From Bradyrhizobium lablabi (GTDB lineage: Bacteria; Pseudomonadota; Alphaproteobacteria; Rhizobiales; Xanthobacteraceae): DNA of 64,000 nt. Below are positions 1 to 64,000 of the stretch, piece by piece (the stretch's first letter is position 1; each line of letters starts with the position of its first letter). Where the stretch lies: the NCBI RefSeq assembly GCF_900141755.1, contig NZ_LT670844.1:6482501-6546500 (forward strand), read 5' to 3'. Made by a program: the position numbers and the translations under genes. The notes under the pieces are model-generated. The model made no database searches. It saw nothing but the letters and a program-made list of their open reading frames with translations, and was not told the origin of the DNA.

Positions 1-1
1 T

Positions 2-1306
2 ATTCTGCGACAAACAATTTTTCTGCTCGGCGTTTTTCTAGTCGCCATCGCTTACTGCTGCTTTGGCGGCCAATCGAGAGTGCCATCGCTTGCTGCGAGT
101 GTTGGGGGGATGTGTCTAATCGGGGCTGGTCGGGCACCCATAATCTCAATCCTAATCACCAACCGCGTGGCAACTGCCATCGGCGCAATCTCTTATTCGC
201 TATATCTTTGCCATTGGCCAATCATCGTTTTTGCAAACTATATTTTTGGTGACCTGACGGGAAACGCAACAGCGAACGTTTCGATTGTTGTTGTCACGCT
301 GCTCTGTTCGCTCACGATGTATTTCTGTGTTGAGAAACCATTTCGGCTAGCGCCACGTGCTGCTGACCCGGGTAGGTATTCGCGAACGTTCGCAATCTTC
401 GCTGCGCTCACAATCTTCGTCGGGGGCCTTACTGCGACCGCCTCAGCCCAAGGCGGATGGTTCTGGCGACTGACGGATCGGCAGCAGGAGATAAATCGGG
501 GTGAGAAGTTCGGCATGTTCCCTTGTCATCAATCGCACTTAAACGATTGCGTTTTTGGCAGCATCACCGGGCCTGTTGGTGTGGTGGTGATCGGTGACTC
601 TTATGTTGAGCAATATGTCGCTGGTTTGCACATTGTCGCTCGGGAACTTGGTCTGCGTGGCGCCGCCTTTACTCATGGCGGGTGCCTGGGCTTGCTTGGA
701 GTTCGTCGAATTAACTACGTCGAAGAGAAGGAGTGTCGTGATGGCCGCGATCTATCACTTGCTTTGGCCAAGTCGAGCAACGCTCCCGTCGTGATCGGGC
801 AGGCATGGATGGGATACGCATTGGGATCAATCGGAGACGACGACAGCAAACCGACTGCTTTTCGATCGGAGGAGGAACGACTAGGCATTCTAAGAACGGC
901 TCTTGAAAAGACGATTAGATTTCTCGGCAGCGATCGTCGTGTCCTAATTATTGGCGCTCAGGTTCTCGCACCCTGCGATATCGAGGCTTATCGTTTTGGG
1001 GCCGGTCCGCTCTGGCATCGGCCGGCGCGTGATTGCGCGCCCTTGCCGTTAGTAACCGCTCGCGGCGAGACTGCCGCAGTCAACATGATGTTGCGTAGTT
1101 TGGAGTTGAAGTACCCGTCACAAGTAAGTCTCCTGCTTCCTGAGGACTATCTTTGCGATGCGGTTTGTCGCTTCCAAAGAGATGGTGTTTGGCTTTATCA
1201 AGATCAGGGTCATCTCACGGTTGCCGGCTCCGAATACATAGCCCGTCGAGCGTACGATAAACTCAAAGCGTTCCTTCTTGTGGGACCAAAATCCGACCCC
1301 TCCTAG
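2..1306 (+). CDS. OafA/YrhL-type acyltransferase with C-terminal SGNH domain (5' end outside window)
   Basis: The reading frame is open from the first base of the window, so the start lies upstream; a GTG at 80 is only an internal codon. About 434 residues are visible. The first ~115 are hydrophobic membrane segments of the acyltransferase 3 family, including a YSLYLCHWP stretch and an EKPFR end that are typical of the last helices of that domain. A soluble part follows from ~residue 190 with an SGNH hydrolase block I (VVVIGDSY) and, near the C-terminus, a DQGHLT block holding the presumed catalytic Asp and His. Such proteins transfer acetyl groups from the cytoplasm to envelope polysaccharides. 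Codon use is somewhat AT-richer than in the downstream operon. The family call is firm; the acceptor sugar is unknown. Confidence 0.88.
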   Translation: MLRQTIFLLGVFLVAIAYCCFGGQSRVPSLAASVGGMCLIGAGRAPIISILITNRVATAIGAISYSLYLCHWPIIVFANYIFGDLTGNATANVSIVVVTLLCSLTMYFCVEKPFRLAPRAADPGRYSRTFAIFAALTIFVGGLTATASAQGGWFWRLTDRQQEINRGEKFGMFPCHQSHLNDCVFGSITGPVGVVVIGDSYVEQYVAGLHIVARELGLRGAAFTHGGCLGLLGVRRINYVEEKECRDGRDLSLALAKSSNAPVVIGQAWMGYALGSIGDDDSKPTAFRSEEERLGILRTALEKTIRFLGSDRRVLIIGAQVLAPCDIEAYRFGAGPLWHRPARDCAPLPLVTARGETAAVNMMLRSLELKYPSQVSLLLPEDYLCDAVCRFQRDGVWLYQDQGHLTVAGSEYIARRAYDKLKAFLLVGPKSDPS

Positions 1307-1405
1307 CTGGTTGAGGCGCCATCGGCTCAGTGCAGTAGGCTGGCGAAATATGCGCCAAAGAACGACGCCCAAATTAGTTGCGGCCAAAAACACAATGATA
1401 CCAAA

Positions 1406-1458
1406 CGGATATATCCGTTCACGTCGTGAACATCGCCCTTGACGTTCATGCCATGAAC
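1406..1458. promoter_or_regulatory. Three consecutive perfect palindromes upstream of the regulator gene
   Basis: Read directly: CGGATATATCCG at 1406-1417, GTTCACG-T-CGTGAAC at 1417-1431 and GTTCATG-C-CATGAAC at 1444-1458. The last two share the pattern GTTCAyG-N-CrTGAAC and start 27 bp apart. They lie 38-90 bp before the ATG of the winged-helix regulator, where an autoregulatory operator would be expected. The protein that binds them is not known. Confidence 0.5.
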
Positions 1459-1495
1459 GCGCTAAGACCCCCACCAAGACCTTAGGGGGCGGGGG

Positions 1496-2140
1496 ATGGA
1501 TCGCTTGTTGGACACCGAGCACGAGAATGAGCGGATCGTGCTTGGCCTGTTGAGTTCCGTCGAGAACGACGGCGAACGTTCCCAGCGCCATATCGCCGCC
1601 GAGCTCGGCATCGCGCTCGGTCTGGTCAACGCTTACCTCAAGCGCTGCGTCAAGAAGGGCCTGGTCAAGGTCCGCGACGCCCCGGCGCGCCGCTATGCCT
1701 ACTACCTGACACCGCATGGATTTGCGGAAAAGTCCCGGCTCACAGTCCAGTATCTCTCCGACTCATTTTCGTTCTTTCGCCTCGCCAAGGCCGATTGCGC
1801 ACACGTGCTCGACGCCGCCAAGGCCGCAGGCTTCAGCCGGCTGGTGTTGGCCGGAAAATCGGACCTTGCCGAGATCGCCATTCTTTGCGCGGTGGAGGCC
1901 GCGATCAAGATCGTTGCGGTGGTTGATCCGCGCAGTGACGATGCGCAATTCGTCGGGGTCGACCTCGTCAAATCCTACACTGAGGTAAAAGACAAGTTCG
2001 ATGCGGTTATCGTGACCGACGTCACCCGCGCAAAATTGTCGTTTGACGCAGCCGTCGAAGCCTGCGGGCCCGACCGTGTGCTGGCGCCCGCGCTGCTCGG
2101 CTTGCGGCCGCCGCAGAAGACGACAGGGGGCGAGGCATGA
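1496..2140 (+). CDS. Winged helix-turn-helix regulator of the polysaccharide locus
   Basis: 214 residues. Residues ~10-75 form a winged HTH of the MarR/EPS-associated type: an ERIVLGLL start, an AAELGIALGLVNAYLKRC recognition region and a KGLVKV wing followed by YYLTPHG. Residues ~95-200 look like a small alpha/beta domain that could bind a nucleotide or small molecule (SRLVLAGKSDLAEIAIL, then VVDPRS); I cannot name its ligand. The ATG at 1496 follows a G-rich Shine-Dalgarno stretch and is preceded by three palindromes that could be its operators. The gene overlaps the NusG/RfaH-like gene by ATGA, so both regulators are co-translated at the head of the polysaccharide locus. DNA-binding role is well supported, target genes are inferred. 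Confidence 0.85.
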   Translation: MDRLLDTEHENERIVLGLLSSVENDGERSQRHIAAELGIALGLVNAYLKRCVKKGLVKVRDAPARRYAYYLTPHGFAEKSRLTVQYLSDSFSFFRLAKADCAHVLDAAKAAGFSRLVLAGKSDLAEIAILCAVEAAIKIVAVVDPRSDDAQFVGVDLVKSYTEVKDKFDAVIVTDVTRAKLSFDAAVEACGPDRVLAPALLGLRPPQKTTGGEA

Positions 2141-2652
2141 GCGAGACGATCGGCCCGCGCTGGTATGTTGTGCAGACGCAAGTGAACGGCGAGGCCAAGG
2201 CTGCGCAGAATTTGGCGCGTCAGGGCTACGAGATCTATCTGCCGCGCTATCTGAAGCGCCGCCGTCACGCCCGCAAGGTCGATTTCACGGCGAAGCCGCT
2301 GTTTCCGCGTTACATGTTCGTGGCCATCGACATGGCGACGCAGCGCTGGCGATCTATTCAATCGACCTTTGGCGTGGCGCGTCTCGTCAGCAACGGCGAC
2401 GATCCGGCCAGCGTGCCCGAAGGCGTGGTTCACGCGCTCAGGGCGCGCGAAGACGACAGGGGGTTCGTCAGGCTCGATTGCAAGCCCGTCTTCGCGCCCG
2501 GCGACAAGGTGCGGGTGCTGGCGGGTGCCTTTATGGACAGCGCGGGGTTGTTCAACGGCCTCGCCGACCACGATCGGGTCTCAATTCTGTTGGAGATGCT
2601 CGGCCGCAAGGTCCGCGTGCTGCTCGACGCGGACATGGTCGCCGCCGCCTGA
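2137..2652 (+). CDS. NusG/RfaH-family transcription antitermination factor
   Basis: 171 residues, the usual length for NusG paralogues. The N-terminal NGN domain (residues ~8-110) begins RWYVVQTQ and includes KPLFPRYMFV, the hallmark of this fold, and the C-terminal part (~120-170) is a KOW domain with PGDKVRVLAGAF. Specialised paralogues of this type ride on RNA polymerase over long surface-polysaccharide operons and suppress pausing and termination. The genomic NusG normally sits next to secE and rplK, which are absent here, so this is a locus-specific paralogue. It is translationally coupled to the upstream regulator (ATGA overlap), and an ops-like element lies 92 bp beyond its stop codon. 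Family assignment is strong; that it regulates this particular locus is inference from position. Confidence 0.9.
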   Translation: MSETIGPRWYVVQTQVNGEAKAAQNLARQGYEIYLPRYLKRRRHARKVDFTAKPLFPRYMFVAIDMATQRWRSIQSTFGVARLVSNGDDPASVPEGVVHALRAREDDRGFVRLDCKPVFAPGDKVRVLAGAFMDSAGLFNGLADHDRVSILLEMLGRKVRVLLDADMVAAA

Positions 2653-2667
2653 CAAGGCGGCTTTAGC

Positions 2668-2690
2668 GTGCGCCGCGCGAAGCGGCGCAC
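2668..2690 (+). terminator. GC-rich hairpin after the NusG/RfaH-like gene
   Basis: A perfect 9-bp stem, GTGCGCCGC (2668-2676) and GCGGCGCAC (2682-2690), closes a GCGAA loop 15 bp after the stop codon. There is no long T tract, so it may be a weak or conditional terminator. It sits between the regulators and the biosynthetic operon, where antitermination could act. Confidence 0.5.
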
Positions 2691-2743
2691 TTCGTCTCGG
2701 CTCCGAACAGGAGCAACCCGTGTGACGCCTGAGTCACCCGGAC

Positions 2744-2755
2744 TGCGGTAGCATG
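2744..2755 (+). promoter_or_regulatory. ops-like element in the leader of the polysaccharide operon
   Basis: TGCGGTAGCATG matches 10 of 12 positions of the enterobacterial ops element recognised by RfaH (GGCGGTAGCGTG). It lies in the 170-bp untranslated leader between the RfaH-like gene and the first biosynthetic gene, 68 bp before that start, and is followed by a short T-rich run. Position and orientation are what an ops site needs. Recognition by this alphaproteobacterial paralogue is inferred. Confidence 0.5.
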
Positions 2756-2822
2756 GAAATTTTTGGCACAACCTCGTCTGATCCGAACACTTCCGGGTTG
2801 GCTTGCGCGGTGACGCTATTTG

Positions 2823-3485
2823 ATGACCTATCGAATCTTTATTCAGGCACGCATGAGTTCGGCGCGGTTTCCGGGCAAGATGCTGGCGCCATTTCGCGGT
2901 CGCCCGTTGATCGCGCAGGTGTTGGAGCGCTTTCGTGGGTTCGACTTGCATTCGCGGATCGTCGTGCTCACGAGCGTCGATTCAACCGATGACCCGTTGG
3001 CGGATTTCGTCGCCAACCGGTGCGCCGTGCCTGTCTTTCGCGGTGAGCTCGGCAATGTGGTGGCGCGCTTCCAATCGGCCCTTGCCGAATACCCTTGCGA
3101 ATGGTTCGTGCGTATCTCCGGTGACAGTCCGTTGATCGATGCCTCGCTCGTGCAAGCCATGATCCGGCTGTCAGATCGCGGGCACGATGTGGTGTCCAAT
3201 GTGGTGCGGCGAACCTTCCCGCCGGGGCAGAGCGTCGAATGTGTTCGAAGCGGGGTCTTCCGTGCCCTCAATGCGGGTGACTTGACGCCGGATCAGCGCG
3301 AGCATGTCACCAAAGTGTTTTACGACCGGCCCGATGACTGGCGGCTGCGCAGCGTGATCTGCGAAGAACCGGCATGGGCTGATGTCCGGATGGTGGTCGA
3401 TCACCTCGACGATTTGCGCAAATTGGAGGCCGGCTTGGCGCAACCGGCATCGTTTGGCGATCTGGCAAGGCCGGAGGCAGGGTGA
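2823..3485 (+). CDS. SpsF/NeuA-like cytidylyltransferase
   Basis: 220 residues. It starts with the nucleotidyltransferase signature IQARMSSARFPGKML (residues ~7-21) shared by SpsF, CMP-Kdo and CMP-sialate synthetases, and has an SGDSPLID acidic motif around residue 100 for metal and nucleotide binding. The likely reaction is activation of an acidic sugar as a CMP derivative; together with the NeuB-like synthase downstream this suggests a CMP-nonulosonate. I chose ATG 2823 rather than the adjacent TTG 2820. The 3' end overlaps the next gene as GTGA. The sugar substrate cannot be told from sequence. Confidence 0.85.
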   Translation: MTYRIFIQARMSSARFPGKMLAPFRGRPLIAQVLERFRGFDLHSRIVVLTSVDSTDDPLADFVANRCAVPVFRGELGNVVARFQSALAEYPCEWFVRISGDSPLIDASLVQAMIRLSDRGHDVVSNVVRRTFPPGQSVECVRSGVFRALNAGDLTPDQREHVTKVFYDRPDDWRLRSVICEEPAWADVRMVVDHLDDLRKLEAGLAQPASFGDLARPEAG

Positions 3486-4510
3486 AACGGCAACTCGGCG
3501 TCGCCGTGATCGGGCTAGGTATCGGCGAGCAGCACGCACGCATGTATGCGACGCTGTCGTCCTGCAAGGTAAAGCTCCTGGTCGATCTCGACAGGTCTCG
3601 CGCGGAAAACCTTGTTCGGGAGTTTCCGGGCAGCGATGCCGGGAGCAATATCGGCGCGGTACTCGATCGCGACGATATCGACATTGTTTCGATTGCGTCG
3701 TTCGACGACGCGCATTTCGACCAGGTGATGCGCGCGCTGTCGGCGGGCAAACATGTCTTCGTCGAGAAACCGCTCTGCCGCACCGCCGACGAGCTTGCGC
3801 AGATCAGGGCGGCGCTCAACGCGAATGCCTCCCTGCATCTGGCGAGCAATCTGGTCTTGCGGGGCGCCGATCTCTACCGCTGGCTTCGCGACGAAATCGC
3901 GGCCGGTGCATTCGGCGAAATCTATGCGTTCGACGGCGACTATCTTTACGGGCGCCTGCACAAGATCACCGAAGGTTGGCGCGGCGAGACGGACAACTAT
4001 TCAGTGATGCTTGGTGGCGGCATTCACATGATCGATCTGATGCTGTGGCTCACCGGTCAGCGTCCGCGCTCGGTCCAGGCCGTCGGCAACCGCGTCTGCG
4101 CCCGCGGCACGGGCTTTCAATATGACGATTTTACTGCCGCGACCATGACCTTCCCGTCCGGCATGGTTGGCCGCATCACCGCGAATTTCGGCTGCGTGCA
4201 CCGTCATCAGCACGTCGTCCGCGTGTACGGTACGCGCAAGACCTTCATCCTCGACGACGCCGGAGCCCGTCTCATGACGGCGCGCGACCCGGTCGAGCCG
4301 GGCCTCGCAGTGGCCCCGGTCGAGCCGCTCAAGCTGGCAACCAGGCCCGCGCACAAGGGGGCGCTGATCCCGGCGTTCGTCGAAGCGATTGTGCTGAACA
4401 AGCCGTCCCGCACCGCAGACCTCGATGCCACGCTCGACGCGATTGCCATCGCCGCCGCATGCGACGAGGCGGTCTCAACTTCCTCATTTGTTCAGATCAG
4501 ATATCAATGA
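3482..4510 (+). CDS. Gfo/Idh/MocA-family sugar dehydrogenase
   Basis: 342 residues, normal for the family. A Rossmann motif VIGLGIGEQHARMY begins around residue 9, EKPLCRT (~95) carries the conserved Lys-Pro of the active site, and GGGIHMIDLMLW (~178-189) is the second catalytic block with the conserved His. Family members oxidise or reduce a sugar hydroxyl, often on a nucleotide-bound sugar, with NAD(P). Start GTG 3482 overlaps the preceding stop (GTGA); the end overlaps the aminotransferase (ATGA). Placed directly before an aminotransferase, it probably makes the keto group that is then aminated. Confidence 0.88.
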   Translation: MKRQLGVAVIGLGIGEQHARMYATLSSCKVKLLVDLDRSRAENLVREFPGSDAGSNIGAVLDRDDIDIVSIASFDDAHFDQVMRALSAGKHVFVEKPLCRTADELAQIRAALNANASLHLASNLVLRGADLYRWLRDEIAAGAFGEIYAFDGDYLYGRLHKITEGWRGETDNYSVMLGGGIHMIDLMLWLTGQRPRSVQAVGNRVCARGTGFQYDDFTAATMTFPSGMVGRITANFGCVHRHQHVVRVYGTRKTFILDDAGARLMTARDPVEPGLAVAPVEPLKLATRPAHKGALIPAFVEAIVLNKPSRTADLDATLDAIAIAAACDEAVSTSSFVQIRYQ

Positions 4511-5676
4511 CCCAGGCACGTAAAATTCCCTTCGGCAAGCCTTGGATCACCGAGGCGGAGCGAAACGCCGTTCTCGGTGTTCTCGCCGGTGATGTCCTCA
4601 CCCATGGTCCGCAGGCCCACGAATTCGAGAAGGAGTTCGCCGCGGCACTCGGGAACGGGCATGCGTTGACGCTCAGCAACGGCACCGCTGCGCTGCATCT
4701 TGCATACTGGCAACTCGATATCGGCGCGGGCGACGAAGTTATCGTGCCGGCGCAGACGCATGTGGCGACCGTGCATGCCGTCGAAATGGTCGGCGCGCGC
4801 CCGGTATTCGTCGATTGCGATCGCGCGACCGGCAATATGACGCCGGACGCGATCGAGGCGGCTATTACGCCGCAAACGCGAGCAATTGGGCTCGTGCATT
4901 TCGTCGGCATTCCCTGCGACATGCCTGCGATCATGACGGTTGCGTCGAAGCGCGGTCTGAAGGTGGTCGAGGATTGCGCGCTGGCGCTCGGAACGCGGTG
5001 GGACGGAACTCACGCCGGGCTGTTCGGAGACGCAGGGACGTTCTCATTCTACCCCGTCAAGCACATCACCACGGGCGATGGCGGCATGCTGGTCACGCGC
5101 CATGAGGACCTCGCGAAGAAAATATCCAAGGCCCGCGCCTTTGGAATTGATCGTACCTTCGCCGAACGCACCGTTCCCGGGGTCTATGATGTGCTTTCGC
5201 TCGGCATCAACTATCGCTTGAGCGACATCAACTCTGCGATCGGCCGCGAGCAGCTCAAGCGCCTCGATACGATCCTGGAGCGGCGGGCGCGGAACTTTTC
5301 AGCGCTGAAGAAGGGGCTGGCCGGTCTTGAGCATGTTGCGGTTCTGGATGTCACTGCCGCCGGCCAAACCAGCAGCCATTATTGCCTGACGGCGGTATTT
5401 GACGGCCCATTGGCGGACAAGCGGACGGAGATCATTCGCCGCCTCAATGCCGCCGGCGTCGGCACCAGCGTCTACTATCCCCATCCGATTCCACGGCTCC
5501 AATACTACCGCGAAAAATACGGCGCGGACCTTGCGCGGTTCCCGAATGCGGCGCGGATCAGCGATCAATCGATCGCATTGCCGGTCGGGCCGCATCTCGA
5601 GGTCGACGACATGAATTACATCGCAAATGAACTGACCACGATCGTGAGGGATTTGACGTGTTCGAAGAAAAACTGA
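4507..5676 (+). CDS. DegT/DnrJ/EryC1-family PLP sugar aminotransferase
   Basis: 389 residues from ATG 4507, which overlaps the previous stop as ATGA; an upstream in-frame start at 4459 would run deep into the preceding gene. The fold is clear: SNGTAALHLAYW (~58-69) for phosphate binding, VEDCALALGTRW with the PLP-interacting Asp, and FYPVKHITTGDGGM with the Schiff-base Lys at ~186. It should transfer an amino group from glutamate or glutamine to a keto sugar, probably the product of the adjacent Gfo/Idh dehydrogenase. Related in type to the aminotransferases of legionaminate and pseudaminate pathways, but the exact position aminated is unknown. Confidence 0.9.
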   Translation: MTQARKIPFGKPWITEAERNAVLGVLAGDVLTHGPQAHEFEKEFAAALGNGHALTLSNGTAALHLAYWQLDIGAGDEVIVPAQTHVATVHAVEMVGARPVFVDCDRATGNMTPDAIEAAITPQTRAIGLVHFVGIPCDMPAIMTVASKRGLKVVEDCALALGTRWDGTHAGLFGDAGTFSFYPVKHITTGDGGMLVTRHEDLAKKISKARAFGIDRTFAERTVPGVYDVLSLGINYRLSDINSAIGREQLKRLDTILERRARNFSALKKGLAGLEHVAVLDVTAAGQTSSHYCLTAVFDGPLADKRTEIIRRLNAAGVGTSVYYPHPIPRLQYYREKYGADLARFPNAARISDQSIALPVGPHLEVDDMNYIANELTTIVRDLTCSKKN

Positions 5677-6689
5677 AGGGCCGTACCGTCGCACTGATCG
5701 GCGGTGCGGGGTTCATCGGTCATAACCTTGCGCTGGCATTGAAGCGGCATGGTGCCGACCCGCACGTGATCGACGGGCTGCAGGTCAACAATCTCGGCGC
5801 TTTCACGAATTCCGGCCAGGACCCCAACAAGACGCTGTATGTGAATTTCATTTTTGAGCGTATGGGGTTGCTGCGCCAGGCAGGCATTCCGCTGCACGTG
5901 CTGGACGCGCGGGATTATCACGCATTGTCCCGCTGCCTTGGTGAGATCAAGGCGGACTGCATTGTCCAGCTTGCGGCGATCGCCCACGCCAATCGTTCGA
6001 ACAAAGACCCCTACAGCACGTTCGATCACTCGTTCCGGACGCTGGAGAACGCGCTCGACACCGCGCGTGACCAGAATGTTCACTTTGTCTATTTCTCCTC
6101 CTCGATGGTGTACGGCAATTTCGACGGTGAGGCCGCCGTCGAAGAGCGGCATTGCGAGCCGATGGGTATCTATGGCGCCTTGAAATACGGCGGCGAGAAG
6201 CTGGTGATCGCGCACAACCAGGTGTTCAACACGCCCTATACCATCGTCCGTCCCTCGGCGCTTTATGGCGAGCGTTGCGTCAGCCGGCGCGTCGGACAGG
6301 CGTTCATCGAGAACGCGCTGCGGGGCATGCGTCTCACTGTGAACGGAGACGGCAACGACGCGCTCGATTTCACCTATATCGAGGATCTGGTGCAGGGGGT
6401 GCTGCGTTCGATCGCGCTTCCAGAGGCCAGAAACCAGACGTTCAACATGACGTATGGCGGCGCCCGGACACTCAACCAGATGATCGAATTGATGAAGCAG
6501 GCATTTCCGGACATCGAAATTGTGCACAATCCGCGAGACGGCCTGATGCCGGAACGGGGAACGCTGTCGATCGATAAGGCCAGGCGCCTGATCGGTTACG
6601 AGCCGCAGTATCCACTGGAAAAAGGTTTTCCGCGTTACATCGAATGGTACAAGCGATTGTCCGCCGAACATCCCGACTATTTTGGCTGA
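5658..6689 (+). CDS. NAD-dependent sugar epimerase/dehydratase (extended SDR)
   Basis: 343 residues. The NAD-binding GGAGFIGHNLA motif is at ~15-25 and the catalytic triad is visible as SSSMVYG (~132) and the YGALK YxxxK motif (~152-156). The C-terminal half has a substrate-binding pattern typical of nucleotide-sugar epimerases and dehydratases. The GTG start at 5658 overlaps the aminotransferase by 19 bp. In this operon it could act as 4,6-dehydratase or C4/C5 epimerase on the precursor of the nonulosonate-like sugar; sequence alone does not choose between these. Confidence 0.87.
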   Translation: MFEEKLKGRTVALIGGAGFIGHNLALALKRHGADPHVIDGLQVNNLGAFTNSGQDPNKTLYVNFIFERMGLLRQAGIPLHVLDARDYHALSRCLGEIKADCIVQLAAIAHANRSNKDPYSTFDHSFRTLENALDTARDQNVHFVYFSSSMVYGNFDGEAAVEERHCEPMGIYGALKYGGEKLVIAHNQVFNTPYTIVRPSALYGERCVSRRVGQAFIENALRGMRLTVNGDGNDALDFTYIEDLVQGVLRSIALPEARNQTFNMTYGGARTLNQMIELMKQAFPDIEIVHNPRDGLMPERGTLSIDKARRLIGYEPQYPLEKGFPRYIEWYKRLSAEHPDYFG

Positions 6690-6698
6690 GCGTTCACC

Positions 6699-7457
6699 GT
6701 GCGCGTCGAAAAAGATCAGTGGCTGTCAGATGTTCTTGAGATGGCGAGCTGGAAAGTGCTTGACGTCGAGGCGGGCACGTCGCCCGCTGACATCCGGGCG
6801 GTTTTGCTCGATCGTGCCGGCGGGGACGCAGCATTCTTCTCTGCAAAGATACGAACCCGGGATGTCGACGCAGTGAAGAACGCGACCCGGGCCGGGTTCC
6901 TCCTCGTCGATACCAACGTTACGCTGGATTGGTGTGGCGTAGCCGACGGCGCTTCCGGTAACAATGGGATCGATAGCGACACGACAATCGAAGCGGCGGG
7001 CCCGGCTGACGCCGCGGCGGTCGAAAGGCTTGCCGGGCAGTGTTTTGCATTTTCGCGCTTCCATCTTGATTCCGCCATCGGTCTGGCTCGGGCAAATGAG
7101 GTCAAGCGGCAATGGGCGCGCAATGCCTGTCGCGGGCGAGCCAGTGTGGTTTATGTCGCCCGAAAGAAGAACGATGTGACCGGCTTTTTGGCGGTGCTCG
7201 AAGGCGGATCGGATGGGCATAAGGATGCGATCATCGATCTGGTCGGGGTGGCCAAGGGCCATCAAGGGCAGGGCGCCGGTCGGGCACTGAGCTGGACGTT
7301 CGTCGACCAGTGGCGCGACCGCGCGGACCGGCTTCGCGTCGGCACGCAGATTTCCAACATTCCGGCGATGCGGCTCTATGAAAAGATCGGCTTTCGGATC
7401 ACTGAGACGTCGTACGTCCTGCATGCCCACGTCAAGAACGGAGCGTTTGCGGTATGA
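6699..7457 (+). CDS. GNAT-family N-acyltransferase, WecD-like
   Basis: 252 residues. The C-terminal ~150 residues are a GNAT domain: IDLVGVAKGHQGQGAGRALS holds the acetyl-CoA pyrophosphate loop (Q/R-x-x-G-x-G/A) at ~180-198, and SNIPAMRLYEKIGF is the typical final helix. The N-terminal ~90 residues resemble the extra domain of WecD/FdtC-type transferases that acylate the amino group of amino-dideoxy sugars. It follows the aminotransferase and SDR, so N-acylation of the new amino sugar is a natural role. GTG start at 6699, nine bases after the previous stop; the end overlaps the NeuB-like gene (ATGA). Confidence 0.82.
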   Translation: MRVEKDQWLSDVLEMASWKVLDVEAGTSPADIRAVLLDRAGGDAAFFSAKIRTRDVDAVKNATRAGFLLVDTNVTLDWCGVADGASGNNGIDSDTTIEAAGPADAAAVERLAGQCFAFSRFHLDSAIGLARANEVKRQWARNACRGRASVVYVARKKNDVTGFLAVLEGGSDGHKDAIIDLVGVAKGHQGQGAGRALSWTFVDQWRDRADRLRVGTQISNIPAMRLYEKIGFRITETSYVLHAHVKNGAFAV

Positions 7458-8467
7458 AGATCGGTAGTATCGACCTTGCCGAACGGCCGTTTCTGATCGC
7501 CGAGATTGGAAACAATCACGAAGGCAATCCGGATCTTGCGGTGAAGCTTGTCGACGCGGCGGTCGCGGCGGGCGCCGATGCCGTCAAGGTGCAGTTGATC
7601 AATCCCTTGCGGCTCGTCAACAGGTCGGAAGCGCAGCGCATCGCGCAATTGTCGCGGTTCAAGCTGGAACGCGATGTGTTTCTGGAACTGGCGCGGCGAG
7701 TGCGGGAACGCGGTGCGCTGTTCATGGCGTCCGCATTCGATTGCGACACGCTCCAGGACTGGGCCGACGATCTCGACGCCGTCAAGATCGCCTCCGGCGA
7801 TCTCGACTTCGATCCGATGCTGCGGGTGGCCGCGAAGTGCGGCAAGCCTGTGGTGTTGTCGACGGGGATGTCGACGCTGCCCGAGATCGAGCGAGCGGTC
7901 TCCGTGTTTTCCGCGGCGCTGCCTCCCGGCGTGGCGGCGAAAGATCGCCTCGCGGTATTGCACTGCGTCAGCCTCTATCCCACGCCGCTTGCGCTCGCCA
8001 ACCTTTCGGCGATCGCGGAGTTGCGTGACCGGCTCGGTCTAACCATCGGTTACTCCGACCACACGCTCGGTGTAACCGCTGCGACCATAGCACTCGGGCT
8101 CGGCGCCCGAGTAATCGAAAAACATTTCACGCTCGACAAGGCCTATTCCGAGTTCCGCGATCATGCCTTGTCGGCCGAGCCGGAGGAATTTGCCGTCCTT
8201 GCCGAGGCGGCTCGTTCCTTCAAGGATATTCTGGGACGCGGATTTGTCGGCGGCGAGCTGGCCGATGCGGCGACCCGCGCGGTTGCACGGCGCGGCATCG
8301 TCGCGGCCCGCGAAATTGCCGCGGGAGCAACCATCACAGCCATCGACCTCGACTATGTCCGCCCGGCGACTGGTTTTCCGCCGTCGGCCGCCGAACGGGT
8401 GATCGGCCGGCAAGCGCGCAAGCCGCTCGCCCTTCACCAGGTCATCCGCGAGGAAGATCTCGCGTGA
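7454..8467 (+). CDS. NeuB/SpsE-family nonulosonate synthase
   Basis: 337 residues. The TIM-barrel NeuB domain (~1-260) starts FLIAEIGNNHEGNPDLA and has VKIASGDLD and IGYSDHTLG, all standard for sialate, legionaminate and pseudaminate synthases. The last ~60 residues form a SAF/antifreeze-like domain (RGIVAAREIAAGATIT). Such enzymes condense phosphoenolpyruvate with a six-carbon amino sugar to give a nine-carbon acidic sugar. The start overlaps the GNAT gene by ATGA. Which six-carbon sugar is used is not known; no NeuC-type hydrolysing epimerase is visible in this operon. Confidence 0.9.
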   Translation: MKIGSIDLAERPFLIAEIGNNHEGNPDLAVKLVDAAVAAGADAVKVQLINPLRLVNRSEAQRIAQLSRFKLERDVFLELARRVRERGALFMASAFDCDTLQDWADDLDAVKIASGDLDFDPMLRVAAKCGKPVVLSTGMSTLPEIERAVSVFSAALPPGVAAKDRLAVLHCVSLYPTPLALANLSAIAELRDRLGLTIGYSDHTLGVTAATIALGLGARVIEKHFTLDKAYSEFRDHALSAEPEEFAVLAEAARSFKDILGRGFVGGELADAATRAVARRGIVAAREIAAGATITAIDLDYVRPATGFPPSAAERVIGRQARKPLALHQVIREEDLA

Positions 8468-8500
8468 TGCATCCCTATCGCGGCTCGCTAACCTAACATC

Positions 8501-10336
8501 ATGTGCGGAATTGCCGGATATCAGGGTCGGTCACCGCTCGCACGGGAGCGCATCGACGCTTGCCTCGCGCTGATGAGCCGCCGGGGGCCGGATCATCGCG
8601 AGGCGCGTCAATGGCAGACGGCGTCGGGAACTCACACCGTCCTGCTGCACAGCCGGCTGTCGATCATCGATCTCGATCCGCGCGCCAACCAGCCTATGGG
8701 CTTCGAACGCTCTTGGATTTCGCTGAACGGCGAAATCTATAATTTCCTGGAGCGCCGCTCTGAACTCGAGGCCGCCGGCGTGGCGCTGAATACCCGGTCC
8801 GACACTGAAGTGCTGCTGGCGTCGATCAGTCGCTTTGGCTGGGAAGTGCTGGATAAATGCGAGGGCATGTGGGCGTTCGCGCTGTATCACGAGGCGAGCG
8901 GGCGGCTGACCCTGTCGCGCGACCGGTTCGGAGAGAAGCCGCTCTACTACTTTGTGACCGAGGACGGCATCTACTTTGCATCCGAAATCAAGTTCATCGC
9001 CGCACTCATCGGCCGGAAGCTCGCCGTCAACCACGACCACCTGTGGCGTTACCTCGTCAATGGGTACAAGGCGCTTTACAAGAACAGTGCGCATGCATTC
9101 TTTCAGGGTATCCGCGAGGTAAAATCAGGCGCAAATCTGGTCTGCGAGCGCGGTGATATCGTCTCGGAGCGGCGCTACTGGCGGCCTGCGACCGCGATCG
9201 ACGACGATATGACCTTTGCCGAGGCGGTAAGCGGTGCGAAAGAGCGGCTGATTCGTTCGGTGGAACTGCGACTGCGGGCCGACGTGCCGCTGGCGTTCTG
9301 CATGAGCGGCGGCGTCGATTCCAACGCGCTCATAAGCATCGCCAAGCGCGTGTTCGGCTACGACGTGCACGGATTTACCATCGTCAACACCGATGCGCGC
9401 TATGAAGAGGCCGACATGGTTGACCTCGCGGTGCGCGAACTCGGCGTGCGTCATACCGCTGTTCCCGTGATGACCGACGGTTTTCTGCCCGGGTTGCGCG
9501 CGCTGGTGCGCCAACACGATGCCCCGGTCTATACCATCACTTACTATGCGCAGTGGATGCTGCAGAAGGCGATCGCGGATTCAAATTATCGCATCTCCAT
9601 CAGCGGCACGGCCGCCGATGAATTGTTCAGCGGCTATTACGATCATCACCTTGCCTACTTGCAGGAAATCAAGGGCGACAAGGCGCATCACGCCTCCTCC
9701 CTCGCGTCATGGCAAAAGCACGTCAAGCCGATGGTTCGCAATCCCCACCTCGGCAATCCGGATTTGTTTGTCGACGATCCGGAATTCCGCGATCATATCT
9801 ATCTCGATGCCGAGGAGTTCAGCCGGTTCTTGACGGTTCCCTGGAGCGAACCATTCGGCGAGACCAACTACAGCAACCGCCTGCTGCGCAACCGCATGCT
9901 GAATGAGCTGTTCCACGAGGCGGTGCCGGTGATCCTGCACGAGGACGATCTGAACGCGATGTATTTTTCGGTCGAGAACCGCTCGCCGTTCCTCGACCGC
10001 GACCTGTTCGAGTTCTGCAACAGCATTCCGACCCGGCATCTGATCAACGACGGAAAAGCCAAGGCGATCCTGCGGGAATCGGTGCGTGGGATCGCGCCCG
10101 ACGGCATCATCGATAACCCGCGCAAGGTCGGCTTCAACGCCCCGATCCTCGATTATCTCGACGTCCGCGATCCGGACGTGCGCAACTATCTGTTGGATGA
10201 CAGTCCGATCTACGACTACGTGCGCAAAGACCGGATCGAGCAGCTGATCGGCGCGTCCGATTTGCCGAACAGCCAGAGCAAATTCCTGTTCTACTTCCTG
10301 AACAGCAAGATATTCCTTGAAGAGTTTGCCGCGTGA
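8501..10336 (+). CDS. asnB: AsnB-type glutamine-dependent amidotransferase
   Basis: 611 residues. MCGIAGYQG at the N-terminus exposes the catalytic Cys2 of class II glutamine amidotransferases, with SRRGPDHR and LNGEIYNF further on. The synthetase domain has the ATP pyrophosphatase loop FCMSGGVDSN (~270) and a C-terminal active-site region DRSPFLDRD-like (ENRSPFLDRDL). Free asparagine is one possible product, but its place directly before a WbpG/PseA-type amidotransferase suggests that it amidates or aminates a sugar acid, or supplies ammonia to its neighbour. The downstream ATG shares one base with its stop (TGATG). Confidence 0.88.
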   Translation: MCGIAGYQGRSPLARERIDACLALMSRRGPDHREARQWQTASGTHTVLLHSRLSIIDLDPRANQPMGFERSWISLNGEIYNFLERRSELEAAGVALNTRSDTEVLLASISRFGWEVLDKCEGMWAFALYHEASGRLTLSRDRFGEKPLYYFVTEDGIYFASEIKFIAALIGRKLAVNHDHLWRYLVNGYKALYKNSAHAFFQGIREVKSGANLVCERGDIVSERRYWRPATAIDDDMTFAEAVSGAKERLIRSVELRLRADVPLAFCMSGGVDSNALISIAKRVFGYDVHGFTIVNTDARYEEADMVDLAVRELGVRHTAVPVMTDGFLPGLRALVRQHDAPVYTITYYAQWMLQKAIADSNYRISISGTAADELFSGYYDHHLAYLQEIKGDKAHHASSLASWQKHVKPMVRNPHLGNPDLFVDDPEFRDHIYLDAEEFSRFLTVPWSEPFGETNYSNRLLRNRMLNELFHEAVPVILHEDDLNAMYFSVENRSPFLDRDLFEFCNSIPTRHLINDGKAKAILRESVRGIAPDGIIDNPRKVGFNAPILDYLDVRDPDVRNYLLDDSPIYDYVRKDRIEQLIGASDLPNSQSKFLFYFLNSKIFLEEFAA

Positions 10337-11490
10337 TGCGCTACTGCAGCCAATGCATTCTGCCGGACACGCGCCCCAATCTGGTGATCGGGCCGGATGG
10401 GGTGTGCAACGCCTGCCGGTCGCACGGCACGAAAGCGGACATCGATTGGGACGCGCGCAAGCGGGCGTTCGAAGCTGTTGTCGCGCGGGCCAAGGCTCAC
10501 GCCAAGTCCCGCAGCACCGGCTACGATTGTCTCATTCCGGTCAGCGGCGGAAAAGACAGCACGTGGCAGGTCGTGAAGTGTCTCGAAGCCGGCCTTAATC
10601 CGCTCGCGGTCACGTGGAAGACACCTGGCCGCACCGATATTGGTCAGCGCAACCTCGACAATCTGGTTGCGCTCGGCGTCGATCACGTCGACTACCAGAT
10701 CAATCCGAAGGTCGAGCGGAGATTCATGCTGGACGCGCTGGAGCGTTTCGGCTCGACGGCCGTTCCGATGCACATGGCGATCTTCGCGATCCCGGCGAAG
10801 CTTGCCGTCAAGTTCGGAATTCCGCTGGTGGTCTGGGGCGAGAATTCTGCGTTTGAATATGGCGGGCGGGACGAGGAGCGAACCGGTTTCAAGCTCGATG
10901 CGGCGTGGCTGCAGCGTCACGGCGTGACCCACGGCACCTCGGCAAGAGACTGGATTTCGGATCGCCTGACCGAACGGGAACTGACACCCTATTTCGGGCC
11001 GGGCGAAGCGGAGCTCGATGCCGCCGGCGTTCTGGCGATCTTCCTCGGCTACTACCTGGAATGGGATCCCGAAACCACGCGTCGGATCGCCGCCGAACAC
11101 GGCTTTGTCGCCAACCGGCAAGGCCCCCGGACCGGGCTATACGACTATGCCGACATCGACGACGACTTCATCTCGATTCATCACTGGCTGAAATGGTACA
11201 AGTTCGGCTTTACCCGGCTGTTCGACAATCTTTCGCTGGAAATCCGCAATGGCCGAATGACGCGTGAGCAGGCCGTCGCGACTGTCCGCGCACGCGGCGA
11301 CGAAACGCCGTGTCAAGACATCGCAAAGCTGTGCGAGTTTCTCGGCATTTCGTCGCAGCGGTTTTTCGAGATCGCGGAAACGTTCCGCAACCGCGACATC
11401 TGGGCCCACGATGGCGGGGAGTGGAAAATGCCGGGCTTTCTCGTTCCGGAGTGGGACTGGAACGATAGCGGGCAGAAGCTGAGCGCATGA
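10336..11490 (+). CDS. WbpG/PseA-family N-acetyl sugar amidotransferase
   Basis: 384 residues. The N-terminus has four cysteines in CxxC pairs (C4, C7, C24, C27; YCSQCILPDTRP and CNAC), then an ATP pyrophosphatase loop SGGKDS at ~70-75. This is the family that converts an N-acetyl group of a surface sugar into acetamidino, known from Pseudomonas O-antigen and Campylobacter flagellin glycans. In Pseudomonas WbpG works with HisH and HisF homologues for ammonia; neither is present here, while AsnB lies directly upstream. I use ATG 10336 (TGATG) rather than the GTG 3 bp earlier. The 3' end overlaps the next small gene by ATGA. Confidence 0.88.
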   Translation: MRYCSQCILPDTRPNLVIGPDGVCNACRSHGTKADIDWDARKRAFEAVVARAKAHAKSRSTGYDCLIPVSGGKDSTWQVVKCLEAGLNPLAVTWKTPGRTDIGQRNLDNLVALGVDHVDYQINPKVERRFMLDALERFGSTAVPMHMAIFAIPAKLAVKFGIPLVVWGENSAFEYGGRDEERTGFKLDAAWLQRHGVTHGTSARDWISDRLTERELTPYFGPGEAELDAAGVLAIFLGYYLEWDPETTRRIAAEHGFVANRQGPRTGLYDYADIDDDFISIHHWLKWYKFGFTRLFDNLSLEIRNGRMTREQAVATVRARGDETPCQDIAKLCEFLGISSQRFFEIAETFRNRDIWAHDGGEWKMPGFLVPEWDWNDSGQKLSA

Positions 11491-11870
11491 AGTTCGAACC
11501 GAAGAATCCGCCGCGGGAATTTGAAGTCGGCTACGACATCAAGGGCGTCATTCGCGACTGCGGTTCGATGCGGCTGGCGCCCGACGAGCAGGTCACGTTT
11601 CTGACCGAGGATGGCGGCGAATACGACCTCACGCGCAAGGACTGGGGATTTTATGCGACGCCGTCGCTCAACGGACGGCTGGCGGGTTTCAACCTGCGTG
11701 CGGTGCTGGTGAAAAATCGCGTGGAGCGATATTTTGTTCTCTTGGTCGAGCGTGGCAAGGAAGAGGCGTTCGATCGCTACATTCGCCAGGAGCCGTTGAA
11801 GATCGTTGCATGGCTGGACTCGCTCGAGGCGCTGCAGGCCCTCGAAACTGCGCTGGAGCGGCGGTCGTGA
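11487..11870 (+). CDS. Small protein of unknown function coupled to the amidotransferase
   Basis: 127 residues, not recognised. It is soluble, has no signal peptide or membrane helix, and looks like an alpha/beta protein with beta-rich middle (DEQVTFLTEDGGEYDLTRK, then YATPSLNGRLAGF) and a charged helical C-terminus. It overlaps the upstream amidotransferase by ATGA and the downstream methyltransferase by GTGA, so translation is tightly coupled and a partner role in the amidotransferase step is plausible. No catalytic motif stands out. Confidence 0.75.
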   Translation: MKFEPKNPPREFEVGYDIKGVIRDCGSMRLAPDEQVTFLTEDGGEYDLTRKDWGFYATPSLNGRLAGFNLRAVLVKNRVERYFVLLVERGKEEAFDRYIRQEPLKIVAWLDSLEALQALETALERRS

Positions 11871-12700
11871 GCAGCCTGCGTCCCGCGGCCTGTCCGATAT
11901 CAGGTGAAACGCAGTCGCGCCTGGTGTTTTCCTACGACGCGCCGCCATCGGGAGAGATCGGTTTTCGCCGCCCGCCGGGCGAGCCTTATCACCGGGAAGT
12001 CTGGCAGTTCGTCCGGTCAAACCATTTTGTCTCGCGCCACGCGATGACGGTGCAGACCGACTACGGCGGCGACTATGTCAACGCGACCTATGGCAACGAC
12101 GCCGGCTTAAGGGCTGCGTTCGAGCGCGTGATCGCGCTGCCGCCGGAGCGTTCCGACAACGCCGGCAGGATCGCCCGCATTCGCTCGTTCGCTGCAAGCC
12201 ATTTCGGCGCGGAAAAAAATGTGCGCTTGCTCGATGTCGGCGCGGGGCTTGGCGTGTTTCCGTACGCGGTGAAGCAAGCAGGCTGGCAATGCACGGCGAT
12301 CGATCCCGACGAACGGGCTGTGGCGCATATGAGGGCCGGCGTCGGCGTCGATGCGATGCTCGGCGATTTCATGAGCCTTGACGCCGCGGGGCAGTTCGAG
12401 ATTGTCACCTTCAACAAGGTCCTCGAACATGTCCAGGATCCCGTCGGCATGCTGCGGCGGGCACGGCAGTTCGTGGCGCCCGGCGGCTTTGTCTATCTTG
12501 AACTGCCGGACGGCGAAGCCGCGGCAGAAGCAGGCGAGGGACGAGAGGAGTTCTTTGTCGAGCACCTGCATATTTTCAGCTTCGTATCGATCGCGATGCT
12601 CGCCGACCGGGCCGGCTTCCGGCCGATCGTGGTCGAGCGGCTGCAGGAGCCGAGCACCAAGTTTACCCTGCGGGCGTTTCTTGTTCCATCTTCACGATAA
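11867..12700 (+). CDS. Class I SAM-dependent methyltransferase
   Basis: 277 residues from GTG 11867, which overlaps the preceding stop as GTGA; the frame is open further upstream but only inside the previous gene. Motif I is VRLLDVGAGLGVFPYAVK (~118-135), followed by an acidic AIDPDE and a post-motif FNKVLEHVQDPVGML, typical of Methyltransf_11/23 enzymes. An N-terminal ~100-residue extension containing HREVWQFVRSNHF resembles sugar C- or O-methyltransferases of LPS loci. Substrate unknown. It is the last gene of the tightly overlapping first operon. Confidence 0.82.
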   Translation: MSSLRPAACPISGETQSRLVFSYDAPPSGEIGFRRPPGEPYHREVWQFVRSNHFVSRHAMTVQTDYGGDYVNATYGNDAGLRAAFERVIALPPERSDNAGRIARIRSFAASHFGAEKNVRLLDVGAGLGVFPYAVKQAGWQCTAIDPDERAVAHMRAGVGVDAMLGDFMSLDAAGQFEIVTFNKVLEHVQDPVGMLRRARQFVAPGGFVYLELPDGEAAAEAGEGREEFFVEHLHIFSFVSIAMLADRAGFRPIVVERLQEPSTKFTLRAFLVPSSR

Positions 12701-12721
12701 ATATCCAGTTAGCGAGTTTCA

Positions 12722-13798
12722 ATGACAGCATCCAATCGCGAGCGAGAGCACGAAGACGTCTACGGAAAGAGCTTCGCTCTCTATGACCGCGAACAGATGA
12801 CGCAATTTACCGGCTTCTTTGAGAAACGGCTGCTTGCCAACGGTCTCGACGGAGAGAGTCTGTTCAAGGGGAAGCGGTGTCTCGACGCTGGCTGCGGAAA
12901 CGGGCGGGGCTCGCTTCTAATGCTTAAGAATGGCGCAGCTCACGTCACAGCTCTGGATATCAGCCAAGAGAATTTGCGAAGCGTCGATCGCAACCTGAAG
13001 AGTTTTGGTTATTCGAATTTCGAGTGCAGACAAACCAGTCTTGAGAAGATTGCCATCCCCGATCAGTGCTTCGATTTTGTCTGGTGCAATGGCGTGTTGA
13101 TGCACACAGCCGAGCCCGATGCGTGCCTGCAAGAAATAGCTCGCGTTCTCAAGGTTGGAGGAAGATCCTGGATCTACGTTTACGGATCAAACGGACTGTA
13201 TTGGTATCTCATCAACCGCTTTCGCATGTGGTTTCGGGAATTCGACCCCCAAAGATTGCTCGATTGTTTGCAAATGATGAGCGTCGAGGTGCGATACATT
13301 GGGGAATATATGGACGATTGGAAGGTTCCTTATCTTCGCTCCTACACAGACTTGGACTTCTCTACACGATTGCGCGAAGTTGGTTTCGGCGACGTGGCTC
13401 GCCTGTGGCGCGGTGTTTCTTACGATACCTCAGAACGGTTGATGCGCTTCCCGAACGATCGGCCGTGGTTGGGGGAAGGCGATCTGAGATATCTGCTGAC
13501 CAAGACCGGCGTGGCGGGGTCTGCTGATGGTCAGCCACTCAGTAGTGACGAGCATGGTTCGAAACCGAACTTCGATCGGCTAATCCTCGAGAAACTCGAT
13601 GCGCCTTTGACCGATTTGGAAGCGGCGATCGGATCAAATGTAATCCTCGCGGCGTTACTTGCGTCAAATCTACAGCGCCGATTGCGAGACATGATGAGTG
13701 AAGAATGCCCACTGGATGTTGCGAGTTTCCTTAATTTCGTCAGATCAAATTGCGAAGCAGCGAAGATATTGACTGCTGCCGGATCGAGGGGCCGTTGA
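12722..13798 (+). CDS. SAM-dependent methyltransferase
   Basis: 358 residues. Motif I GKRCLDAGCGNGRGSLLML lies at ~49-67, followed by ALDIS and CNGVLMHTAEPD. The core is Methyltransf_11-like; the C-terminal ~130 residues have no recognised domain. Base composition is visibly AT-richer than in the preceding operon, and the next two genes share this, which suggests separate acquisition. ATG 12722 sits 22 bp after the previous stop. The methyl acceptor is probably a sugar of the surface polysaccharide, inferred from context. Confidence 0.78.
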   Translation: MTASNREREHEDVYGKSFALYDREQMTQFTGFFEKRLLANGLDGESLFKGKRCLDAGCGNGRGSLLMLKNGAAHVTALDISQENLRSVDRNLKSFGYSNFECRQTSLEKIAIPDQCFDFVWCNGVLMHTAEPDACLQEIARVLKVGGRSWIYVYGSNGLYWYLINRFRMWFREFDPQRLLDCLQMMSVEVRYIGEYMDDWKVPYLRSYTDLDFSTRLREVGFGDVARLWRGVSYDTSERLMRFPNDRPWLGEGDLRYLLTKTGVAGSADGQPLSSDEHGSKPNFDRLILEKLDAPLTDLEAAIGSNVILAALLASNLQRRLRDMMSEECPLDVASFLNFVRSNCEAAKILTAAGSRGR

Positions 13799-13812
13799 CT
13801 GTGTTCTGGTGG

Positions 13813-13829
13813 TCGCGCGTGACGCGCGA
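13813..13829 (+). other. Small hairpin in the gap before the capsule-type glycosyltransferase
   Basis: TCGCGCG (13813-13819) and CGCGCGA (13823-13829) pair around TGA in the 45-bp gap after the methyltransferase gene. It could attenuate transcription or protect the upstream message; no T tract is present. Confidence 0.4.
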
Positions 13830-13843
13830 ATGAGAAAATTGTT

Positions 13844-15598
13844 ATGCGTGTAATGTTTTTTGCGCCACACGCGGCCTTCTGGTATCACGCGTTTCCGGAG
13901 GCGCTCGTCGCAGAGGGGCTCATCCACAGAGGTCACGAAGTTCTTTACGTCACGTGCGATCGGGCGCTGGAGGATTTTTGTGTACCGATGGCCGCGAGCG
14001 GATTGACCGGAAAGAGCGACGCAATTTCCAAACGAGAAATCTGCGGCCAATGCATGCACAACGAAAAGCTAATTCGGGAAGAATTCGGCTTTGCGGGGCC
14101 TCGCCTTTCGGAGCTTCTCGATGCGGAAGCGGAAAAGGCTATCGAGGAAGTCCTTGCGAGTGTATCTCGCGATTCAGTGCTTGAGCTGTGCGTAGATGGT
14201 GTCGCTGTTGGGCGACTTGCCCTATACAATCTTCTCAATCGAAGAAAACGCATCCGACTCGATTTAGATGATGATGAATGGAATGAGTATTGGATTGAAC
14301 TAAAGAATCTTTTGCGTGTTTGGCAAGCGGCAGACAGGCTCTTTGCGAGCTTTCGGCCTGACCGTGTCGTTGTTTACAACTCGCTTTACCCGGTCAACAG
14401 GGTTGTGAGTAAATTCGCGGAGGTGAAAGGGATCCCGAGTTATTTTATGCATGCCGGTGGCGACTTATCGAGAAGACTGCAAACCTTGCTGATTGGGCGC
14501 GGCGACACTTTCACTTTCTATGAGAGCGCCTTGGAAAATTGGCCGAGATTTTCCAAAATTCCGTGCGTGCCTGAGGATTTGGCTAAGGTAACACGTCACT
14601 ACGCCCATATTTTCAAAGGTAAGAGTGTCTTCGGCTATTCTTCGGCAAATACTGGACTTGTCGACATCAGATCGCGCTTTCAGGTGGCACCGGAGCAAAA
14701 GCTTCTTCTCGCCACGATGAGCAGTCTTGACGAGGTTTTTTCCGCTCAAAGCATCGGCGCTTTTGATGGGTATGCGCCGCTATCCGCATTTGCGAATCAA
14801 ATCGAGTGGATAAGGTCGCTGGTCGACTACGTTTCGGAAAGGCGTGACCTGTTTTTGATAGTGCGCGTTCATCCTCGTGAATTTCCGAACCGACGGGACC
14901 AGGTGGTTTCCGAGCATGGCAAGCTACTTCGAGAGATGTTCGTTAATCTGCCGTCAAACATCAAGGTCAATTGGCCAGAAGATAAGCTTTCACTTTACGA
15001 TCTGGCTTGTGGAACAGACGTTGTTTTGAATGCGTGGTCGAGCGTCGGCAAAGAAATGGGTGTCCTTGGGATTCCGGTCGTTCTCTACAGCGGAAATTAC
15101 GTACTGTATCCAGCCGATATCAACGACGTTGCTACAACCGCGCCAGACTATTTCAAGAAGATAGAATGTGGCTTGCGCGACGGATGGTCATTCGAACGTG
15201 CGCGGCGTGCTTATAGATGGAGCGTATATGAATTCTGCCGCTGCGTCGTCGACATCGGCGATAGCTATCCGGTTCTTGAGAATCCGGATCGAAGCATTTT
15301 CGAGAAATTGATTGGGCGGGTTACCCGATACATTTCTAAGGACTACGAAAAACAACAGGATTTCCGTCGACGCCGCAAAACGTTGGCGGCGGAAGGCCAG
15401 ATCGATCGTCTCTTGGGATCTGGAGACGGGACGATTGTCGAGCACATGATGCCGGCGATCCCCGGGGCTGGATCATTGGAACGGGAGACGATCGCACTGC
15501 GTGGCGAGCTGAAAAAATTGGCGGCTGTGCTGTTCCCGGATCAAGCGTCGCGCTCTGGAAATCACCTCTACAAGATGCTGACTGGTTCCGCAGGTTAG
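13844..15598 (+). CDS. Capsule-type GT-B glycosyltransferase (putative)
   Basis: 584 residues. It starts MRVMFFAPHAAFWYHAFPEA with a GT-B-like first strand and helix; the second half has LFLIVRVHPREFPNR (~345-360) and KLSLYDLACGTDVVLNAWSS (~385-405), which resemble the donor-binding half of capsule polysaccharide and CDP-glycerol-type transferases. An internal CGQC pair near residue 67 and a long N-terminal domain are less usual. AT-richer than flanking genes. Preceded by a small hairpin (13813-13829). The transferase fold is likely; sugar and linkage are unknown. Confidence 0.65.
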   Translation: MRVMFFAPHAAFWYHAFPEALVAEGLIHRGHEVLYVTCDRALEDFCVPMAASGLTGKSDAISKREICGQCMHNEKLIREEFGFAGPRLSELLDAEAEKAIEEVLASVSRDSVLELCVDGVAVGRLALYNLLNRRKRIRLDLDDDEWNEYWIELKNLLRVWQAADRLFASFRPDRVVVYNSLYPVNRVVSKFAEVKGIPSYFMHAGGDLSRRLQTLLIGRGDTFTFYESALENWPRFSKIPCVPEDLAKVTRHYAHIFKGKSVFGYSSANTGLVDIRSRFQVAPEQKLLLATMSSLDEVFSAQSIGAFDGYAPLSAFANQIEWIRSLVDYVSERRDLFLIVRVHPREFPNRRDQVVSEHGKLLREMFVNLPSNIKVNWPEDKLSLYDLACGTDVVLNAWSSVGKEMGVLGIPVVLYSGNYVLYPADINDVATTAPDYFKKIECGLRDGWSFERARRAYRWSVYEFCRCVVDIGDSYPVLENPDRSIFEKLIGRVTRYISKDYEKQQDFRRRRKTLAAEGQIDRLLGSGDGTIVEHMMPAIPGAGSLERETIALRGELKKLAAVLFPDQASRSGNHLYKMLTGSAG

Positions 15599-15697
15599 AT
15601 CGCGGGTGGCCCACGCTGCCTGATGAGCTTGTGGACCCTGGGGTCTGTACGCAAGGCCTCGAAGATTTACGGCAATTGACATGGTTGGAGCGTTGAA

Positions 15698-16717
15698 GTG
15701 AGCCACTCTCCTGTGATGCATACACTATCCAACGCAGCGCGAACTCTCTTGGGATCGGCTGCTTTTCTTCGGAGTGGACGTACTCCGGCCTTCGCCTATC
15801 GAAGTATGGTTCAGCTATTTTGTGCGACGGGTGGTACGTCAAATGACGCTATGTCATCCATGTTGGCCATGTTGAAGCGACCCTATCCGTTGGTGGACCA
15901 TAACGGGGTTCTCGGTCACCTCTCGACCGACGATGTTGACGCGATCGGTGCCGATCTCAGCCTACGAGGCTATCATGTCTTCATGCAGCGCCTATCCGAC
16001 GACTTGTGCGACCGATTGTTGGAATTTGCGTTAGCTGCACCGTGCGCTAGACGCCAAATGGACGGCGAGGCGACCACGGAAAGTGCTGCGGCGCGATATC
16101 CGAGAGAGAAGCCTGACGCCGTATTATACGATTTTCGCGAGCAAGATCTGATCAACAATGGTCTGATCCAGAACCTGATGGCGGATCGCTCGATCATCGC
16201 CGTCGCGCAGAACTATCTGAGTGCCCAGCCTATCGTCGATGTCGTTGCTATGTGGTGGAGCGCCGCCTCGGAGCTGCCGGATAAGCAGGCAGCGCAATAT
16301 TGGCACTTCGATATGGATCGTATCAAGTGGCTGAAGTTTTTCGTCTACCTAACCGATGTCGGGCCGGAGAACGGCCCGCATTCCTTCGTGGAAGGATCGC
16401 ACCGCCGCGGCGGGATTTCAAAAAGCTTGCTGCAGAAGGGCTATTCGCGACTCACTGACGAGGAGGTCAGTGCCAACTATTCGCCCGACAAGTTTATCGA
16501 ATTCACGGCGCCGCGGGGTACCGTGATCGCGGAGGATACGCGTGGATTGCACAAAGGCAAGCACGTGACGAAGAGGGATCGGCTTGTCTTACAGCTGCAG
16601 TTTAGCAATAGCTTGTTTGGCGGCGATTATCCGAAGTGCACCATCCGGAACCCGTCTAGCCCGCAACTCGTGGAGATGATGGCGAATTATCCGAGGTTAT
16701 ACTCGCACTATACTTGA
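15698..16717 (+). CDS. Phytanoyl-CoA dioxygenase-family 2OG-Fe(II) enzyme
   Basis: 339 residues. The metal ligands are visible as an HxD pair in YWHFDMDRIKWLKFFVYL (~205) and a distal His in EDTRGLHKGK (~286), followed by RLVLQLQF with the 2-oxoglutarate-binding Arg. ENGPHSFVEGSH between them is standard for the family. Such enzymes in polysaccharide loci are thought to hydroxylate a sugar or lipid part. GTG 15698 is preceded by GGAG at 7 bases; an ATG 18 bases later is an alternative. Last gene of the AT-richer block. Confidence 0.82.
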   Translation: MSHSPVMHTLSNAARTLLGSAAFLRSGRTPAFAYRSMVQLFCATGGTSNDAMSSMLAMLKRPYPLVDHNGVLGHLSTDDVDAIGADLSLRGYHVFMQRLSDDLCDRLLEFALAAPCARRQMDGEATTESAAARYPREKPDAVLYDFREQDLINNGLIQNLMADRSIIAVAQNYLSAQPIVDVVAMWWSAASELPDKQAAQYWHFDMDRIKWLKFFVYLTDVGPENGPHSFVEGSHRRGGISKSLLQKGYSRLTDEEVSANYSPDKFIEFTAPRGTVIAEDTRGLHKGKHVTKRDRLVLQLQFSNSLFGGDYPKCTIRNPSSPQLVEMMANYPRLYSHYT

Positions 16718-16900
16718 GACCTGACTCTGTCCCAGATCGCTATTTCACAGCATCGGCGCCTGCTCGGCGTCGTTCGAGCTATCCCCGCAGCCGCGCGGCT
16801 GATCTTCAACAAATCGTATGCCCTCCGGCATCTCCGAAACCGCTGGCGTCACCCCGGGCTCGACTGTGACCCTACCATCAATTTCGCAGGCGAGGGTTTC

Positions 16901-17755
16901 ATGGAATACGCGCCTGGAGCAAGTCTTGCCGCGGGCTGCAATGTCGTGCTCGCGCGCGGGACTCGCCTTATCTTGGGCCGGCACTGCTCCATCGGTAGGC
17001 AAGTCGAACTCGGACCCGATCCGGCAATCGCTGTCGGAGATTACACATCCATCCAGGACCGTTGCATTATCCTGGGAAATGTGCGGCTCGGCAGGTACTG
17101 CGTTCTTTCCTATGACATCTACATCTCGTCTGGAAATCACGTGTTCGATGGTCGGCCGGCGGCTCTGATCAAAGATCAGGATCGTGAATTCGCGGGAACA
17201 GTCGACGCCCTTCGGTCCGTTGAGGATCTGGTCGTGATTGAAGATGATGTCTGGCTCGGCGTCCATGTCGTGGTGATGCCGGGGGTTACGATCGGTCGTG
17301 GCTGCGTGGTTGGGGCCAATTCCGTCGTTACGCGCAGCTTGCCGCCGTACAGCGTTGCGGCCGGAGTGCCGGCGCGAGAGATCCGGAAGCGACTGGAATT
17401 CACGCCGCCAGCGGCGATTGATTGGCAAAAAGAAGACGATGTTCCCTATTTTTACCGAGGCTTCGAAACGTCGGCCGAAGAGCGGCGCAATCATGCGAAG
17501 GAGGGCGGGCATTTGGCGGCCGGCGACTTTGCTTTATCGCTAAGACCGGGGCCACGCGGTAAAATCTGCGTTCGCATGAAAGATTTGTCTGGGGGGCGGG
17601 CTATCGTCGAGAGCTGCGGCAAGTCCTATGCGCTATCGGATGCGGTAGCCGACTATGAATTCGACGTCGACAAGAGAGAGTGCAATCGACCGGCGACATC
17701 CACTTTTTCCGTGAAGGATGGTCCCGTCGTCGTGACCAGCGCGTGGACCAGATGA
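16901..17755 (+). CDS. Left-handed beta-helix acyltransferase with C-terminal extension (start uncertain)
   Basis: 284 residues from ATG 16901. Hexapeptide repeats run through ~15-165 (IGRQVELGP, IEDDVWLGVHVVVMPGVTIGRGCVVGANSVV), ending in AAGVPAREIRKR as in WbbJ/CatB-type sugar O-acetyltransferases. A ~110-residue C-terminal extension after that is not recognised. The reading frame stays open upstream to the stop of the preceding dioxygenase (same frame), and the sequence there (NRWRHPGLDCDPTIN) looks like normal N-terminal coding sequence, yet it contains no ATG, GTG or TTG. The true start may therefore be a rare codon such as CTG or ATT. ATGA overlap with the ABC exporter downstream. Confidence 0.75.
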   Translation: MEYAPGASLAAGCNVVLARGTRLILGRHCSIGRQVELGPDPAIAVGDYTSIQDRCIILGNVRLGRYCVLSYDIYISSGNHVFDGRPAALIKDQDREFAGTVDALRSVEDLVVIEDDVWLGVHVVVMPGVTIGRGCVVGANSVVTRSLPPYSVAAGVPAREIRKRLEFTPPAAIDWQKEDDVPYFYRGFETSAEERRNHAKEGGHLAAGDFALSLRPGPRGKICVRMKDLSGGRAIVESCGKSYALSDAVADYEFDVDKRECNRPATSTFSVKDGPVVVTSAWTR

Positions 17756-19482
17756 CCGTCCTGCAACAATTGCAGTATCTTCGCGCCCTATTTGCCTTCG
17801 CATTTCGCAACAGTCCGCTTCTGCCGGTGGGCCTTGTTCTCTCGGTTGTCTCGGTTTTTCTCGAATTGGCGGCGATGGCGAGCCTGATGCCGCTTGCGAC
17901 CATCGTTGCGGGCGGATCTGCGCCGAGGGAAGCAATGGTTGTGCGTGTCCTTCGCTTCGCTGGGATCGATGCTACCGGGGATAGAATACTGCAGTTCTTC
18001 CTTTTGTTGTTTGCGTGCCGGATATTGACACAACTCATCAGCCAGACGCTGACGATCTATCTTAGCAGACGGATGCTGCTTCAGCTCACCTCGCAGGCAT
18101 TTTCGGCGCTGATCTTCGATGTTCCTGTCAAGGTACTTGAACAAAAGAGCATCGGCTATTTCATTGGTCTGGCCGGCGATGAGGCAAGCCGGGCCAGCAA
18201 CCTCATCGCCGTAATCTCACAATTCTTGACGACAGCGCTGCTGGCGGCGCTTTACTTCGCGGCCATCGTCTCCTATTCCGTAGTGATTGCGTTCGCCGTT
18301 CTGGTCTTTCTGGCGGTGACGTTCCTGGCGCTGTTCGAGTCCTTTCGGGTCTCGCACCGGCTCGGTGTCCGCCAGGTGGAACAATCGCACTCCGCTGGCT
18401 CGCTCTTTCTAGATGCGCTCAACGGTTTGCGCTCGGTACGCTCGTTCTCGGCAGAAAAATATGTCACGCAAAGCTACTACGGCCAGATGCACGGTTATGT
18501 GCGCACGCTGGCCACGATTGACGCAGTGGCGCTTTTCGCTCGACTGGGGCCGGCTCTGATCCTTCTGGGGTCGGTTGCGATCCTCAGCGCATGGCCTGCC
18601 GCGCGAGAGAGTTTTTCTCTGGATTTGCCCTTTCTCGTCACCATGATTATTCTTCTGATGCGCTTCTTCCCGATCGTGGGCCAGGGACTCAATCTCGCGC
18701 TTCGTGTGGTCGCGGATGCCCGTGCCGGTCGCGATGTGACGCAGATCATCGGGCAGTATCAAGCAACATCGCGCGCCGGATCGTCCCGATCAAACGTCGG
18801 TGCGATCGAGCGGATCGAAGCAGTAGACGTCCATTTTCAACACCTCGACGGCAAGCCAGTTTTACAAGGTTTCAACGCCCGGTTCGTCAAAGGGAGGAGC
18901 TATGCGCTGATCGGAGTTTCCGGATCGGGCAAGTCGACGTTCCTGGATTTGCTGCTCGGCTTCTTCTCACCGGCCAAGGGAGCCATTCTCGTGAACGGCC
19001 GTTCGTCTGACGAGCGGAGTCAGGGGGATCTGCGAGGCAAGATCATCCTTGTAGCGCAGGACGCCGCCATATTCAACGACACGATGGAAAGCAATCTGTG
19101 CCTGGGCATTGAGGCGTCCCATACGGAGGTGGAGAGGGCTTGCGGGATTGCCTGCATTCACGAGTTCATCCAGGAGATGCCTGACGGTTATCGGACGATC
19201 CTGAATTATCGCGGCACCAACCTGTCCGGCGGTCAAAAGCAGCGCATCGGGATCGCACGAGCCGTGCTACGCCATCCTGATGTCTTATTGCTCGATGAGA
19301 GCACGAGCGCCTTGGATGCCGCCACCCGAGAGCAGGTTGTTGGAAATCTGCTGAAGGAATTCAAGGACCGAATTGTGGTGTTTGTTACACACGACGCGTT
19401 CGTCATGTCAGCGGTTGACGAAGTGCTTGACCTCTCTCTCATCCGCAATGATTCGACCGCTGTTGTTCCATCCGTGGCATGA
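17752..19482 (+). CDS. ABC exporter, PglK/MsbA-like putative oligosaccharide flippase
   Basis: 576 residues, a half-transporter with fused domains. The membrane domain (~20-320) has about six helices; the ATPase domain has Walker A GVSGSGKST (~390), signature LSGGQKQR and Walker B VLLLDESTSALD. Size and layout match MsbA/PglK, which flip lipid-linked glycans across the inner membrane. Within a polysaccharide locus that shows no Wzx of the MOP type other than MurJ, this is the best candidate for exporting the repeat unit or a glycolipid. ATG 17752 overlaps the upstream stop (ATGA). The substrate is inferred. Confidence 0.85.
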   Translation: MTVLQQLQYLRALFAFAFRNSPLLPVGLVLSVVSVFLELAAMASLMPLATIVAGGSAPREAMVVRVLRFAGIDATGDRILQFFLLLFACRILTQLISQTLTIYLSRRMLLQLTSQAFSALIFDVPVKVLEQKSIGYFIGLAGDEASRASNLIAVISQFLTTALLAALYFAAIVSYSVVIAFAVLVFLAVTFLALFESFRVSHRLGVRQVEQSHSAGSLFLDALNGLRSVRSFSAEKYVTQSYYGQMHGYVRTLATIDAVALFARLGPALILLGSVAILSAWPAARESFSLDLPFLVTMIILLMRFFPIVGQGLNLALRVVADARAGRDVTQIIGQYQATSRAGSSRSNVGAIERIEAVDVHFQHLDGKPVLQGFNARFVKGRSYALIGVSGSGKSTFLDLLLGFFSPAKGAILVNGRSSDERSQGDLRGKIILVAQDAAIFNDTMESNLCLGIEASHTEVERACGIACIHEFIQEMPDGYRTILNYRGTNLSGGQKQRIGIARAVLRHPDVLLLDESTSALDAATREQVVGNLLKEFKDRIVVFVTHDAFVMSAVDEVLDLSLIRNDSTAVVPSVA

Positions 19483-19594
19483 GGGCCGAACAGCCAATCA
19501 TTTGCGTCACAGCAAGCGCAAAGACCTGCCTCCTGCGGGCCTCGAATTTCCGGATGCTGAATCCCATGTGCGAATTGTTCGATCGTTGATTTCC

Positions 19595-20332
19595 ATGGTA
19601 AAGCGACTGGTGCGCGCGGCCGCTCCCTCGTGGGCTGTCGAGGCGGTGAGGCGTGGCCTCGAGAAATTTGACCCGTTCGTCAACCTTGCATACTCGCAGG
19701 ACGGTGAGGACATGATCCTGCGGCGGCTGTTTGAGCGGCAGAAATCCGGATTCTATGTCGACGTCGGTGCGCATCATCCCTATCGGTTTTCCAACACCTG
19801 CTATTTTTATCGGCGGGGCTGGCGCGGCATCAACATCGACCCCAATCCTGAGGCGATCGAGGCGTTTTGTCGCCATCGCCCTTCCGACACCAATATTTGC
19901 GTCGGCGTCTCGGATGCGGGGGCGAGCCTTTCATTCCACTTTTTCAACGAACCTGCGCTGAACACGTTCGATTCCGAACTGGCGGCGGAACGTGTACGCC
20001 TGCCCGACTATCACTTGCTGGAGACAAAGAGTGTCCCGGTTCGGCGGCTGGATGATCTGCTTGCTGAATACCTTCAGCCTGATCAGCAAATTGATTTTCT
20101 ATCGATCGACGTGGAAGGCGTCGATTTGTCCGTGCTTCGTTCGAATGATTGGAGCGTGTTCCGTCCTCGCATATTGCTGGTTGAAGCTCGTCGGCGATCC
20201 GTTTCGGGAATCGAGACCGATCCGATCAATCGTTTTGCAGTTGCGGCCGGTTACCAATTGATCGCCAAGACGCTCAACACGCTGATCTATGAAGACGGGT
20301 CAAGTACGGCTGCGTCGGGCAGGGTATCCTGA
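19595..20332 (+). CDS. FkbM-family methyltransferase
   Basis: 245 residues from ATG 19595 (start uncertain; in-frame GTG and TTG lie up to 27 bp upstream). SQDGEDMIL and FYVDVGAHHPYRFSNT (~50-65) form the FkbM SAM-binding start, and FLSIDVEGVDLSVLRS (~165-180) is the family's conserved acidic block. FkbM enzymes O-methylate sugars and other small molecules; here probably a polysaccharide residue. It begins about 110 bp after the ABC gene and abuts the next gene with no spacer. Confidence 0.85.
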   Translation: MVKRLVRAAAPSWAVEAVRRGLEKFDPFVNLAYSQDGEDMILRRLFERQKSGFYVDVGAHHPYRFSNTCYFYRRGWRGINIDPNPEAIEAFCRHRPSDTNICVGVSDAGASLSFHFFNEPALNTFDSELAAERVRLPDYHLLETKSVPVRRLDDLLAEYLQPDQQIDFLSIDVEGVDLSVLRSNDWSVFRPRILLVEARRRSVSGIETDPINRFAVAAGYQLIAKTLNTLIYEDGSSTAASGRVS

Positions 20333-21238
20333 ATGCCCGATCTCGCCCCCATCGTGCTGTTCGTCTACAACCGCCCCGACCACACGCGCCAGACGCTGGC
20401 CGCGCTCGCCGCCAATCCGCTGGCTGCTGACAGCAATCTGATCGTCTACGCGGATGGCCCGAAAAGGCCGGAACATCGGACCTCGGTCCATGCAGTTAGG
20501 GACCTTGTCCGGCGCACAAGTGGCTTCAAATCAATCGAGATTGTCGAAAGGGAGGCCAATCTTGGGCTAGCCAATTCGATTGTTTCGGGCGTGTCGGAGG
20601 TTTGTGCGGACCGCGGTCGTGTCATTGTTGTCGAGGATGACCTAGTCGTTTCGCCCGATTTCCTGGCGTTTCTAAATGCAGGACTGGAGCGCTACGCCGA
20701 CGAACGAAACGTGATGCAGATCTCCGCCTACGCGTTTCCGGCACACGACCAATCGACGTCCCGGACTTTCTTTCTGCCGATGGCCTCATGCTGGGGCTGG
20801 GCGACCTGGTCGCGCGCCTGGGCGGCGTTCGATCCCAGGATGTCGGCGCTCGCGAAGCTCGACGACGATCCGGTCGCGCGCCGGCGGTTCAATATCGACG
20901 ATGCCTACGACTACTACGGCATGGCTTGCCTGCAGCGCCAGGGCAAGATCGATTCTTGGGGCATATGCTGGCAACTGAGCCTGTTCGCGTGTGGTGGTCT
21001 CGTGCTTTATCCGCGCGACTCGCTGGTCTACAATGCGGGCATCGATGCGTCCGGCACGCACGGGATGGGCCAGACGGCATTTCAGCGCAAGCTCGAAAAT
21101 CGTGCCATCGAGGTAGGCGGACTGACCTGGCCGGCGATGGTTGCGGCCGACGAATCCGCCATGGCCGAGGTCAAACAGTTGCTCCGGGCCAACCGGCCCG
21201 GAGTGTTGCGAAGGATCATTGGGCGTCTCAGAGCATGA
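20333..21238 (+). CDS. Glycosyltransferase, GT-A fold (GNT-I/GT2-like)
   Basis: 301 residues. PIVLFVYNRPDHTRQTL at the N-terminus and VIVVEDDLVVSPDFL (~100-115) with the EDD metal site mark a GT-A enzyme similar to the GNT-I-like sugar transferases found in bacterial surface glycan loci. CWGWATWSRAW (~150) is also typical of this group. The ATG starts directly after the FkbM stop. Ends with an ATGA overlap. Donor and acceptor unknown. Confidence 0.82.
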   Translation: MPDLAPIVLFVYNRPDHTRQTLAALAANPLAADSNLIVYADGPKRPEHRTSVHAVRDLVRRTSGFKSIEIVEREANLGLANSIVSGVSEVCADRGRVIVVEDDLVVSPDFLAFLNAGLERYADERNVMQISAYAFPAHDQSTSRTFFLPMASCWGWATWSRAWAAFDPRMSALAKLDDDPVARRRFNIDDAYDYYGMACLQRQGKIDSWGICWQLSLFACGGLVLYPRDSLVYNAGIDASGTHGMGQTAFQRKLENRAIEVGGLTWPAMVAADESAMAEVKQLLRANRPGVLRRIIGRLRA

Positions 21239-21915
21239 AGCAAATCATTAGGGATCTCTGTCCGCCGCTGGTGTGGCGAAAGCTGCAGGATGTTCGCAAT
21301 CAGGTTCGCCCGCACCAGGTCAAAACCAGCGGTGACAACCAGGACCTCGATCTCTACTGGACCCCGGAAATGGCGCAGGTGCTCGAAACCTGGGCCGCCG
21401 GCAACGCCTGGCTCGAGGTGCAATTCCTGATGGCGAACTGTGAAGGCAAAGTGCTCGATATCGCCTGCGGCACAGGCAAAACCATGACCCTGCTTGACCG
21501 GACCAGGCTCGACATCAAGGGATGCGACATTTCCGATCTGTTGATCAAAAAGGCGGTGGAGCGCGGCCTGCCGGCGGAAAGCCTCGAAGTCTGCGATGCG
21601 ACCAAGCTTCCCTTTGCGAACGGTGAATTCGACTATTCTTACTCGATCGGATCGCTCGAACATTTCACCGAGGAGGGGATCGGAAAGTTCATCGACGAGG
21701 CGTCGCGGGTCACCAAAGTCGGCTCGTTTCACATGATGCCGACGTCACGCTCCGGCAAGGACGAAGGCTGGATGAAGACCTATCAGAGCTTTCACAATTG
21801 TTCGCCATCCTGGTGGGTCAGCAAATTCGAGAAGCAGTTCAAGCGCGTGCGCGTGCTCGATTCCAACTGGAACGACCGGATTTCGATCGGAAAATGGTTT
21901 CTCTGCTACCATTGA
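21235..21915 (+). CDS. Class I SAM-dependent methyltransferase
   Basis: 226 residues from ATG 21235 (ATGA overlap with the glycosyltransferase); the frame is open upstream only as a shadow. Motif I is GKVLDIACGTGKTM (~68-81), then KGCDISD and FDYSYSIGSLEHF. A Methyltransf_11-type enzyme, followed closely by acyltransferases. Probably decorates a sugar residue; specificity unknown. Confidence 0.8.
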   Translation: MKQIIRDLCPPLVWRKLQDVRNQVRPHQVKTSGDNQDLDLYWTPEMAQVLETWAAGNAWLEVQFLMANCEGKVLDIACGTGKTMTLLDRTRLDIKGCDISDLLIKKAVERGLPAESLEVCDATKLPFANGEFDYSYSIGSLEHFTEEGIGKFIDEASRVTKVGSFHMMPTSRSGKDEGWMKTYQSFHNCSPSWWVSKFEKQFKRVRVLDSNWNDRISIGKWFLCYH

Positions 21916-21922
21916 GTGCGTC

Positions 21923-22522
21923 TTGATCGATCGCCTGGCCTACGCGCTGCTCGCTTTCCCCTCGCGGATCCGCGACAGGCTTTGGGTGGCGAAGCTGCGC
22001 CGCTATTGCTGCGCGGCCGAGGATGCCGAGTTCACGCCGCAGACATCGATCCACAATCCATTCGCGAGGGCGGCCGTCGGCATCGGATCGCGCAGCCTCT
22101 TCATGGGTGAAATCAACATTATCACCGACGCGGCAAAAGTCCGGATCGGGGACTGGTGCTTTGTCGGGCCGGGCGCCAAGCTGTGGGCGATGGAATCGAT
22201 CGACATCGGCAGCCGGGTCTTCGTTTCGCACGGCGTCCAGGTGTTCGATAATAATTCGCACAGCCTGTCCGCGGGCGAGAGGCACGAGAGGTACAGGGAG
22301 CTTCGTACCGCCGGCCGTCATTTGACGCCCGAGGCGGTCGTGCACCGGGCGATCAGGATCGAGGATGACGTCTGGATCGGCTTCAATTCGGCGATCATGA
22401 AGGGCGTGACCATCGGACGCGGCGCCGTCGTCGGTGCAGGCTCGGTCGTGACCCATGATGTCGAGGCTTATTCGGTCGTTGTCGGAAATCCGGCGCGCGT
22501 CGTCGGCCAGAGCAAGACGTGA
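21923..22522 (+). CDS. Left-handed beta-helix O-acyltransferase
   Basis: 199 residues. Hexapeptide repeats extend from ~45 to 185, with [20 protein letters not shown] and [11 protein letters not shown], ending [11 protein letters not shown], the CatB/WbbJ pattern. A catalytic His is expected in the NNSHS loop (~110). The start is a TTG at 21923, seven bases after the methyltransferase stop; no ATG or GTG fits better. The next gene, also a beta-helix acyltransferase, overlaps it as GTGA. Confidence 0.82.
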
Positions 22523-23100
22523 TCGATCTTCTCCGCAAGCTTGTTCACCGCAACCGTGCCCGCGAAAACCGCAGCCGGGTGACGCGGCTCGGCGACGGAA
22601 CGCGGCTCGACGGGGTGATCGATCGCCGGGCCGCCGGCGCAGAGATCAATATCGGAGCCCACTGCCTGATCCAGGGCCAGATCGTGGCCGAGCGGGACGA
22701 GAGCAGGGTCGATCTTGCCGATCGTGTCTTGCTCGGAGGAGGGTCCGTGATCGATTGCGCGCTCTCGGTTACCGTGGAACGCAATGTCCTGATCAGTTAC
22801 GCCTGCCTCATTGCGGACGCGGACAATCACAGCCTGTTCCCCGAGCTGCGCGTCAATGATCTCGCGACCTGGATGGACGGTCGCCGCCACGACTGGTCGC
22901 ACACCGAAATGGCGCCAATCCGGATCTGCGAGGGCGCGTGGATCGGTGCACGGAGCATCATCCTCAAGGGTGTTACCATCGGCGCCGGGGCCGTGGTAGG
23001 GATGGGAAGCGTCGTGACCAGGGATGTACCTGCGCGCTCCGTCGTGGGCGGCAACCCCGCGCGGGTGATCCGGGAAATCGGACCGGCGCCCGGGACATGA
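22519..23100 (+). CDS. Left-handed beta-helix O-acyltransferase (tandem with the previous one)
   Basis: 193 residues with hexapeptide repeats from ~40 to 185 ([41 protein letters not shown]) and the ending [23 protein letters not shown] loop carries the likely catalytic His. It differs from its upstream neighbour in the loop and in having [10 protein letters not shown], so this does not look like a recent duplication. GTG start with GTGA overlap. Probably acetylates a different position or sugar from its neighbour. Confidence 0.82.
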
Positions 23101-23123
23101 CCTTCATCTGAACTGGATAGGCG

Positions 23124-23534
23124 ATGGCTTATGAAAGAATAGAACGCGACGGCACGCTCTATGCCGAGGTGATATGGGCGGGCACGTCAGTCGAGAAAAG
23201 CCGCTTCTTTTCCGAGCAAGGATCGTCGTTGCAATTCGGGCTGCTGGCGCATGAGGCGGGATTTGTCGAGCCCGCGCATTATCACCATCCGATCAAGCGC
23301 GAGATTTCCGATCTGCAGCAGATGCTCGTCGTGCAGCGTGGCGTCCTCGCTATCGAATTCTATGCGCCGGATGGCGCCAAATTCCACGAGGTCGTCTTGC
23401 GCGTGGGCGATGCCATCAATCTCGTTCACGGCATTCACGCGGTTCGCGTGATCGAAGACATGCAGTGTGTCAGCGTCAAACAAGGGCCGTTCTTCGGCGA
23501 CAAACTCGATAAGGTCAATGTCAGCACCAGGTAA
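23124..23534 (+). CDS. Cupin-domain protein
   Basis: 136 residues, a single cupin barrel. PAHYHHPIKRE (~51-60) supplies the metal or base histidines of the first cupin box and GDAINLVHGIHAVRV (~105-120) the second. Length and location (acyltransferase, cupin, aminotransferase) recall QdtA/FdtA 3,4-ketoisomerases of 3-amino-3,6-dideoxyhexose pathways, but the sequence is not a convincing match to those, so I leave the function open. It overlaps the next gene by 17 bp. Confidence 0.75.
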   Translation: MAYERIERDGTLYAEVIWAGTSVEKSRFFSEQGSSLQFGLLAHEAGFVEPAHYHHPIKREISDLQQMLVVQRGVLAIEFYAPDGAKFHEVVLRVGDAINLVHGIHAVRVIEDMQCVSVKQGPFFGDKLDKVNVSTR

Positions 23535-24639
23535 AATAGCGGTTCATGAGCCGGATCTCGGCGAAGAAGAGATCCAGTCCGTTCTCGATGCCCTCCGTCG
23601 CGGCGAAATATCGGGCTCCTTCGGCAAGGCGCTGCCGGAATTCGAAGCGCGGTTCGCCGCCTATGTCGGCTGCAAATACGGGGTAGCGGTAACAAGCGGC
23701 ACGACGGCGCTGCAACTCGCCTCGTCCGCCGCCGGAATTGGCCGAGGCGACGAAGTCCTGATGAGCGCGTCGACCAATATCGCCACCGCGCTTGCGGCCT
23801 ATCACAACGGCGCGGTGTCGGTTCCCATCGACTCCGAATCGGTGACATGGAACCTCAATCCGGACTTGATCGAGGGGCTGATCACGCCGCGCACCAAGGC
23901 GATTATCCCCGTGCATCTGTTCGGTCATCCCTGCGCGATGGACAAGATCATGGCGGTCGCGCGCAAGCATGGTCTGGTCGTGATCGAGGATTGCGCGGAA
24001 TCGCATGGCGCGACCTGGCAGGGGCAGATGACCGGCAGCTTCGGCGACATGGCCTGCTACAGCTTCTATGCCAACAAGATCATCACCACCGGCGAGGGCG
24101 GGATGGTCGTCACCAACGATCCCAAGCTTGCGGAGCGGCTGCGGCTGTTGCGCAACCTCGGGTTCGGAAAGCCGCGATTTTTTCACGAGGTGCCGGCCTA
24201 TAATTTCCGGATGACCGGCATGCAGGCGGCGCTCGGCCTGGCGCAGCTCGCAAAGATCGACCGTTTCATTGCCGAAAAACGCCGGGTCGCCGCCACCTAC
24301 AACGAACTGCTGGTGAATATTCCCGGCGTTCAGACGCCAGCGGAGCTGCCGGGAGCGCTCAACGTCTATTGGATGTATGCGATCGTGATCAAGCCGGAGT
24401 TCGGCCGGACCCGCGATGAGCTTGCCGGCATTCTGCTGGAGCAGGGCATCGAGACCAGGACCTTCTTCTGTCCGATGAACATGCAGCCGTTCTTGCGGGC
24501 CCAGCAAGGCCATCGCGATATCGCCTGCCCGGTTGCCGAAGGATTATGGAGGGACGGCTTTTATTTACCGTCGGCCAACCAGCTCGCTCGTCCGACGATT
24601 GCCCGCGTCTGCGAGGCGATCGCCGCGGCAAGACGCTGA
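23518..24639 (+). CDS. DegT/DnrJ/EryC1-family PLP sugar aminotransferase
   Basis: 373 residues from ATG 23518, inside the cupin 3' end. VTSGTTALQLASSAAG (~58-73) binds phosphate, VIEDCAESHGATW holds the PLP-interacting Asp, and FYANKIITTGEGGM the Schiff-base Lys (~184). It most resembles perosamine-type (GDP-4-keto-6-deoxymannose) and related 4-aminotransferases in the form of these motifs. The ManC-like gene at 35885 would provide GDP-mannose, but no GDP-mannose dehydratase is seen in the window, so the substrate is open. Confidence 0.88.
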   Translation: MSAPGKIAVHEPDLGEEEIQSVLDALRRGEISGSFGKALPEFEARFAAYVGCKYGVAVTSGTTALQLASSAAGIGRGDEVLMSASTNIATALAAYHNGAVSVPIDSESVTWNLNPDLIEGLITPRTKAIIPVHLFGHPCAMDKIMAVARKHGLVVIEDCAESHGATWQGQMTGSFGDMACYSFYANKIITTGEGGMVVTNDPKLAERLRLLRNLGFGKPRFFHEVPAYNFRMTGMQAALGLAQLAKIDRFIAEKRRVAATYNELLVNIPGVQTPAELPGALNVYWMYAIVIKPEFGRTRDELAGILLEQGIETRTFFCPMNMQPFLRAQQGHRDIACPVAEGLWRDGFYLPSANQLARPTIARVCEAIAAARR

Positions 24640-24644
24640 ATTCG

Positions 24645-25829
24645 ATGCACGTTGCGGCCGTCGTCGCCGGGTTCGATCCGCAATCCGGCGGCGGACACAC
24701 GTTCGAGCGGGAGATCCTCGAAGCCCTGCGTCAGGCCGCGGCTTCGTCAGCGCACCGCTTCACCGTGCTCTGCCCGGAGCCGTCGGCCGCGGCCCTTGCG
24801 AAGGAAATGTCCGGGAGCTTGCCGGTGGTCGGGGTGCCACGCCGCACCGGACGGCTCACCGCGATGGCGTTCCGCGAGATCGAGAGCGTACGCGCGCATT
24901 GGCGCCGCCAGAGCGATATCGATCGCGTCGCAGCGGCGAACGGGATCGAGTTCGTCTGGTTCTTGAGCGCGCAGCCCGATCGCACCGACATTCCCTTCAT
25001 GACGGTGGTCTGGGACCTCCAGCATCGCGCAACGCCCTGGTTTCCGGAGATGAGCGCGGGCGGAATGTGGGACGGACGGGATTCCGTTCATCGCTGGTTC
25101 CTGCAGCGGGCCAGTAAGATCATCACCGGCACCCGGGCCGGTTGCGAGCAACTGACGCAGTACTTCCAGATTTCGGCGGAAAACATTCTGACACTCCCGC
25201 ATCCGACGCCGTCTTACGTGTTCCGCGAGAATCAAGCCGCGCCGGCGGACGCGATCGAGCGCCTGGGGATGAGGCCGCCTTACGTGCTTTATCCCGCGCA
25301 ATTCTGGCCGCACAAGAACCACGTCAATCTGTTGCTTGCGATTGCGGATCTGAAGAGAAAGGGAACGGCGGTTGCAGCCGCCTTCGTCGGCTCGGACCAG
25401 GGCAACCGCCAGTTTGTCGCGGATGTTGCGGCGCGCGAGGGAATCTCCGACCAGGTGCATTTTCTAGGTTTTGTCGAGCGGCCCGTTCTGGTTGCGCTGT
25501 ATCGGCAAGCGCTGGCGCTGACCTATGTCTCCTGGTGTGGTCCGGAAAATCTGCCCCCGCTGGAGGCGTTTGCGCTGGGCTGTCCAGTTATCGCGACGCG
25601 CGTTCCGGGCGCGGAAGAGCAGTTGGGTGATGCCGCGTTGTTTTGCGAGCCCGGCGATCCCACGAGTATTTCCGGAGCGATTGCGAAAGTTCTCGACGAT
25701 GCGGCGCTTCGCTCGCGGCTTGTCGAGGCCGGCCGCATCCGCGCCAAGCGATTTTTACCGGCCGATTTTGTCGCGGGCGCGCTGAAATTTCTCGACGAGT
25801 TTTCCGCCATTCGCCGCTGCTGGCCTTGA
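24645..25829 (+). CDS. Family GT4 (GT-B) glycosyltransferase
   Basis: 394 residues from ATG 24645. The N-terminal half has GFDPQSGGGHTFEREIL; the C-terminal half has YPAQFWPHKNHVNLL (~220) and the E-x7-E region GPENLPPLEAFALGCPVIA (~305-325) that binds the nucleotide-sugar donor. Normal length for GT4. The start lies five bases after the aminotransferase stop. Builds one linkage of the glycan; specificity unknown. Confidence 0.87.
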   Translation: MHVAAVVAGFDPQSGGGHTFEREILEALRQAAASSAHRFTVLCPEPSAAALAKEMSGSLPVVGVPRRTGRLTAMAFREIESVRAHWRRQSDIDRVAAANGIEFVWFLSAQPDRTDIPFMTVVWDLQHRATPWFPEMSAGGMWDGRDSVHRWFLQRASKIITGTRAGCEQLTQYFQISAENILTLPHPTPSYVFRENQAAPADAIERLGMRPPYVLYPAQFWPHKNHVNLLLAIADLKRKGTAVAAAFVGSDQGNRQFVADVAAREGISDQVHFLGFVERPVLVALYRQALALTYVSWCGPENLPPLEAFALGCPVIATRVPGAEEQLGDAALFCEPGDPTSISGAIAKVLDDAALRSRLVEAGRIRAKRFLPADFVAGALKFLDEFSAIRRCWP

Positions 25830-25854
25830 GCTGAAGCGATAAGCGATCTCTCCC

Positions 25855-26697
25855 GTGCGCATCTCCGTCGTCACGCCATCGCTGAACATGGCGCCGTACC
25901 TCGAGGACACCATCAAATCGGTGATCGGAAATCTGAAGGCGGGCGACGAATATTTCGTCATCGATGGCGGTTCGACCGACGGCAGCATCGACATCATTCG
26001 CCGCCATGAAGATCGCATCACCGATTGGGTCAGCGCAAGCGATGCCGGCTACGCCGACGCTCTCGCAAAAGGCTTCGCGCGGGCCAGCGGCGACATCCTG
26101 TGCTGGATCAACGCCGGCGATATGTATCTGGCCGGCGCGCTCGATGCCGCACGAAAGCGGATGACCGAGGATCTCGACATGATCTTCGGCGACGATTTTT
26201 ACATCGATGAAGCCAACAAGATATTGGCCTACAGCCGCGGATGGGTTCCGGATTTGCGGATGGCGATGTTGTATGGCGGCTGGACGCCGCTGCAGGATGC
26301 CTGCTTCTGGCGCCGCAGCCTGTATCAGAAGATCGGCGGGGTCGATCGTTCGCTGCGATATGCCGCGGACTATGACCTGTTCCTGCGCATGGCGATTGCC
26401 GGCCGCACCGGCTATGTGCCGCTCGCCTTCAGTGCCTTCCGGCGGCATGCCGGGCAGAAGTCGATCTCGGGCTCGGCGGCTTACGAGGACGAACGCAAGC
26501 GGGTCCGGGCCAGGGAAATCGGCGGATGCCGGTCCGCTTCGGCCATGAAGGCGCTCTACCGCTGCTTCACTCGGGTGGCGATGAGCGCCCGCGCCCGCCT
26601 CGCACCGCTATTGTGGCGCCGGCCGGATCTCGTGGGCAGGCTGGTTACGAGCCTGCCGTGTGCGGGTTACTGGCCGGCCGTGCCGGATCGGCTTTGA
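25855..26697 (+). CDS. Family GT2 glycosyltransferase
   Basis: 280 residues. RISVVTPSLNMAPYLEDTI opens a GT-A fold, FVIDGGSTDGS (~38-48) is the nucleotide-binding stretch, and INAGDMY (~84) stands where many GT2 enzymes have DxD, a slight variant (AGD). AADYDLFLRMA (~170) is the acceptor-side acidic motif. GTG start at 25855. Confidence 0.85.
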   Translation: MRISVVTPSLNMAPYLEDTIKSVIGNLKAGDEYFVIDGGSTDGSIDIIRRHEDRITDWVSASDAGYADALAKGFARASGDILCWINAGDMYLAGALDAARKRMTEDLDMIFGDDFYIDEANKILAYSRGWVPDLRMAMLYGGWTPLQDACFWRRSLYQKIGGVDRSLRYAADYDLFLRMAIAGRTGYVPLAFSAFRRHAGQKSISGSAAYEDERKRVRAREIGGCRSASAMKALYRCFTRVAMSARARLAPLLWRRPDLVGRLVTSLPCAGYWPAVPDRL

Positions 26698-26713
26698 GTT
26701 CGGTCGGCCTGCG

Positions 26714-27454
26714 ATGAAAGAATTTGCCAAGCGCTGGATCGGCGCGATCGTCGACTGGCGCCGCCTGGTCTCGCTGCGATATCTTCCGCGCTATGTGGCG
26801 GACTGGCTCGCGTTTCGCCGGCAGGCCGGATCCTGGTCCGTCAAAGCCGCCGACTCCTATCCCTGCCTCGCGGACCGGCTGTCGGCGACACCGTTCGATC
26901 CGCATTACTTCTATCAGGGCAACTGGCTTGCCCGGCGGCTGGCGGACGCCAGGCCGCGCCAGCATGTCGACATCGGGTCGAGCGTGCTGACGGTGGGCGT
27001 GCTTTCCGCCCATGTGCCGACCATCTTTGTCGATTACCGGCCGCTCGTCGTCCGCCAAAGCGGATTGAACTGCGTCGCGGCCGATATCAATCGTCTGCCG
27101 TTCGCGGACCGCTCGGTGGCAAGCCTGTCCTGTCTGCATGTGATCGAGCACATCGGCCTCGGGCGATACGGCGATCCTGTCAATGCCGACGGGGCCCGGC
27201 TCGCCGCGGAGGAGTTGCAGCGCCTGGTCGGCGAAGGGGGTACGCTTTATCTGTCAACGCCGATCGGCCGGGAGAGGGTCTGCTTCAATGCGCATCGCGT
27301 GTTCGCGCCGGCCACGATCCTGTCGCTATTTGCGCAGCTCAGATTGACCAATTTCTCCTATGTCTCGGACGATGGCACGCTGCATCAGGACACGGCTCCG
27401 GCGCTGGTTCCGCAGCTCGACTATGGCTGCGGTTTCTTCGAGTTCCGGCGGTAA
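26714..27454 (+). CDS. DUF268-like methyltransferase-related protein
   Basis: 246 residues from ATG 26714. HVDIGSSVLTVGVLSAH (~85-100), VDYRPL and SLSCLHVIEHIGLGRYGD (~125-142) follow the pattern of DUF268 proteins, which have a Rossmann core related to SAM methyltransferases and occur in surface-glycan loci. The glycine-rich motif I is less canonical (DIGSS) than in true methyltransferases, so activity is uncertain. Another methyltransferase follows. Confidence 0.72.
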   Translation: MKEFAKRWIGAIVDWRRLVSLRYLPRYVADWLAFRRQAGSWSVKAADSYPCLADRLSATPFDPHYFYQGNWLARRLADARPRQHVDIGSSVLTVGVLSAHVPTIFVDYRPLVVRQSGLNCVAADINRLPFADRSVASLSCLHVIEHIGLGRYGDPVNADGARLAAEELQRLVGEGGTLYLSTPIGRERVCFNAHRVFAPATILSLFAQLRLTNFSYVSDDGTLHQDTAPALVPQLDYGCGFFEFRR

Positions 27455-27481
27455 CGCGGTTCGGTTGTCTTTGGGGACGTC

Positions 27482-28234
27482 TTGTTAGTGCTGTCAGCCC
27501 TGCGCCGCCGCTTTGCGAGCAGCGATCTGTTCGCTTTCAACCTGCGCAATCGCGACCGCTGGATCGCCGAGCAGGCCGCGAGTGTGCCCAAGGGATCGAA
27601 GGTGCTCGATGTCGGGGCCGGGTCGGCGCCATACCGTGCGCTGTTTGCACATTGCGACTACAAGACCCAGGATTTCGCCCAGCTGAAAAACGATCAGCTG
27701 CGGCACGGCGGCTACGCTCCGATCGATTTTGTCTGCGAGGCGAACGCCATTCCCGTACCCGATGCGTGTTTCGACGTCATCATTTGCACCGAGGTGCTGG
27801 AGCACGTTCCCGAACCGATTGCCGTGTTGAAGGAATTCGGCCGGATCATCGCGACCGGCGGCCGCCTGATCCTGACCGCGCCGCTCGGGTCAGGCATTCA
27901 TCAGGAGCCGTATCATTTCTATGGCGGCTATACGCCGTATTGGTACCGGCGGTTTCTGCAGGAGGCCGGATTCGATTGCATTGCCGTAACCGCCAATGCC
28001 GGCACCTTGCGCCATGTCGCGCAGGAAACCATCCGGTTTGCACGTATGACGCGCCCGCTCGGCTTTGCCGCACCATGGCATATTCAGTTGCTGTGGTTGC
28101 CGTTCTGGCTCGTTCTCGCGCCCGTTCTCGCGCTCGGCGTTCCGCTGGCGGCGAAACTACTTGACCGGTTCGATCGCGAGCAGCGCTTTACCGTCGGCTA
28201 TCACGTGACGGCCATCCGTCAGCGCGCCGCCTGA
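27482..28234 (+). CDS. Class I SAM-dependent methyltransferase with C-terminal hydrophobic region
   Basis: 250 residues. SKVLDVGAGSAPYRALF (~39-55) is motif I and DVIICTEVLEHVPEP the post-motif. Near the C-terminus, WLPFWLVLAPVLALGVPL (~202-219) could be a membrane segment, placing the enzyme at the inner membrane where lipid-linked glycans are made. The start is TTG 27482 or GTG 27488; no ATG fits. Confidence 0.78.
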   Translation: MLVLSALRRRFASSDLFAFNLRNRDRWIAEQAASVPKGSKVLDVGAGSAPYRALFAHCDYKTQDFAQLKNDQLRHGGYAPIDFVCEANAIPVPDACFDVIICTEVLEHVPEPIAVLKEFGRIIATGGRLILTAPLGSGIHQEPYHFYGGYTPYWYRRFLQEAGFDCIAVTANAGTLRHVAQETIRFARMTRPLGFAAPWHIQLLWLPFWLVLAPVLALGVPLAAKLLDRFDREQRFTVGYHVTAIRQRAA

Positions 28235-28237
28235 TCC

Positions 28238-29458
28238 ATGAAAATCCTGTGCGTGTTGAGCCGTTATGCCTATGGCAAGCCGGAGCGCGGCGAAAATTAC
28301 GATTACGTCCATTTCGTTCCGGCGTTCGAGCGGCTGGGGCACGAGGTTTCTTTCTTCGATTCGGGCGACCGCTCGCTGCATGGCGATTTCGCCGATCTCA
28401 ACATGGCGCTGCTCGATCGGGTCGCGCGCTTTCGTCCCGACCTGATCTTCTGCGTGCTGATGCACTACGAAATCTGGTTCGAGACCCTCGATCTGATCCG
28501 CCAGGCAAGCCCGGCGGTCGTCGTCAACTGGGGAACCGACGATTCCTGGAAGTTCGCCCAGGCCTCGCGGTTCTTCGCCGAACACGTCGATCTGCATGTG
28601 ACCACCGATCGTGCGGCGGCGGAGACCGCGCCGTCACGCGGCCTTGGCAATGTGTTTCTCTCGCAATGGGCGGCCTCAGCGGCGACATCGCTTGAGCCGT
28701 GCTCGTCGCAATCCTGCCATTACGACGTCAGCTTCGTAGGCTCCATGTATGGCTATCGCGCCGAGTGGATCGCGGCGCTCCGCGCAAGCGGCATCGCGGT
28801 GTCGTGCTTCGGCCATGGCACCGAGAACGGCGTCGTCAGCGCGGCGGAAATTCCGGAGATTTTCCGGGCCTCCCGCATTTCGCTGAACTTTTCGGGCTCG
28901 GGTCAAAATCCAGGCGGCGCAGGCAGCCTCGATCAGCGCCAGATCAAGGCACGAACGTTTGAGGTGCCGGGGGCAGGCGGCTTTCTGTTGACGGAAGTTG
29001 CACCCGAACTGGAACAATATTTTGCCGTCGGCAGCGAGATTGCGGTGTTTACTTCGCCGGGCGAACTCGTCGAGAAAGCGCGCCATTATCTTGATCACCC
29101 CGGCGAGCGCGACGTCATCGCGCGGGCCGGTCACGCGCGGGTGATAACCGAGCATACCTACGAACGGCGCATTTCCGAAATCCTGGAAAAACTCCGGCCG
29201 CTCCAGGCCGCGCGAAAAACTCAGCTATGGGCTCTCTCGGTCGATGCGCTCGCGGCGGCTGTCGAGCAGCATCGCCATAAAGGTTTTGCCGGAAGGCTCC
29301 GCTCGCTGTTGATCGCCGCTTTCTCGCTTGTGTTCGGGAGCGAACGCGGCCCGCGCGCGGCGCGACGATTTAGCTATGAGCTTTCATGGCGGCTCGCGGG
29401 CGCGACGACCTATCGCGCGCGGGGCTTGCCGGGCCGGCTGTTCTACGCCGAGAGCTGA
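28238..29458 (+). CDS. CgeB-like GT-B glycosyltransferase
   Basis: 406 residues. The N-terminal half (LCVLSRYAYGKPERGENYDY, then RPDLIFCVL) and the C-terminal half (ASRISLNFSGSG, KARTFEVPGAGGFLLTEVAP at ~245-265) match the CgeB/Glyco_trans_1_2 group. A C-terminal ~80-residue helical tail is extra. ATG 28238, three bases after the previous stop. Part of the run of sugar transferases that assembles the glycan. Confidence 0.8.
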   Translation: MKILCVLSRYAYGKPERGENYDYVHFVPAFERLGHEVSFFDSGDRSLHGDFADLNMALLDRVARFRPDLIFCVLMHYEIWFETLDLIRQASPAVVVNWGTDDSWKFAQASRFFAEHVDLHVTTDRAAAETAPSRGLGNVFLSQWAASAATSLEPCSSQSCHYDVSFVGSMYGYRAEWIAALRASGIAVSCFGHGTENGVVSAAEIPEIFRASRISLNFSGSGQNPGGAGSLDQRQIKARTFEVPGAGGFLLTEVAPELEQYFAVGSEIAVFTSPGELVEKARHYLDHPGERDVIARAGHARVITEHTYERRISEILEKLRPLQAARKTQLWALSVDALAAAVEQHRHKGFAGRLRSLLIAAFSLVFGSERGPRAARRFSYELSWRLAGATTYRARGLPGRLFYAES

Positions 29459-29460
29459 GC

Positions 29461-30357
29461 TTGTCCCAAGCATCGCATCAGGACGAGCGCCCGCTGGTGT
29501 CCGTCATCATGGCCATGCGCAACGCCGCGGAGACGATCGGCAGCGCCGTGCGCTCGATCCAGCTGCAGACGCTGCAGGATTGGGAACTGATCGTCATCGA
29601 CGATGGCTCCATCGACCAAGGCGCAGCGATGGTCCGGACGTTCGACGATCCGCGCATCCGGCTGGTTTGCGAGGCTTCCGGCGCCGGGCTTGCGATGCGG
29701 CTGAACCAGGCCGTGGCGCTGAGCCGTGGGGTTTTCATCGCCCGCATGGATGCTGATGATGTTTGCTTTCCGGATCGGCTTGCGCGGCAGATTGATCGAT
29801 TGCGACAGGAGCCACAGCTTGATGTCCTCGGGTGTGGGGCCGTGGTTTTTAACCGCAACGCCCGGCTTGTCGGCGAATTGCCGGTCGGTCTGTCACATCA
29901 AGAAATTACGGCACAGCCTTTTCGCGGCTTTCCTTTTCCGCACCCGACCTGGTGCGGCCGCGCGGAATGGTTTCGCAAGCACCCGTATGATGCGCGACTG
30001 ATGAAAACCCAGGATCAGGATTTGCTGCTGCGGACTTTCAGAACCAGCCGCTTCGCCGCACTCGATGAAGTGTTGATGGGGTATCGTCAGGACGCACTGG
30101 AGCTAGCCAAGATGCTGTTGGGGCGGCGGATGTTCATCGGTTCGTTGTGGAGATATGCGCGGCATTCCGGAGAGTTTTTGCCCGTCTGGAAGGGGATCGC
30201 GATGCAGCTCGTCAAGGGAGGTGTGGACGTTGCGACCATTGGTCTGGGCCTCAACCGGTTGGCTCAGCAAAACCGGCTGAAGCCGGTTCGTCCCGCGGTC
30301 GCGAAACAATGGCAGGATTTGCAGGCGCGTCTCGGCCGCGCCGGGGAAATAGACTGA
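29461..30357 (+). CDS. Family GT2 glycosyltransferase
   Basis: 298 residues if TTG 29461 is used, two bases after the upstream stop; the frame is open further 5' inside the CgeB-like gene, so the start is uncertain. VSVIMAMRNAAETIGSAVRS begins the GT-A fold, LIVIDDGSID is the nucleotide site and IARMDADDVCFPDRL the DxD motif (~92-94). KTQDQDLLLRTF is the acceptor-side motif. The stop shares one base with the next ATG (TGATG). Confidence 0.83.
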   Translation: MSQASHQDERPLVSVIMAMRNAAETIGSAVRSIQLQTLQDWELIVIDDGSIDQGAAMVRTFDDPRIRLVCEASGAGLAMRLNQAVALSRGVFIARMDADDVCFPDRLARQIDRLRQEPQLDVLGCGAVVFNRNARLVGELPVGLSHQEITAQPFRGFPFPHPTWCGRAEWFRKHPYDARLMKTQDQDLLLRTFRTSRFAALDEVLMGYRQDALELAKMLLGRRMFIGSLWRYARHSGEFLPVWKGIAMQLVKGGVDVATIGLGLNRLAQQNRLKPVRPAVAKQWQDLQARLGRAGEID

Positions 30358-32324
30358 TGTGCGGGATCGCAGGGCTGTTCCGCCCGGGCGGCGGCGACGA
30401 AAGCGCGCTCGCCGGCTACGCGAAGCGGATGGCGGACGCGCTCGCCCATCGCGGCCCCGATGCCGGCGGCGTCTGGACCAATGCCGCCGCAGGCGTGGCT
30501 TTCGGCCACCGCCGGCTGTCGATCCTCGATCTGTCTGAGGCCGGCGCCCAGCCGATGCGCAGCGAGTGCGGCCGCTTCACCGTCACCTTCAACGGGGAAA
30601 TCTATAATCATCTCGATATTCGCAGCGAGCTCGAGGCAGACGGCGCCGGGGCGAACTGGCGCGGGCATTCCGATACGGAGACGCTGTTGTATGCGGTCCG
30701 GCACTGGGGCGTGGCCGGCGCGCTGCAGCGCCTTATCGGCATGTTCGCCTTCGCGCTGTGGGACGAGAAAGAGCGCATGCTCGCGCTGTGCCGCGATCGC
30801 TTCGGCGAGAAGCCGTTGTTCTATGGATGGTGCGGCGGCGATCTCGTCTTTGCTTCCGAACTGAAGGCGCTGGCGGTTCATCCGGAATGGTCGCCGTCAC
30901 TGGACCGTACGGCGCTGACGGCGTTCATTCGGTATTCCTACGTTCCGGCGCCGTCGACCATCTGGCAGGGCATCAGGAAAATTCCATCCGCGTCGTTTGT
31001 GACGTTTGCCGCCGATGCGTCACCGGGATCGATGCCGGAATCAGTTCCCTACTGGTCGCACCGGGAACAGGTCGTCGCAGCACAGGGCGCACGCATCGGC
31101 AATGAGGCCGAGGCGAGCGAAGAACTGCAGCGGCTGTTGTCGATCGCGATCAAGCGCCAATGCCTGTCGGATGTGCCGCTCGGGGCGTTTCTGTCGGGCG
31201 GCATCGATTCCTCGACCATCGTCGCGCTGATGCAGGCGCAGGCGAGCCAGCCGGTGCGGACCTTCACGATCGGCTTTGCCAACAGCGCGTTCAACGAGGC
31301 CGACGACGCACGCAAGGTCGCCTCGCATCTCGGCACCTCGCACACCGAACTTACGGTCGATCCGAAGACCGCCATGGACGTGATCCCCACGCTGCCGCGG
31401 ATGTATGACGAGCCGTTCGCCGACTCCTCGCAAATTCCGACCCATCTGGTGGCCGCACTGGCACGTCAGCACGTCACCGTGGCGCTGTCCGGCGATGCCG
31501 GCGACGAGCTGTTCGGCGGCTACAACCGGCATGTCTGGGGCGGCCAATTGGACGCCCGGTTCGGCAAGATGCCGGCTCCGCTCAGGCGGGTCGCGAGCGC
31601 GCTGCTGAATGCGGTCTCGCCGGAGCCGGCCGGCAGCCTCGCACGTTTGGCGGAGCCGTTGCTGCCGTCGCGGCTGCGGGTCCGCAGGGCCGGGGATCAG
31701 GTGGCAAAGCTCGCGCGCATCATCGGCTCGAAATCATTCGACGATATGTATCAATTGCTCTGTTCGATCGACAGCGATCCGTCGCAAACGGTGCTGCACG
31801 GCGACGAGCGCGCCGACTGGTCGACTGGCGAGATGAACAAGGTGACAGGCCCGCTCGATCCGCTCGATCGCATGACGCTTGCGGATTCGCTCAGCTATCT
31901 GACCGACGATATTTTGCAGAAAGTGGACCGGGCGGCGATGGCGGTGAGCCTCGAGACGCGGGTGCCGTTCCTCGACAAGGATGTCGTCGAATTCGCCGCG
32001 AAGATCCCGCCGCACATGAAGGTTCGCGCCGGGCGGGGCAAATGGCTGGTGCGGCAGGTGCTCTATCAGCATGTCCCGGCGGCCTTGATCGATCGGCCGA
32101 AGGCCGGCTTCAGCATTCCGCTCGACGACTGGCTTCGCGGTGCGCTGAAAGCGTGGGCCAGCGATCTTTTGTCACCGGACCGATTGCGCCGGCAGGGATT
32201 GTTCGACCCAAAGCGCGTCGAGCAAAAGCTTGGCGAGCATATGAGCGGCCGCCGCAATCACGGCTATTGGCTCTGGAATGTGTTGATGGCGGAGGCCTGG
32301 CACGACGCGTGGTGCGCGCAATGA
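30357..32324 (+). CDS. asnB: Asparagine synthase (glutamine-hydrolysing), second AsnB
   Basis: 655 residues from ATG 30357. MCGIAGLFRPGG has the catalytic Cys2; HRGPDAGG, FNGEIYNH and DRFGEKPLF complete the glutaminase domain. The synthetase domain has FLSGGIDSS (~280), SGDAGDELFGGY and TRVPFLDKD. This is the full-length layout of the AsnB group common in exopolysaccharide loci. It differs clearly from the AsnB at 8501 and is not coupled to an amidotransferase, so it may amidate a different uronic acid or simply make asparagine. Last gene of this + strand run. Confidence 0.88.
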   Translation: MCGIAGLFRPGGGDESALAGYAKRMADALAHRGPDAGGVWTNAAAGVAFGHRRLSILDLSEAGAQPMRSECGRFTVTFNGEIYNHLDIRSELEADGAGANWRGHSDTETLLYAVRHWGVAGALQRLIGMFAFALWDEKERMLALCRDRFGEKPLFYGWCGGDLVFASELKALAVHPEWSPSLDRTALTAFIRYSYVPAPSTIWQGIRKIPSASFVTFAADASPGSMPESVPYWSHREQVVAAQGARIGNEAEASEELQRLLSIAIKRQCLSDVPLGAFLSGGIDSSTIVALMQAQASQPVRTFTIGFANSAFNEADDARKVASHLGTSHTELTVDPKTAMDVIPTLPRMYDEPFADSSQIPTHLVAALARQHVTVALSGDAGDELFGGYNRHVWGGQLDARFGKMPAPLRRVASALLNAVSPEPAGSLARLAEPLLPSRLRVRRAGDQVAKLARIIGSKSFDDMYQLLCSIDSDPSQTVLHGDERADWSTGEMNKVTGPLDPLDRMTLADSLSYLTDDILQKVDRAAMAVSLETRVPFLDKDVVEFAAKIPPHMKVRAGRGKWLVRQVLYQHVPAALIDRPKAGFSIPLDDWLRGALKAWASDLLSPDRLRRQGLFDPKRVEQKLGEHMSGRRNHGYWLWNVLMAEAWHDAWCAQ

Positions 32325-32382
32325 CGACCCAAGATCGCGTCACGGAAATCGGCCGGTCGAGATCCGGGCTCTTGGGCGAGCT

Positions 32383-33348
32383 CTAGAATTCTTCCCTTAC
32401 TTCGCTCACCTCCATCGGCGCGGAAGTCTTCTCCGCGCTGAAGATCCAGACCAGCCCTCCGACGCAACCCACGATGAATGACACCGCGCCAAACAAAATC
32501 GAAACCACCGTTCCATCCGTTTGCGCCAGCCCCGCGTAGCCAAACGCGACCATCATCGTCGCCTCGCGTACCCCCCAGCCCGCGATCGAGATCGGCATCA
32601 TGGTGATCAGCATGATCGGAGGGATCAGCAAGAATAATTGCTCGAAATCGGCGGGCGCCGAAATCGAGCGAACGGCGCACCAGGCGATCACCACGGCCAG
32701 CACGTGGATCGAGAGCGACAACACGGCGATCTTCGGCCCGCTCCGCCGGTCGAAGATCACCTTGTTGGCGATGACCGAACAGGCGTGGACATGTCTGGTC
32801 GGCCACCAGGTCTTCAGCCAGTTCCACGGCAGGTGACCGAGCAAAAGAAAGCCCAAGCCGCCCGCGAGCGCCGCGAAATCGACAAGCACAAGCGCGAGCC
32901 GGCCGTTATGGTCGGCGATCATGCCGTAGCTCCACGGCAGGCTGGCGACGATGATCAGGGCCAGTGCGATCAGCCCGATGGCCCGATCGGTCAATATCGA
33001 ATAGGTCGCCGCGCGCCACCCTGCGCCGGTGCGGTTGACGAGCCAGAGGCGCACCGCGTCGCCGCCAATCGAGGAGGGCAGCGTCTGATTGAAAAACGCG
33101 CCGATCATGTTGTAGCGGAAGGCCTGCAGATCGGTCAGCGGTGCCCGGCATAGTTGCGAGATTTCACGCCAGCGCAATGCGCCGATGAAGATCTGAACCA
33201 CCGTTACCAAGAGGGCGAGCGCGATCCAGCCGAGATTGATCTGGCTAAGGCGCGACTGAATTGCCGTAAAATTGATCCCGCGCAGCGCCAAATAAAGCAG
33301 CGCCAGCGACACCAGAATTCGGATAGACAAAACAAGAAACGGACGCAT
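32383..33348 (-). CDS. Lysylphosphatidylglycerol synthase-like (UPF0104/YbhN) integral membrane protein
   Basis: 321 residues with about eight hydrophobic segments (e.g. ILVSLALLYLALRG, LGWIALALLVTVVQIFIGAL). NQTLPSSIGGDAVRLW (~88-103) and ISIAGWGVREATMM (~255) are the two conserved stretches of the LPG_synthase_TM/UPF0104 family. Its members sit in or flip lipids in the inner membrane, and related proteins are frequent in surface-glycan loci, but no activity can be assigned. It is convergent with the AsnB gene (58 bp between stops) and divergent from the nucleotide-sugar dehydrogenase; the 205-bp gap should hold promoters for both, though I see no convincing boxes. Confidence 0.8.
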   Translation of the reverse strand: MRPFLVLSIRILVSLALLYLALRGINFTAIQSRLSQINLGWIALALLVTVVQIFIGALRWREISQLCRAPLTDLQAFRYNMIGAFFNQTLPSSIGGDAVRLWLVNRTGAGWRAATYSILTDRAIGLIALALIIVASLPWSYGMIADHNGRLALVLVDFAALAGGLGFLLLGHLPWNWLKTWWPTRHVHACSVIANKVIFDRRSGPKIAVLSLSIHVLAVVIAWCAVRSISAPADFEQLFLLIPPIMLITMMPISIAGWGVREATMMVAFGYAGLAQTDGTVVSILFGAVSFIVGCVGGLVWIFSAEKTSAPMEVSEVREEF

Positions 33349-33553
33349 TCCAGGCCGTGTTCGCTGATTGGTTAAAATGATCGAAGGCGAGTGCGCCGGG
33401 CGCTCCTTCCCCGCCTTGGTATGGCTTTAGCGCCGCCAAGGCAATAACCCTGGCAAAGACGGCCCGCACACCCCTTGCGGTGCCCACGGTGCGGCGGCTA
33501 AACAGTCGGCGGAACCGCGTCAAGGGGGTCCCGAGAGGCTGGAATATCATTTG

Positions 33554-34837
33554 ATGTCACACCGCCGTAAGATCGCGGTTATCGGCTTGGGTTATGTCGG
33601 ATTACCGGTGGCGGCAGCGCTCGCGCGCGCAGGTCACCCGGTCGTCGGTTTCGATGTCGATCGGTCCCGCATCATGGAACTAAAGGCCGGCCGGGATCGC
33701 ACGCGCGAGGTTGAACCTTCCGACCTGAAGCTTGCTTCACTGAGCCTTACCACCGAGGCAACGGCGCTGCGAGCCTGCGATTTTTTTATCGTGACTGTTC
33801 CAACCCCGATCGATGTCGCGCGCAGGCCTGATCTCGGCGCCATGTTTGAAGCTTCGCGGCTGGTCGGCGCCGCGCTCAAGAAGGGTGACGTTGTCGTCTA
33901 TGAATCGACGGTCTATCCCGGCGCGGTGGAAGATGATTGCGTGCCGATCCTCGAGCAATGTTCCGCGCTCAAGGCCGGCTCGGATTTCAATGTCGGATAT
34001 TCACCCGAACGCATCAATCCCGGCGACAAGGAACATCGCTTCGAATCGATCGTGAAAGTGGTCTCGGCGCAGAACCGCGAAACCCTCGATATCGTCGCGG
34101 AGGTTTACGGATCCGTGGTGACGGCCGGCATCCACCGCGCGCCCTCGATCAAGGTCGCAGAGGCTGCGAAAGTTATCGAAAACACCCAGCGCGACCTCAA
34201 CATCGCGTTCATGAACGAATTGTCGCTGATTTTCCATGCTCTCAACATCGACACCGGCGACGTGCTGGCGGCTGCCCGCACCAAATGGAATTTTCTGCCG
34301 TTCCAGCCCGGCCTGGTCGGCGGCCACTGCATCGGGGTCGACCCCTATTACCTGACCTTTCGCGCGGAAAAAGCAGGCTACCACCCCGAAGTCATCCTGG
34401 CCGGTCGCCGCATCAATGACGGCATGGGTCAGCACGTCGCGCGGGAATGTGTTCGGGGGCTGCTTCGTCGAAAGGGCAGTGGAGGGACCGTCACCATACT
34501 CGGCCTGACCTTCAAGGAAGACGTTCCGGATACCCGCAACTCTCGCGTCGTCGACATCATCCGCGAGCTGGAGTCATTCGGTCTGTCGGTGCAGGTACAC
34601 GACCCCCTGGCGAACGCCGCCGATGCCAGGCACGACTATGGCGTGTCGATAACCGAACTTGAGGCGTTGCGACCCGCCGATGCCGTTGTTCTGGCTGTCG
34701 CGCACGCAAGCTATCTCGATGGCGGTTGGCCGCTGATCCAGAAATTGTTGGCCGGCGGCACGGGTCTCGTGCTCGATGTCAAGATGAAGCTCGACCGCGG
34801 CCTCAAGCCTGCCGGCATCGAGCTTTGGCGGCTCTGA
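33554..34837 (+). CDS. UDP-N-acetylhexosamine 6-dehydrogenase, TviB/WbpO/WbpA-like
   Basis: 427 residues from ATG 33554 (a TTG precedes it). The N-terminal Rossmann motif is IAVIGLGYVGLPVAAALA, VPTPID follows at ~80, and the catalytic Cys lies in LVGGHCIGVDPYYL (~258). ILGLTFKEDVPDTRNS opens the third domain. This is the four-electron oxidation of a UDP-HexNAc to the uronic acid, as in Vi antigen and Pseudomonas O-antigens. Its motifs fit the TviB/WbpO group better than UDP-glucose dehydrogenase. Followed closely by an epimerase. Confidence 0.87.
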   Translation: MSHRRKIAVIGLGYVGLPVAAALARAGHPVVGFDVDRSRIMELKAGRDRTREVEPSDLKLASLSLTTEATALRACDFFIVTVPTPIDVARRPDLGAMFEASRLVGAALKKGDVVVYESTVYPGAVEDDCVPILEQCSALKAGSDFNVGYSPERINPGDKEHRFESIVKVVSAQNRETLDIVAEVYGSVVTAGIHRAPSIKVAEAAKVIENTQRDLNIAFMNELSLIFHALNIDTGDVLAAARTKWNFLPFQPGLVGGHCIGVDPYYLTFRAEKAGYHPEVILAGRRINDGMGQHVARECVRGLLRRKGSGGTVTILGLTFKEDVPDTRNSRVVDIIRELESFGLSVQVHDPLANAADARHDYGVSITELEALRPADAVVLAVAHASYLDGGWPLIQKLLAGGTGLVLDVKMKLDRGLKPAGIELWRL

Positions 34838-34855
34838 GGCAGGACCGGAGACAGG

Positions 34856-35872
34856 ATGTCGGACAAAGCGGTACTGGTCACCGGAGCTGCCGGCTTTATC
34901 GGATTCCATATTGCGCAGCGTTTGCTGTCGGCTGGCCGCGTGGTCGTTGGACTCGATGCCGTCAATGATTATTACGATCCCAAACTGAAGGAAGCCCGCC
35001 TCGATATATTGAAGCGCGATCCGAATTTCAGTTTTGTGAAGCTCGATCTGGCAAATCGCGCGGCAACAAGCCTACTTTTCGCGCAGTACCGCTTTCCTGC
35101 GGTCATCCATCTCGCCGCGCAGGCGGGCGTCCGCTATTCGCTGCAGCATCCCCATGCCTATATCGATGCAAATATCGGGGGTTTCATGAACGTGCTGGAG
35201 GGGTGCCGGCATAATGATTGCAAGCATCTGTTGTTCGCATCCTCGTCTTCAGTCTATGGCGCCAACACCAAATTGCCGTTTTCAGTGCAGGATAATGTCG
35301 ATCATCCGGTCAGCCTTTATGCGGCATCGAAAAGAGCCAACGAACTGATGGCGCATGCCTACAGTCACCTGTATCGCATTCCCGCAACCGGTCTCCGGTT
35401 CTTTACGGTCTATGGTCCCTGGGGCCGTCCGGACATGGCGATGTTCATTTTCGCCAAAGCGATCACTGAGGGGAAGCCGATCAAATTGTTCAATGGCGGC
35501 AACATGCGCCGCGATTTTACCTTTGTCGACGATGTCAGCGAGGCCATCATGCGCCTGATCGATCGTCCACCACAGGGCAATCCGGGTTGGTCCGGCGCAA
35601 AGCCCGATCCAGCGACCAGCGCCGCGCCGTGGAAGATCTACAACATCGGCAACAGCCATCCGGAAGATCTGATGCACGTGGTTTCGCTTCTGGAAAAACA
35701 GTTCGGCCGCGTCGCCGCCAAGGAGATGTTGCCGATGCAGCCGGGCGACGTGCCGGCAACCTATGCCGACATCGATGATCTGGCGCGCGAGATCGGGTTC
35801 GCCCCGGCCACCACGATTGAAAATGGTATTGCAAAGTTTGCAAAATGGTATCGTGACTATCACAACCTCTGA
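34856..35872 (+). CDS. UDP-glucuronate 4-epimerase family (CapI/LspL-like)
   Basis: 338 residues. VLVTGAAGFIGFHIAQRLL binds NAD, LDAVNDYYDPKLKEARL (~35-51) is the signature of UDP-GlcA/UDP-GalA epimerases, and SSSSVYG plus LYAASKRANE (YxxxK) form the catalytic site. It would interconvert UDP-glucuronate and UDP-galacturonate, or their N-acetyl analogues given the TviB-like neighbour. ATG 34856, 18 bp after the dehydrogenase stop; likely one operon with it and the next gene. Confidence 0.88.
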   Translation: MSDKAVLVTGAAGFIGFHIAQRLLSAGRVVVGLDAVNDYYDPKLKEARLDILKRDPNFSFVKLDLANRAATSLLFAQYRFPAVIHLAAQAGVRYSLQHPHAYIDANIGGFMNVLEGCRHNDCKHLLFASSSSVYGANTKLPFSVQDNVDHPVSLYAASKRANELMAHAYSHLYRIPATGLRFFTVYGPWGRPDMAMFIFAKAITEGKPIKLFNGGNMRRDFTFVDDVSEAIMRLIDRPPQGNPGWSGAKPDPATSAAPWKIYNIGNSHPEDLMHVVSLLEKQFGRVAAKEMLPMQPGDVPATYADIDDLAREIGFAPATTIENGIAKFAKWYRDYHNL

Positions 35873-35884
35873 CAGCAGGGCGCA

Positions 35885-37297
35885 ATGAGCAATCGTATCA
35901 TTCCACTGATCATGTGCGGCGGCGCCGGAACGCGGCTGTGGCCGTCCTCGCGCGAGGGCCGACCCAAGCAATTTTTGCCGTTGTTCGGGGTGCGCTCGAC
36001 CTTTCAGGATACGCTTTCGCGGGTGTCGGATGCGGCGCTGTTCGAGCGGCCGATCGTCATCACCAACACGGCCTACCGCTTCATGGTGCTGGAGCAACTG
36101 GCCGAGATCGGGCTTGAGGCCGATATCATGCTGGAGCCGATGCGGCGCGATTCCGGTCCGGCGATCGCAGCCGGCGCGGCCTTTGCGCAGACGCGCGACA
36201 GTGAGGCGATCGTTCTGGCGCTCGCCGCCGACCACGTCGTGCGCGATACCGATGCCTTTGTCGCCGCCTGTCGCCAGGGACTGGTCGCGGCGGCCGCGGG
36301 GCGCATCGTCACCTTCGGCGTTGAGCCCGAGCGCGCCGCAACCGAATACGGCTATATTAGCGCCGGCGAGCCGGTTGCCGGCGAGGTCCGCGCCGTCGCC
36401 AGATTCGTCGAGAAGCCGGATCCGGCAAAAGCCGCCGAATACGTCAAGGCCGGTTATTTCTGGAACAGCGGCAACTTCATGTTTCGCGCCGGCGTCCTGC
36501 TCGATGAATACCGCAAGGTCGACACGGAGAGCGTGCAGGCCGTCGCCGATTCCGTCACCAAAGCGGGGCGCGATCTCGGATTTGTCACGCTCGATTCAAG
36601 CGCGTTCGGATCGGCGAAGGCGATCTCGATCGATTATGCGGTGATGGAAAAGACCTCGCGCGCCGCGGTGGTGCCGGTCAAGTGCGGCTGGTCCGATGTC
36701 GGCTCCTGGCATGCGGTGTGGGAACTGTCGGACAAGGACGGCCAGGGCAACGCCGCGCAGGGCTCGGCCGTGTTCGAGGATTCCCGCAACTGCAACGTTT
36801 CGACCGACAAGGCGCTGGTTGCGCTCGAAGGCGTTGATGATCTCGTCGTCGTGGCGACGCAGGACGCCGTGCTGGTGTCGCGCCAGAAGGATGCCAACGG
36901 CCTGAAGCGGCTGGTGGCGAAATTGAAAACCGTGGCGCCTCAGGTCACGGAAGAACATCTCAAGGTGCACCGTCCCTGGGGGTCGTATCAATCGATCGAC
37001 ATGGGCGAGCGCCATCAGGTCAAGCGCATCATCGTCAAGCCGGGCGGCCGGCTCTCGCTGCAGAAACATCACCACCGATCCGAGCATTGGATCGTGGTGC
37101 GAGGTGCCGCGCGGGTGACGGTCAACGAACTCGTCAAGGTCGTGCACGAGAACGAATCGATCTACATCCCGATCGGCGCCACGCATCGGATGGAAAATCC
37201 CGGCAAGATTCCGCTGGAGCTGATCGAAGTCCAGACCGGAAGCTATCTCGGCGAGGACGACATCGTCCGCATCGAGGACGATTACCGGCGCGCCTAG
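35885..37297 (+). CDS. manC: Mannose-1-phosphate guanylyltransferase/mannose-6-phosphate isomerase
   Basis: 470 residues, the length of the bifunctional ManC/AlgA enzyme. The N-terminal pyrophosphorylase domain starts IPLIMCGGAGTRLWPSSRE and PKQFLPL; FVEKPDPAKA (~170) is the sugar-binding block. The C-terminal cupin isomerase domain has VHRPWGSYQSI, KPGGRLSLQKHHHRSEHW and IPIGATHRMENPG. It makes GDP-mannose for the glycan. ATG 35885, 13 bp after the epimerase. Confidence 0.92.
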   Translation: MSNRIIPLIMCGGAGTRLWPSSREGRPKQFLPLFGVRSTFQDTLSRVSDAALFERPIVITNTAYRFMVLEQLAEIGLEADIMLEPMRRDSGPAIAAGAAFAQTRDSEAIVLALAADHVVRDTDAFVAACRQGLVAAAAGRIVTFGVEPERAATEYGYISAGEPVAGEVRAVARFVEKPDPAKAAEYVKAGYFWNSGNFMFRAGVLLDEYRKVDTESVQAVADSVTKAGRDLGFVTLDSSAFGSAKAISIDYAVMEKTSRAAVVPVKCGWSDVGSWHAVWELSDKDGQGNAAQGSAVFEDSRNCNVSTDKALVALEGVDDLVVVATQDAVLVSRQKDANGLKRLVAKLKTVAPQVTEEHLKVHRPWGSYQSIDMGERHQVKRIIVKPGGRLSLQKHHHRSEHWIVVRGAARVTVNELVKVVHENESIYIPIGATHRMENPGKIPLELIEVQTGSYLGEDDIVRIEDDYRRA

Positions 37298-37354
37298 GCG
37301 AATCGGGCTGGTCGCTTGACTTGGAACCGTAGCTTTTTGGGCCGGGTATGGTGC

Positions 37355-37373
37355 TTAAGCCGGCGGCAGGATG
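37355..37373 (+). promoter_or_regulatory. JUMPstart/ops-like leader element
   Basis: TTAAGCC at 37355-37361 is joined to GGCGGCAGGATG at 37362-37373, followed by a run of six T at 37380-37385. The classical JUMPstart element also has TTAAGCC shortly before GGCGGTAGCGTG; here the ops part matches 9 of 12. It lies about 145 bp before the ATG of the next gene. Lower certainty than the 2744 site because GC-rich chance matches are possible. Confidence 0.35.
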
Positions 37374-37516
37374 CTGTAATTTTTTGAATCAAAACGTGTC
37401 CGGGATCGCGTCTCGGCATTCGCCACATGTGTGGCGACGTGCTAGAGAGCCATCGGGATGTCCTTGGGGATATTCGTGGGGATGTTCGTGGCGCAGGAAT
37501 TATCGGGGTTGCAGAT

Positions 37517-38536
37517 ATGACTTCCAGGGAAGGGGCATCGGCCGGGAAGGCCGAGGCGAAACGTGCGCTTCGCATCGGCGTCATCGGCGCCGGCGTCATG
37601 GGCAGCAATCATGCCCGCGTGCTCGCCGGCTTGCCGGATATTACGCTGGTCGGCGTCGTCGATCCGCTACCGGCGCACCGGACGCGCGCTACGGAAATGA
37701 CGGGCTGCCGCACTTTTGCTGATCTCGACGCGTTGATCGTCGAAGGGGTCGACGCGGTGACCATCGCCGCACCAACCCACCTACATCATGAGATCGCGCT
37801 CGCCTGCATCGGGCAGGGCATTCACGTCCTGGTCGAAAAGCCGATCGCCTCTTCGGTGGAGGAGGGGCGCGACATCGTCGCCGCCGCCCACCGCGCCGGC
37901 GTGACGCTGATGGTCGGTCATGTCGAACGCTTCAATCCGGCGGTCGCCGCCATCAAGCAGGCGATCTCGGGCGAAGACATCCTGTCGATCGCGATCACCC
38001 GTGTCGGCCCGTTTCCGCCGCGGATGTCGAATGTCGGCGTGGTCATCGACCTCGCCGTGCACGACATCGATTTGATCCGCTGGTTCACCGAGTCCGATAT
38101 TGTCGAGGTGCAGCCGCAGCTCTCGAGCGCCGTTGCCGAGCGCGAGGATATTGCGCTGTTGCAGTTCCGCACCGCCTCCGGCGTGCTCGCCCATATCAAC
38201 ACCAACTGGCTGACGCCGTTCAAGGCGCGCAACGTCACGGTCGCGACCCGCGGCAAATATGTCATGGGCGATCTCTTGACGCGCCAGGTCACCGAATGCT
38301 TCGGCTTCAAGCCGGACGGCGCCTACTCGATGCGCCATCTGCCCGTCGGCCATGACGAGCCGTTGCGCGTCGAACTGATCGCCTTCCTTCACGCGGTACG
38401 CTCTGGTGGGGCGCCGGCGGTGAGCGGCGACGAAGCTGTCGCCAGCCTCGAAATCGCGACCCGCTGCCTGGAAACGCCCTCAAAACCCGCCGCGGCCTCT
38501 CCCGCGCGCAAGGGGCCGCGGCGGGTCGTCGGCTGA
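37517..38536 (+). CDS. Gfo/Idh/MocA dehydrogenase, WlbA/WbpB-like
   Basis: 339 residues from ATG 37517; a GTG-rich open stretch back to 37427 exists but looks like leader. RIGVIGAGVMGSNHARVL is the Rossmann motif, VEKPIASS (~112) the catalytic Lys-Pro, and VIDLAVHDIDLIRWF (~175-190) the His block typical of WlbA/WbpB, which oxidises C3 of UDP-GlcNAc-uronate. The aminotransferase directly downstream is the natural partner. Product and C3 specificity are inferred from this pairing. Confidence 0.85.
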   Translation: MTSREGASAGKAEAKRALRIGVIGAGVMGSNHARVLAGLPDITLVGVVDPLPAHRTRATEMTGCRTFADLDALIVEGVDAVTIAAPTHLHHEIALACIGQGIHVLVEKPIASSVEEGRDIVAAAHRAGVTLMVGHVERFNPAVAAIKQAISGEDILSIAITRVGPFPPRMSNVGVVIDLAVHDIDLIRWFTESDIVEVQPQLSSAVAEREDIALLQFRTASGVLAHINTNWLTPFKARNVTVATRGKYVMGDLLTRQVTECFGFKPDGAYSMRHLPVGHDEPLRVELIAFLHAVRSGGAPAVSGDEAVASLEIATRCLETPSKPAAASPARKGPRRVVG

Positions 38537-38547
38537 CCGCGCTCCTG

Positions 38548-39729
38548 ATGTCCCCCTCTCAATCCCTGCAAGGCTCCATGAACCAGCATCTGCGTCCGGA
38601 ACCCGTCCCCTTCATCGACCTCGCCGCGCAGCGCCGCCGGCTCGGCACCTCCGTCGACGAGGCGGTTTCCCGGGTGCTCGCCCATTGCCAGTTCATCAAC
38701 GGCCCGGAAGTGACGCAGCTCGAGGCGGCGCTTGCGGCCTTCAGCGGGGCCAAGCATGTCGTGAGCTGCGCCAGCGGCACCGATGCGCTCCTGATGGTGC
38801 TGATGGCAAAAGGCGTCGGCCGCGGCGATGCGGTGCTGTGTCCGTCCTTTACGTTCTGCGCGACCGGTGAGGCGGTGGCGCTGACCGGCGCGACGCCGGT
38901 ATTTGTCGATGTCGACGAGGCGACGTTCAACATGAGTGCGGATTCGCTCAAGCGCGGCATCGCCACCGCGAAAAAACTTAGGCTCAAGCCGGTGGCGGTG
39001 ATCCCGGTCGACCTGTTCGGGCAGAGCGCCGACCATGACGCGATTGCCGCGATCGCGGAAGCTGAGGGGCTCTTCATACTTGATGATGCGGCGCAGGCCT
39101 TTGGCGCCAGCTACAAGGGCCGCCGTCTCGGCACTTTTGGGCTAGCCACTGCTACGAGCTTTTTCCCGGCAAAACCGCTCGGCTGCTTCGGCGACGGCGG
39201 CGCGATCTTCACCGACGACGCCGAACTCGCCGCGACGCTGCGCAGCGTTCGCGTCCATGGCCAAGGTTCTGACAAATACGACAATGTTCGTCTCGGGCTG
39301 ACCGGACGGCTCGACACCATGCAGGCGGCGGTCCTGCTCGAGAAACTGAAGATCTTCGAGGACGAAATCGCCGCGCGCGACCAAGTTGCGGAACGCTATG
39401 CGCGCGGGCTCGGCAATGTCGTGACGGTGCCGCGGCTCGCCGGCGGCAGCACCTCGATCTGGGCGCAATATACCATCCGCCTGCCCAGGGGTTGCGACCG
39501 CGACAGTTTTGCCGCGGCGCTGAAAGCGCAGGGCATTCCGACCGCGATCTATTATCCGAAGTCGATGCATCAGCAGACCGCGTATAAGGATTTTCCGGTC
39601 GCCGACGGCGGCCTGCCGGCCTGCGAGCGCTTGTCATCCGACGTCATCAGCCTGCCGATGCACGCCTATCTGGACGAACCGACGCAGGAGCGGATCATTA
39701 AGGCTGTGCGCGGCGCCATTTCAACCTGA
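38548..39729 (+). CDS. DegT-family aminotransferase, WlbC/WbpE-like
   Basis: 393 residues from ATG 38548; ATG 38578 is an equally possible start. VPFIDLAAQRRRLG opens the protein, SCASGTDALLMVLMA binds phosphate, LDDAAQAFGASYKG holds the PLP-interacting Asp and FFPAKPLGCFGDGGA the Schiff-base Lys, a form characteristic of WlbC/WbpE and related UDP-3-amino sugar aminotransferases. With the upstream WlbA/WbpB-like enzyme it would install a C3 amino group on a UDP-2-acetamido uronic acid. Confidence 0.88.
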   Translation: MSPSQSLQGSMNQHLRPEPVPFIDLAAQRRRLGTSVDEAVSRVLAHCQFINGPEVTQLEAALAAFSGAKHVVSCASGTDALLMVLMAKGVGRGDAVLCPSFTFCATGEAVALTGATPVFVDVDEATFNMSADSLKRGIATAKKLRLKPVAVIPVDLFGQSADHDAIAAIAEAEGLFILDDAAQAFGASYKGRRLGTFGLATATSFFPAKPLGCFGDGGAIFTDDAELAATLRSVRVHGQGSDKYDNVRLGLTGRLDTMQAAVLLEKLKIFEDEIAARDQVAERYARGLGNVVTVPRLAGGSTSIWAQYTIRLPRGCDRDSFAAALKAQGIPTAIYYPKSMHQQTAYKDFPVADGGLPACERLSSDVISLPMHAYLDEPTQERIIKAVRGAIST

Positions 39730-39765
39730 TTTTTGCCGTTTTGAAGCGCTGCCGTATGGGCCATA

Positions 39766-39893
39766 GCGTTTTCGAGCGAAGCATGCCCTCGGACTCGATC
39801 CGGGGGTGGATACCGGGTCGCGTTAAGAAAACGCGTCAAAACAAAGAAACTAGCGCTTCGGTTCTGATGCAATCGGAACCGAATATGCGCTAG
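39766..39893. repeat. Intergenic palindromic repeat element (Bradyrhizobium type)
   Basis: Two nested structures fill the gap before murJ. GCGTTTTC (39766-39773) pairs with GAAAACGC (39827-39834). A second hairpin has CTAGCGC (39850-39856) and GCGCTAG (39887-39893) as outer arms, with TTCGGTTCTGAT (39857-39868) and ATCGGAACCGAA (39872-39883) as inner arms. From memory, near-identical units are scattered between genes in Bradyrhizobium and Rhodopseudomonas genomes. It could also act as a terminator for the aminotransferase gene. Confidence 0.7.
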
Positions 39894-39902
39894 AAGCGGC
39901 GC

Positions 39903-41432
39903 ATGCTCGGACGCATCTTCACCGTCGGCGGTTATACGCTGCTCTCGCGGCTGACCGGTTTTGCCCGCGATATCATGCTCGCGGCGATCCTCGGCGCGGG
40001 TCCGGTGGCGGATGCGTTTTTCGTGGCGCTGCGGCTGCCCAATCATTTTCGCGCGATCTTTGCCGAAGGCGCTTTCAACGCGGCGTTCGTGCCGGCCTAT
40101 GCGCATGTCCACGGCGAACGCGGTGAAAAATCCGCGAAATTATTCGCCGACCGCATCTTCACCCTGCTGTTTGTCTCGCAGCTCTTGCTGCTGATCGTGG
40201 CATGGCTGTTCATGCCGCAGGCGATGAGTATTCTGGCGCCCGGCTTCACCGAGGACGCCGAGCAGCGGCGGCTCGCGATCGAGCTGACGCGGATCACCTT
40301 TCCCTATCTGCTGCCGATCACGCTGGTGACGCTCTATGGCGGCATGCTCAACGTCATGCACCGCTTTGCCAGTGCCGCCGCGGCGCCGATCTTTCTCAAC
40401 ATCGCGATGATGGCGACGCTGGCGCTCGCCGCTTTGTTTCCGGGACCCGGCCATGCCGCGGCCTGGGGCGTGCTGGTTTCGGGCTTTCTGCAATATTTTC
40501 TCCTGGCCGGCGATCTCGCCTTTCATGGCGGCCTGCCGCGGTTCGCTTCGCTCAAGCTCGACGACGATGTCCGCGCCTTCTTTGCAGCACTCGGGCCCGC
40601 GACGCTGGGCTCGATGGGAACGCAGGTCGCGCTGTTTGCCGATACCATCATCGCAACCTTCCTGCCCGCCGGCGCGCTGTCGGCGCTGTATTATGCCGAC
40701 CGGCTCAACCAGCTGCCGATCGGCGTGATCGGGATTGCGATCGGCACGGTATTGCTGCCGGAAATGTCGCGGCGGCTGACCGCGGGCGATCACCAGGGCG
40801 CGATGGCCTCGCAACGGCGGGCGTTCGATTTTACGCTGTTGTTTTCGGTGCCGTTCGTGGCGGCGTTCCTGACCGTGCCCGATGTCATCATGCGCGCGAT
40901 GTTCGCGCGCGGCGCGTTCTCGAAGGCCGATGCCGCGTCCGCAGGCGCGACACTCGCGGCCTACGCGGTCGGGCTGATCCCGTTTGTGCTGATCAGGAGC
41001 GCGGTCGCGACCTTTTACGCCCGCAAGGATACCGCAACGCCTGTGAAGGCCGCCCTGATCGGGGTCGCCGCCAATGTCGCATTGAAAATTGCACTGGTCG
41101 GCACGCTGGCGCAGGTCGGTCTCGCGCTCGCGACCGCGGTCGGCGCCTGGATCAATCTTTTGTTGGTGACAGGTTTTGCGGTGCGGGCAGGGTACCTCGA
41201 ATTCGACCGCGCCTTTGTGTTGTCGCTGATCAAATTTTTCGGTGCCGGCATCGTGCTTGCCGCGGCGTTGTGGCTGGCCGCACGCCTTGCTGCGGCGCAA
41301 CTCACCCATGTCAGCATGCTGCGGGATGAAACCACATTGGTTCTGCTGATCGTGGTAGGTACGGTCGTCTATGCCGGATCGATCCTGCTCGTGTTCGGCA
41401 GGGGCTGGCTGAGATCGCTGGTGCGGAGCTAA
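39903..41432 (+). CDS. murJ: Lipid II flippase MurJ (MviN)
   Basis: 509 residues, about 14 membrane helices, the normal MurJ size. The start MLGRIFTVGGYTLLSRLTGFARDIMLA with ADAFFVALRLPNHFRAIFAEGAFNAAFVPAY (in two stretches) is strongly conserved in MurJ. It flips the peptidoglycan precursor lipid II across the inner membrane. It is separated from the glycan genes by a palindromic element, so it is more likely a housekeeping gene bordering the locus than its dedicated Wzx. Confidence 0.92.
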   Translation: MLGRIFTVGGYTLLSRLTGFARDIMLAAILGAGPVADAFFVALRLPNHFRAIFAEGAFNAAFVPAYAHVHGERGEKSAKLFADRIFTLLFVSQLLLLIVAWLFMPQAMSILAPGFTEDAEQRRLAIELTRITFPYLLPITLVTLYGGMLNVMHRFASAAAAPIFLNIAMMATLALAALFPGPGHAAAWGVLVSGFLQYFLLAGDLAFHGGLPRFASLKLDDDVRAFFAALGPATLGSMGTQVALFADTIIATFLPAGALSALYYADRLNQLPIGVIGIAIGTVLLPEMSRRLTAGDHQGAMASQRRAFDFTLLFSVPFVAAFLTVPDVIMRAMFARGAFSKADAASAGATLAAYAVGLIPFVLIRSAVATFYARKDTATPVKAALIGVAANVALKIALVGTLAQVGLALATAVGAWINLLLVTGFAVRAGYLEFDRAFVLSLIKFFGAGIVLAAALWLAARLAAAQLTHVSMLRDETTLVLLIVVGTVVYAGSILLVFGRGWLRSLVRS

Positions 41433-41500
41433 AGGCGTTTGCGCTTCGCCGCGAACCACGCCAATATGGCGAAAATAACTTGAGAGGAAACGGAGATACG

Positions 41501-43807
41501 ATGGCTCCCATCAAATTCGGCGTCGGTCAGAGCGTGCTTCGCAAGGAAGACGATGCCCTCATTCGCGGCAAGGGCCGCTACACCGACGACGTCGCGCCGA
41601 TAGCTGCGATGCATGCGCTGGTGCTGCGCTCGCCGCATGCCCATGCGAAGTTCACGATCGATGTCGGCAAGGCTCGCGGCCTGCCCGGGGTCGGGGTGAT
41701 CCTGACGGCTGCGGATGTCAGCGATCTCGGCGGCCTGCCGTGCCTGTTCAACCTGGAAGTCAACCCGTTCACCGGGCCGCCGTATCCGATCCTGGCCAAG
41801 GATGAGGTGCGTCATGTCGGCGACGCCGTTGCTTTCGTGGTCGCGGATACGATCGATCAGGCCCGCGACGCGATCGAGGCGATCGAGGTCAAATGGACGC
41901 CGCTGCCGGCCGTGGTCGGCGTTGCCAACGCGGTCAAAAAGGGTGCGCCGCAGGTCTGGGCCGAACATCCCGGCAATGTCTTGTTCGACGTGCCGATCGG
42001 CGACAAGAAGGCCGTCGACGAAGCCTTCGCCAAGGCTCATGCGATCGCCGAAATCACCGTCGTCAATCCGCGCGTCATCACCAACTTCATGGAGACCCGC
42101 GCCGCGGTCTGCGAATACGACGCCAAGCGCGATCACCTGACGCTCACGGTCGGCAGCCAGGGCAGCCACCGTCTGCGCGAGATCATCGGCGGCATGGTCT
42201 TGAAGATTCCGCTGGAAAAGATGCGGGTGATCTGCCCCGATGTCGGCGGCGGGTTCGGCACCAAACTGTTTCCCTATCGCGAATACGCACTGATCGCCGT
42301 CGCCGCGCGAAAGCTGCGCAAGACGGTCAAATGGACCGCCGACCGCGCCGATCACTTCATGGGCGACGCACAAGGGCGCGACAACGTCACGACCGCGCGG
42401 ATGGCGCTCGCCGAGGACGGCAAGTTCCTCGCGATGGATGTCGACCTGATGGGCGACATGGGCGCGTACCTCTCGACCTTCGGGCCGTACATTCCCCACG
42501 GCGGCGCCGGCATGCTGCCGGGCCTCTACGACATCCAGACCTTCCATTGCCGCGTCCGCACCGTGTTCACCAACACCGTGCCGGTCGATGCCTATCGCGG
42601 CGCGGGACGCCCCGAAGCGGCCTATGTGGTCGAGCGGCTGGTCGACGCCGCTGCGCGAAAACTCGCCATGACGCCGGACGCGATCCGCCGCAAGAATTTT
42701 ATTGCTCCGCGCGCGATGCCTTACAAGACCGCGACCGGCAAGATCTACGATTCCGGCGACTTCACCGCGCATATGAAGCGCGCCATGGAGATCGCGGAGT
42801 GGAAAGAGTTTCCCAAGCGCGCCAAGGCCGCCAAGAAGGAAGGTTTGGTGCGCGGCATCGGGCTTGCGACCTATGTAGAGGTCTGCGGCACCATGGGCGA
42901 GGAGACCGCCAACGTAAAGCTCGATCCCAATGGCGACGTCACGGTTCTGATTGGCACCCAGTCAAGCGGGCAGGGCCATCAGACCGCCTACGCCCAGATC
43001 GTGGCCGACCAATTCGGGCTGCCGCCCGAGCGCGTCCACGTCCTGCAGGGCGATACCGATCTGATCGCGACGGGCTTAGGGACCGGCGGCTCGGCTTCGA
43101 TCCCGACCGGCGGTGTCAGCGTCCAGCGTGCGACCAGCGAGCTCGGCAAGAAGCTGAAGGAAATCGCCGCCGAGGCGCTGGAAACAAGCAGCAGCGATCT
43201 CGAGATCAACGAGGGAATTGTGCGCATCGCCGGCACCGATCGCTCCGTCAGTTTTGCGGACCTTGCAAAGCGGCCGGGCGTCGATCCTTCAAAACTGAAC
43301 GGAAGCGCGACGTTTGCCGCGGCCGACGGCACCTATCCGAACGGCACCCACCTCGCCGAGGTCGAAATCGATCCCGCAACCGGTATCATCAAGATCATCA
43401 ATTATGTCATCGTCGACGATTTCGGCGTGACGCTCAATCCGCTGCTACTCGCCGGCCAGGTCCATGGCGGCGCGATGCAGGGCATCGGCCAGGCCTTGAT
43501 GGAGCAGGCGGTCTATAGCCCGATCGACGGCCAGCTCGTGACCGGGACGTTCATGGATTACGCGCTGCCGCGCGCGGCCGACGGCCCGTCATTCGTATTC
43601 GAGACCCACAACGTCCCCTGCAAGACCAATCCGCTGGGTGTCAAGGGCGCGGGCGAGGCCGGCGCGATCGGCTCCTGTCCGGCGGTCGTCAATGCGATCA
43701 TCGAGGGGTTGTGGCGCGAATACAAGATCGATCACATCGACATGCCCGCGACCGCGGAGCGGGTCTGGATTGCAATTCGCGAGCATCAGCGCCGGCACAG
43801 TCTCTGA
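41501..43807 (+). CDS. CoxL-like (form II) molybdopterin-binding subunit, xanthine oxidase family
   Basis: 768 residues from ATG 41501, preceded by GAGAGGAAACGGAG. VLRKEDDALIRGKGRYTDD begins the Ald_Xan_dh_C domain; PDVGGGFGTKLFPYREY and the AYRGAGRPEA loop (~368-375) mark the molybdenum cofactor site. AYRGAGR is the form II version, unlike the AYxCSFR of true CO dehydrogenase. KGAGEAGAIGSCPAVVNAI near the C-terminus is the base-carrying Glu block. The usual FAD and 2Fe-2S subunits are not next to it. Probably oxidises an aldehyde or N-heterocycle; substrate unknown. Confidence 0.87.
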   Translation: MAPIKFGVGQSVLRKEDDALIRGKGRYTDDVAPIAAMHALVLRSPHAHAKFTIDVGKARGLPGVGVILTAADVSDLGGLPCLFNLEVNPFTGPPYPILAKDEVRHVGDAVAFVVADTIDQARDAIEAIEVKWTPLPAVVGVANAVKKGAPQVWAEHPGNVLFDVPIGDKKAVDEAFAKAHAIAEITVVNPRVITNFMETRAAVCEYDAKRDHLTLTVGSQGSHRLREIIGGMVLKIPLEKMRVICPDVGGGFGTKLFPYREYALIAVAARKLRKTVKWTADRADHFMGDAQGRDNVTTARMALAEDGKFLAMDVDLMGDMGAYLSTFGPYIPHGGAGMLPGLYDIQTFHCRVRTVFTNTVPVDAYRGAGRPEAAYVVERLVDAAARKLAMTPDAIRRKNFIAPRAMPYKTATGKIYDSGDFTAHMKRAMEIAEWKEFPKRAKAAKKEGLVRGIGLATYVEVCGTMGEETANVKLDPNGDVTVLIGTQSSGQGHQTAYAQIVADQFGLPPERVHVLQGDTDLIATGLGTGGSASIPTGGVSVQRATSELGKKLKEIAAEALETSSSDLEINEGIVRIAGTDRSVSFADLAKRPGVDPSKLNGSATFAAADGTYPNGTHLAEVEIDPATGIIKIINYVIVDDFGVTLNPLLLAGQVHGGAMQGIGQALMEQAVYSPIDGQLVTGTFMDYALPRAADGPSFVFETHNVPCKTNPLGVKGAGEAGAIGSCPAVVNAIIEGLWREYKIDHIDMPATAERVWIAIREHQRRHSL

Positions 43808-43943
43808 TATCTGTCACTGACGTTATCTCCGATATCTTCTTGGGGGAATAAACCGCCGTGATCAGAGTTTTAGCGATGGATGAACCGCGACCGCGCTTCC
43901 GCGCGCTGGCGGTGTTTGGCTTCTCAGGACGGAGTGCTGGCCG

Positions 43944-44393
43944 ATGATACGAACCGTTATTGTTGCGGGCGCCTTGTTGCTCGGCGTCGGCGCCGTCATG
44001 GCGCAGCAGGATGTCGCCGTGAAGCAGGACAATTTGATGCGGGCGCAGGGCAAGAGCATGTATGGGGTGATCCTGAAAACGGTGAAAGGCGAGATCCCTT
44101 ACGATCAGAAAGCGATCGATGCCGCCTTCAAGGATCTTGAAGGCAGCGTGCCCACGATCCCCAACGTGTTTGCGACCAATCCCAAGGAAGACGTCGTGAA
44201 CGCGACCTACGGGTCCTCGCAAAAAATCTGGCAGAACAAGGCCGATTTCGATTCGAAGGTGCCCGCGGTCTCCAAGGCGCTCGCGGACGTCAAGGGCACG
44301 GCCAAGGATGTTGCCAGCCTGAAGGTCGCTTTCGACACCGTCCAGGCCAAGTGCACCGATTGTCACGAGACCTATCGGCTCAAGCTCAAATAA
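43944..44393 (+). CDS. Cytochrome c'/c556-type protein
   Basis: 149 residues with an N-terminal signal peptide ending around VMAQQ. The single heme site CTDCH is close to the C-terminus (KCTDCHETYRLKLK), as in c-prime/c556 four-helix cytochromes, and preceding helices are charged. Periplasmic; electron transfer or ligand-binding role. ATG 43944 follows GGACGGAG. A terminator hairpin follows at 44427. Confidence 0.87.
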   Translation: MIRTVIVAGALLLGVGAVMAQQDVAVKQDNLMRAQGKSMYGVILKTVKGEIPYDQKAIDAAFKDLEGSVPTIPNVFATNPKEDVVNATYGSSQKIWQNKADFDSKVPAVSKALADVKGTAKDVASLKVAFDTVQAKCTDCHETYRLKLK

Positions 44394-44426
44394 GTCGCCG
44401 CAAGCTCGCTTGTAGCTCGAATTGCA

Positions 44427-44459
44427 AAAGGGTGGACGCCGTCAGGCGATCCACCCTTT
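44427..44459. terminator. Rho-independent-like hairpin
   Basis: AAAGGGTGGA (44427-44436) pairs with TCCACCCTTT (44450-44459), and the inner CGCC (44437-44440) with GGCG (44445-44448), closing a GTCA loop. It lies 34 bp after the cytochrome stop and abuts the tandem repeat array. The A-rich and T-rich outer arms let it work in both directions. Confidence 0.75.
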
Positions 44460-44460
44460 G

Positions 44461-44550
44461 TCTTGAGATCTTACGATGTCTTGAGATCTTACGATGTCTT
44501 GAGATCTTATGATGTCTTGAGATCTTATGATGTCTTGAGATCTTATGATG
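44461..44550. repeat. Five tandem copies of an 18-bp repeat
   Basis: Units begin at 44461, 44479, 44497, 44515 and 44533. Each reads TCTTGAGATCTTAyGATG, with C in the first two copies and T in the last three, and no other change. The array lies between the convergent cytochrome and CHRD genes, directly after a terminator. Every copy contains the palindrome AGATCT. It can be translated as repeated RSYDVL but there is no sign that it is coding. Confidence 0.95.
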
Positions 44551-44597
44551 CTTCGAAGCGGCGCCGGAGCGACGAGCTCCAGCGCAATCTCGAAAAA

Positions 44598-45023
44598 TTA
44601 CTTGGTCACCTGACCCCGGATTTCGCCGCCCGGATTGGCCGCGGTGTGGACGTTGACATAGTACTTGCCGGCCATCAGGTCGGCGGCCTGTTCGTCGGTC
44701 AGCGTGGCGCTGCCTTCGGCCGGGCTTGCGGTGGCGTTCGGGATCGGAACCTTGACGCCGGCGTTCTTGCCGGGCTCGGCCGGGCCGTGGAAATGCGCCG
44801 CCGTGGCCGGGCCGGAGAGGCCCGAATAGGTCAGCTTCCAGGTCATCTTCTTGGTGGCGGGATCGTAGTCGATGTCGGCCGTGCCTGAGCCGGTGGTGGT
44901 GGTGGCGGGCACCTCGGCTTTGCCGTCCAGCGTCGCCTTCATCTTCTCGGCAAAGGCGGGGCCGGCAAAAGCAAAGGTTGCTCCCAGCGCAAGCGTGGCA
45001 AGCATGGTTTTGGTATTCGACAT
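44598..45023 (-). CDS. CHRD-domain secreted protein
   Basis: 141 residues from ATG 45023, with AGGGGAG at about 8 bases upstream; an in-frame start 60 bp further 5' lacks this. A signal peptide ends at PAFAEK. The rest is one CHRD domain: AHFHGPAEPGKNA (~83-95) and the ending YYVNVHTAANPGGEIRGQV are the family hallmarks. CHRD proteins are periplasmic or outer-surface proteins of unclear role. Upstream lie two imperfect direct repeats and a possible EcfG-type promoter. Confidence 0.87.
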   Translation of the reverse strand: MSNTKTMLATLALGATFAFAGPAFAEKMKATLDGKAEVPATTTTGSGTADIDYDPATKKMTWKLTYSGLSGPATAAHFHGPAEPGKNAGVKVPIPNATASPAEGSATLTDEQAADLMAGKYYVNVHTAANPGGEIRGQVTK

Positions 45024-45060
45024 GGTTTTCTCCCCTGTTGGCGTCACGTGATGGTGCCCA

Positions 45061-45142
45061 GTTTTAAAACGCGCCAATTTCAAAACAATGAGGTTGTGAT
45101 TTTATTCCCGGAAACGGGTTAAACGCCTCAAATTTTAAGACA
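45061..45142. promoter_or_regulatory. Imperfect direct repeats and possible EcfG-like promoter before the CHRD gene
   Basis: On the minus strand two ~25-bp related stretches (plus-strand 45062-45087 and 45116-45142) share TGTyTTrAAATT followed by a GCG-TTTWAA part. Between them GGAAT (45108-45104) is followed 16 bp on by TGTT (45087-45084), close to the alphaproteobacterial EcfG pattern GGAAC-N16/17-CGTT. The gap is shared with the divergent cytochrome gene. Confidence 0.3.
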
Positions 45143-45184
45143 GTGTAGGGCCGAATTAGCAGTCATACTAGCGGCCAGATTGCG

Positions 45185-46144
45185 ATGGATCGTGACGGGC
45201 TGGTGATGCTGCGACGAATTCTCCTTGGCCTCGCTCTCGCCGGTGCTGCCGGCTTTGGCATCTACTGGTGGCTGACCGCGCCGCCGGCCGTATCAGCGGT
45301 CGCAGCGCCGGCCCATACGCCGAACCCTGCGAACGGCCAGACAACATTCAACGCCGGAGGATGTTCCTCCTGCCATGCCGTGCCCGGCCAGCCCGATCGC
45401 TTGCGGCTCGGTGGCGGGCTTGCGATACCGTCCCCGTTCGGGACGTTCTACGCGCCGAACATCTCTCCCGATCCGGCCGACGGCATCGGGCGATGGACCG
45501 AAGCCGAATTCGTCAACGCGGTGACGCGGGGAATCTCTCCCGCGGGATCGCATTACTTTCCGGCCTTTCCCTACACGTCTTACGCGCATGCGAAGGTCGA
45601 GGACATCAGCGATCTCTTTGCCTATTTGAAAACGCTTGCCCCGGTGTCCGGCAAGGTGCGCGACCATGACGTGCCGTTTCCGTTCAATATCCGCCGCAAC
45701 GTCGGAATCTGGAAAATCCTGTTCATGGACGGCAAGCCCTTTGTCCCGGACGCTGCGCATTCACCGCAGTGGAATCGCGGCGCTTATCTCGTCAACAGCC
45801 TCGGCCATTGCGCCGAGTGTCACAGCCCGCGAAATTTCCTCGGCGGCATCATCACAGCCCAACGCTTCGCCGGCGGGCCCAACCCCGAAGGCGAGGGCTG
45901 GGTGCCGAACATCACGCAAAAGGGGCTAGGCGATTGGAGCGAAAAGGACATCGCTTTCTTTCTCGAAACCGGGGTAACGCCCGATAACGACACTGCCGGC
46001 GGCTCGATGGCGCGCGTGATCAAGAACACCTCGCAATTGTCGGCGGAGGATCGCGCGGCGATCGCCGACTATCTCAAATCGCTGCCGCCGGTCGAGGGAC
46101 CGCCGCGCCCGCCGCGCAAGGCGAAGGATGGCGACAAGTCGTGA
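45185..46144 (+). CDS. Diheme cytochrome c
   Basis: 319 residues (312 if ATG 45206 is used). A single N-terminal hydrophobic segment (LLGLALAGAAGFGIYWWL) acts as signal anchor. Two CxxCH heme sites are visible, CSSCH (~residue 60) and CAECH (~217), each with the following cytochrome c pattern; the layout resembles the cytochrome subunit of membrane-bound alcohol or aldehyde dehydrogenases. It could take electrons from a molybdenum hydroxylase such as the CoxL-like protein, which is nearby but not adjacent. The last residues are Pro- and Lys-rich. Confidence 0.85.
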   Translation: MDRDGLVMLRRILLGLALAGAAGFGIYWWLTAPPAVSAVAAPAHTPNPANGQTTFNAGGCSSCHAVPGQPDRLRLGGGLAIPSPFGTFYAPNISPDPADGIGRWTEAEFVNAVTRGISPAGSHYFPAFPYTSYAHAKVEDISDLFAYLKTLAPVSGKVRDHDVPFPFNIRRNVGIWKILFMDGKPFVPDAAHSPQWNRGAYLVNSLGHCAECHSPRNFLGGIITAQRFAGGPNPEGEGWVPNITQKGLGDWSEKDIAFFLETGVTPDNDTAGGSMARVIKNTSQLSAEDRAAIADYLKSLPPVEGPPRPPRKAKDGDKS

Positions 46145-46186
46145 TCAGGGCGCATGCTGATAGACGCTTGAGCGATGCACGCGGCC

Positions 46187-46864
46187 CTAACCCATCGCCA
46201 CCGCGCCGCCCGCTCCATGCTTGCGCCGGTCGAGCCACAACGTGCCGAGCGCGAACGCGATCCAGCCGAAATTGTAGATGAAGCCGACGATCAGTACGAC
46301 CCAGCCCGGAATTGGACCGACGGCGGCGCGATCGACAAATTCCTGCAGCGTCGCCGCGGGCGTCGGATGGATGGCGATCTTGCCGTAATAGGCGATCACC
46401 TGGATCGCGAGGATCCAGACGTAGTTGCGGCGCAACCGCCGGCCCGCGGCGCGGACAAACGAAATGTGATGGCGGGGCGCCATATAGTCGCGCGCCAATA
46501 TCGTCTGCCAGTTTTGGTCGCGCGCCTCGCCGGTGAATATCGGCGCGTAGAAATTGGTCTCGAGCCAGCGCGCCCGGGCGCGCCAGACATTGAAATAGCG
46601 ATAACGTCGCGCCTCCATGCCGAGAAACACGGCGATCAGTAGCCCGACGAGCAGCAGCGGCAGCGGCGAAGCCTCGGGGCTCGAAAACGTCGTCGACAGC
46701 GCGATGCCCATCGTGACGATCGCCCAATTGGTGGTGTTGTCGAGCCGCGTGCGCCAGATCGTCGAGCGATAGACTTCGCCGCGATAGAGATGGGCGATGG
46801 CGCCCATCTCGGCGGGATCGAAGGTGTGCTGAGACTTTGCTTCGCTGGAAACCATGACAGACAT
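46187..46864 (-). CDS. DUF2270 integral membrane protein
   Basis: 225 residues from ATG 46864, with GGAG 9 bases upstream; in-frame codons further 5' are less likely starts. AHLYRGEVYRSTIWRTRLD and NWAIVTMGIALSTTF, then RARWLETNFYAP and RRNYVWILAIQVIAYYGKI, are characteristic of DUF2270. About four membrane helices. Function unknown. Convergent with the diheme cytochrome. Confidence 0.8.
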   Translation of the reverse strand: MSVMVSSEAKSQHTFDPAEMGAIAHLYRGEVYRSTIWRTRLDNTTNWAIVTMGIALSTTFSSPEASPLPLLLVGLLIAVFLGMEARRYRYFNVWRARARWLETNFYAPIFTGEARDQNWQTILARDYMAPRHHISFVRAAGRRLRRNYVWILAIQVIAYYGKIAIHPTPAATLQEFVDRAAVGPIPGWVVLIVGFIYNFGWIAFALGTLWLDRRKHGAGGAVAMG

Positions 46865-47058
46865 GACGGAGACTCCGGTTGCCGAACAACACTTCCGCAT
46901 GTGACCGGTGTTGACGGCGAAGAGTCTAGATCACCAACGCCGATCAACCCGTCCGGAATTGTGATGCCGCCACTATGCGTGCCCCTAGCCTGAATTACCA
47001 GCATCGGATTGTTGGAATAGCACGGTGCGCCGCAAAATCCCGGCCCGCCTGCCAGCGC

Positions 47059-48138
47059 CTAGGCGAGCTTCACGATTCCGAGTTCGTCCGCAACCTGATC
47101 CAGCCCCCGCATCAGCGCGGGCGCGATCGGAATTCCATCGCGAGTCCGGGCCGCCCGCGTTTCCTGGCTGCGCTCGCCCGGAACTGAAATCCGCTCTACG
47201 CCGGGCATCCGGCGGCTGTTGCGGAAGTCGCGTATCAGCGCATCGACGCTCGCCTTGAACACATCAACATCGCCGAAGGCTGCGATGTTGATGGCCGCGA
47301 TCGCCTGCCCGGTGTTGGTGACGCTGCCGTCGTCGTGGTTGAAGTCGATCACGTCCTTCCCCATGGCGGCGCCGCCGAGCGTGCCGGCGAGCAGCCCGAT
47401 GATCATGGCGAGGCCATAGCCCTTGTAGCCGGCCTCCATGCCGCCGAGCGGCAGCAGCATGCCTTCGTCGGCGCGTTTCGGATCGGTCAGGGGCTTGCCC
47501 TCGCGATCGATCATCCAGCCCTCCGGCATGGTCTCGCCGCGCAGCGCTTTTGTCTTTACCTTTCCGTAAGCCGCGACCGTGGTGGCCATGTCGAGCACGA
47601 TCGGTTTCTCGTCTCCGGCCGGGATCGCCGCCGCGATCGGATTGGTCGACAGCAGCATGTCGAGGCCGCCCCAGGGCGGAAGATGGTTGGCGTTGCCGAC
47701 CGCGAAATAGAGCCCGATCATGTCGTGGGCGAGCGGCATCGTCGCGTAGAGCGAGGCGGGGCCGGCATGGTTGGAGAATTGCGAGCTGACCCAGGCAATG
47801 CCGGTAGCGCGCGCTTTTTCGATCGCGATCTCGGCCGCGCGCTTCATCACGAGATGACCCATGCCGTTGTCGCCATTCAACAGGGCCGTGCCCGCCTGCT
47901 CGCGGACAAGATGAATGTTGGGCCGGACGTTGAAGCCGCCTGCCTTGATGCGACGGGCATATTGCGGCAGCCGGGAGACGCCGTGTCCGTCCGATCCCTG
48001 CAGGTCCGCTTCCGCCATCAGCGCGGCGACGACAGCGGCATCGGGGACCGGCAAGCCCAGTCTCGTCAGCGCTTCCTGGATGAACGCTTTGAGCCGGCCA
48101 AAGCTGACTTTCGATTCAGGCTGCAGGATCGGCACTCC
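47059..48138 (-). CDS. Ldh_2-family (malate/L-lactate/ureidoglycolate) dehydrogenase
   Basis: 359 residues from ATG 48138 (ATG 48156 also possible). GSDGHGVSRLPQYARRI (~48-64), GNDGMGHL-like NGDNGMGHLVM and NPIAAAIPAG are the conserved blocks of the Ldh_2/YlbC/AllD family, which uses NAD(P) with a fold unlike classical lactate dehydrogenase. GGMEAGYKGYGLAMI is the C-terminal signature. Specific 2-hydroxy acid substrate not predictable. Followed on the same strand by nothing close; the stand-alone RAM gene lies upstream. Confidence 0.88.
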   Translation of the reverse strand, partial: GVPILQPESKVSFGRLKAFIQEALTRLGLPVPDAAVVAALMAEADLQGSDGHGVSRLPQYARRIKAGGFNVRPNIHLVREQAGTALLNGDNGMGHLVMKRAAEIAIEKARATGIAWVSSQFSNHAGPASLYATMPLAHDMIGLYFAVGNANHLPPWGGLDMLLSTNPIAAAIPAGDEKPIVLDMATTVAAYGKVKTKALRGETMPEGWMIDREGKPLTDPKRADEGMLLPLGGMEAGYKGYGLAMIIGLLAGTLGGAAMGKDVIDFNHDDGSVTNTGQAIAAINIAAFGDVDVFKASVDALIRDFRNSRRMPGVERISVPGERSQETRAARTRDGIPIAPALMRGLDQVADELGIVKLA

Positions 48139-48196
48139 CATTTCAAAGCGGCGCACCGCTGCACATCAACCCGCGAGAGTTTGACCGCGAACGGAC

Positions 48197-48442
48197 CTAG
48201 CCGGTGCCGAACGCCTTGAAGGTGATGATGGTATGGGTGTCCTGGATGCCGGGAATGGTCTGCACCTTCTCGTTGACGAAATGGCCGATGTCGGTGTCGT
48301 TGTCGACGTAGAATTTTACCAGGAGATCGTAGTCGCCCGCGGTGGAATAGATCTCGGAGGCGATCTCGGCCTCGGCGAGCGCGTTGGCGACGGCATAGGA
48401 CTGGCCGAGCTTGCATTTGAACTGGACGAAGAAGGGAACCAT
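48197..48442 (-). CDS. Stand-alone Lrp/AsnC ligand-binding (RAM) domain protein
   Basis: 81 residues. The whole protein is one RAM domain (VPFFVQFKCKLGQSYAVA, TAGDYDLLVKFYVD, IPGIQDTHTIITFKAF) without the helix-turn-helix of Lrp/AsnC regulators. Such proteins form amino-acid-binding oligomers. It is upstream of, and on the same strand as, the Ldh_2 gene (58 bp apart), and divergent from thiD. Confidence 0.82.
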   Translation of the reverse strand: MVPFFVQFKCKLGQSYAVANALAEAEIASEIYSTAGDYDLLVKFYVDNDTDIGHFVNEKVQTIPGIQDTHTIITFKAFGTG

Positions 48443-48578
48443 CGCTGTCGTCTCCGGAGGGCGTCTCTTTGGGCTTCAATATAGCGTTCAAGAACTTGCT
48501 GGCAATAACGCCTCGCGCTAGGGATAGGGATATGATCCTGATCGGCCGGCTGAAACTAAAGCTAAAAAGAGCCAAGCG

Positions 48579-49379
48579 ATGACGACGCCTGTCGCGCTCA
48601 CCATCGCCGGCTCGGATTCCTCTGGTGGTGCCGGCATCCAGGCCGACATGAAGACCTTTGCCGCGCTCGGCGTCTACGGCACGTCGGTCATCACGGCATT
48701 GACCGCCCAGAACACGAGCGGCGTCACCGGCATTCATCTCGTGCCGGCGGATTTTGTCACCGCGCAAATGGATGCGGTTTTCAGCGATCTCAACGTCAAG
48801 GTCGTCAAGATCGGAATGGTGGCGCAGCTCGCGACCATCGAGGCCATTGCCGCGGGGCTCAAGCGCTGGTCCCCAAATCATGTCGTGCTCGACCCGGTGA
48901 TGGTAGCGAGTTCGGGCGACCGGTTGCTGGCGGCGGAGGCGGTCGAAGCCTTGCGCACAAAACTCATCCCGTGCGCTTCCCTGATTACGCCGAATCTCCC
49001 CGAGGCCGGCGCTCTCCTGGACGAGCCGGTCGCTGTGAGCGAGGCCGACATCGAGCGCCAGGGCAGGCGGCTGTTGTCGATGGGCTGCGCTGCAGTGCTG
49101 ATCAAGGGCGGGCACGGGCAGGGCGCAGAGAGTATCGACTATCTCGTGCGCGGCAGCGGCACCATCGCTCTCACAGCACCGCGCATCGCCACCAAAAATA
49201 CCCACGGCACCGGCTGCTCGCTTTCGTCGGCGATCGCAGCCCTGCTCGCCAAGGGCGAGGAGATGGAAACCGCGGTTCGCCACGCCAAAACCTTTATCAG
49301 CGCCGCGATCGCAGCCGCCGACCGCTTTAGCGTCGGCCACGGCCACGGGCCGATCCATCATTTCCACCGGTTTTATTGA
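48579..49379 (+). CDS. thiD: Hydroxymethylpyrimidine/phosphomethylpyrimidine kinase
   Basis: 266 residues, standard for ThiD. It opens with [20 protein letters not shown] and the following [25 protein letters not shown] and the anion hole [16 protein letters not shown] complete the ribokinase-fold active site. It phosphorylates HMP twice in thiamine pyrophosphate synthesis. ATG 48579. No other thiamine gene is nearby and I do not see a TPP riboswitch in the 136-bp upstream gap. Confidence 0.95.
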
Positions 49380-49439
49380 GGCGCGTTCGTCGTCTCTGAC
49401 GCGCGGCTGCGATGTTCTGTTGATCTGCTGTGGCGCGCC

Positions 49440-50489
49440 TCACGCGCGAACTCCGGCCACATGTTCGAGGAAGCTTGCCTCGATTTCGGCGCGCTCGATC
49501 CCTCTTGCGATGAACACGATCCTCGATCGATGGTCGGAATCAGGCCAGGCATGGAGAAGCACGGGTGGATGAAAAATGTGGTGCACGCCGTGAATTACCA
49601 CCGGGGCGCTCTCGCCGACCAAGTTCAAGATGCCCTTCACACGCAGCAGATCGTCGCCTGCGCTGTGCCGCAACCGGCCAAGCCAGGTAGAGAGCGCCTC
49701 CCATGACAGCGGCTGGTCGCAGCTGAGGCAGAAGGCGTTGATGTCATGATGATGATCGCGGTGTTCATGGTCGCGGTGATCGTGCGGCTCGCTTCCGTAT
49801 GCGTCCTCATTGATCCAGCGCCGGACATCGACCGTCTTGCGCGAAGGATCGAACAATGCAGCGCCGAACAGCGCTTCCGGCACAATCTCGCCGTTTGTAA
49901 CAACGTGTCGCGCTGCCCCGGGGTTAAGCGCGACAAGCTGCAATTGCAGGTCCTCGATCGTCTCCGGCGGCGCTAGATCAGTCTTGGTAAGTAACAGGCG
50001 GTCGGCCAGCGCGGCCTGTTTGACCGCCTCCGGGTGCTCGTCGATATGCCGTAAGCCATTCACCGCATCGACGGTGGTCACAACGGTATCGAGACGCACG
50101 AAGTGACTGACCAGCGGATTGTTCAGCAAGAGCTGAACGATCGGCGCTGGATCGGCAAGTCCGGTCGTCTCCACCAGAATCCGCGAAAAAGCCGGCACTT
50201 CGCCGCGATCGCGCCGGGCCAAAAGGCCGCGCAGCGTCTGCTCCAGATCGCTGCGCAACGTGCAGCAGACACAGCCGCTTGCCAGAACAGCGACTTCCCC
50301 CTCGATCGCCTCCACCAGGAGATGGTCGAGCGGGACCTCGCCAAACTCATTGATGATTACGGCACTGTCACCCATGCCGGCATGGTGCAACAGCTTGTTG
50401 AGCAAGGTCGTTTTGCCGCTGCCGAGAAACCCGGTGATCACCGAGACCGGCAGGCGCGACGCCGACATGTCGACATCAAACAATCCCAT
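49440..50489 (-). CDS. CobW/COG0523-family metal chaperone GTPase
   Basis: 349 residues from ATG 50489 (MGLFDVDMS); the open frame to 50798 lies across the divergent promoter region and is unlikely. Walker A is GFLGSGKTTLLNKLL (~20-34), INEFGEV the switch, GCVCCTLR the CxCC metal-binding motif, and TKTDL the guanine-specificity motif. A His-rich stretch around residue 245 (DHRDHEHRDHHHD) and C-terminal CobW domain follow. These GTPases deliver zinc or another metal to a client. The client here is unknown; the divergent neighbour is a cyclase-family enzyme, a metal-dependent group. Confidence 0.9.
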   Translation of the reverse strand: MGLFDVDMSASRLPVSVITGFLGSGKTTLLNKLLHHAGMGDSAVIINEFGEVPLDHLLVEAIEGEVAVLASGCVCCTLRSDLEQTLRGLLARRDRGEVPAFSRILVETTGLADPAPIVQLLLNNPLVSHFVRLDTVVTTVDAVNGLRHIDEHPEAVKQAALADRLLLTKTDLAPPETIEDLQLQLVALNPGAARHVVTNGEIVPEALFGAALFDPSRKTVDVRRWINEDAYGSEPHDHRDHEHRDHHHDINAFCLSCDQPLSWEALSTWLGRLRHSAGDDLLRVKGILNLVGESAPVVIHGVHHIFHPPVLLHAWPDSDHRSRIVFIARGIERAEIEASFLEHVAGVRA

Positions 50490-50650
50490 GCTGGATTCCC
50501 CTGACTCTGCAGTGGCTTGGAAGCGCCGCCAGATCAGCGCCCAGGATCGGAATGTGTCCCTGTCTTGTGGCCGTGTCAGCGGCGCAATATGATCCTTTTT
50601 GTCAACGTCGTCACCCATCAATGAGCGAAACGAACTCTGGGGAGGAACAC

Positions 50651-51748
50651 ATGACAAACCCAAACAACAATGAGTCCATGGATGATACAGGATCGGCGTC
50701 AACCGACCGCCGAGGATTCCTGAAGGCCGCCGGAGTGGCCGGCGCCAGCGCGGTAGCCGTCGCTGGCGCGTCGCACGGCAAGTTCGGACTTGCGCCAATC
50801 ACACCTGCGCAGGCCGACACAATATCGCCGCCTAAGCTAAGCGAGAAGAAATGGTGGCCCTCGAAATGGGGTGCCGATGACCAGGCGGGTGCCTCGAACC
50901 ACATCACGCCCGCGAAGGTGCTCGATACCGTCAAGTGGATCAAAGAAGGCAAAGTCTACAAGCTTGGCCATAACTACGAGTCCACGATGCCTCTGTTCGG
51001 GAAGCGGGTATTTACGTTGCGCATCCCCGGTAGCCCGACTGGAGGCCCGTTTGGTGACAATCGGCTCGTATACCACGATGAGTTCGTGACCGCCGAGATT
51101 GGCCAGGTGGGGACTCAATTCGACGGCCTTGGTCACATCGGCATTCAATTGGGAGCCGACGGCGACAAGAAGGAGATGAGATTCTACAACGGTCATGCTG
51201 CCGCGGATTTTAGTGACACGTATGGCCTCAAGAAGCTTGGCGTCGAGAACTGCAAGCCGTTTTTCACCCGCGGTCACCTGATCGATATGGTCGCGGTGAG
51301 AGGGCGCATGATGGAAGCCGGCGAAGAGATCACCGTGGCCGATGTGCGCGCGGCGCTGCAGAAGCAGAATATGTCGGAGGCCGACTTCAAGCCCGGAGAC
51401 GCCATCTTCTTCCATACCGGCTGGAGTTCGCTCTGGGGCAAGAACAACGACAAGTTCAACAGCGGTGAGCCTGGCATGGGTCTTGAGGTCGCGAACTGGG
51501 TGATCGAGAAAGATCTCTGCCTGACTGGCGGTGATACCTGGGCGGTGGAGGTCGTCCCTAATCCTGACAAGACGCTGGCCTTCGCGGTCCACGGGACCCT
51601 GCAGACCAAGTACGGCATCTACAATCATGAGAACCTGGTGTTCGACGATTTGATCGCCGACAAGAAGTATCAGTTCGTCTATGTCTTTACGCCGGTCCCG
51701 ATGGCCGGCGCGACCGGCTCGCCGGGCGTCCCCATCGGCATCACCTGA
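50651..51748 (+). CDS. Tat-exported cyclase-family hydrolase
   Basis: 365 residues from ATG 50651, which has GGGGAGGAA eight bases upstream. A twin-arginine signal (DRRGFLKAAGVAGASAVAV) spans ~20-40, so a folded, probably metal-loaded protein is exported. The mature part is of the cyclase/kynurenine formamidase type: GQVGTQFDGLGHIG (~155-168) stands where many members have HxGTHxDxxxH, so the first two His are replaced (Gln at the second). Hydrolyses a cyclic or formyl amide or lactone; substrate unknown. A strong hairpin follows. Confidence 0.85.
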   Translation: MTNPNNNESMDDTGSASTDRRGFLKAAGVAGASAVAVAGASHGKFGLAPITPAQADTISPPKLSEKKWWPSKWGADDQAGASNHITPAKVLDTVKWIKEGKVYKLGHNYESTMPLFGKRVFTLRIPGSPTGGPFGDNRLVYHDEFVTAEIGQVGTQFDGLGHIGIQLGADGDKKEMRFYNGHAAADFSDTYGLKKLGVENCKPFFTRGHLIDMVAVRGRMMEAGEEITVADVRAALQKQNMSEADFKPGDAIFFHTGWSSLWGKNNDKFNSGEPGMGLEVANWVIEKDLCLTGGDTWAVEVVPNPDKTLAFAVHGTLQTKYGIYNHENLVFDDLIADKKYQFVYVFTPVPMAGATGSPGVPIGIT

Positions 51749-51759
51749 AGGACGCGACG

Positions 51760-51784
51760 GCGGCGGGTTCATCGAACCCGCCGC
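51760..51784 (+). terminator. GC-rich hairpin after the cyclase gene
   Basis: GCGGCGGGTTC (51760-51770) and GAACCCGCCGC (51774-51784) form a perfect 11-bp stem with an ATC loop, 12 bp after the stop codon. No T tract follows, so it is a likely but not textbook terminator. Confidence 0.6.
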
Positions 51785-51869
51785 TAATCGCGCTCCGGGA
51801 AATCTGCCCCAACAGCGAATAGACCTGGTTCGCCTCTGCGCTACCTTGGGAAGATCGGGAGTTGGCATC

Positions 51870-52976
51870 ATGCTGATCACGAACGTCAGGGCACACCACA
51901 TCCGTATCCCCTACGACGCCGGTGTCGCGAGCTTCAGGCAAGGCGCCTCCGCCATAACGGCTCTCGATACCGTCATGGTCGAAGTCTCCACCGACGCGGG
52001 CGTAACAGGCTGGGGCGATGCCTTTAGCTATGTGTGTCCACGATCTACCGCCACCGCGATTGATGAAATGATTGCGCCGCAGGCTCGAGGTCTCGAAGTT
52101 CCGGATGCCGAGGGCATTCCCGCCTTCATGGATCGCGTTCAGCGCAATCTGCATTTGTTCGGCCGTTATGGCATCACGATGTTCGCGATTTCCGGCCTCG
52201 ACATCGCGTTGTGGGATCTTGCCGCAAGAGTGCAGGGCGTGCCGCTGCACCGCCTCATCGGCGCCAGCAAGCGGGCACGGATTCCGGCCTATGCAAGTCT
52301 GCTTCGGATCGGGAACCCGGAGCATGTTGCCGGTGAATGCGAGACGGCGCTACGACGTGGCTACACCGCAATCAAGCTGCATGAAACCACGGTGCCGACT
52401 GTCTTCGCCGCCCGTCAGGCGATAGGCGCAGCCATTCCGCTGATGGTCGACCTGAATTGCCCGATGGATGCGACCGAGGCGACCGCGTTCGCCCACGCTT
52501 GCCGAGCGGCCGTGCCAAAATTCCTCGAGGAGCCGGTCTGGCCACCGGAGGATTTTGCGACGCTCGCGAAGGTACGCAGGGAAGGCGGGATCGATATTGC
52601 GGCGGGAGAGAACGCTTGTACGGTTCATCAATTCCGCCAAATGATGACCGCGGACGCCGTGAGCTATGCGCAGCCCTCGGTGACCAAGGTCGGCGGCGTT
52701 ACCGAATATCTGAAAGTGGTCGCGTTGGCCGATGAAAGGGGCGTCAAGCTTGCGCCGCATTCTCCCTATTTCGGGCCGGGCTTTCTGGCGACGCTGCAGC
52801 TGATGTCGCTGCGCGACGATGCCACGTTTGTCGAAGTGTTTTTCATGAACCGCGCCGCCTGTCTTTGGGGCGGCCGCATCGATGTCGATGCCAATGGCAC
52901 GATCACAGTGCCCCAGGGACCAGGGCTCGGCTACGAACCGGACAAGGCGATCATCGAGCGCTACCGCGTTTCATGA
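51870..52976 (+). CDS. Enolase-superfamily (mandelate racemase/muconate lactonizing) enzyme
   Basis: 368 residues from ATG 51870; the frame extends upstream only over the preceding gene. The N-terminal capping domain is followed by the barrel with AIKLHETT (~166-173, a KxH where many members have KxK), metal ligands in VDLNCP, FLEEPVWP and AAGENA, and a catalytic His in KLAPHSPYFGPG (~295-306). It abstracts an alpha-proton from a carboxylic acid, giving dehydration, racemisation or cycloisomerisation. Which one cannot be told. It may work with the cyclase-family gene upstream. Confidence 0.88.
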   Translation: MLITNVRAHHIRIPYDAGVASFRQGASAITALDTVMVEVSTDAGVTGWGDAFSYVCPRSTATAIDEMIAPQARGLEVPDAEGIPAFMDRVQRNLHLFGRYGITMFAISGLDIALWDLAARVQGVPLHRLIGASKRARIPAYASLLRIGNPEHVAGECETALRRGYTAIKLHETTVPTVFAARQAIGAAIPLMVDLNCPMDATEATAFAHACRAAVPKFLEEPVWPPEDFATLAKVRREGGIDIAAGENACTVHQFRQMMTADAVSYAQPSVTKVGGVTEYLKVVALADERGVKLAPHSPYFGPGFLATLQLMSLRDDATFVEVFFMNRAACLWGGRIDVDANGTITVPQGPGLGYEPDKAIIERYRVS

Positions 52977-53162
52977 CTGGCATGGACCGGCGTCCCCGAC
53001 AGCGGACATCCATCGGGCGAAAGGGTACCTCAGCTTCGTGCCCAATAACCGACATGCGCGCCGCTGAACCAGGTTTCGGAGGAATCTCCTGATCCACTGA
53101 TCGAGCTTCTCCCCGGCTCCATTTTCGTGCAGACTTGCGCAACCAAAGGGAAGGATGTCCGG

Positions 53163-55070
53163 ATGACCGAGACCCTTCAGACCGCGGGGTTGCCCCGGCA
53201 AGGCGTCCGGAAGCAGACCGCAGCCGCGGCGCTTACCGCACTCGGTGTTGTCTACGGCGATATCGGCACCAGCACGCTCTATGGGCTGAAGCAGGCCGTC
53301 GAGGCGGCGGGCGCGCCCACCCCCGACACAGTGATGGGCGTCGTGTCGCTGATCCTCTGGGCGCTGCTCCTGATCGTCGCGCTCAAATACGCAATTCTGA
53401 TCCTGCGCGCCGACAATCACGGCGAGGGCGGCATCGTGGCACTGCTGGCGCTGCTCGATGCAAGGCGCGCACCACGCGGGAGCTGGCGTGCCTCCCTGCT
53501 CATCGTCGGTCTGATCGGGGCGGCGCTGCTTTATGGCGACGGCGTGATCACGCCGGCGATCTCGGTGCTCAGCGCAATTGAAGGTCTCAAGATCGACGCG
53601 CCCGGACTCGCACCAATGGTCGTTCCTATCACCATCGCAATCCTGGCTAGTCTGTTTCTGGTCCAGCGCAGGGGAACGGAGTTCATCGGCAGCATCTTTG
53701 GGCCGGTAATGCTGATCTGGTTCGCTGCCATCGGCCTGCTCGGCCTGCTTGGCATCATGCAGACTCCGGGCATCCTGGCCGCCATCAGCCCCCACTATGC
53801 CGTTGCCTACCTCCTCCACGCAGGACCCGGCGTCGCCTTCGCCGTGCTCGGCGCCGCCTTTCTGGCGCTCACGGGCGCCGAGGCAATGTACGCGGATATG
53901 GGCCATTTCGGCCGGCTCCCCATTCAACTCGGATGGTTCGCGATCGTGCTGCCTGCTCTCATGCTCAACTATTTCGGCCAGGGAGGATTGCTCCTGGCAG
54001 ACCCCCACGCCGTCGAGAACCCGTTCTACTTGCTCGTACCAAAGTGGGCCCACTATCCGATGGTCGCGTTCGCTACGATCGCCACCGTGATCGCCTCGCA
54101 ATCCATCATCTCCGGCGCGTACTCCCTCACCCAGCAGGCGATGCAACAGGGCTTCTTGCCCCGCATGCGGGTGCAGCACACGGCCAGCCACGAGAAGGGC
54201 CAGATCTATATCCCTGTCGTGAACTGGCTGCTGGCCGCGGGCACGCTTGCGGCCGTGCTTACGTTCGGTTCATCCGACGCGCTCGGCGGCGCGTACGGCA
54301 TCGCCGTCTCGATGCTAATGGCGATCACGACGGTGCTGGCGGCCCTTGTTGCCCTGAAATGGGGTTACAACCCGCTCTTGGTGGCAGCGGTGAATGGGTT
54401 CTTCCTTGTCATCGAACTGATCTTCGTTGCCGCGAACATGACGAAGCTGATCCAGGGCGGCTGGTTCCCGCTCCTGATGGCCGGCGTTATTGCGTTTCTG
54501 ATGCTGACCTGGCGAACCGGGTGGCAATTGCTTGAAGACCAGCGCTCCAAGCTGCGCCAGCGTGAGGACGAGTTCGTTGCGTGGGTACTCGACAGTCGGC
54601 CGATTCGACTGTCAGGAGCGGCGGCGATCTTCACGGCCGCAAGCACAGGCATCCCGCTCGGCCTGACGCATCATCTGCGGCATAATCGCGTCCTGCATGA
54701 GCGTGTGCTGCTGATCGCCTCCATCAGCACCGACAAGCCGCGCGTCGAGCCTGAGCAACGCATCAGGCTGGTGCCGGTAGGCGCCGGCATCACCCGCGTC
54801 CTCTTCCATTTCGGCTTCATGGAAACACCGAACGTGATGGAAGGGCTGAAGCTTGCGTGTCTCGAGCCTGAACTTCGCGGCATCGATCCTCAGAACATCA
54901 CCTATTATTTCAGGCGGGTGATGGTGATCCCCAGCAACGCGACATCCGGCATGGCTGTCTGGAGAAAATCTCTGTTCGCCATGATGCACCTCAACGCCAA
55001 TCTTCCGGCCGCGTATTTCGGGGTTCCGCCCGCACAGGTCGTAGAGGTCGGTCTCGAAGTCGAGATATAG
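53163..55070 (+). CDS. kup: Low-affinity potassium transporter Kup
   Basis: 635 residues from ATG 53163, with GGAAGG upstream. About 12 membrane helices in the first ~440 residues, then a cytoplasmic C-terminal domain. LGVVYGDIGTSTLYGLKQA is the family signature near the first helix; most Kup proteins have GDIGTSPLY, so Thr replaces Pro here. NHGEGGIVALLALL, GVITPAISVLSAIEG and TGAEAMYADMGHFG are all conserved. H+/K+ symport at the inner membrane. Confidence 0.93.
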   Translation: MTETLQTAGLPRQGVRKQTAAAALTALGVVYGDIGTSTLYGLKQAVEAAGAPTPDTVMGVVSLILWALLLIVALKYAILILRADNHGEGGIVALLALLDARRAPRGSWRASLLIVGLIGAALLYGDGVITPAISVLSAIEGLKIDAPGLAPMVVPITIAILASLFLVQRRGTEFIGSIFGPVMLIWFAAIGLLGLLGIMQTPGILAAISPHYAVAYLLHAGPGVAFAVLGAAFLALTGAEAMYADMGHFGRLPIQLGWFAIVLPALMLNYFGQGGLLLADPHAVENPFYLLVPKWAHYPMVAFATIATVIASQSIISGAYSLTQQAMQQGFLPRMRVQHTASHEKGQIYIPVVNWLLAAGTLAAVLTFGSSDALGGAYGIAVSMLMAITTVLAALVALKWGYNPLLVAAVNGFFLVIELIFVAANMTKLIQGGWFPLLMAGVIAFLMLTWRTGWQLLEDQRSKLRQREDEFVAWVLDSRPIRLSGAAAIFTAASTGIPLGLTHHLRHNRVLHERVLLIASISTDKPRVEPEQRIRLVPVGAGITRVLFHFGFMETPNVMEGLKLACLEPELRGIDPQNITYYFRRVMVIPSNATSGMAVWRKSLFAMMHLNANLPAAYFGVPPAQVVEVGLEVEI

Positions 55071-55261
55071 GTATCCGCAAGGATGGCCGGAACACTGGAC
55101 GATCCGGGCGGGTCCAGGTGGAAGATGGCCGTATCCCGAAGCGTTCGGCCGACCAGAACGACGAAAACCCCGCGTCATGATTTGGGCCGATCCGGGGTGC
55201 AGCGTCCTCCCGTTAACGACCGGCAACTGGTCGATCACAATTCAAAACAGGGAGGACGACG

Positions 55262-56770
55262 ATGGGAAGTTGGCTCAGTGAACGAGAACAGCGCCTTGTC
55301 GCAGGCGCCGAGGCGGCATCGGCCGCAACGCCGGTTCCGACCCAGATTGTATCGAACGGCGAGTATTTGCCGCCTTCGCAGAGCGCGACCCAGAAGAGGG
55401 TCGAAGCACGCATCAATGAGTTGGCCGACCTTAACGGCCAACGGCTCGGCTTGAACCGGCGGCAGTTCATGCGAACGAGTTGCGGCATGGCGGCCGCCTT
55501 TCTCGCCATGAACGAGATCTACGGCAACGTCTTCCAGGTCACGGCGGCCGAAGCCCACGAGCCCGAAATGATGCTGGCGCGGGCGCAAAGTCTCGCAGGG
55601 CAATTCGTCTTCGATGTCCAGACCCACTTCGTGCGCGACGATTTCAAGCATGAGGAACTGCTGGGCCTCGCAAGCTTCGCCAGCGAGCACTGGAATCCGA
55701 ACATGAAGCAGGAAGGCGTGTCGTCGCTCGCCCGCTACAAGTTCCAGAACTACATGAAGGAGATCTATTACGACAGCGACACCACCATGGCACTTCTGAG
55801 CGGCGCCCCGTTCGACGATCCGAGCTGGTGGCTGTTGTCGAATGAGCAGATCGCCAAGGCGCGTGAGATGATCAACGACTTTGCGGGCTCACGCCGCTTG
55901 CTAGCGCACACCGTGATCACGCCCAAGCAGCCAGGCTTTATGGATGAGGTCGACAAGGCGATCGCGGTCTACAAACCCGATTCATGGAAGTCCTACACGA
56001 TCGGCGACCCGCTTGCGCCGTCGAAATTCCCCTGGCGGCTTGACGACGAGCAGGTGATGTATCCGTTCTACGACAAGGCGGTGAAGGCTGGGATCACAAC
56101 CCTATGCATCCACAAGGGTCTACTGCCGCCCGATTACGAGAAATCCTTCGCCGGCGTATGGGAGTACGCAACCGCCTGGGACATCGGCAAGGCTGCCAAA
56201 GACTGGCCGCAGATGAACTTCGTCATCTATCACTCGGCGCTGCGTCCGTTCCTTGAACTGCCCGATCAGGCCTGGGCCGAGTTCGAGTCCACAGGCCGCA
56301 TCCGGTGGGCCACCGATCTAGCGGAAATTCCACAGAAGTTCGGGGTCACTAACGTCCACGCGGAGCTTGGCACGTCGTTTGCCAACTCGGCCGTGGCGCA
56401 TCCCAAATTCTGCGCCGCTCTGGTCGGCACGCTGATCAAGGGCATGGGGGTCGATCATGTCCTATGGGGCACCGACTCGGTTTGGTACGGGTCACCCCAG
56501 TGGCAGATTGAGGCGCTGCGTCGGCTCGAAATCCCCGAGGATATGCAAAAGAAATATGGTTTTGCTCCGCTCGGTGGCGCCGACAGCGCGATCAAGCAGA
56601 TGATCTTCGGCGGCAACGCGGCGCGCATGTACCGGATCAATCTGAAGGCTGCCGACAATATCAGGATGCCGGCCTTTTCCGAGGACCGGCTGACCGCCCT
56701 GAAGAGCCAGTATGAGCTCGCCGCCAAAGAGCCATCGAATCTGCGTTACGGCTACGTCCGGGCCGCCTGA
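55262..56770 (+). CDS. Amidohydrolase-2-type TIM-barrel hydrolase with twin-arginine-like signal
   Basis: 502 residues; ATG 55262 preceded by GGGAGGACGACG. An unusually long N-terminal stretch (~60 residues) leads to NRRQFMRTSCGMAAAFLAM, a Tat-like signal, so the enzyme is probably exported. FDVQTHFVRDDF has the first metal-binding His; ITTLCIHKGLLPPDY, FVIYHSAL and DHVLWGTDSVWYG (catalytic Asp) complete the amidohydrolase_2 pattern. Decarboxylase or hydrolase on an organic acid; substrate unknown. Two tandem hairpins follow the gene. Confidence 0.82.
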   Translation: MGSWLSEREQRLVAGAEAASAATPVPTQIVSNGEYLPPSQSATQKRVEARINELADLNGQRLGLNRRQFMRTSCGMAAAFLAMNEIYGNVFQVTAAEAHEPEMMLARAQSLAGQFVFDVQTHFVRDDFKHEELLGLASFASEHWNPNMKQEGVSSLARYKFQNYMKEIYYDSDTTMALLSGAPFDDPSWWLLSNEQIAKAREMINDFAGSRRLLAHTVITPKQPGFMDEVDKAIAVYKPDSWKSYTIGDPLAPSKFPWRLDDEQVMYPFYDKAVKAGITTLCIHKGLLPPDYEKSFAGVWEYATAWDIGKAAKDWPQMNFVIYHSALRPFLELPDQAWAEFESTGRIRWATDLAEIPQKFGVTNVHAELGTSFANSAVAHPKFCAALVGTLIKGMGVDHVLWGTDSVWYGSPQWQIEALRRLEIPEDMQKKYGFAPLGGADSAIKQMIFGGNAARMYRINLKAADNIRMPAFSEDRLTALKSQYELAAKEPSNLRYGYVRAA

Positions 56771-56777
56771 TCGCGGT

Positions 56778-56823
56778 TTGGGCTTTTGCCCAATGGCTTC
56801 GGCGAGGATTCCTCGCCGAAGCC
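56778..56823. terminator. Two tandem hairpins between convergent genes
   Basis: TTGGGC-TTTT-GCCCAA at 56778-56793 and GGCTTCGGCGAGG (56795-56807) paired with CCTCGCCGAAGCC (56811-56823) around an ATT loop. They lie 8 bp after the amidohydrolase stop and before the 3' end of the reverse-strand sulfatase operon, so they may stop transcription from both sides. Confidence 0.7.
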
Positions 56824-56929
56824 GCGCCGTTGAGGCCGACAGCAAGCCCGCGTGGCGGCGATGAGGTTTTGTGCGCGGGTGGTTTTCATGGCTGTATCCA
56901 CGATCGGAGGAAGGTCGCCGAAACTTCCG

Positions 56930-58546
56930 CTAATTGCCGGAAGGCGGATTCCTCAGTTTCTCCATGGCTTGTTCGACTGAGAAGGAGCCTGGCCTTTGGC
57001 GTGGCGGAAAGTCCCGAAAGCTCGACAGATGCTGTGCCACGACCGCCTGCGCGGGGACGAGCACGAACGCATGTTCAACAAACCACCGCACGTAATCGCC
57101 TGCCTCGTGCTGGGCCCGCTCGAACGGATCTGCGCGGAGGTTGAACAGCATGGGCAGGCGGAGCTGAACGAGCGGTTGCTGCCAGACACTGAAGCCTTCG
57201 GCCTTCTGTTCCAGGAACGCCGCCTTCCATTGTTCATATCGAAGGCCGGCAAGATTGCCGTCGTCGGTCCAGTAGAAAAACTCGCGGCGCTTGTCCGGAC
57301 CCTTGCCGGCGAGCAGGTCGCGCTGGTCGTAACCGTCCAAATGAACTTTGAAGTTCTTGCCTGCAGCGTCATAACCCTGCAGGAGCTTGTTCTTGACATC
57401 GGGCTCGCCGGCGGCCGCGACCAAAGTCGTCGCCCAGTCTTCGGCAGAGAAGATTTCGTTGATCTCGGTCCGCGGAGGTACCGTACCGGGCCAGCGTATC
57501 ATCGCCGGAACGCGGTAGCCTCCTTCCCAATTGCTATTTTTTTCGCCACGGAACGGCGTCGTTCCGCCGTCAGGCCACGAGAAAGTCTCGGCGCCGTTGT
57601 CGGTCGTGTAGATTACGATCGTATTGCTGGCGATGCCGAGATCGTCGAGCTTTTTGAGCAACTGTCCGACTTGGCCGTCATGCTCCACCATGCCGTCCGG
57701 ATAGATACCGAGCCCGGTCTTGCCTTGAGATTCCGGCTTGAGACGGGTCCAGATGTGCATGCGGCTCGGATTGAACCACACGAAAAATGGTTTCTTGTCC
57801 CGGTTCGTGCGGTCGATGAAGTCGATCGAGGCGTTGAGGAATTCCTCGTCGATCGTCTCCATGCGCTTCTTGGTGAGCGGCCCGGTATCCTCGCATTTTT
57901 GCTTGCCCCACGGACCGAAACGGGGATCGTCGCCCGGCGTGTCGGTGGTCGTCGCGACGCACTTCATCACGCCACGCGGACCAAACTGCGCCTTGAACGA
58001 TGGATTCTTCGGGTAGTCCGGATTCTCCGGCTCCTCCTCGGCATTCAGATGATAGAGGTTGCCAAAAAACTCGTCGAAACCATGCACTGTCGGCAGGAAT
58101 TCGTTGCGGTCGCCGAGATGGTTCTTGCCGAATTGTCCGGTCGCGTAGCCCTGTGGCTTGAGCAGTTCGGCAATCGTCGGATCCTTCTCCGACAACCCCT
58201 CTTTCGCTCCCGGCAATCCCACTTTTAGAAGTCCGGTTCGCAGCGGGCTCTGGCCGGTGATGAACGCGGCACGGCCGGCGGTGCAGGACTGCTGGCCGTA
58301 ATAGTCGGTGAATATTGTACCCTCGTTGGCTATACGATCAATGTTTGGCGTGCGATAGCCCATCATGCCGCGGTTATAAGCGCTGATATTCCAGTAACCG
58401 ATGTCGTCGGCCATGATGACAAGGATGTTGGGCTTTTGCTGTTGCTGCTGCGCCGACGCGGCTACTGGTGCGACCAGTGCGAAAGCGAGCGATGCCGGCA
58501 GGGCAAGCCAGGTGTTCGCAAGCCAGGTGTTCCAGCTCCTGTTCAT
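56930..58546 (-). CDS. Exported arylsulfatase (first-listed, distal gene of operon)
   Basis: 538 residues. A signal peptide ends near AASAQQ, then a Gln run leads to KPNILVIMADDIG with the metal Asp pair (47, 48). The site of formylglycine formation is C88 in CTAGR, the C-x-A-x-R version of the sulfatase motif, followed by GKNHLGD and TTDNGAETFSWPDGGTTPFRG, all standard. It should release sulfate from an aromatic or sugar ester in the periplasm once Cys88 is converted by the FGE encoded two genes upstream. The signal peptide contains a 15-bp tandem duplication (58503-58532). Confidence 0.9.
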   Translation of the reverse strand: MNRSWNTWLANTWLALPASLAFALVAPVAASAQQQQQKPNILVIMADDIGYWNISAYNRGMMGYRTPNIDRIANEGTIFTDYYGQQSCTAGRAAFITGQSPLRTGLLKVGLPGAKEGLSEKDPTIAELLKPQGYATGQFGKNHLGDRNEFLPTVHGFDEFFGNLYHLNAEEEPENPDYPKNPSFKAQFGPRGVMKCVATTTDTPGDDPRFGPWGKQKCEDTGPLTKKRMETIDEEFLNASIDFIDRTNRDKKPFFVWFNPSRMHIWTRLKPESQGKTGLGIYPDGMVEHDGQVGQLLKKLDDLGIASNTIVIYTTDNGAETFSWPDGGTTPFRGEKNSNWEGGYRVPAMIRWPGTVPPRTEINEIFSAEDWATTLVAAAGEPDVKNKLLQGYDAAGKNFKVHLDGYDQRDLLAGKGPDKRREFFYWTDDGNLAGLRYEQWKAAFLEQKAEGFSVWQQPLVQLRLPMLFNLRADPFERAQHEAGDYVRWFVEHAFVLVPAQAVVAQHLSSFRDFPPRQRPGSFSVEQAMEKLRNPPSGN

Positions 58547-58634
58547 CGTTGATCTCCCGACGAAGTGGTTGCTTGATCGGCTTATGGTCCGCGGACGCCC
58601 CGTGGGGCGCCCGCATCACCCGCAAGCATCCGAA

Positions 58635-60431
58635 CTACTGGCTCGGGTGCCCCTGACCCTTCCTGAGCTGTTCCATGACCTGATCCAGGTTGTAGCTCGC
58701 CGGATCCTGAAGCGGGGGGAACTCCTTGTAGGATTCCAGCTCCTTCAGCCACAGCACCTGCCCGATGGGCAGCAGGTTCCAGTCGTAGACGTAGGCCGAG
58801 ACCGGCCCGGCGAGCGCCCCGCCGAACCAGAAATTCGCCTTTTTCTCGTCGCCCCACGACGTCTCGAATGGATCGCGCTTGAGGTTTACCATGCCGGCTG
58901 CGAACTGGGTCTGAACTCCCGGCAAGAGGAAGCCCGTCGCGGTTTCGGGCGCGATCGCGAAATACATCTTCCAATTCTTGTAGCGCACCGCCGACGGATG
59001 GGCACTGGAATAGTAGAAGAAGGTATCGCGCGCGGACTTCTCCGAACGTCCCGAGAGGTATTCAGTCTGGTCGACGCCATCGAGCCTGGTCTTGACGATG
59101 CCCGGATAGGAACCGGCCATAATCCGCTTGTTCAGCGCATCGCCCTTATCTCCGCCGGCGATGTTGACAAGCGTGGGCAGCCAGTCGAGCGACGCGAAGA
59201 TGTCGTTCTTGACGGTGCCGGGCTTGATGACGCCCGGCCAGCGCATGACACACGGAGCGCGCATGCCGCCTTCCCAGGTGTTCATCTTCGAGCCCTTGAA
59301 CGGGGTGGTGCCGCCGTCCGGGTAGGTGAACGTCTCGGCGCCGTTGTCGGTGGTGAACACGACGATCGTGTTGTCGAGCTGACCCATGTCCTGGAGCTTC
59401 TTCAGCACATAGCCGATGTTGTCGTCCATCTGCTTCATGCCGGCTTCGTTGACGCCCCAGTCCTTGCCGCCCGGCTCGCCGACCATGGCCATGTACTTGT
59501 CGTTCAGCACGGTCGTGATGTGCATGCGCGCCGGGTTGTACCAGACGAAGAACGGCTTGTTGGTCTTCTTCGGGTCATTGCGATCGAGGAAGTCGATGAC
59601 CTTGGCCGAGATTTCCTCGTCGACACCCTTCGATCGCTCAAGGGTCAGTGGACCCTCGTCCTTGCATGTCATGTTCTTGGCGGTGCCGTCGGATTTGCAC
59701 GCCAGGATCGGTCGTGGCGGCGTCAGGCAAGTCGTGGTCTTGGGATCGACGGCGCCGGGGACCTCGGGCACGCCGGGGATCGGCGTGTTCTTGCACGGCG
59801 GGGCGACCGTCTGCTGGGTCGGAGACTTGTTGATGTCCGGGAAGCTCACCCCCTGCATGGCGTCGAGGTGATACAGGTAGCCCCAGAATTCCTGGAAGCC
59901 GTGCGCGGTCGGCAGCGCGTCGGTGTGATCGCCGAGATGGTTCTTGCCGAACTCGCCGGTGGTGTAGCCGAGATCGAGCAGGAATTTGGCCAGCGTCGGG
60001 GTGCCGGGGCGCAGATAGGACGGACTGCCGGGCAATTGTGGAGGGATCATGCCGGTGCGCAGCGGATTCATGCCGGTGAAGAAGGCATTTCGCCCGGCCG
60101 TGCAACTTTGCTCGGCATAGTAGGTCATGAAGATCGCGCCTTCATTGCCGATGCGATCGATGTTCGGCGTCTCGCCGACCATCAGGCCGCGGTGATAGAT
60201 GCCCGGTTGCATCCAGCCGATGTCGTCGCCCATGATGAAGAGGATGTTTGGCTTTTGTGGCTGCTGCTGTTGTGCCGCCGCCGGCGTGCTGGCCGGTCCG
60301 CATAACGATAGCGACATCAGTGTCGTCGCTCCGAGCAGCGCGGCGCGAGACCGCTTATGCCAGCCTGCTGCCGTCTTGCGCAGCGCGTTTCGGATGCCAG
60401 GCGGTCTTTCCTTGAGTATGCTGTCAAACAT
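58635..60431 (-). CDS. Exported arylsulfatase (proximal gene of operon)
   Basis: 598 residues from ATG 60431, with GGAG at a good distance upstream; starts further 5' would overlap the FGE gene. A signal segment (LLGATTLMSLSLCGPAST) ends before AAAQQQQ. KPNILFIMGDDIGW has the metal Asp pair (69, 70) and C110 in CTAGR is the formylglycine site. GKNHLGD and TTDNGAETFTYPDGGTTPFKG match its neighbour. An insertion at ~195-260 with four or more Cys distinguishes it. Four bases separate it from the FGE gene. Confidence 0.9.
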   Translation of the reverse strand: MFDSILKERPPGIRNALRKTAAGWHKRSRAALLGATTLMSLSLCGPASTPAAAQQQQPQKPNILFIMGDDIGWMQPGIYHRGLMVGETPNIDRIGNEGAIFMTYYAEQSCTAGRNAFFTGMNPLRTGMIPPQLPGSPSYLRPGTPTLAKFLLDLGYTTGEFGKNHLGDHTDALPTAHGFQEFWGYLYHLDAMQGVSFPDINKSPTQQTVAPPCKNTPIPGVPEVPGAVDPKTTTCLTPPRPILACKSDGTAKNMTCKDEGPLTLERSKGVDEEISAKVIDFLDRNDPKKTNKPFFVWYNPARMHITTVLNDKYMAMVGEPGGKDWGVNEAGMKQMDDNIGYVLKKLQDMGQLDNTIVVFTTDNGAETFTYPDGGTTPFKGSKMNTWEGGMRAPCVMRWPGVIKPGTVKNDIFASLDWLPTLVNIAGGDKGDALNKRIMAGSYPGIVKTRLDGVDQTEYLSGRSEKSARDTFFYYSSAHPSAVRYKNWKMYFAIAPETATGFLLPGVQTQFAAGMVNLKRDPFETSWGDEKKANFWFGGALAGPVSAYVYDWNLLPIGQVLWLKELESYKEFPPLQDPASYNLDQVMEQLRKGQGHPSQ

Positions 60432-60435
60432 GGCG

Positions 60436-61434
60436 TTACTCTCCTGTTTGTGGCGCATCAGAGGCTCCTCGCCTGATGCATCGAAAGCCGACGTGACTCG
60501 TCGACGTATCGACCGGCTCGGCATGGCGCGCAGCCGGCCGGTAGCGGCGGCAGTAGTTCGGCGCGCACAGATGCGAGCCGCCCTTGATGACTTTCTGTGG
60601 AATCCTCACATTGGTCGTTCGGGGGTCGTAGCTGCCGTCCTCGCGTCCGCCGCGCGGATTCTCCGGGATGCAGCAAGCCTTTGGCGCGTCAGCCTTGTGC
60701 CTGGGTGAATACCAGTCGGCAGTCCATTCCCAGACGTTGCCGATCATGTCGTAAAGCCCGTAACCGTTCGGCGGGAATGCGCTGACCGGCGAGGTGCGCT
60801 CGAAACCGTCCGCATTGACGTTCTGCCGCGGAAATTCACCCTGCCAGGTATTTGCCATGTGACGGCCATGCGGCGTGAATTCATCGCCCCAGGCATATTC
60901 GGCACCGTCGAGCCCACCGCGCGCAGCGAATTCCCATTCCGCTTCGGTTGGCAAATCCTTCCCAGCCCATTTCGCGTAGGCGGCTGCATCGCTGAAAGCC
61001 ACATGCACGACTGGATGATCGTCCAGCCCACGGATGTTGCTTCCGGGTCCGTAGGGATGCCGCCATTGCGCGCCCCTGGCGAAGGTCCACCACTGGCTGA
61101 AGTCGCGGAGGTTGACCGGATGGTTGGGCGGCGAGAACATCAGCGAGCCCGCGTAGACCATGTGCGGGAGCATTCCAGGATAATCCTTGGGGTCGGGTAT
61201 GATTTCCGCGACGGTGACGTGCTTGGTAGCCCTTACGAATTCCTTGAATTGCCGGTTAGTGACGGGATAGCGGTCCATCCAGAACGCATCGACGGTGACG
61301 CGGTGGACCGGAGCTTCTTCCGGATAATGCTTGTCCGATCCCATGCGAAAGGTGCCGCCCGGAATGAATACCATCGGCGCGGATGAACTCTCGCGGATCT
61401 CGACCTTCGCGAGAGTGTTGGTTGAAATATTCAT
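60436..61434 (-). CDS. Formylglycine-generating enzyme (sulfatase-modifying factor)
   Basis: 332 residues, one FGE-sulfatase domain. FIPGGTFRMGSDKHYPEEAP, LPTEAEWEFAARGG, NVWEWTADWYS and the ending HVGFRCIRR are hallmarks. The two copper-binding active-site cysteines are C290 and C295 in HLCAPNYCRRYRPAARH, spaced as in characterised FGEs. It oxidises the CxAxR/CxPxR cysteine of sulfatases to formylglycine with O2 before export. First gene of the operon; AGGGG precedes its ATG. Its two likely clients follow on the same strand. Confidence 0.92.
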   Translation of the reverse strand: MNISTNTLAKVEIRESSSAPMVFIPGGTFRMGSDKHYPEEAPVHRVTVDAFWMDRYPVTNRQFKEFVRATKHVTVAEIIPDPKDYPGMLPHMVYAGSLMFSPPNHPVNLRDFSQWWTFARGAQWRHPYGPGSNIRGLDDHPVVHVAFSDAAAYAKWAGKDLPTEAEWEFAARGGLDGAEYAWGDEFTPHGRHMANTWQGEFPRQNVNADGFERTSPVSAFPPNGYGLYDMIGNVWEWTADWYSPRHKADAPKACCIPENPRGGREDGSYDPRTTNVRIPQKVIKGGSHLCAPNYCRRYRPAARHAEPVDTSTSHVGFRCIRRGASDAPQTGE

Positions 61435-61965
61435 GCAGCTAACCCCTTGTTGGGCGGGTCGCCATTAATTGAAAATACCAAGTGCAACCCGCCAAGGCAG
61501 GGTTGGGATCGCGGCATGCCGCTAAGAACGGGGCGGGATCGGACGATCCCGCCAACGCGGCGCGGTCCCGTGACGGACTAGAATACGTCCCCCCCTGGCC
61601 GCCGCTATGCAAAAACGGACGGAAGCTCGGGCAAATCCTTTCGACGACAAGAAAGTACCTGCTTCATGCCGATCTCCGGGCATGCACGGTGGGCAAGGTC
61701 AATCCACTCTCCGGACTGCCCTGCACGTGGACGGGGTCTCTCTCTTTGCCGCAATCACGGCTGTGACTTTTCCGTCGCAACGTTCAATTTTTTTCCAGCA
61801 AATCGAAATCCTGCCGGAATTGCATATTGAGCCGCGAGTGGCCAAGCTAACCAGGGAGACATCGCAAGGATGCAACGGTTACTTGGTGACGCTGAAGGGC
61901 ATTGCTATGTTAGTAGCGCTACCATCCCGGAATGAAATCTTGTTAGGCGGTCGGGAGGACTTCCG
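61435..61965. other. 531-bp intergenic region with a perfect palindrome
   Basis: Between the divergent FGE and small secreted-protein genes. It holds GGCGGGATCG-GA-CGATCCCGCC at 61532-61553, a perfect 10-bp inverted repeat about 100 bp before the FGE start and well placed as an operator. Open frames here (61482-61766, 61607-62008) show no convincing coding character or domain. The 13 bases before ATG 61966 hold a good GGGAGG Shine-Dalgarno. Confidence 0.6.
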
Positions 61966-62325
61966 ATGTCCAAATATCATTTTGCAAGCACTTTCCGGCA
62001 GGCAATAGCGGGTCCATTCATCGGTGCGGTTCTTGGCTTGAGTTCGACATTTGCTCAAGCAGGCCCATGCAGTGCCGACATTGCAGAATTCGAAGCAGCC
62101 GTGCGTCAATCAGCAACCAATCCAAATGCGGGATTAACAGCACCCCAGTCAGTCGGTGCGCAACTTGGTCACCAACCAACCGTGGCTTCTACGAAACAAG
62201 CCGAAGAGCGGTTGAAATCCAAATTTTCAGCAAATTTGGCCCGCGCCAAACGGCTTGATGCCCAAGGTGATCGCTTAGGTTGCCAGCGCGCGCTTACCGC
62301 AGCTAAACGAATGTATATCCTGTAG
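61966..62325 (+). CDS. Small secreted protein of unknown function
   Basis: 119 residues with a signal peptide cleaved around TFAQAGPC. The mature part has two Cys (in GPCSAD and LGCQRAL) that may form a disulfide, a low-complexity Asn/Ala/Gln middle, and a helical, charged C-terminus (AKRLDAQGDRLGCQRALTAAKRM). GGGAGG precedes the ATG. AT-richer than the sulfatase operon. No domain recognised. Seven bases separate it from the LssY_C gene, so they are probably co-transcribed. Confidence 0.75.
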   Translation: MSKYHFASTFRQAIAGPFIGAVLGLSSTFAQAGPCSADIAEFEAAVRQSATNPNAGLTAPQSVGAQLGHQPTVASTKQAEERLKSKFSANLARAKRLDAQGDRLGCQRALTAAKRMYIL

Positions 62326-62332
62326 AACCCAA

Positions 62333-63142
62333 ATGAACTTCTTTCCGCGAGGACGTAAGCGGCAGGGTCTCACGATCATCGCTACACTCGTCATTTTGTA
62401 TGTCGTTCTCAGTTACCTTGTTTTACCCGCGACATGGGCGCGTATTGAGCACGAACCCGGGCTTGTAAAGCATACAATGCTGACCGCGACGGCGCAGGGT
62501 ATCCCGGGAGGTCCTATTAATGTTGGCCTGGTAGGAACTCGTGAGGATTTGGTTCGCGCATTTCATGCCGCGGGCTGGTACCCCGCCGACCCCATCACAT
62601 TGCGGACCAGCGTGGAGATCATCGGGAGCGTACTGCTCGACCGACCTTACAAAAGTGCGCCGGTCAGTCCGCTGTTTTACGAGGGGCGACGTGAGGATTT
62701 GGCGTTCGAAAAGCCACATGGCGGGAGCGCCGATCGCCGCCAACACGTCCGCTTCTGGAAGGTCCTTGAAAGCGGAATTGATGGCGGTCCCGTTTGGCTC
62801 GGCTCTGCGACTTTCGACAGCGGGGTCACTTTAAGCCGCGACACGGGCCAGGTTACTCATCGCATCGCGGCCAATATTGATGAAGAGCGAGACCGATTGA
62901 TCGCAGAATTGAACGATGCCCACATGGTGACAAGCATTTATCAAATGAAGGGGATCGGTCCCACCTTAAATGGGCGAAACGGTGAAGGCGATCCTTACTA
63001 TACGGACGGAGAAATATGGGTGGCGCGACTCGTCAGCGGCGGCAAAGAAGCTGAAAAGCTTGCTGAAATGCTGCCGGCACCCGCACTCATTCAAATGAAA
63101 GACACCGCGTTTTCCTGGGGATCGCGAATAGGATGGCACTGA
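62333..63142 (+). CDS. LssY_C-domain membrane-anchored protein
   Basis: 269 residues. One N-terminal hydrophobic segment (LTIIATLVILYVVLSYLVL, ~13-31) anchors it. The remainder is the LssY C-terminal domain: GTREDLVRAFHAAGWYPAD, APVSPLFYEGRREDLAFEK and RRQHVRFWKV are its conserved stretches. In other proteins this domain is fused to DedA or PAP2 phosphatase modules; here it stands alone. Function unknown, probably lipid-related. ATG 62333. Confidence 0.82.
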   Translation: MNFFPRGRKRQGLTIIATLVILYVVLSYLVLPATWARIEHEPGLVKHTMLTATAQGIPGGPINVGLVGTREDLVRAFHAAGWYPADPITLRTSVEIIGSVLLDRPYKSAPVSPLFYEGRREDLAFEKPHGGSADRRQHVRFWKVLESGIDGGPVWLGSATFDSGVTLSRDTGQVTHRIAANIDEERDRLIAELNDAHMVTSIYQMKGIGPTLNGRNGEGDPYYTDGEIWVARLVSGGKEAEKLAEMLPAPALIQMKDTAFSWGSRIGWH

Positions 63143-63178
63143 CCGCGCGGATCGCCGCGTTCGCGAGTGAGTGGAGTC

Positions 63179-63943
63179 ATGGAAAATCTGACGCATTACC
63201 CGTTGCTGGTGTTCGCGGCGGCCTTCGTGACGCTGTGGCTCGCTTCAGTCGCGGGCTCGTGGCTGCGCAGGCGCAACCCGAGCGCCGGCGATGAGCGTAA
63301 TGAGGATCTCGGTGTCATCCTTGCGGCCACCCTGACGCTGCTCGCATTAATCATCGGCTTCAGCTTTTCGATGGCCACCAGTCGCTACGAACAGCGCAAG
63401 AATTTCGAGGAAGCCGAAGCCAACGCGATTGGGACCGAAATCTTGCGAGCCGACGTTCTGCCACCTGCGGATGCCGCAAACCTGCGCAAGCTCCTTGGCG
63501 ACTACCTTGACCAGCGTATCCTGTTCTACATCACTCACGATGATACTCAGCGAACGCGGATCGATGCGCGGACCAGCCAATTGCAGGCTGATCTCTGGGC
63601 TGCGGTCCGCGGACCGGCCACCGCACAACCGACGCCGGTTGCGGCGCTGGCGCTCGCTGGCATGAACGACGTGATCAATTCGCAGGGCTACACGCAAGCG
63701 GCGTTCTGGAACCGGATTCCGACCGCCGCGTGGTGTCTGATGGCGGCTATCGCGCTGTGTTCCAACGTGCTGTTCGGCTATCGGTCGCGAAACGGCAAGG
63801 CTGCGGGAAAGCTTGCTCTCGTGCTGCCGCTTATCGTCTCGATTGCCTTCCTTCTGATCGCCGATATCGATACTCCGCGGCATGGCTTGATCCATGTCAG
63901 TCCACAGAACCTGGAAAGCTTGGCGAAGTCGCTTGGACGCTGA
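63179..63943 (+). CDS. Bestrophin-like (DUF4239) membrane protein
   Basis: 254 residues from ATG 63179; GTG 63167 would add four residues and is equally possible. Four hydrophobic segments in two pairs: ~8-26 and ~43-62 near the N-terminus (VILAATLTLLALIIGFSFSMA), and ~180-200 and ~212-228 near the C-terminus, flanking a helical soluble middle with SRYEQRKNFEEAEANAIGTE. This is the pattern of the bestrophin-like DUF4239 group, possible anion channels. Function not established. Confidence 0.8.
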   Translation: MENLTHYPLLVFAAAFVTLWLASVAGSWLRRRNPSAGDERNEDLGVILAATLTLLALIIGFSFSMATSRYEQRKNFEEAEANAIGTEILRADVLPPADAANLRKLLGDYLDQRILFYITHDDTQRTRIDARTSQLQADLWAAVRGPATAQPTPVAALALAGMNDVINSQGYTQAAFWNRIPTAAWCLMAAIALCSNVLFGYRSRNGKAAGKLALVLPLIVSIAFLLIADIDTPRHGLIHVSPQNLESLAKSLGR

Positions 63944-64000
63944 AGTTCACCGCGCGAGGGGCGCCACGGTTAGGTGTCCATCGTCGGATGATACGACGAT

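Follow-up and report, generated by a model that had tools for sequence, protein, structure and literature searches.

The window analysed here is a stretch of 64,000 nucleotides from Bradyrhizobium lablabi, corresponding to positions 6482501-6546500 of its 7.91-Mb single-contig genome (G000). On its forward strand, which carries all the features of the window described below, a regulatory module precedes a long locus of glycan genes. The module starts with a gene for a MarR-like winged-helix regulator (1496-2140), which matches HTH_24 and MarR_2 and reaches 62.8 bits with TIGR04176 (MarR_EPS), under the cut-off of 88. The second gene (2137-2652) encodes P0001, a protein of 171 amino acids recognized by profile matches and an AlphaFold2 model as an RfaH-like paralogue of NusG. 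Behind it lie a strong G+C hairpin without a U-run (2668-2690), seen in the sequence and its fold, and a composite hairpin-ops element (2708-2760), which our model R1 matches at 51.2 bits, this site being part of the R1 training set. Within the composite element, a covarying hairpin (2718-2741) with the arms CCG-GUGAC and GUCAC-CGG, the loop GCCUGA and one U:C mismatch (-12.4 kcal/mol, z -3.2) is followed by the ops-like 12-mer TGCGGTAGCATG (2744-2755), whose core GCGGTAGC occupies 2745-2752.

The first glycan gene, of the cytidylyltransferase family (2823-3485), starts at an ATG within an open reading frame listed from TTG 2820, and opens a co-directional nonulosonic-acid/polysaccharide locus of about 29 kb (2823-32324), the presumed target of the module. 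Pfam families along this locus comprise cytidylyltransferase, oxidoreductase, DegT aminotransferases, epimerase, acetyltransferase and NeuB, followed by Asn-synthase-type enzymes, methyltransferases, an ABC transporter and glycosyltransferases up to 32324; three of the scanned ORFs have no Pfam family. By eye, a Shine-Dalgarno sequence is not evident for ATG 2823 in 2755-2823, and it is likewise reported missing from E. coli RfaH targets in the accessible part of PMC7819879. A search of positions 1250-2900 found no sigma-70-type promoter-like site. Upstream of the module, a gene for an acyltransferase/SGNH protein on the same strand (2-1306) possibly belongs to the same surface-glycan region.

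The NusG N-terminal (NGN) domain of P0001 is recognized by PF02357 at 80.8 bits (cut-off 22.2). Among the six NCBIfam models listed, the best is that of RfaH (TIGR01955) at 120.3 bits, short of its cut-off of 144.5; UpxY reaches 71.7 bits (cut-off 100) and LoaP 51.0 bits (cut-off 125). The closest solved relative is E. coli RfaH (E 7e-13), and the RfaH-like paralogue proposed in the preliminary description of this locus is thus confirmed. The host genome holds three NusG-domain genes, including that of the window. The third of them (L003, G000:C1:1311879-1312172) is distinct from both nusG and the window gene, and none of GCGGTAGC, CGGTAGC or GCGGTAG was reported in its 3.3-kb locus.

Residues known from E. 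coli RfaH were counted over 81 distinct sequences, some of which are the same gene cut differently. The equivalent of F56 (F61), associated with high RNA polymerase affinity, is kept in 81/81, with leucine at this position in both E. coli NusG and the NusG of the host, and the L142 equivalent is kept in 81/81 as well. Q24 is kept in 81/81 and T72 in 80/81, the host NusG likewise having Q and T at these two positions. Among the residues that contact ops in E. coli, R23 is kept in 72/81, the H20 position is H in 35/81 and N in 43/81, K10 is kept in 0/81 and R73 in at most 4/81. The autoinhibition residue E48 is E in 0/81, and the F130 position is F in 55/81. Of the residues by which NusG contacts Rho (I164/F165/G166), the F165 position is L in 77/81 and M in 4/81, and G166 is kept in 78/81. 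The roles of these RfaH residues in E. coli are taken from the available text of PMC5995543 and PMC7593976, and that of L142 from the available text of PMC13015549. Since K10 is lost, R73 nearly lost and H20 present in only 35/81, the DNA may be read differently than by E. coli RfaH.

An AlphaFold2 model of P0001, built on a 65-row alignment (mean pLDDT 84, pTM 0.63), places beta-strands between residues 124 and 170 in the C-terminal domain, so that the window protein is predicted to carry beta-strands instead of the autoinhibitory alpha-helical C-terminal domain. The best Foldseek matches of the model are NusG and RfaH chains, and its N-terminal part fits RfaH at 1.6-2.4 A over about 95 residues. 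In a 34-row tree, in which only 6 of 31 inner branches are well supported, E. coli RfaH sits on a branch of length 9.5, which leaves its placement poorly supported. Profile scores, predicted fold and residue counts alike set the window protein apart from E. coli RfaH, of which it is no close copy.

The ops-like sequence TGCGGTAGCATG starts 91 nt behind the RfaH-like gene and is identical to the K-12 rfb ops GGCGGTAGCGTG (L236) at 10 of 12 positions, with two differences and an exact 8-base core; the preliminary description had likewise counted 10/12 to the enterobacterial ops. GCGGTAGCNTG occurs 11 times in the 7.91-Mb genome, counting both strands, and by our own arithmetic its chance of falling in a given 100 nt of one strand is about 7e-5. 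By eye, a hairpin stands beside it at one of these 11 places, the window site. At three places in the genome (L034, L035 and L043, at 35874, 186410 and 7007938) there are copies of a repeat, GAGTCGAGGATGGGCGCGGTAGCTTGGGGCC, which carries the ops-like core without the hairpin block of the composite.

The site is conserved in orthologous leaders, as the test set beforehand for the preliminary description asked. The family set comprises 89 loci with a tblastn match (L101 had none and was dropped); a core GCGG[T/A]AGC lies at most 300 nt behind the gene in 56 of them, that is, in 51/60 at 50% protein identity or more and 5/29 below 50%. Conserved adjacency thus stands for the closer relatives, but an adjacent core is rare among the more distant ones. 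For comparison, the background of the 8-mer GCGGTAGC over the same family loci, true sites included, is about 0.023 per 300 nt. Another set, the best 80 of 426 loci, covers Bradyrhizobium, Afipia, Nitrobacter, Methylocystis, Pseudolabrys, Rhodospirillales and others; with L227 dropped for want of downstream sequence, 68 of 79 loci have a core GCGG[T/C]AGC no more than 300 nt behind the gene. The gene-to-core distance in these 68 has a median of 69 nt and is 47-104 nt in 67 loci and 272 nt in one. As some contigs are common to both, the two sets are not independent. In the same best 80 of 426, a MarR-like gene is found by tblastn at most 300 nt upstream of rfaH in 72 loci. GCGGTAGC makes up 7 of the 9 invariant columns of alignment A1, with its T nearly invariant, in part because the loci were chosen by the core. 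Within GCGGTAGC fall G5/T6 and the G2:C9 and C3:G8 pairs of the E. coli ops hairpin, as these are described in the accessible sections of PMC5995543 and PMC11001881.

The alignment also has a second conserved block, upstream of the ops core. The preliminary description had taken the 12-mer by itself as the ops-like site; its core is indeed conserved, but the element is a composite of hairpin and ops. In the 56 loci selected by the core, the 30 bases before it have a mean z of -3.04, and in 47 of them the last paired base comes 0-3 nt ahead of the core. Across 29 class-level loci, the hairpin window has a mean z of -3.11, with 28 of 29 below -2, compared with -1.33, -0.43 and -0.03 for three neighbouring windows; these loci lean towards a hairpin because the stem is part of the model that retrieved them, a bias from which the 56 core-selected loci are free. 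Standard pairs fill 81.9%, 89.0% and 88.8% of cells in alignments A1, A4 and A6, the latter two fitted to a covariance model, versus 27-53% when the arms are slid. The covariation score was reached by none of 500 shuffles, which ignore relatedness, in each of the three alignments. For the number of pairs changed on both sides, 57, 12 and 35 of 500 shuffles (A1, A4 and A6) reached the observed count, and some slid versions equal or exceed the real arms in double changes. When 3' halves were exchanged between elements, the native combination folded better than the average exchange in 77 of 85 elements. The arms differ in sequence among relatives, with TCACC in the 3' arm as a stretch of conserved sequence.

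RNAalifold on the MAFFT alignment A1 did not recover the upstream hairpin and returned only two pairs inside the ops core; the hairpin was therefore named by hand from single-sequence folds, and then assessed by the pair counts and the half-swap test. A longer stretch of the window RNA prefers another fold. In the window, the hairpin base lies 13 nt before U2754, the pause 3' end predicted by analogy to U11 of E. coli ops, and by our own count the spacing is 10-13 nt in most loci. The hairpin at 2668-2690 has no U-run and is not called terminator-like. It was rejected as the working structure because it would hardly fit in those relatives among the best 80 of 426 loci whose core follows the gene at only 47-60 nt. 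By eye, inverted repeats resembling 2668-2690 are found in the close relatives L005-L007.

The covariance model R1 was trained on 62 family elements, of which 56 were picked by their core behind the gene and 6 elsewhere in the loci with core and hairpin in view; its E-values are rough. In the window's own genome, the window site scores 51.2 bits (E 4.7e-11), and the next best 17.4 bits (E 0.35). Among the best 80 of 426 loci, the model has a match in 70. Across 296 family genomes, at E<=1e-4, the element is found in 68, all of which have the gene (gene criterion E<=1e-10); the gene occurs without the element in 18 genomes, and the element in 0/210 genomes without the gene. The match side (68/68) is partly circular, and the 0/210 is not. 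At looser thresholds R1 matches appear in gene-less family genomes (4 at E<=1e-3 and 16 at E<=0.01), indicating that weak matches are unreliable. One family match (G289), whose element overlaps an ORF for a PLP enzyme, was taken as false, and another, L254 (G498), whose element overlaps the start of its ORF as called, was kept.

The association extends beyond the training family. A class scan covered 385 genomes, with only G000 and G024 coming from the training family among those listed. Specialists were defined as matches to profile A3 at E 1.2e-29 or better, a cut-off placed after the results were seen in the gap to the next match at 1.1e-22, which is excluded. At E<=1e-3 the element is present in 54/385 genomes, and an RfaH-type specialist in 50 of these 54 versus 39 of 331 others (Fisher 2e-33); 39 genomes have the gene only, 4 the element only and 292 neither. 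Leaving out G000, a specialist is found in 49 of 53 element genomes (Fisher 9e-33). The four genomes with an element and no detected specialist are G329 (99% completeness), G422 (74%), G521 (70%) and G522 (10% contamination).

In a draw from the phylum, 13 of 299 genomes match at E<=1e-3: 4 from the same genus, 2 from the same order and 7 from the same phylum. Four of these 7, all of family f184, which is labelled as another class of the phylum, have both element and specialist, adjacent in two. The other three, in genomes without an RfaH specialist, were judged false: G756 has an altered core and a weak hairpin, G856 a weak hairpin beside an exact core, and G904 lacks the core.

Counted from match end to match end, 27 of the 58 class elements, among them that of the window, follow the gene at 23-152 nt on its own strand; the remainder lie farther off, on the opposite strand or on other contigs. 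The self-contained arrangement of the preliminary description is therefore seen in the window, where gene and element are adjacent, but not in all relatives, where the element may be kilobases away or on another contig, mostly before glycan-type genes. From 19 of 20 loci with non-adjacent elements we took 20 first or early proteins, not always from the first ORF (L240 was left out and L257 contributed twice). These are 13 glycan-type proteins, 2 ABC transporters, 3 methyltransferases, 1 protein without a family and 1 Cys/Met PLP enzyme, that of G289. The glycan-type proteins, among which we chose to count Asn synthase by interpretation, comprise Asn synthase (3), DegT (2), NeuB (2), glycosyltransferase (2), GDP-mannose dehydratase/epimerase (2), polysaccharide epimerase (1) and hexapeptide transferase (1). 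Since elements head unlinked loci in relatives, action of the factor in trans is also probable there. In L120, L128 and L133, all of one family (G354, G476 and G649), rfaH and the element stand 850-880 nt apart on opposite strands, so that the gene reads away from its presumed target. Two Bradyrhizobium loci have two hairpin-ops elements each (L164, at 4098 and 10549; L170, at 4289 and 4528), possibly a duplicated control.

We propose, with a probability of roughly 80%, that an RfaH-type factor encoded at the locus keeps transcription of the ~29-kb glycan genes processive after being recruited at a hairpin-ops pause of its own. The parts, their order and conservation, the covariation of the hairpin and the co-occurrence of gene and element are firm observations, from which we infer pausing, binding or recruitment, and antitermination; the preliminary description as a whole is supported on the same terms. 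RNA polymerase entering the leader would pause at ops, where the non-template GCGGTAGC would fold like E. coli ops and the nascent hairpin, whose base trails the RNA 3' end by about 10-13 nt, would be placed to lengthen the pause. Hairpin and ops would jointly keep the polymerase waiting for the local factor, which would bind the paused complex, displace NusG and travel along, suppressing polarity over the following ~29 kb. In the hairpin-stabilised pause of his the corresponding spacing is about 11 nt, and the 10-13 nt found here are near that of such pauses. The E. coli ops pause, at U11 and with a non-template G2-C9 hairpin, is described in the accessible part of PMC11001881 as biochemically distinct from RNA-hairpin pauses such as his.

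A reading of the element chiefly at the RNA level, in which the transcript hairpin is bound by the factor or by another protein and the ops-like core serves as a pause only, seems to us doubtful. In its favour, the hairpin is conserved and covaries, TCACC of its 3' arm is conserved in sequence, and the K10 of E. coli RfaH and almost every R73 are missing. LoaP has been proposed to bind a hairpin in its leader RNA. Against a mainly RNA-based role, the arms differ in sequence between relatives, whereas GCGGTAGC supplies 7 of the 9 invariant A1 columns (partly through the core-based selection) and keeps G5/T6 and the G2:C9 and C3:G8 pairs of E. coli ops. The hairpins between the gene and the glycan locus could also belong to an intrinsic attenuator or another cis-acting RNA, independent of the RfaH-like protein; this is improbable, given that no terminator-like site was called, that Rfam yielded no match and that the element was found in none of the 210 family genomes without the gene at E<=1e-4.

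Linkage of a MarR-like gene in 72 of the best 80 of 426 loci and an inverted repeat, a usual form of an operator, would fit an operator of that regulator whose nearness to rfaH is incidental. We regard this as quite improbable, because the inverted repeat changes with compensation while the ops core is the most constant part, and because it is the RfaH-type gene that co-occurs with the element genome-wide, MarR linkage having been counted at loci only. A functionless chance match of the 12-mer, for which one may point to the 11 genomic occurrences of GCGGTAGCNTG, is negligibly probable and was rejected, the core being kept at a narrow distance in 68 of 79 loci (best 80 of 426). Recruitment of the local factor at a hairpin-ops pause thus remains our preferred interpretation.

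The module is akin to the E. coli RfaH-ops system in its NusG-family paralogue, in the core GCGGTAGC, which keeps G5/T6 and can form the G2:C9, C3:G8 stem, and in the placement of this core on the sense strand in the leader of a long surface-glycan operon. It differs in that the window gene stands directly before its site, whereas E. coli rfaH is unlinked; in the covarying hairpin that adjoins ops; and in the protein, as K10, nearly all R73 and E48 are lost over the 81 sequences and that of the window is predicted to have beta-strands in the C-terminal domain. A stem-loop with ops in polysaccharide gene leaders also recalls the JUMPstart RNA (Rfam RF01707), as described in the available portion of PMC2864571. 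RF01707 matches both E. coli leaders (60.0 and 52.5 bits), in each of which the ops core is present, and R1 scores them at only 12.7 and 16.0 bits. In window positions 1300-3000 RF01707 and the rest of Rfam 15 gave no match at E<=10, nor did Rfam 15 give a match in the window at gathering scores or in ten related loci at E<=1. Membership in JUMPstart was consequently rejected for want of a covariance-model match at the window or the ten related loci.

The beta-fold predicted for the C-terminal domain and a gene beside its presumed target operon liken P0001, by these features only, to predicted monomorphic beta-RfaH homologues. Such homologues stand beside long operons; according to the accessible part of PMC13015549, those tested showed reporter activity irrespective of ops context and were proposed to be recruited in cis, whereas an ops element is conserved here. 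As a presumed specialist NusG of a long operon, P0001 also resembles the operon-encoded paralogues UpxY, LoaP and TaA, which serve glycan or other long operons, although it scores under the cut-offs of both the UpxY and LoaP models and lower than the 120.3 bits with RfaH. The available text of PMC7593976 assigns 18% of rfaH genes to Alphaproteobacteria, links the rfaH cluster CL4 to an HTH regulator, and states in 2020 that the recruitment of operon-encoded NusG specialists was unknown, E. coli RfaH being the sole representative with a known mode. CL4 is perhaps the module type found here. LoaP has reportedly been studied since 2020 (PMC12691694).

The preliminary description knew of no ops-dependent control described in an alphaproteobacterium. 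Among the literature matches listed, which cover papers under some licences and without supplements, no report of an ops element in this class was found, but RfaH-type genes there are already published (PMC7593976, in its accessible part). What is new here is the proposed hairpin-ops variant of RfaH-ops control; alphaproteobacterial RfaH-type genes were known. The variant defines a conserved candidate recruitment site for a whole clade, with a hairpin that is testable by point changes, and a marker for finding glycan loci under such control in uncharacterised genomes. Ops is conserved in the absence of K10, of E48, of nearly all R73 and, as predicted, of an alpha-helical C-terminal domain, which bears on the proposed order of RfaH evolution. 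We tentatively suggest, well aware that it may prove wrong, that a distinct hairpin-ops is the dedicated landing site of operon-encoded, non-autoinhibited RfaH-type factors in Alphaproteobacteria and family f184, that ops either predates the K10/R73 contacts and the fold switch or is read independently of them, and that RNA-hairpin and non-template-hairpin pauses are joined at one site. If true, this would speak against the model in which sequence-specific recruitment arose together with autoinhibition.
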